DNA of 23,565 nucleotides from Jaapia argillacea MUCL 33604 (Eukaryota; Basidiomycota; Agaricomycetes; Jaapiales; Jaapiaceae): contig KL197730.1 in the NCBI GenBank assembly GCA_000697665.1, positions 622,713 through 646,277 on the forward strand, written 5' to 3'. Position numbers and translations under genes: made by a program. The first letter of the stretch is position 1. Each line of letters begins with the position of its first letter. This document shows, one piece after another, positions 1-23,565 of this stretch. Below the pieces are notes generated by a model. The model saw only the letters and a list, made by a program, of their open reading frames with translations, did no database searches and was not told where the DNA came from.

Positions 1-1574
1 CGCTTGCGCCTTCTAAGTCCCTATTGCAATAATTCTCGTTGAAATACACAGGGGAATGAATATCTTGGAAGCATCACAAGTGTACTGAAATGTCTGTAAG
101 CTGGCTGTGACAATATTGAAAATTAAAATAAATTCATATCGAATGACAGATCTAATTGATAGTAAACTACCGCAGACGGTGCTCCTCAGCCCATCCATCT
201 CCCCGAACCTCGCCAGGCTGCACATAGTGTTGAGAAGCTTCAAAACAGATACCAGATTAGTCAAGGCACAGCCATGGTACAGGCGGAGACTCACCGAAAG
301 CATCGAGAACTAGTTCTGACGAAGTGAAGGAGGCTACCTCCCCCTGAACCCTCAAATAGAACAACTGGTGGCACTTACATGTAGGTAGACGATGTAGCGG
401 CACGGGTGGCCCCATGTCGGGTCAAAAGTAGGAGCTGCGTGGAGGTTGTAGAGGTTGCGGGGGAGACCAGGACTGTAAGCAAAAGCCAGAAGCATTGGCA
501 TGCGTGAAAGGAAAGGAGTGAGAATGCAGAGACGAGGAATTGGAAGGACAGTAAGATTCACTACGTACCATCCAACAGAAGGCCACCGTCACGGTCTCTA
601 CTTATTGCATCTCAAATGGCAGCTGAGATGATGACACTGGGAGCAATCACATTGCCACCCATCTCCCCCTGTTAACTGACGAAAATCACTTGCCAACTCC
701 ACACATCGCCTCCAGGCTCGCATCCCCTGGCTACGCCGTCGAAGCTCAATACCCCTCAGACTCCATATCTCTCCCTCATCCCCCTCCATCACAAAATCGG
801 CGGGGAAATTGTATGAGCTGTTGGACCTTATAAGGAAACTGTGACTTTGTAAGCACTGGCAAGAGTCCAACAAACCTGCCAGACATCTTGAATCCGCTAT
901 CAATCATGCCCCTGGCTTTTAAATGCCTTGGATCTGCTTCCAATCTTGCCTCAGACTTGTTGTCATTTCCAACCTCTTACATGACCAAGCCCAGCCTGAT
1001 GTCAGTGTTGTTGCCTCTTACAACCTCACCATCTGGCTTGTGCACCGTCCCCATCCAACTGCGACAGCTTGTGCCAACTGCCAACCTTGTCACCCGACTG
1101 TGATTTGGAGATAGACAGGGTCTAGGATCGCTCCTCTGTCCCTCTCTCTTTCGCTCCTCCAACCTCCCAAGGATAAGCTCTGCCTTGGGTCCACCTTCTT
1201 GTTCGAGATGTATCACAATCTGGCTGCTCTGTGAGTGTTCCCTTCTCTTGCCTCGAGTTTCTCCGAGGAGCAGTGGGAGTCGGTTGGCACAATATCGGAG
1301 TGAGCGGGAAGAGGGAAGGAGAACATCGCTATCGCAGCAATCTCCTCCCTGCCTCTTCCTCTTCACAGCTTTGTGTCTTCTCACTTTTCATCAGTACCCC
1401 AATTTTCGACCATATTTTGGTTTGTCGTTGCTATCGGTGCTGGGCAATTGTCCTCACTCTTGTGCGCCTCCCACGTTCCCTGAGTCGGGATTGACTAACA
1501 AGCTTGACGTGACCCTGAGTGTGAACCCTTGTCCGTTATTACTGTCCATTGCTACGGGGGTTTGTGTAGATACA
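1..1574. other. left flank, no secure gene
   Basis: Low-complexity, pyrimidine-rich stretch, especially 600-1500 on the plus strand. Open frames on both strands (for example 598-903 minus, 977-1384 minus, 1185-1634 plus) overlap one another, have biased composition and show no domain I recognise. The plus frame at 1185-1634 runs into the LTR that starts at 1580, so its end is artificial. Nothing else is supported except a candidate exon listed separately. Confidence 0.5.
379..472 (-). CDS. candidate internal exon of an unidentified gene
   Basis: On the minus strand a 94-nt segment lies between a TTACAG acceptor and a GTAAGT donor. In the frame that stays open it gives about 31 residues rich in Pro, His and Tyr (starting PGLPRNLYNLH), which looks more like protein than the surrounding frames. 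Possible continuation exons near 190-310 are weak. No family is recognised. This could be a fragment of a host gene or chance splice signals. Confidence 0.22.
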
Positions 1575-1579
1575 TCTTC

Positions 1580-2255
1580 TGTTAAGATCGTTACTTCAAT
1601 GAAGTATACGATGAAAGACTTGATACTTCTCTGATGATACCTAGGCTACAGCTGCAGAGTAGAATGACGAGAGGATGAGAGACTATCAGAGATTTCCAGA
1701 CAGATGATCAGACAGGGACCAAGTTGGAACGATGTGAATTGAGATAACGATCTATATTGACAAAGTGAACAAGATGGGGAATACTAGCGAATACAGGGAG
1801 GTATATATACTAGGATGAAGCACAGTCTGTAGTCCGTAGTAGCGATGAGTAAGACAGTAGTAAGCTTGAGTCGAAGTGAGTCAGAAGGATAGGAGTCCGT
1901 AGTTAGGGGTCCGTAGTCCATAGTCCACAGTCAATGGTCTGATCTGTGAGTCAGAGACATAGGGGTCTGTAGTTGATGGTCCAGGTCATACTGGAAGGTG
2001 AGGTGACGAGGTGACAATGGATCAGAGTGATGATGATGGAGGATAATGCACTAGAGGTCGTATGTGCAGGAGTGAGGATCTATCGGAGGGATGTTGAAGG
2101 GATCTGTACCCGTCCCTTGTGTTCAGGAGGAATACGATCGAGGAATACGATCATGGTGCTTGATGATCCCATATATGGAAGGATCAGATATCCACGAGGA
2201 GTGTTGAATAACAAAGAAAAATGAAAATAGGCGTAGCGAGGTGTGATTCTTAACA
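1580..2255. mobile_element. solo LTR, copy 1 (676 bp)
   Basis: The element starts TGTTAAGA and ends TCTTAACA, a perfect 8-bp terminal inverted repeat of the usual TG...CA form. It is flanked on both sides by the direct repeat TCTTC (1575-1579 and 2256-2260), a 5-bp target-site duplication. A second, very similar copy lies at 20859-21522. There is no internal retrotransposon domain on either side, so this is a solo LTR left by LTR-LTR recombination. Inside are short repeated GTCCGTAGTC-like words (about 1830-1930) and a TATATATACTAG stretch near 1803 that may be the promoter. Frames inside it are not genes. Copia or Gypsy origin cannot be decided from the LTR alone. Confidence 0.93.
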
Positions 2256-3628
2256 TCTTCGTTGTACATAGTGGGCCACGAAATATAACAATTTTACAAA
2301 AAATTTCGTCCGTGGTGCACGCCATAGCTGAACCCAAATCTAATCTGATGAAGCTATCACCCTGGAAGCAGGTGTGAGAATATATGGCCTGATAATGGGT
2401 GGTCAGACTTGCGTCTCCTCACAAGATATCGAGAAGGCTTGGAGACCTTGAGTTATCCCCAAGGCCGACATAGAACTACTTCTGCTTGCAAGAAGGACCA
2501 CAAGAGTTCTAAATATTCCTGGTAATCTGGACCTTATAAGGGCTTTATATCCGCTTGCAAGAGTTGCACTGATTTTGTGATGTCCATATCGATATCCCCT
2601 TCCTCTGACCATCCTTCACCCCATACCAATCTTTTTCTCTCCTCACACACCTTCATAGTTTTCTCTTGTTTTGAATTCTTTGTAATCTCTAGACACATGA
2701 ATACATGTTCTTTTTGCCTCCGTTGTCTCTGGACTCCTCGCCTGCTTAGCGTTCTCAACGTTGCTTTGATTTTTCGGCAATCCGAGATATCACAACTTAT
2801 CCAGTAACCAAATGCGCAAATAACTCAAAAATCCATAATCATGTAACTACAGTAACTAACTATTGTCGACAAGAATTGCAACAGCCACATCCCTGTTGGG
2901 ATGACCTTCCAAATTTGGGTAGGTATGAGACCTCTCCATACCTCTCCATACCTATCAGTGCCAATTGCTGGTATGGAGGTATGGGAGAGGTATAACTCGG
3001 CTAACTGTTTCCTGATTTACACACATAAAGTACAGTCTGTTGACGAGCACAAGACAAACAATCAGAATACATCATTTGAACATAATATACCATTTATAGC
3101 AAGATCAGATTTGGCGCGCTTAATTGCTTCTCTTATCTGCATTTAGCTTCTATGATGTAATAGAAGCACGTACATAATATTGACTAAAAGCTTAATTCTT
3201 CCGTCTGGATCAATGACGTTTCACATTAGGTTTAACTAACCTTTTAAGGTATGATTACTACTTATGGTTAATCCCATCAAACTCAAATATGCGCAAATCA
3301 TTTCATTTGTTTATCCATTTGTCGTCTTGCCAGTTTCCTTCCTTTCTTCACCCAACACCTTTCCCCCAGATCGTTCAACTTTCTCTGCTTTGTATTCACT
3401 CGCTTTCTCAATGCCTTCAACAGTGCAGCTATTCGATATCACTTAATTCCTCGTGCTGTAATGGCTCCTCAGCTACACACGCTCCTTCAACGCAACAAGT
3501 TCTATTGCGTCTACCATTTAGTGTGTACTTTGGAGTGCAGTGTGCGACTTTAGACTTATAAAGTGGTGAGTACTGACTTATGTTATTTAATCTTCTCTTT
3601 TTTCTTTTTGTCGTTGTGGATCTGTGCC
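2256..3628. other. intergenic stretch without a recognised gene
   Basis: After the LTR's target duplication this is AT-rich and CT-rich sequence. It holds one strong hairpin (2930-2991, listed separately). A 31-codon frame that starts at the ATG near 3461 follows a CT-rich leader typical of fungal promoters. That small frame (starting MAPQLHTLLQ) ends at about 3556 and matches nothing I know. I see no other gene. Confidence 0.5.
2930..2991. repeat. hairpin of ACCTCTCCATACC repeats
   Basis: The left arm (2930-2952) contains two tandem CCTCTCCATA units. The right arm (2970-2991) is its near-complete reverse complement, one unit slightly shortened. The 17-nt loop is centred on CCAATTG. It may be a small foldback, or the fused ends of a transposon with terminal repeats of this kind. 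No target duplication is evident. Confidence 0.6.
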
Positions 3629-4680
3629 CATCCCGAACCCTCTCGCGAGATCATTCAACAAGGCGTGGGGTCACTTTTAAAAAGTCGACCTCATTTGGTA
3701 GGCGAGCAGGCACCGCGTCATTGATCATAATCGACGCGGCAGCAGACCCTCAAGGGACTGTCGATGTCACACACTCGCTTTTAATGGCGCACAATCAACC
3801 CTTCTTTTCATCAACATCTCCAATTCTGCCCATCCTGTAACTTCCTGCAAGATCATTCGCCAAGGGGGTGGGGTCACTTTTAAAAAGTCGACCTCGTTCA
3901 GTGACCAAGCAGGCACTGTGTCATTGATCAGAATCGACGCGGCAGCAGACCTTCAAGGAACTGTCGATGCCATAAGCTCGGTTTTAGTGGCGCAGTATTG
4001 TAGAAATACTACATCTCCTTTATCAACTCTATTTTCTTTTGTCCATCTATACTGCCCATCCCATAACACCCTGTGAGATCATTCGCCAAGGGGGTGGGGT
4101 CACTTTTAAAAAGTTGACCCTGTTTGGTGACCAAGCAGGCACCGCATCATTGATCAGAATTGACGTGGTGGCAGACCTTCAAGGAACTGTCAATGCCATA
4201 AGCTCGGTTTTAGTGGCGTAGTATTATAGAACAAATCTTTCTTGTATCAACTCTATTTTCCTTTGTCCATATCTCAATTCTGCCCATCCCGTAACGCCCT
4301 GCAAGATCATTCGCCACACTTTTAAAAAGTCGACCTTATTCGGTGACCAAGCAGGCACTGCATCATTGATCAGAATCAACACGGCGGCAGACCTTCAAGG
4401 AACTGTCAATGCCAGAAGCTTGGTTTTAGTGGTGTGGTATTATATAACAAACTTTTTTCGTTCAACTGTATTTTCCTTTGTCCATATCTCAATACTGCCC
4501 ATCCTGTAACGCCCTGCGAGATCATTTGCCAAGGGGGTGGGGTCACTTTTAAAAAGTCGACCTCATTCGGTGACCAAGTTGGCACCGCGTCATTGATCAG
4601 AATCAATGTGGCGGCAGACCTTTAAGGAACTGTCGATGCCTTAAATTTGGTTTTAGTGGTGCAGTATTGTAGAAATACTA
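3629..4680. repeat. five diverged tandem copies of a ~170-bp unit
   Basis: Cores can be aligned on the word TCACTTTTAAAAAGT at 3671, 3874, 4100, 4316 (first bases altered) and 4543, giving a period of 203-227 bp. Each unit runs from GCGAGATCATTCG through that core, then GCAGGCACCGCGTCATTGAT, CAGACCTTCAAGG and TTTTAGTGGCG. Linkers are AT-rich and also related, with TTTTCYTTTGTCCAT before each unit. Copy 4 has lost about 13 bases before the core. Open frames on both strands recur at the same place in several copies but do not join into one protein. On the minus strand each unit ends in GGTTCGGGATGG or a relative, resembling a Pol III B box, so a SINE-like origin is possible. Confidence 0.82.
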
Positions 4681-5308
4681 CTGTGCCTTGCTGCCTACTT
4701 GGCCAGTCTGGCTACTCAGTCAATCGCATTTTGTGCCACATGCAGCCTGAGATTCTTAGATCTCTTGGTAGGGGCATATAGTACATCTACGAGGCCTATG
4801 CCTCCCAAAATTCCAGGCAAATTGGTCTGCAGTTCATGGAGTTAAATTGAATCTAAGCGTGACTGGCGTGGTTTCGGCCAGAATCACTAATTTCGGCCTC
4901 CATCCATCTTCACCCACCTATCCAAGAGCAACCACCCTTTAACACTCAGATTTTCTTTGGTATACTACCCTCATAAGCATTGAGGATCACACTTCAAACA
5001 TAAGATATACCAAATGTATAAATTATAGAGGGCTAGGTGCCATTTGGCTGAGCAGGGGGTCATTCTTCATTTTCCCACCCTCTGGAAAGAATTGACCACT
5101 GTACAACAAATACCTGGGCTACGGAGACAGTCTAGGGGGGAATTTATAGCCAAGATAGATTACTTCGAGGTAATCCAAGTTTGAGAGGCAACGGGCCAGT
5201 GGTTTGAATGGTAGACAGACAAAACCTCAGAGTGGCCGAGTAGCCGACAGGGCACAATACATCTTTTTTAGCAGCTGTATTTTCTTTTGTTCATCTATCA
5301 ATACTGCC
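4681..5308. other. spacer inside the repeat cluster
   Basis: About 630 bp separate repeat copies 5 and 6. No frame of interest was found. A short stretch at 5231-5245 (TGGCCGAGTAGCCG) resembles a tRNA-like A box, but no matching B box lies at the expected distance, so no tRNA or SINE is called. Confidence 0.4.
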
Positions 5309-5690
5309 CATCCTGTAATGCCTTGCGAGATCATTCGACAAGGGGCGAGGTCACTTTTAGAAAGTTTACCTCATTCGGTAAGCGACCAGGCACCACGTCA
5401 TGGATCAGAATCGATGTGGCGACTGACCCTCAAGGGACAGTCGGTGCTGTAGTATATATTGATTTATTTCATTAATTGGATTTACTTTTTGTTGACATGC
5501 TACTCTCACCATCTCGAACCCCCTTGCGAGATCGTCCGACAAAGGGACGGGGTCACTTTTAAAAAGTCGACCGACCTCATTCAGAGAGCGTGCAGGCAAC
5601 GCATCATTGATCAGAAGCGACGCAGCGGCTAACCCTCGAGGGATAGTCCATGCCAAAAGCTTGCTTTTAGTGAAGTCTTGTCAGGACCAA
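5309..5690. repeat. two further copies of the same ~170-bp unit
   Basis: Copies 6 and 7 have cores at 5351 and 5553, 202 bp apart. They are more diverged from copies 2-5 and closer to copy 1 in details such as CCCTCAAGGGACAGTC. Copy 7 has a duplicated GACC after the core. The cluster ends in a TATATATATAATTTATA tract at 5693-5709. Confidence 0.78.
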
Positions 5691-6025
5691 ATTATATATA
5701 TAATTTATAATCTTCACTTCTTTCATCCGTTGCTCTAATGGGAAAAGTCTTAATGGTTCCCAATATTGAGGAATACTTATCAAGGGGAAGGTACATGTAG
5801 CCGTGCAAAGATCATAGATAAATTTCATTTAATCCTCAATATAAGTTATTTTCAGTGAATATCCAACTTAAGAGAAAGTCGATGGTCCAAAACCACCACC
5901 AATTACAGGAAGTATCACACGCACACATACAATGTACACAAACTACAGCAGATACAAATGCAGACAAAAAATGTGGATGTCAATGAAGAGGAATGGCATG
6001 AGAGAACATCGACCCGAACAGCACT

Positions 6026-8179
6026 CTAGTCCTCCGATTCGGTCATTAGATCAATGAAAAGATCATCAATCAATGAATCGGGTGGAAGAGAGGGAGTTGA
6101 TTCCTCAACCTTGTTCCTTTTGGCCTTACTGTTACTCTGCATACAATTCGCCTTTCTCTTCTGAGATTCCAACCTCTGCCTTTCGTGATTTTTCTCCGCC
6201 TGTTGCTCCCCAGTCATCCATGTCATGACCATCACTGGTTGTGGATATGGAACCCAATATATATGCTGCAAAGAGTGGATAGTTGCTGGGGCAATCCAAT
6301 CAGGTCGTGGGAACCAATCAGTGGATAGACCACAAAGATCACAATGCCATTGGAAAAGAAAACCTTGCTTGGTTTTCTTCATCTTGGATTGCACATGAAG
6401 TTGGATAGATTGACAAGCCAAACTGGGGCAAGTAGGAGCAATGAGACCGAATGGACACCAGTAATGGTCAGACTGAACCAAACTCATCGTCTTCATGAAT
6501 TGTCCTCCAGTCGCAGAATCTGTGAACATCGTTGTCACAGAAATGGGGGAGTGACTGAGAGCTTGAATGTCTGCACTGAAAGCTACCTCGATGGCAGTGA
6601 GAATGGAATAGTTGTAGGTGACGGTTAAGGAAATAGCTTTGGTTAAATTGAGGGCGACGTTGTTCGGGACGATGGAACCTCTGCAGAAAGCCATGATGAA
6701 AGTGAAGTAGTCCCTAGTAGAATTCAAAGTAAATAATAAGATATGAATGATAAATAAGAAAGTGAAAAGAAGAATGACTTACTTGGCCACGAGCGCCTCA
6801 ATTCGCCTACGAGAGTTCGCGACGGACATCAGAGGACCACAAGTGAGGAAAAACATGCCCTTTCTCGCTTGTCTAATGGTAGGAAGCGAGTTGAACAAGA
6901 TCGGACTGAGATAGGCTTCAAGCAACTGAATCGACATAAATTAGCAATTCCATTCACAATCTTCAAAATTAAATGAAACACACATCAACGACATTTCCAG
7001 ACTCATATCCCTTAGACGCCAAACCTCCATATATGAGGTTGCCAGTTGAAGTCTCGGCATGCGAGTCCCAGAGTATGTATATGTCGGCCTGGTGATCCTT
7101 CATAAACTGCCTCGCTTCTACAGTGCCATTGTCTGCCTGATGAGACTTAGTCATAAGAATGAAGTCCTTCCAGAACAGCTGAAGGATGGCCAAATTAGAA
7201 GATCCATATACATAATAATGTGAATGAAACCAACGTACATAAGAAAGTTTATGCCGATATTCTTCAGCAATCACAACATTGGCCAATAACCTCAGAATCG
7301 AACCTCGAATGCCTTGAGTATATGTTAAAATAACGGTCAGTTTCAAGGACTTTCCAAGTACATATCGTTCGTACTCCGACCGTAAAATCTCATACTAAAG
7401 GACACTAAAATTGATATATACTGGTCAGTCGAATGAAAGGAAACAAATCCATGCATAAAAAGGTCAACGACTCACATTAGGGAAAGTAGAGTTATTAAGG
7501 TGACACAAGGGACACCGAAACATCTTTCTATCAAATTCATCCCGGATGTTGCTGTGCAGAAGCAAACACCCAGAAGAAATGGAGCTCGTTGCAATACAAA
7601 GACAGACGTGACAAATGTAACAGTCCACTATATTGCCCACATCACCACAGGCAGCACAATTCTACATATAAAAAATAAAAACAGAAGCTCAGAAATCATC
7701 AGAAAGGCATGTGTACGTTGACACGCACCAAATGAGCTTTGTTGCTCTGCCAAAGTTAATCAATCGATTGTAAAGGTAATCAAACGATGAGAAAAAACAA
7801 ACGCACCATCTTACTCTTAGCAATTGTCGGCTTGTGCAAATATTCCAAATAACTCTTTATACGTTGTTCAACTAATAAAGAAGATTTAAAGTTAAAAAAA
7901 TCGGATCAAATGCGTGCACTGTACTAACTCAATCCTATCTCTCTATCTTCATTATCCACCAAAAGCTTATCGTCATCTTCCTGAGCCACTGCAGCAGCAG
8001 ACAAATCGATTTCATTGGATTGCAAAGTAGGGGGGTTGTCTAGAGAAAATTGTGACGACATTCAATGGTAAATCCAAATAAAACAGATACTAAACAGCGA
8101 TCTCACGTACCTCGAACGTTCAAAGGACATTCTCGAGCCACAACAGAATGAGCATTTGTTGACGGTTTCCTGTTCCCAG
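6026..8179 (-). CDS. PHD-like finger, caspase/CHAT-like core and zinc ribbon protein
   Basis: Nine exons join in frame with no stop: 8179-8111, 8039-7929, 7871-7807, 7746-7729 (18 nt), 7661-7476, 7394-7239, 7178-6984, 6925-6783 and 6713-6026, ending TAG. The first exon is not found, so ~542 residues are a minimum. Residues 88-149 form a Cys/His cluster like a PHD or RING finger (CAAC, CYICHVC, CPLC). Residues 150-310 look alpha/beta: a hydrophobic strand, then WDSH (His ~241), then FFLTCGP (Cys ~295). The 54-residue spacing and the surrounding strands recall the His/Cys dyad of caspase/CHAT proteases; this is inference. Residues 400-441 carry a likely zinc ribbon, followed by a basic, nuclear-signal-like stretch (~485-520) and an acidic end. 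I recall unnamed proteins of this layout in many Agaricomycetes but know no function. It diverges from the gene at 8376. Confidence 0.75.
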
Positions 8180-8375
8180 CTATACAACCACCTCGATCAG
8201 ATCTTGTTCAGCTCATAGTGATGGTGGATGATATCAAGCAACAAAAGCATTAACATTTACACAGCCACCAAAGGTAAGAATCTGTACATGTAAATACAAA
8301 CAAATACAAACAAACAAATCAACCTTCCTGGCATCCAATGCATGATGTGTACCATTACTTCAACACTACAGCAAG
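8180..8375. promoter_or_regulatory. shared upstream region of a divergent gene pair
   Basis: About 200 bp separate the first traced exon of the leftward zinc-finger gene from the ATG of the rightward gene. The leftward gene's own start must lie here: candidate minus-strand ATGs are near 8341-8347, but none could be joined in phase with certainty. The stretch has short TTTGTATTTG repeats and an AT-rich middle. No clear TATA box stands out. If both starts are here, the two genes share a compact bidirectional promoter. Confidence 0.45.
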
Positions 8376-10774
8376 ATGCCTCAGCGATCCAAAAAGCTTC
8401 AAGTAATGGGGCCTGATTTCCCAAAAGATTCTAAGTTGATTCAGATCAGAACTGATGCTTGAGACCTATTTTATGCAGATGTGCATAATGCCACTGATGA
8501 TGGGCTCGTTCCTGTCAGACAGACGAGCATTCATAAAGTGATCCCTAATCTCGAGCTCAATGAGTCGACGCTAGTATCAAACTTGTTTATACCAGCCAGT
8601 TACGCGGAACACTACCGATTCGTCAATCAACTCCGACTTTGCTCCTATGTGTGGTCGGTTCTAGGAGAAAACTACATGTCGGACAGGATGAACTACTGGC
8701 GAAACACAAGCATGTATCTTCTGCGGATCGTTCGCCATTTCAATCACTCAGCGACATTGGAGGATGTGAAGAGCGATTGGAGATGTCCTGTCTTTGACCA
8801 ATTCTTGATCTGAGAATTTCATGGCCTTCTGCACACTGCAATCGATCTAAACAAGGTGATGAAGGATAGGCAAGTGAACATCAATGTTGATTGCATGGAT
8901 CTGGGTAAGCTCTCCTTATACAAATCATGATGTCCCATCTATTACCATATGACTCTTTCACTAGATTGGGAGGACTTTGCAAAACAGTATCCTATAGATT
9001 TTGGAGCAGATGACAAGGGAAACCCGATTCTGTTTTGGACAGAGGGAAGAGTAGACGTCATCCTCAAGCAGATCAAAAACGAGTTTGAACTCATGAAGAA
9101 GGAAGATAAGGCAACGGAAACGATCCGTAAAAAATCAGCCAAGGAATATGATGACGACTACTCACCTTGCCCTAAACCAAAGAAAGGACAAAAGAAACGT
9201 ACCAGGAATTCCATATACGCAGACCTATTGTTAAAGCCACGAGAAAGAAAGGTAATGTCACCTAACATTTTGAAAATGGTTCGTATGTTCATCATGCTTT
9301 TAAACAATACAGCTGTCAAAAAATCCACACCTGTACACAATACTTCTAGCGAAGAAGAAGATATAGTAGTTGAATTGAGTGGTGAGTGACAAAATATTCA
9401 TTTCCACATTCGTACATTATGTTGAAATGACATATTGAATTTCATTGCAGAAACTGAGAAATCCACCAAGAAAAGTCGCATCCACTCCCCAGTCCAGGAG
9501 CAGAAAGCCGCTGTCAAACCCAAAGTTCAATGTAACTGCTTGATCTCTGTGGATGTGACAAATATTGATCAATATTAATAATCCCTAGATCACGTTGAGT
9601 CAGACCAAGATGATCTGGAGCGTATTGACGGTTTTCCTCGAAAATTTGTATCCTCCAGTCTTCCTGCAGGTTATATTGGCAACAAAGTATTCCATTCGTT
9701 TATTCCACCTACAATTCAAATACTCCCACCATCCAGTAAAGTCGAGACTCAAGAAGTGGAGTCAATTCTCCACAATGATCCTCTTCCTGCCGGTGCGTGA
9801 CCAAAAATTATATGTCATCATACAATTGACTAGTAAAAAAATAGTGGATACATCAACCAATTCAATAGAGTTGACTCCCAGCAGTCATTCTCAAGAAGAT
9901 GACAATGATAACGCCATGGATCAAGATCCATCCGTCAATTTATTTAACGGCAGCAGAGGTGACTCCGAGCTGTTGAAAGCTTTCTTTAACTCCACTGTCG
10001 ATCCAGATATCGATCCAGATTTTGATCCGGATGTTGTAGGGGAGGAAGACTGGCCTGAGGAAGATCATAATGAAGCGAAGCAAATACGTGAGTAACTCCA
10101 TTAAAATTACAACCAACGACTCATGCAGAATCACATCAGTGTTCAAGACTGAAATGGCAAGTGCCTTAAACAGATTGAACTCTCACAAACCAGATGAGGA
10201 TGATATCGATGGTAAGATAAGCTATGTATTCTTATCAGACCTTTAACAAACCCGTTATATATTCAGATGATAATGGAGGTACAACACATACACTTTATGG
10301 TACAGGAAACACATACTCATGACTTAAAGGGAGTTCCAATGACGGTGCACACTCTTCTCACATCACAAATGATTCCCGTGTTTTGAATGAGGATGAGAGT
10401 GAGTAATTTGGACTGGAATGTAAAGATATTCAAAATTTATTGCATGCAAATTTCTGAATATCAGGCGACTACACATGTTGGTGCAATTGGCATTGTGATA
10501 GCTCTGGAACTGCAACAAGCTCAAGTCACCCAATAGATCAAATGATCGATAACAATCAATCAACCAGTACTGGTAGTACCAGTTTGCACAACATGACCAG
10601 CTTATATAATTTCGTTCCAACAGGTGAGAAAGTACTTGATATGGGAACATTAAATTAACCAATGATTACATAGATTCAACACTTCGCCCTGTTACATTGC
10701 CTGACACATTGTTCTCGGAACCATTCAAAAAACAAAAGAGAAGGGGAAGGGGTGGCAAACCACTAGTTGCATAA
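8376..10774 (+). pseudogene. nine-exon gene of unknown function with three in-frame TGA codons
   Basis: Exons 8376-8904, 8965-9381, 9451-9531, 9589-~9796, 9834-10087, 10140-10211, 10267-10398, 10465-10623 and 10674-10774 join in frame (about 650 codons, ending TAA). All introns have GT...AG ends and are 37-69 nt. TGA interrupts at 8460, 8811 and 10320. In each case CGA would restore Arg and the frame goes on with normal-looking protein. The N-terminal ~220 residues look globular (Tyr- and Trp-rich, YRFVNQLRLCSYVWSVLGENY). Then come a Lys-rich linker, a long acidic low-complexity region with a DPDIDPDFDPD repeat near 10000-10030, and a basic tail (KKQKRRGRGG) like a nuclear signal. I do not recognise the family. 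The donor of exon 4 is uncertain: the better GTGCGT at 9793 gives the wrong phase. It is either a recently dead gene or one that reads TGA. Confidence 0.65.
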
Positions 10775-11485
10775 AATGGAGTCTATGTTCTTTATTTCAA
10801 TCAAACATTCTTTTTTTTCTGATCATACAGTCAAAGTCATTTTGCGGTTAAATGGTTATGATTAAACAAATCTTGTATTCTTTACATATCGATCACAATT
10901 CACCATCGTCAATGTTTGTATATTTCACGTTATATTCACTCGATCACACATTCTATGTATACCTAGACATTATATTTATATTATTGTCAAATGTGAAGTT
11001 TGCTCACGTCCAGTATCAAGACAGGATTAAATATGGTATTTGATTGCTCACAAGCTCGCAATAAAATCCCAGGTTATTCCTTGTCTTGATTCAGGAAGTG
11101 AACAAATTTCACATTTGACGATAGTATATATATATAATGTCTGTCAATGTGAATATAGATATAATGCCAATCAATAGTTGTATCAACAAACACTGAAGAC
11201 TAATGACCATAATGACCATAGAGACTACTGAATGTATAGCTAACCTTTCAAACAACCTATCACTCTACTGTTGTACATATTGTAAACCAACCTGTCCTGG
11301 AAATGACATCCATGCATTCAACATATGATTCACGGATTACCACAATCACAGTTCATATACCAAGTTGCAGCTGCACATGCATGTATTCCACACATTGTAG
11401 TTTTTTTTTTAACATTGCCAAACACAATGAGAAGGACTGAATATACGAGTTTCATTCAATTCAACAAACAATTGGTATCAGAATC
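10775..11485. other. intergenic, holds one copy of the F-box downstream segment
   Basis: About 10965-11325 is a diverged direct copy of 13767-14085, the stretch lying beyond the 3' end of the second F-box gene. At 11275-11325 the minus strand still encodes FPGQVGLQYV, the same C-terminal peptide as that second gene. A fragment of F-box 3' coding sequence therefore survives here, past the apparent stop of the first F-box gene. The rest is AT-rich with no frame of note. Confidence 0.6.
10986..11119. repeat. foldback element, copy 1 (~134 bp)
   Basis: Long imperfect terminal inverted repeats: the left arm 10986-11025 begins GTCAAATGTGAAGTTTG, and the right arm 11079-11119 is its reverse complement with few mismatches. 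The ~53-bp loop includes GCTCACAAGCTCGC. It is AT-flanked, with a TATATATATATAA tract just after. The form is that of a MITE or foldback. No convincing target duplication was seen. Confidence 0.75.
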
Positions 11486-13232
11486 TTACTCCAAGTCTAC
11501 ATGAATCCTCTGACCACCGCAAATCAATAAATACTCGTCAATAACAAATCTTCCTAATGTGGGCATCTCTTTGTGATAAACATCATGAATCTTGGCAACA
11601 CCCATTCCATACATGTTGCTGTTATTGCTACCCAAAACAACCAAACTCTCCAGTAAGGGAAGCTGCGTCAGATGCAGAAGTGCTGCCATAATCCACTCCT
11701 AGAGTCTATTCAATTTAGAATGTCCATTTACCTCACGAGTAATTGTCGCATTGCCAAAACGTGGCCGCAAGATTTCCAGTGAATGTAATCGAGGGAATGT
11801 AGCAACAACAAGTACTACATCGCCCAGGAATCTTGGACAATTTACTCCATGATCAAATGAAGTATATGCAAAATGCACAAGTTCTTGAGCCGTGGTGGTA
11901 GGTATATCGGAGAATGCAATTTGAGTGTCGTAAGGGGGATGAAATGGAAGACAGACATCATAATCATCAAATCGGCCCTTGGGAGATAAACTGGAGGGTA
12001 TCGAAATTGCATTGACTCCTGGTGATACACAAATTGTTGCAAGGAGTTGGGTGGGGGCTGTCAGATGCTTCAGATAGATGAGGACAGGAAATGAGGGCAT
12101 GCTGAGTGTGTAAACGGGAGATTTGCCTATGGAAAGAGTGTGAATCCAAGGACATGATTCAAGTATGCTGATGAAGCTTGTGAAATTGACAATTTCTGTG
12201 ACTTCGAGTTTCTTCAGCTGCAGTATTACCCCTGTAATACCACTCAAATAACCTTCCACAAGTCTCCATGGAATCACTAGCTTTGTGATTGACAGCTCCT
12301 GCAGATATGTCCAAGGTACAAGTGGAAGATATCGACCAAAATCAACGGAATCCTTGTCAAGTTGCACCTCAGGATCTTCGTTGCTTGGATAAGTAGAACC
12401 AATGCGAAAGCTACGAAGACTTTGAGGAAAGTCTGTCAATTGACAGTTTGTCGGGATGTGTCCAAATGCAACACAATGCATGGTGTCTGATGAACTGTAT
12501 AAAGATAGAAAAATGTTAAATTCTCAAGCAATATAATTTCTGTTCTATGAAAGCATTTGACACTCACCATCCCATCCAAAAGGTAACCCAGATTTCCAAC
12601 TGTCAAAGACATTGAAATGATGATAATCCCTTCAATAACCTCTAAATTGTTTTTGGGGGGATATCGATTAATAGGAGGGTTTCCAGCTTTCCCATTCGAT
12701 CAAACCAGGGTAGTACCTGCTGATCAAGACAACTGGTTTTGAAACCCCACCCAATCAATGCCAGGCACCTACATTCTTCCACCTTATAACCCATCAACCT
12801 CTTCTGCATCAACTTTTTGTCACCATCTCGGAGAGGATAACTAGGTATTCCCCCAAATTCCCACACAAGAAACTTGTATGATAAAGGTAAGACCATATTG
12901 CAGAAGGCCTTATTGACCCACAGCAACAACTGGATCGCAGGAAGCACAATTAGAGTGTTTGGAGAATGATCTATATCTCCATCCACTGCTAAATTGAAAC
13001 TATCCTGCACTGTGTAGGTCACAATATCAAGCCATATTTCATTGGGAGCCCCTGACCAACACATCAACTCAATGGAAAACGTAAAACAGAATTATGACTT
13101 ACATTTGAAATAAGAAATTGTTTCATGTGCATCTGAAATATCGCAACGGAACTCCTCGTGAGAAGGTAAGTGACTTTCATAGGGTATTGCATTTGAAGAT
13201 GGCACAAATCATAGAGCGTATCTCATAGTCAT
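11486..13232 (-). pseudogene. F-box/LRR protein, frame broken
   Basis: Exons traced: 13232-13103, 13051-12568, 12486-11732 and 11698-11486 (TAA). The N-terminus (MTMRYAL, then SHEEFRCDISDAHE) leads into an F-box-like start (APNEIWLDIV, then LLLWVNKAFCNMVLPLSYKFLV). Leucine-rich segments follow (LQELSITKLVIPW, LKKLEVTEIVNF, LHSLEILRPRF). Such proteins are substrate receptors of SCF ubiquitin ligases. Defects: TGA at 13211-13209; a one-base excess in the C6A5 run at about 12650-12660, after which the natural frame (DYHHFNVFDSWKSGLPFGW) is out of step; and TGA at 12634-12632. The last intron is only 33 nt with an in-frame TAG, so it may not be an intron. The coding sequence may once have reached 11275, where a matching C-terminal peptide survives. 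A 5'-truncated relative lies upstream. Confidence 0.75.
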
Positions 13233-14036
13233 TGCTAGTAAGTTTAGGGTATGAGGTGTTGCTTAGATATCGAAGACTATATGAAGTCAATAATCAGATG
13301 TGAAGAAGTGACCAAAATGGCAGGGATTGAAATTCATCGTCGGCATTTCTCACGATCAGAATCAAAGAGATAACACTTGCTGTTGGTCACAGGTCTCTGA
13401 GATCCCTCCCGAATCGAAAATTTGGTTGTCATGGGGCCAACATTTCAAAAATTGCTCAAGTGCATTTCTAGGCTCGGTTTTGGCGCTTTCAGGACTGTTT
13501 CATGCCACTTTCGTGCTAACTGGGCTCGTTGCTACTGATAGCATTGTGCTAAAGTGGTATAACATTGAAAAAATACAAATTTTGCCCACTGAGTGCCAAA
13601 ATGACAAATTGAAACATCGTGGTCACAGGTCACAAGCCCAGCTGAAGTGATCGAAATGGTACAGTAAGTATTGGTGTATATTGTAGAATGTGTCTCAAAA
13701 ACCAAGACTGCATGGAGTTCGTAAAATGGTATCAGCACTAATCAAACTTCATTGACTATAATATACCTGAACATTCTATTTATATTCTTGTCAAATCTGA
13801 AATTTGTTCACAACCAGTATCAAGACAGCATTAAATCCAGCATTTAATTGCTCGCAAGCTCGCAAAAAAATCCCTGAATATTCCTTGTCTTGATACTAGA
13901 AGTGAACAAATTTCACATGTGACGAGAATATATATATAATGCCTATCAATACTTGCATCAACAAACATTGACAACTAATGACCATAGAGGCTACTGAACT
14001 GCTAGCCAACCTTTCAAACATCCTATTACTCCACTG
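13233..14036. other. intergenic between the two F-box genes
   Basis: 13240-13740 holds no gene I can support; a plus frame at 13327-13650 has no protein character. At 13653-13666 is a lone GAAATGGTACAG followed by TA, matching one end of the MITE at 15690-15839, but no partner end was found. 13767-14036 is the second copy of the F-box downstream segment (compare 10965-11325). Confidence 0.5.
13790..13923. repeat. foldback element, copy 2 (~134 bp)
   Basis: Arms 13790-13828 and 13883-13923 are inverted copies (GTCAAATCTGAAATTTGTTC and its reverse complement with a few differences). The loop again contains GCTCGCAAGCTCGC. It occupies the same place relative to neighbouring sequence as the copy at 10986-11119, so it was copied with the segment, not inserted separately. 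Confidence 0.75.
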
Positions 14037-15036
14037 TTATACATATTGCAAACCAACCTGTCCTGGAAATGACTTCCATACATCTACTCCTTGAGGATCT
14101 ACAAGACTATCTTCAGGATAAACTGAACCTGGATTTATGCTCCACACCAGTTCGCGTCCATTCCGATGCCACACCATGTGATTGATAACCATCAACTTCA
14201 ATGTCGGATATTCTTGAAACACCTCCACGATCATGTTCTGAACTTGAGAAGGGGGTTGCGATATGTAAATGCGATCTTCAATCCTGAATAATGAATTTAT
14301 GAAGAGTCCTGTGATCTGCAACGAGTGTATGCCTTCAATTCCATATTGATTGAATGGAAGCAACATCGCCATGACCCAGTCCTGCAGTACTAATGTTAAT
14401 ATTGGTGAAACACATGTTAAAATTAGCTGACCTCGATAATATCACTTGTGAATTGGAATAGGTACCATCAACTATGTCCACACTAATCTCTTCCAACTCA
14501 ACACATTGTTCCATAACCTCGATGATAATGTGTGGCAAAGTGCCTGGCTGGTCAATCCAAAATCCAATTGACTTCAACCCATGTGGAATAATGTCGATAA
14601 ATGGTGGATCGGATGAAGGAAGCAATGCTCCAAGGGACAACGATGATTGAATAAATCCCTGCAATTGCATCATCTTCAATGATCGCCCATCTAGGAACCA
14701 CGAAATCAAGTCTATGGGCCCATCCAAATACTCCAACTGTGGAAGCAATGTCAGATCCAGGTTTTTTGGCTCAGGTGGTTCGCCAAATACCACAGTCAAA
14801 GCAATCAACTGTGGAAGATGCTTCAACACAGGTACCATGATTGTCCAGTTGGTGACTTCGTTCACTGACAACTTCGTCAGACTCCGCAAGAATGATCCAC
14901 CGGTGTCGAGATGTGCTTTGAGTGCTCTGACATTGAAACCGTAATGCCAGGGCTCGTGATACCTATCCACGATTGTCATAGGTGCTCTGAGTTCCAAACC
15001 TTTTTTCCTGATGCAAGATGGTGGAGGACAACTGTC
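14037..15036 (-). pseudogene. LRR-type F-box relative lacking its N-terminal half
   Basis: Exon 15036-14446 follows a TATAG acceptor and joins 14381-14037 (TAA) through a GTGATA donor, giving about 311 codons in one frame with no internal stop. The first exon carries Leu-rich repeats (LRSLTKLSVNEVTNW, LPQLIALTVVFGEPP, LPQLEYLDGP, LKMMQLQGF). The second begins DWVMAMLL, the counterpart of EWIMAALL in the gene at 11486, and ends FPGQVGLQYV. The F-box exons are missing: the sequence beyond 15036 is a non-coding duplication. So this is a 5'-truncated paralogue. It could still be expressed from an internal start, but without an F-box it would not join an SCF complex. Confidence 0.72.
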
Positions 15037-15625
15037 CTATAAATGATTGAGCTACCAACCCTTAGGGATAGAAGCATCTCAAGTACTCAAAGTCTAACTC
15101 AGAGTAGTTGTAAGAACACATACCTCAGTCTAGTATGCCCCACAAATCAGCCAAGCAATTTATAAAAGTGGATCCAAATAATCTAAGAACATACTAAGAC
15201 AATGAAAGTTACCGGATGTCACGATCGAGTCATGTAGCACTATCTATTCAAATCAGAGTTCACCTTACATAACCAAGAGAAGCCTCAGCCACCCGTTTCC
15301 ATATAAGGACTCAGCAACTGATCTTTCTTAACTACAAATCAAACCATGTGATGTTTGCTCAATGAGGCAACTGTGGCTGAAGCAATGCAAAATGGTGTAT
15401 AACTGTGCTTGAGCCATCGAATAATCCACTGCGGCCCAAAAACATTTACCTTTCAGCCATAAAATTCCAGGGCTCTTGTAGAGTGTTCATGCTCGTAATT
15501 AAGTAGTTTGTCCAAACCCTATACCCCGTTTTCCAGTGTTTATGTAGAGTTTCTACAAGTCATAGCGACTTTCACAGTCAGACTCCTCACGGATTTATAT
15601 GAGGACAATATTGTCATGTATTAGA
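15030..15625. repeat. tandem duplication, unit A
   Basis: About 590 bp that recurs at about 15635-16375. Landmarks in order are ACTCAGAGTAGTTGTAA, AAGTTACCGGA, TGTAGCACTA, TTTCCATATAAGGA, TGTTTGCTCAAT, AACTGTGGCT and ACTCTTGTA-like words. It begins at the broken 5' edge of the truncated F-box gene. No frame is conserved between the units, so it is probably non-coding or long decayed. Confidence 0.7.
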
Positions 15626-15634
15626 GTAAATTAT

Positions 15635-16375
15635 TACCTACTATGTGTGACTGCACTACCGTTCCTTGAGTGTAGAATTATCCAAAGTACTGTACCATTT
15701 CAACCAAACCGGTGCAATTGTAGATTTTTTGCCACTTTCTGAGAGCTCAGAAAATCGGAAAAATCGAGAAAATATTATTTCGACTGTGGGCGAAAATCTC
15801 CTGTGATGTGTGACCACTGCTTTGGTTGAAACGGTACAGTATCCAATGTCTGACTCAAAGTAGTTGTAATAATACTTACTTCGCTCCAGCACGCTTCGCA
15901 GAATGTCACATAACTTACAAAACCAGATCCAAGTACATTAGGAGTATACTAAAACGATGCAAGTTACCGGAAGTTGTGAGGAATCGTGTAGCACTACCTA
16001 TTCAAGTCCGAGCACACCCCAAATGACCAGAAGAACGTCTCAACCACACATTTCCATATAAGGAAGGTTCAGCCACTCACCTTCCTTAAACAGAAGTCAC
16101 AGCACACAATGTTTGCTCAATACAGGAACTGTGGCTAAAGCTTCGTGAGGCGCTGCCTCACACTCTCTGAGCCACTTGGGGATACACAGCATGCCTGGAC
16201 TTGCTCCTCTTAATTCCATGATATTCTAGGACTCTTGTAAAATGTTCCTACTCATACTTTAGCTGCTTACTCGGTCTGTATAACCGATTTTCTGGTCTTT
16301 CTGTAGCATTCTATGAGTTACTGCCTCAAGTACATATAAATACCTGTCTGTACAAAGCTGTAGAGTACCATTCAA
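15635..16375. repeat. tandem duplication, unit B with MITE insertion
   Basis: Second copy of unit A in direct orientation, roughly 70-80% similar by eye, lengthened by the 150-bp element at 15690-15839. The match resumes on both sides of that element. The MITE is therefore younger than the duplication. Confidence 0.7.
15690..15839. mobile_element. 150-bp MITE with TA target duplication
   Basis: Terminal inverted repeats of 19 bp match at 18 positions: CTGTACCATTTCAACCAAA at 15690-15708 and the reverse complement of CTGTACCGTTTCAACCAAA at 15821-15839. TA flanks both ends (15688-15689, 15840-15841). Size, inverted repeats and TA duplication fit a non-autonomous Tc1/mariner-type element. Unit A of the surrounding duplication shows the empty site: a single TA in the matching position (about 15084). 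Confidence 0.9.
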
Positions 16376-17165
16376 TTTGCATACCAGCCACCACTATCTT
16401 GTGAAATTTATGAGAGTAGCCTACACACCTTGATCAACCAACTAAAATGATTCCTGACTAACTATGTACAGTATTAGTTTGGAATCCTAGTAGTCCTATG
16501 TATTAGACTGTGCATACAGCACCGGCATACGTATCAGATATCTCCCAGACATTGCAGTATCTTTCAGCTGTCATTGTAAACATTTGAGTAAGTATGTGAA
16601 GTCTATTCTGTCTGGTTGGTTCTCCCAATTGGAAATTTCACTGAAATCTCCAAAAATCAAAGATTTATTCCTACGCTTGCTCCACTTGCTTGGAATATAT
16701 TATCTGTTAGCTCAGGTAATTTTTCTATCGCCTATTGCAGTATCCACCGCTTCTTATATCTAGTCTATCTACTTGAAACCCCTGTTCCATACCCATTGTA
16801 ATATCTATAAAGTAAGGAAGAATCCAGAGATTATACTACTCCTCAATTGCAATATCACACTATAAACAAGCTCACAACATCCAACACCACATATATTTCT
16901 CCCAGGGCAGCATTCAACTCTCATAAATGCGGACACTATACAAAAACTGAGGAAGGCAACCAATTGTACAACATTTACTGGAGCACCTGATACCAAATCA
17001 GAAGACAGAGTCCTGAATACTAGTTAAAACAACCAATGTAATCTCTGTCATGATACACATCTCGTGAGGAACATCAAACTCATGATGAATCCTCAAAGCC
17101 ACATAATTTTCATCCAGTTCCTCCTTGTTCTCATAGATAGGAACATATGCATCCCAACGCTTTTC
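16376..17165. other. AT-rich stretch, no secure gene
   Basis: Small frames at 16616-16801 (plus) and 16805-16996 (minus) have no recognisable features. The part next to 17165 may be decayed 3' sequence of the minus-strand gene starting at 17653: that gene's frame continues with protein-like sequence (EKRWDAYVPIYENKEEL) to about 17070 after its TGA. Cys-rich words further left (CCPGRNICGVGCC on the minus strand) may be remnants too, but I could not join them. Confidence 0.4.
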
Positions 17166-17653
17166 TCAACCACCATTGTGACACCTTCCAGTGAAAGCAA
17201 TGCCTTTGCAATGACAACAAGGATTACCATGAGTTCCAGCCTAAAATAACAGTCAATAACAAGCACAACAGCATTTTTGTTCAAAAAGAAATACCTCGTT
17301 AGTGCAGTGAACCCCGTAAACATATACAGCCCCATCAACTTTGTCGGGAAGTAGGAAACTACTGTTGAAATCCAAGATGGTGGAGGAGAAATGTAAGGTG
17401 AGTAGAAGATCAGATGGCTGAAGATCATCTAAAGGCACATCTAAAATCCCATTTTCATTCTCCTCATCATCTGGAGATGCATTCCAAGAAATCTATGGAG
17501 ACAATCAATTGTATGATCTGTAAGACAGATACAAAGAACACATACAAGAATCTGATATTGAGTAAGTCGACGATAGGTGGGTGCAACAACAGCACTATCA
17601 AACATATCATCCAAATTCACAGCCAATCCAACTGGATTAGGTGGATGATCCAT
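17166..17653 (-). pseudogene. three-exon Cys-containing protein of unknown function, stopped by TGA
   Basis: Start ATG at 17653 in a good fungal context (AAGAACATGG). Exons 17653-17546, 17492-17295 and 17240-17166 are separated by 53- and 54-nt introns with GTATGT and GTATTT donors, both phase 0. The product is about 126 residues: an acidic first half, then VYVYGVHCTNE, then CCHCKGIAFTGRCHNGG, a small Cys/His cluster that could bind zinc. It ends at TGA (17168-17166). Beyond it the same frame continues for about 30 well-formed residues (EKRWDAYVPIYENKEELDEN), so TGA probably replaced CGA and the original protein was longer. No family is recognised. It diverges from the gene at 17993 across about 340 bp. 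Confidence 0.55.
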
Positions 17654-17992
17654 GTTCTTGCAAGTTACTGTTGAGAATGGGGAGTGAGAGCAAAGTATAT
17701 CACGAAATGAACGGCCACTCGAAGTGTTACCGGCGTGATGTGCACAGAAAATCAAAAGCGAGGCGACACACGGCAAAAATCAGTGATCCCGACTGAGTGT
17801 GGGAATGGACACCCTGACGTCAACAATATTAAAGAACGGTTGCACGCTCAATGTAATTGAAACCGTGAGACAAAGTCCATGAGAACTTTTGACACAGTAA
17901 GGTGTCGTGGCTCTGAACCAGGGAATAACGATTCTTTCCTCATACCTCGGGAATCATAATTCGCTTTTCAAGTCTATTCTGCTATATTCACT
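17654..17992. promoter_or_regulatory. divergent promoter region with a TGACGTCA palindrome
   Basis: About 340 bp between two diverging starts (17653 minus, 17993 plus). A perfect TGACGTCA octamer at 17815-17822 is the classical CRE bound by CREB/ATF-type bZIP factors, which fungi have. The stretch before the plus-strand ATG is pyrimidine-rich (TTCTTTCCTC at about 17932, TCTGCTATATTCACT before the ATG), typical of fungal transcription starts. Regulation by a bZIP factor is inference. Confidence 0.4.
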
Positions 17993-18382
17993 ATGGATCT
18001 TGCCACACAACAACTCAAAAAGGCAAAACAGGATCGAAAAAATGCAAAAGCTAGGGCTAAGCATGCTAGCCAATCTGGAGCTCAAATCACCAATTCTCTT
18101 CACTCTTTTGGAGCTTCTCAGAGTCTCATGGATGGTACTCCAAGGCTACAAAGTGCTACAGAATTTGGGAAGGTTGATCAGCCTGCTAGAGGCAGAGCTG
18201 TTTCATCAGTTGGTAAGTGATTTACTTGACTACATATCCTGCCCTATCATAATAGCCTAGGATTAGGATTCTCTCCCCAGCAAATACAGAGTGATGAAGG
18301 TGAGTAGAAAACCAGAATTTAACACTAAATCTTATTTGGTTTAATTTAGCAATGAATATATCACCTGATCAAAGGCAAGTGA
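17993..18382 (+). pseudogene. 5' part of an unknown gene, cut by transposon sequence
   Basis: Exons 17993-18212, 18261-18299 and 18350 onward join in frame across 48- and 50-nt introns (GTAAGT and GTGAGT donors). The product starts with a charged, helix-like, coiled-coil-type segment rich in Lys and Ala (MDLATQQLKKAKQDRKNAKA), then a Ser/Gln-rich stretch. From about 18383 the sequence is Copia integrase in another frame. The gene's own frame runs into that and stops at about 18440, so only ~115 residues are native. The rest of the gene is not seen in the window. Function unknown. Confidence 0.5.
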
Positions 18383-18757
18383 GCAGTGATAACCACAGCC
18401 CCGTATTCACCTCAGCAAAATGGGATCACAGAACAACTCAATAAGACTCTGATGTCTATGGTTAGGGCCATGCTTTACGGAGCTGGTCTACCCAAGTTTC
18501 TCTGGGGAGAAGCTCTGGCATACGCGTGCTACATCAGAAACTGAGTCCCTACCCATGCATTGAAAGATATCACACCTGAGGAAGTGTTCTTTGGTCCTGA
18601 TTGAAAGCAAGACTTGTCGATCTTACACGAATCCGGTTCTGAGTGTTGGGTCCTTGACCAATCAGGTAAGTGTGAGAAGCTTGATCTGAAATCTCACAAA
18701 TTCATTTTTGTTGGGATGGCTGAGGGCTCAAGTCAAAGAACTAACACAAATCTTTAG
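18383..18757 (+). mobile_element. Copia-type integrase fragment (decayed)
   Basis: The frame reads TTAPYSPQQNGITEQLNKTL, then the integrase C-terminal core (FLWGEALAYACYIRN) and on to SECWVLDQSGKCEKLDLKSH and KFIFVG. This is the highly conserved end of the rve integrase domain of Ty1/Copia polyproteins. TGA stops interrupt at 18542-18544 (after YIRN, where relatives have Arg, as in NRVPT) and 18602-18604; TAG follows at 18755. No gag, protease, reverse transcriptase or LTR is present next to it, so this is a piece of pol only. The same frame stays usable into the Helitron sequence that follows. Confidence 0.85.
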
Positions 18758-20518
18758 GAATTGAGGAAATCTGCTGGGAGTCCAACTAGGCCCCATGCAC
18801 TTGAGCCTTCATTAAATAGATCTCCATCTGAGCCTAATGATGAGGCACTTGCCAGACACTTATTTCATGATGAAATTGAAGCTGCAGGAGATGATTTTGA
18901 TGATCCATTTATGTCATCAGCCCATAGGCTGACTCATGACAACCCTGCATCAGATGATATCTATGGCCCTCCTGAAGAAGAATTAGAGGAGGCTTCACAT
19001 TCTCAAATTGATAGACTATTTAATGATAGAACACAGGAGGGCTATCCTTCTCAGGAGAATAGAGATCATCAGGGTCTACCTTCTCCCCAGTATAATGAAC
19101 CTTCTCAACAACAGGATTTACCTTCTCCATCTGAGCATAGACACCCTTGAAGCCCACCAATGCCTCCTCCTGCAAGAATATCAGGGGGGGCTCGTTATCA
19201 ACTATCTAGAGCACGAAATATGACTACCATACGAGAAGATGATGCACATCCTGGACAATGAAAATGTCTTAAATGTAGACATTGGGTTCCTTTGGCTCTG
19301 TTTCAGAGGGAAAATGCCAGTTGCACCCCCTGTCTCACAATCCAGCATCAGAGAAGACAAGCTGCTGCTGCTGTTGTTGTACCAGATATACATTCTGAAA
19401 GCCAAAATGAAGGGCCTACCAATGAGAGTCAAGAACACCCAAATATAAATGATGCTACTAATGGAGCACAAGGCCAGCCAGCAGCAGCTGTGATTGATCC
19501 TTTGCAAATGCCTGCAATTACAGAGTTACAAAAACAGCAGTTAGCTTCCTTTCATGAAAAGGCAATGAAGATTGAGATGGAGTCATGTGATGGCTGCAAT
19601 GAAGAATGGTTTGATCTTGGGGTATCTGAGAAAGGAGGAAATCAGTTGTGTAAAAATTGTCATTCAAATAATAAATTTCAGGCCTCAAATAATATGGATC
19701 CTGGACCTCGATGTCCTGATCTTCCAAAGCTAACTCAGATGGAAGAGATTCTCATTTCTCCTATTCATGCATTTCTACAAGTCTGGCAAATTTGTAGTGG
19801 ACAGTATAAATATGCAGGGCATTGCGTCAATTTTGCCAGGGAGAACTATACCTTGAATCAAAAGGTTCCTGCTTTACTTGACAATTGTGATATTATGATT
19901 GTTCATTGGGCAGGAACTGCACCTGATGGAGAAACCCAGCTTTTTGAAGATTTCCATGTGTGTAGAGCTGTTGTAGATACTTGGCTGACATATCCTCTTC
20001 ATAACCACCCAACATTCATATCAAGGCAATGCCAAATTGATGCAGAAGCATTAGCATCCTTACCTGAGAATGGATTGGTGAATGATCAACTCTGAACATT
20101 GACAACTCAAGAAGATGTGACACTGAGTGAAGATAATCTTGGCCCTCCTGAAGCTGAAGCAAATAATGGTCAACCAGACAACTCTGAGAATAATGGGCAG
20201 CCTTCTGGAGTAAATCAGGAACAGGTCCATGCTGCTTTGCACTCAAATGGCTTTGTTCCAAACCTACATACACAAGCAACTGAACTTGACCAACTTCAAG
20301 CAGCTGCACAAGCCATTGATGGACCTGTGCTTACTCTAGCAAATCCTGTCCTTAATTTTCCTGAAGTTCGTGGAACTCCTATCAATGAATATTCAGGCAG
20401 ACACATTGCAATTGATGCATTTCCCTCTCTTTTTCCAACTGAAAAAGCTGACTTTCATGAGACACGCCCACAGAAGGTATCTGAGTCTGATTACACTAAA
20501 CATTTGATGTGGTACAAA
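18758..20518 (+). mobile_element. Helitron Rep N-terminal part, interrupted
   Basis: One frame runs from about 18758 to 20518, broken only by TGA at 19148, 19259 and 20093. Order: an acidic, Pro/Ser-rich region (which might instead belong to the Copia piece); a Cys cluster at 19262-19345 (KCLKC...CTPC); a second Cys cluster (CDGCNEEWFDL...LCKNC) of the type found before Helitron Rep; a conserved block (ISPIHAFLQVWQICSGQYKYAGHCVNF); and the start of the Helitron-like replicase domain (PINEYSGRHI, AFPSLFPTEKADF, HLMWYK). The known next motif, DGRFARHPRFR-like, is absent, because the hAT end begins exactly after MWYK. The rolling-circle His and Tyr motifs and the helicase are missing. Each TGA fits a former CGA. 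Confidence 0.85.
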
Positions 20519-20711
20519 TAGTGTTGTGCATGGCCTGGCTTGGCCTGAAAGCCCTGGCTTTGGCTTGGCCTGAGAGAGCTTGGGCCCATTAGAATTGCGA
20601 GCCAGGCCCTAGGCTAGGGCTTGAGCTTGGCTTGGGCTTGGCTTGGGCTCAGGCTGGGGCTCAACCAAGGAAAAAAAAAATTTAGAATATTGTTGAGCAT
20701 GTATACATTAG
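20519..20711. mobile_element. hAT element 3' end with subterminal GGCTTGG repeats
   Basis: From TAGTGTTGTGCATGGCC onward there are about ten copies of GGCTTGG, GGCCTGG or their relatives in 140 bp, then an A-rich tract and the 3' flank of the transposase gene. This kind of end with repeated short motifs, where the transposase binds, is usual for hAT elements. The opposite end and the 8-bp target duplication lie outside the window. The boundary is placed where the Helitron protein motif stops. Confidence 0.7.
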
Positions 20712-23200
20712 TCAGCCCCCCCCAAAAGCATCATTGAGCTCCTCTTCTGCATCACTATCCAAATCAAGGTGAATAAAATCAAACTTATCAGGAGATCCTT
20801 GGATATCTCCACTTGCATCCTCCACCTCCTGCTCGTCCTGTTGCACAGACTCCTCTTCTGTTAAGATCGTTACTTCAACGAAGTATATGATGAAAGACTT
20901 GATACTTCTTCTGATGTTACCTAGGCTACAGCCACAGAGTAGAACAATGAGAGGATGAGAGACTATCAGAGGTTTCCAGACAGATGATCAGACAGGGATC
21001 AAGTTGGAACAATGCGAATAAAGATAACGATCTATATTGACAAAGTGAACAAGATGGGGAATACTAGCGAATACAGGGAGGTATATATACTAGGATGAAG
21101 CACAGTCCATAGCCCGTAGTAGCGATGAGTAAGACAGTAGTAAGCGTGAGTCGAAGTGAGTCAGAAGGATAGGAGTCCGTAGTTAGGGGTCTGTAGTCTG
21201 TAGTCCACAGTCAATGGTCTGATCTGTGAGTCAGAGACATAGGGGTCCATAGTTGATGGTCCGGGTCGTACTGGAAGGTGAGGTGATGAGGTGACGATGG
21301 ATCAGAGTGACGATAGATGGAGGATAATGCATTAGAGGTTGTATGTGCAGAAATGAGGATGTATCGGAGGGATGCTGAAGGGATATGTACCCGTCCCTTG
21401 TGTTCAGGAGGAATATAATCGTGATACTTGATGATCCCATATATGGAAGGATCAGATATCCGTGAGGAGTGTCGAATAACAAAAAGAATGAAAATAGGCG
21501 TAGCACGGTGTGATTCTTAACATCTTCAGTAGTGGATGATGGCCCTATATTGTAGAAGAAAAGATTGTTACGGAAGGCGCACTTCAAAGCTTGAAGGGCT
21601 TTGATGATGTCCCCTTTAAGACGGTTACAGCCCTTCGTGATTGCAATGCTGGCACTTGAGAACGCTCGTTCACTAGAGATGGATGTTGCCATGATGGTGA
21701 GGTAGTCCCATGCAAGGGATGCCCACATTGGAAACCGATGTGCATTGAGCTTTCGAAAGGGTGAGAAGGTTGTAAAGCAGGTATAAAGAGAGGAGAAGAA
21801 CATACCCCCCACCACTTGACAGTTGACATACCATCTGGAGTGTCTTCGTCAAGGTTGAGATACTTGTTATACTCTTGCTCCCAAGCTTCTTCCATGTTTG
21901 TTGTTGTATGGGTACAGGCTGTTGTTAATGGGGTACCGATGTCGTCATCGTCACTGTCTGATAAGTCTGCGAGGGCTGCTGAGTAACAGCGTTTGTTTGC
22001 TTTCTTGACAGTGGCGGCAACATTTAGGCCAACTTGCTTGGCATTGACCTCTTGATATCGCTTTCTGAACTAATGGAAATTCAGTATTGCCATCAACAAG
22101 AGGAAACAAAGACTTACAACATCCTTTGCAAGTCATTGGACTTGCTTGCATAACATTGGTGTCCATTCATTCTCGAAGTGAGCCATGTGTTTTGATGGCT
22201 CAAGTAATGCAAATGATCGTAATGGGGTGACTTGCTCTGAGTGGTGATGATGGCTTACGTTGCGAGGTTGACGATATGTGCAAGGCATCTATGTCAATGT
22301 TATAAGCATCTGAATATTTCTGAATAATTACGAAGCTCACCCAATCTGGTGCTTACTCCTGTCGTAATCAACTTTCTGGCCTCTCCTGACCTGTTTGGAA
22401 ACTCTTGCATCATTGTTGTGTTTGGGCTGGCGTTGTCTGATGTTACCATGAAGATCTATAAGACAGCATTAACCCTAACCCTTATGAAATGACAGAAATG
22501 ACTTACCTTGTGGGCCACTCCAATACGATCCACAACCTTGTAGAGGGCTTGGCCAAGCCGCTTACCGTTGTGCGAACGGTTCATCTGCACAAAGCCAACA
22601 ATGGCACCTTCAAGAACCCATTTGTTTTGCGATTTCTCCTTGATCCAGTGTGCAGTGACTGCAAAGTAACCATCGACATTACTTGCTTGCCAGGCATCAC
22701 ATGTGAGTGATATTAATCCTCGAATGGAAGGGCCCTAAACATTACCATCCATTAAGTGTTTGTTTACTCCAAAGGATGTGCGAGAACTTACATTGAGTTT
22801 TTCCTTCATCTTAACAAGATATTCATAGCATAAATCTAGTATTTCTGGTTGCATAGCCTTGCGATTTGGTATTTTGACCCTGTTCTTGGCTCATGAAGCA
22901 ATGTAGATCATCTTTGCAAATGATGGGTGTTTGAGAGCACTGATGGGCTGAGAGAGAGGGTTGAATCATAGCTAGGATACTTTGAGAGGCTCACTGACCT
23001 GGTCTGTCTCAACAAGCCACTGGATCGCAGCTGACTTGAATGAGTCATCAGAGTATGAGATGATATGCTCCTGGGGGTCCTCGGCTCGAAGATGACTGTT
23101 GAGAGTAGCTTGACTTTTGCCTAAATCAGCCTTTGCCTTTCGAGCTTCGACATCTTCCCTTAGCATCGAGGTGAAGTTGTTTTTAGTACACCAAGATGAG
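20712..23200 (-). pseudogene. hAT transposase gene, broken by TGA and an LTR insertion
   Basis: Exons: about 23200-22999 (KNNFTSMLREDVEARKAK, LVETDQ); 22947-22792 (RVKIPNRKAMQPEIL); 22734-22507 (SLTCDAWQASNVDGYFAVTAHWI, with the first catalytic Asp of the DDE triad); 22455 to about 22409 (TSDNASPNTTMMQEF, second Asp); 22288-22259 (CLAHIVNLAT); about 22077-21807 (an acidic stretch, then WWG); and from 21776 (FPMWASLAWDYLTIMATSISSERAFS, the hAT dimerisation region). The acidic C-terminal tail continues at 20853-20712 beyond the LTR, in frame once the LTR and one TCTTC copy are discounted. Defects: TGA at 22893-22891 (former Arg); the expected ~200 residues between CLAHIVNLAT and the C-terminal region, including the third catalytic residue, are mostly missing or unrecognisable; and the LTR insertion. 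It cannot make a working transposase. N-terminal BED finger not seen. Confidence 0.85.
20859..21522. mobile_element. solo LTR, copy 2 (664 bp), inside the hAT gene
   Basis: Same TGTTAAGA...TCTTAACA ends and about 90% or better identity by eye to the LTR at 1580-2255, in the same orientation. The main length differences are a few small indels, including loss of a duplicated ACGATCGAGGAAT-like word near 21420. It is flanked by TCTTC on both sides (20854-20858, 21523-21527). It splits the C-terminal coding sequence of the hAT transposase; minus-strand frames running from the hAT gene into it are not real extensions. Confidence 0.93.
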
Positions 23201-23399
23201 GGGTCCTGGTAAACTATTGTACAATAATGGGGATAATGAACCACAAACAGACGTGTATAAATACTGGAGGATAGTACTAGACTTGCTTTGTACAGAATGC
23301 ATCTGGTGTTTCTATAGAATAAACCAAATACAATCTTGTAAAACCAGATGTCTTTCTGGTACAATCTATGTTTTGTATTACAATTTGTTGTTGGAAGGA

Positions 23400-23565
23400 G
23401 GGCAGGGGTCAAATAAATCAGAATAAATCGAAATAAATCGAAATAAAATCCTGTTAGGATAGGGGGGCTCTTTGGGGTTGTTTGGCAGATGATGTCATAT
23501 AACTAAATAGGCAACTGGTCAACAGTGGGTCAAATAAAATCAATAAAATCAATAAAATTCCAAAT
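23400..23565. repeat. AT-rich short tandem repeats at the right edge
   Basis: Two small arrays of related words: AATAAATCGA-type units at about 23413-23446 and AATAAAATCA-type units at 23533-23557. They lie upstream of the hAT coding region, possibly inside the element. The terminal inverted repeat of the hAT element is not reached. Confidence 0.5.

What the first reader, a model, noticed from the sequence alone, without database searches (positions are those of the whole stretch)
6026..8179. Intact-looking gene joining a PHD-like finger, a possible caspase/CHAT-type core and a zinc ribbon
Nine exons hand-traced in frame give about 542 residues with a Cys/His finger, then a WDSH...FFLTCGP pair 54 residues apart with strand-like hydrophobic runs before each, then a Cys4 ribbon and a basic tail. 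The His/Cys spacing and context recall the dyad of caspase/CHAT proteases; the zinc modules and basic tail suggest a nuclear, chromatin-linked protein. Such a combination could be a protease-like regulator or an immune/programmed-death factor, and I know no description of one. The fold call is inference.
Basis: partly seen in the sequence, partly recalled or inferred. Interest (0 to 1): 0.75.

Follow-up and report, generated by a model that had tools for sequence, protein, structure and literature searches.

The report
Orphan zinc-finger gene in paired unit
A gene, apparently fungal, with two zinc-binding modules around a conserved histidine-cysteine core turns out to be one half of a repeated, mostly decaying back-to-back gene pair that matched no family in the libraries searched; the caspase-like reading is possible but unproven.

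Summary
The exon chain is real: on the minus strand the frame is open from exon 2 to the stop at 6026, with a Cys-rich finger, the His/Cys pair 54 residues apart, a Cys4 ribbon and a basic stretch. 'Intact' is not established: a first exon whose splice sites are shared by five copies has an in-frame stop at codon 3, though a codon-position test does not show that exon to be coding. The gene (A) has relatives on nine other contigs of its genome. In 8 of 8 copies that keep their 5' exons it lies head-to-head with a second orphan gene, B. A evolved under purifying selection (omega 0.14-0.19 between subfamilies) and its copies now decay, half of the window-C12 differences lying at CpG. Its most conserved stretches are around Cys280 and just after His226; the element order of a poor model resembles the caspase/haemoglobinase core without its first strand. 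Against: no accepted match in Pfam, NCBIfam, PADLOC, PDB sequences, Foldseek or own CHAT profiles, and the glycine after the histidine is absent in 9 of 9 copies. Verdict: an orphan gene pair, perhaps a selfish unit; protease function undecided.

The parts
8111..8216 (-). Gene A, shared first exon; ATG at 8216, in-frame TGA at 8210; may be untranslated
   Evidence: alignment of five copies, splice-aware search and codon-position count
7929..8039 (-). Gene A exon 2 (an ATG at 8061 lies in intron 1, in frame)
7807..7871 (-). Gene A exon 3
7729..7746 (-). Gene A exon 4 (18 bases)
7476..7661 (-). Gene A exon 5: Cys-rich PHD-like finger (C74 C77 C86 C89 C104 C122 C125 H126 invariant where covered)
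7239..7394 (-). Gene A exon 6: start of the core
6984..7178 (-). Gene A exon 7 with the His226 motif (His codon 7061-7059)
6783..6925 (-). Gene A exon 8 with the Cys280 motif FFLTC (Cys codon 6841-6839)
6026..6713 (-). Gene A exon 9: end of core, Cys4 ribbon (about 6430-6332), basic then acidic tail, stop
8217..8375 (.). 5' region between the head-to-head genes A and B
8376..8904 (+). Gene B first exon; in-frame TGA at 8460 and 8811 in this copy
8965..10740 (+). Gene B further exons (second exon from 8965; similarity to the C1 copy in the same order continues to about 10.7 kb); exon borders not worked out

Best explanation
The locus is one copy of a dispersed two-gene unit. Gene A (minus strand) and gene B (plus strand) begin 159-314 bp apart, back to back, and so are probably expressed together (inferred). 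Shown: the pairing, the copy number, past purifying selection on A, and decay of the copies with many CpG-type differences. Inferred: the unit spreads as a selfish or mobile element or a conflict-type gene pair and has been silenced by cytosine methylation. Protein A is inferred to be a nuclear protein with an alpha/beta core whose His and Cys end neighbouring strands, as in the caspase/haemoglobinase fold, held between a PHD-like finger and a Cys4 ribbon. The mechanism I think most likely is that the core is, or derives from, an enzyme of cysteine-peptidase type and that A and B act on or with each other; B is the natural first substrate or partner to test.
For: B stands head-to-head with A in 8 of 8 copies that keep A's finger exon, down to 20-31% identity of B's first exon in C23, C14 and C11. 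Omega of A is 0.14-0.19 between the window and C45, C49 and C1 and 0.18 for C14-C11, and 0.30-0.39 among C45, C49 and C1. Of 226 differences between window and C12, 202 are transitions and 115 lie at a CpG. Over residues 71-488 the best conserved 11-residue windows are KGMFFLTCGPL (273-283) with its overlaps, then ETSTGNLIYGG (228-238). Element order in the model: helix, strand, helix, strand ending at His, hairpin, helix, strand ending at Cys, helix, strand, helix, helix, to be compared with caspases, whose His and Cys follow strands 3 and 4 (PMC4357240, passages read).
Against: No transposase was recognised, and no convincing terminal inverted repeat in the six stretches searched; the unit's ends are not fixed. 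Downstream of B, C1 matches window 11320-12577 at 90.7% in the same order, as a segmental duplication would. B occurs at two further places, one without A in the 4.7 kb upstream that were read. The model has low confidence and lacks the first caspase strand. No profile similarity to CHAT and no match over a cut-off in Pfam, NCBIfam or PADLOC. The residue after His is A, T, S or L in 9 of 9 copies. The codon-position count does not show exon 1 to be coding. No expression data.
Confidence: 0.4

Rival explanations
1. A is a DNA- or chromatin-binding protein of a transposable element or of its remnant; the conserved His and Cys are structural or bind metal, and there is no protease.
For: Two zinc modules and a basic stretch; further invariant His and Cys in the core (H199, C309, H353); no Gly after His in 9 of 9; copies dispersed and decayed with many CpG-type differences; the window also holds hAT and DUF6570 fragments.
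Against: The best conserved windows lie at the Cys motif and just after the His rather than at the zinc modules; element order resembles most of the caspase core; no transposase recognised.
Confidence: 0.35
2. A is a true clan CD (CHAT- or caspase-family) peptidase, a divergent relative of the many CHAT proteins of this genome, acting with B as protease and substrate, like the gasdermin-protease gene pairs of fungi.
For: Dyad order, spacing 54, element order; 50 CHAT stretches over the cut-off in the genome; fungal gasdermin genes cluster with protease genes (PMC10197012, passages read).
Against: Comparison with 12 own CHAT stretches finds nothing (hhalign probability 0.5% over 4 columns); Gly after His absent; B has no Pfam match over a cut-off (best E 0.022), so nothing marks it as a gasdermin.
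Confidence: 0.15
3. A and B are ordinary host genes of a multigene family spread by segmental duplication, with no mobility of their own.
For: The window-C12 similarity spans about 9 kb (window 2583-11829, in pieces at 92-94%), far beyond the unit; C1 matches beyond B in the same order (window 11320-12577, 90.7%); on four of ten contigs (C22, C12, C45, C14) the copy lies within about 20 kb of a contig end.
Against: Against C45 and C49 collinear DNA covers the unit itself (about 6.3-9.1 kb and, in C49, 9.4-9.8 kb), while pieces further out match elsewhere or in scrambled order; each copy found here is truncated, split or has a stop or frameshift, unless exon 1 of the window is untranslated.
Confidence: 0.3

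Closest known systems
CHAT peptidases (Pfam PF12770), abundant in the same genome
   Same: His then Cys after hydrophobic runs, and by eye a Gly-containing stretch between them (sequences)
   Different: no Gly directly after His, no profile similarity, zinc modules beside the core
Fungal gasdermin-protease two-gene clusters (PMC10197012, PMC12881547; passages read)
   Same: two linked genes, one a candidate caspase-like protein
   Different: B has no Pfam match over a cut-off; nothing shows cleavage or cell death
KDZ and TET/JBP-carrying DNA transposons of fungi (PMC12730594: start of abstract in the listing, and a term search)
   Same: dispersed units in a fungal genome; Cys-rich modules (recalled for KDZ)
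   Different: no transposase recognised in the unit; the terms caspase, protease, PHD, zinc finger, tandem repeat and CHAT do not occur in that paper's main text

Membership tests
[quoted passage not shown]
   His conserved 9 of 9, Cys 8 of 9; strands E105-112 and E179-184 end at them, but pLDDT 40
Clan CD / caspase-haemoglobinase fold | Gly adjacent to the catalytic His (PMC4357240, passage read) | tested here: not met
   residue after His is A, T, S or L in 9 of 9 copies
Clan CD / caspase-haemoglobinase fold | four-stranded parallel core 2-1-3-4 with three helices | tested here: inconclusive
   order of the later elements fits, first strand not shown, sheet not established; Foldseek on this model finds nothing
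CHAT (PF12770) / Peptidase_C14 (PF00656) | match to the Pfam profile | tested here: not met
   0 Pfam families at E <= 10 for the 527-residue protein; of six relatives' cores only two unrelated weak hits, E 0.14 and 0.16
CHAT (PF12770) | profile-profile similarity to CHAT domains | tested here: not met
   12 of the 50 CHAT stretches listed: hhalign 0.5% over 4 columns; profile alignment does not pair the dyads. Small profiles, so distant kinship is not excluded
PHD finger | C4HC3 ligand pattern with canonical spacing (recalled) | tested here: inconclusive
   C-x2-C-x8-C-x2-C-x4-C-x9-C-x17-C-x2-C: His replaced by Cys and one spacing long; Pfam PHD_pln only at E 0.22, 2.4 and 4.3; the best finger hit is zf-HIT, E 0.009, below its cut-off, in C23
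Transposable element | transposase, terminal repeats, target-site duplication | tested here: inconclusive
   no transposase domain in A or in the parts of B scanned; no convincing terminal inverted repeats; ends of the unit not fixed, so target sites not testable
Transposable element | dispersed and multi-copy | tested here: met
   A-like sequence on 10 contigs
Proteolytic activity | cleaves a substrate, needs His and Cys | not testable with these tools
   bench work

The most novel reading that the evidence does not exclude
An undescribed selfish or conflict-type two-gene element of this (presumably agaricomycete) lineage that encodes a zinc-tethered, caspase-fold protein with a non-canonical dyad (His not followed by Gly), together with a dedicated partner protein transcribed from the same divergent promoter.
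Probability: 0.2. Interest if true: 0.8.

Novelty: new variant of a known kind. Interest (0 to 1): 0.45.

Why it matters
If the core is a caspase-like enzyme, this would be a zinc-finger peptidase candidate borne by a repeated, decaying gene pair, and would tie a caspase-fold protein to genome conflict rather than to cell death. Even without catalysis, a conserved pair of orphan proteins spread through a genome is a lead to an undescribed element, and the pairing gives a direct test: A against B.

Tried and rejected
Family libraries gave no match over a cut-off for A or for the parts of B scanned: Pfam, NCBIfam for A (12), PADLOC for A and the C11 B (89). The best sub-threshold hits were PF21644 for B (E 0.022), zf-HIT for the C23 finger (E 0.009) and PRK06921 for A (E 0.07). 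PDB sequences gave only E 0.97 and 0.67 for A (11, 33). Scans for relatives in viral contigs and GTDB genome contigs (36) found none. Fungal genomes other than the window's own were not at hand, so conservation outside this genome is untested. CHAT kinship by hhalign and by a home-made profile alignment: unsupported. AlphaFold2 of A's core read through introns and of B's first exon (69, 77) had low confidence (pLDDT 40 and 52), so the Foldseek lists (62, 81) are not used. Terminal inverted repeats: none convincing in the six stretches searched. Tandem arrays beside A were first taken as part of the unit: the C11-type repeat lies at four places, three of them beside A copies, but the window-type repeat lies on ten contigs, beside A only on two, so arrays are not counted as part. 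Literature: searches found no paper, 71 one, 46 two, 59 fourteen (ten listed), 83 twenty-six (fifteen listed); among those listed I saw no such protein or pair, judged by titles, starts of abstracts and the passages named in the report. These are word searches of open-licence papers only. Codon 164 reads TGA in 5 of 8 covering copies, CGA in two and TGT in one; I take it as a recurrent CpG hot spot, not recoding.

Full report
1. The gene. The feature lies on the minus strand. Joining pieces by GT-AG junctions gives an open frame of 527 codons from an ATG at 8061 to the stop at 6026; a splice-aware alignment returns the same pieces. The two other frames of the chain hold 29 and 37 stops and none of 20,000 mononucleotide shuffles is open, so the chain is not chance. 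The five copies share an ATG at 8216. In the window and C12 a stop follows at codon 3; in C45, C49 and C1 one follows a few codons later. If exon 1 is coding, the window copy is damaged at its start. Against that, differences in exon 1 between the window and C45, C49 and C1 fall 34, 34 and 34 on the three codon positions, and within its last part, over all pairs of the four, 3, 14 and 6, which is not the pattern of a constrained coding exon; exon 1 may be untranslated. The first in-frame Met after splicing is then Met66.

2. Copies. The own genome (43.7 Mb, 95 contigs, G000) holds A-like sequence on 10 contigs including the window's: C12 at 94-95% DNA identity, C45, C49, C1 and C54 at 73-75%, C23, C14 and C11 at 40-47% protein identity of the core, and a fragment on C27. 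Most intron positions that can be compared are shared. Of nine copies scored, seven have an in-frame stop from exon 2 on; 9 of the 10 stops placed are at positions where the window has Arg, and at least three more stops, in C23, C14 and C11, appear as insertions and were not placed. C45, C49, C1 and C54 also have frameshifts. C12 is split by an insert of about 8.8 kb whose two ends both match one stretch of C11 in the same orientation, with a 9-base overlap at the break, as an LTR element would leave (inference).

3. The partner. DNA similarity between the window and C45, C49 and C1 runs from A through the upstream region into a gene on the other strand. This gene B starts at 8376 in the window. 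It is head-to-head with A in 8 of 8 copies that keep A's finger exon: window, C12, C45, C49, C1, C23, C14, C11. C54 and C27, which lack A's 5' part, show no B in the stretches fetched. A search with the window's B gives 7 places, all beside A; with the C11 B it gives 10, of which C13 has no A in the 4.7 kb upstream that were read and C70 cannot be judged because the upstream stretch is withheld. In the window B's first exon has stops at 8460 and 8811. In C11 and C14 it is open from its ATG; in C45 and C49 it is open over the aligned 174 codons, with a stop just before. B has no Pfam match over a cut-off (best E 0.022) and, tested with the C11 copy, no PADLOC match.

4. Selection and decay. Nei-Gojobori estimates for A give omega 0.17, 0.14 and 0.19 between the window and C45, C49 and C1 (dS about 0.7-0.8) and 0.18 for C14-C11 (dS 1.3, near saturation), but 0.30-0.39 among C45, C49 and C1, and 0.41 for window-C12. 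Between window and C12, of 226 differences 202 are transitions and 115 lie at a CpG. So A was kept as a protein for a long time and its copies now decay as methylated repeats do; methylation itself is inferred.

5. The core of A. Across three lineages (window with C45, C23, C14 with C11) the best conserved 11-residue windows over residues 71-488 are those around Cys280 (273-283, mean identity 0.80 against 0.44 overall), then 228-238, just after His226 (0.76), then 308-318 (0.72). His226 is kept in 9 of 9 covering copies, Cys280 in 8 of 9, the exception being the frameshifted fragment C54. Its elements are helix 31-45, strand 73-83, helix 89-101, strand 105-112 ending at the His, hairpin 117-125, helix 151-168, strand 179-184 ending at the Cys, helix 195-223, strand 231-236, helices 241-260 and 264-280. 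The expected first strand before helix 31-45 is not shown, and part of helix 195-223 is intron-encoded. The rest follows the order described for caspases, with the dyad after strands 3 and 4 (PMC4357240, passages read). The dyad spacing of 54 compares with 42 in caspase-7, 46 in PmC11 and 49 in MARTX-CPD, from residue numbers in those passages.

6. Evidence against a clan CD peptidase. [quoted passage not shown] here the residue is Ala, Thr, Ser or Leu in 9 of 9 copies. There is no Pfam hit at E <= 10 for A, only two unrelated weak ones among six relatives, and no PDB sequence match better than E 0.67. The genome has 50 listed CHAT stretches and 9 Peptidase_C14 stretches, yet hhalign of A against 12 of the CHAT stretches gives 0.5% and a direct profile alignment does not pair the dyads. 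Both profiles are small (effective number about 2), so distant kinship is not excluded. Foldseek on the poor model lists only noise. Membership is not claimed; 'works like' remains open.

7. Zinc modules. C74, C77, C86, C89, C104, C122, C125 and H126 are invariant where covered, with C94 nearly so; they form a PHD-like pattern with a Cys at the usual His place and one long spacing (canonical pattern recalled). Pfam gives only sub-threshold finger hits, the best zf-HIT at E 0.009 in C23. The C-terminal ribbon has Cys pairs at 394/399 and 423/426; in C11 and C14 a low-complexity linker separates it from the core.

8. Mobility. No transposase domain and no convincing terminal inverted repeat were found, and the ends of the unit are not fixed. 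The window-C12 similarity spans about 9 kb, and C1 matches the window beyond B in the same order at 90.7% although A and B themselves are only about 70% alike there: either a younger repeat inserted near both, or duplication of larger segments. Mobility is therefore a reading, not a result.

9. Conclusion. Shown: a repeated head-to-head pair of orphan genes with a conserved His/Cys core in A. Inferred: a selfish or mobile two-gene unit and an enzyme-like core. Papers: PMC10197012, PMC12881547 and PMC4357240, passages read; PMC12730594, start of abstract in a listing and a term search without hits. No description of such a protein was seen in the listings.

Noticed in passing
window 3875-4674, with further partial units to about 5.7 kb: Tandem array of 216-bp units 3' of gene A. 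Related repeats lie away from any A copy on C18, C24, C23, C58, C64, C1, C30 and C28. C11, C14 and C27 have a different 236-239-bp array on the same side of A.
   Followed up: partly
gene A codon 164: TGA in C12, C45, C49, C1 and C14, CGA in window and C11, TGT in C23, though C14 is only about 40% identical to the window: a stop recurring at one site.
   Followed up: partly
window 19262-20095 (+) and 21231-21848 (-): DUF6570 (Helitron-associated by recall) and hAT dimerisation domain fragments towards the contig end.
   Followed up: no
G000, whole genome: 50 listed CHAT stretches over the cut-off, several in local runs (C34, C4, C9, C18, C81): a strong expansion.
   Followed up: no
L060 1254-1820 (-) and L061 about 1251-1685 (-): B-like genes on C13 and C70; C13 has no A in the 4.7 kb upstream that were read, C70's upstream is withheld.
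   Followed up: partly
window 10965-11142: A 61-base inverted repeat at 85% just beyond B, with similar sequence in C12 and C49; possibly a small foldback element.
   Followed up: no
L038 4493 to L039 4316 (C12): Copy of A split by an insert of about 8.8 kb whose ends both match one C11 stretch, with a 9-base overlap at window 7256-7264; LTR-element-like.
   Followed up: partly
window 11320-12577 and L042 8626-9900: Stretch beyond B that C1 shares at 90.7% in the same order, though A and B there are only about 70% alike; no Pfam match for the long ORF inside it.
   Followed up: no
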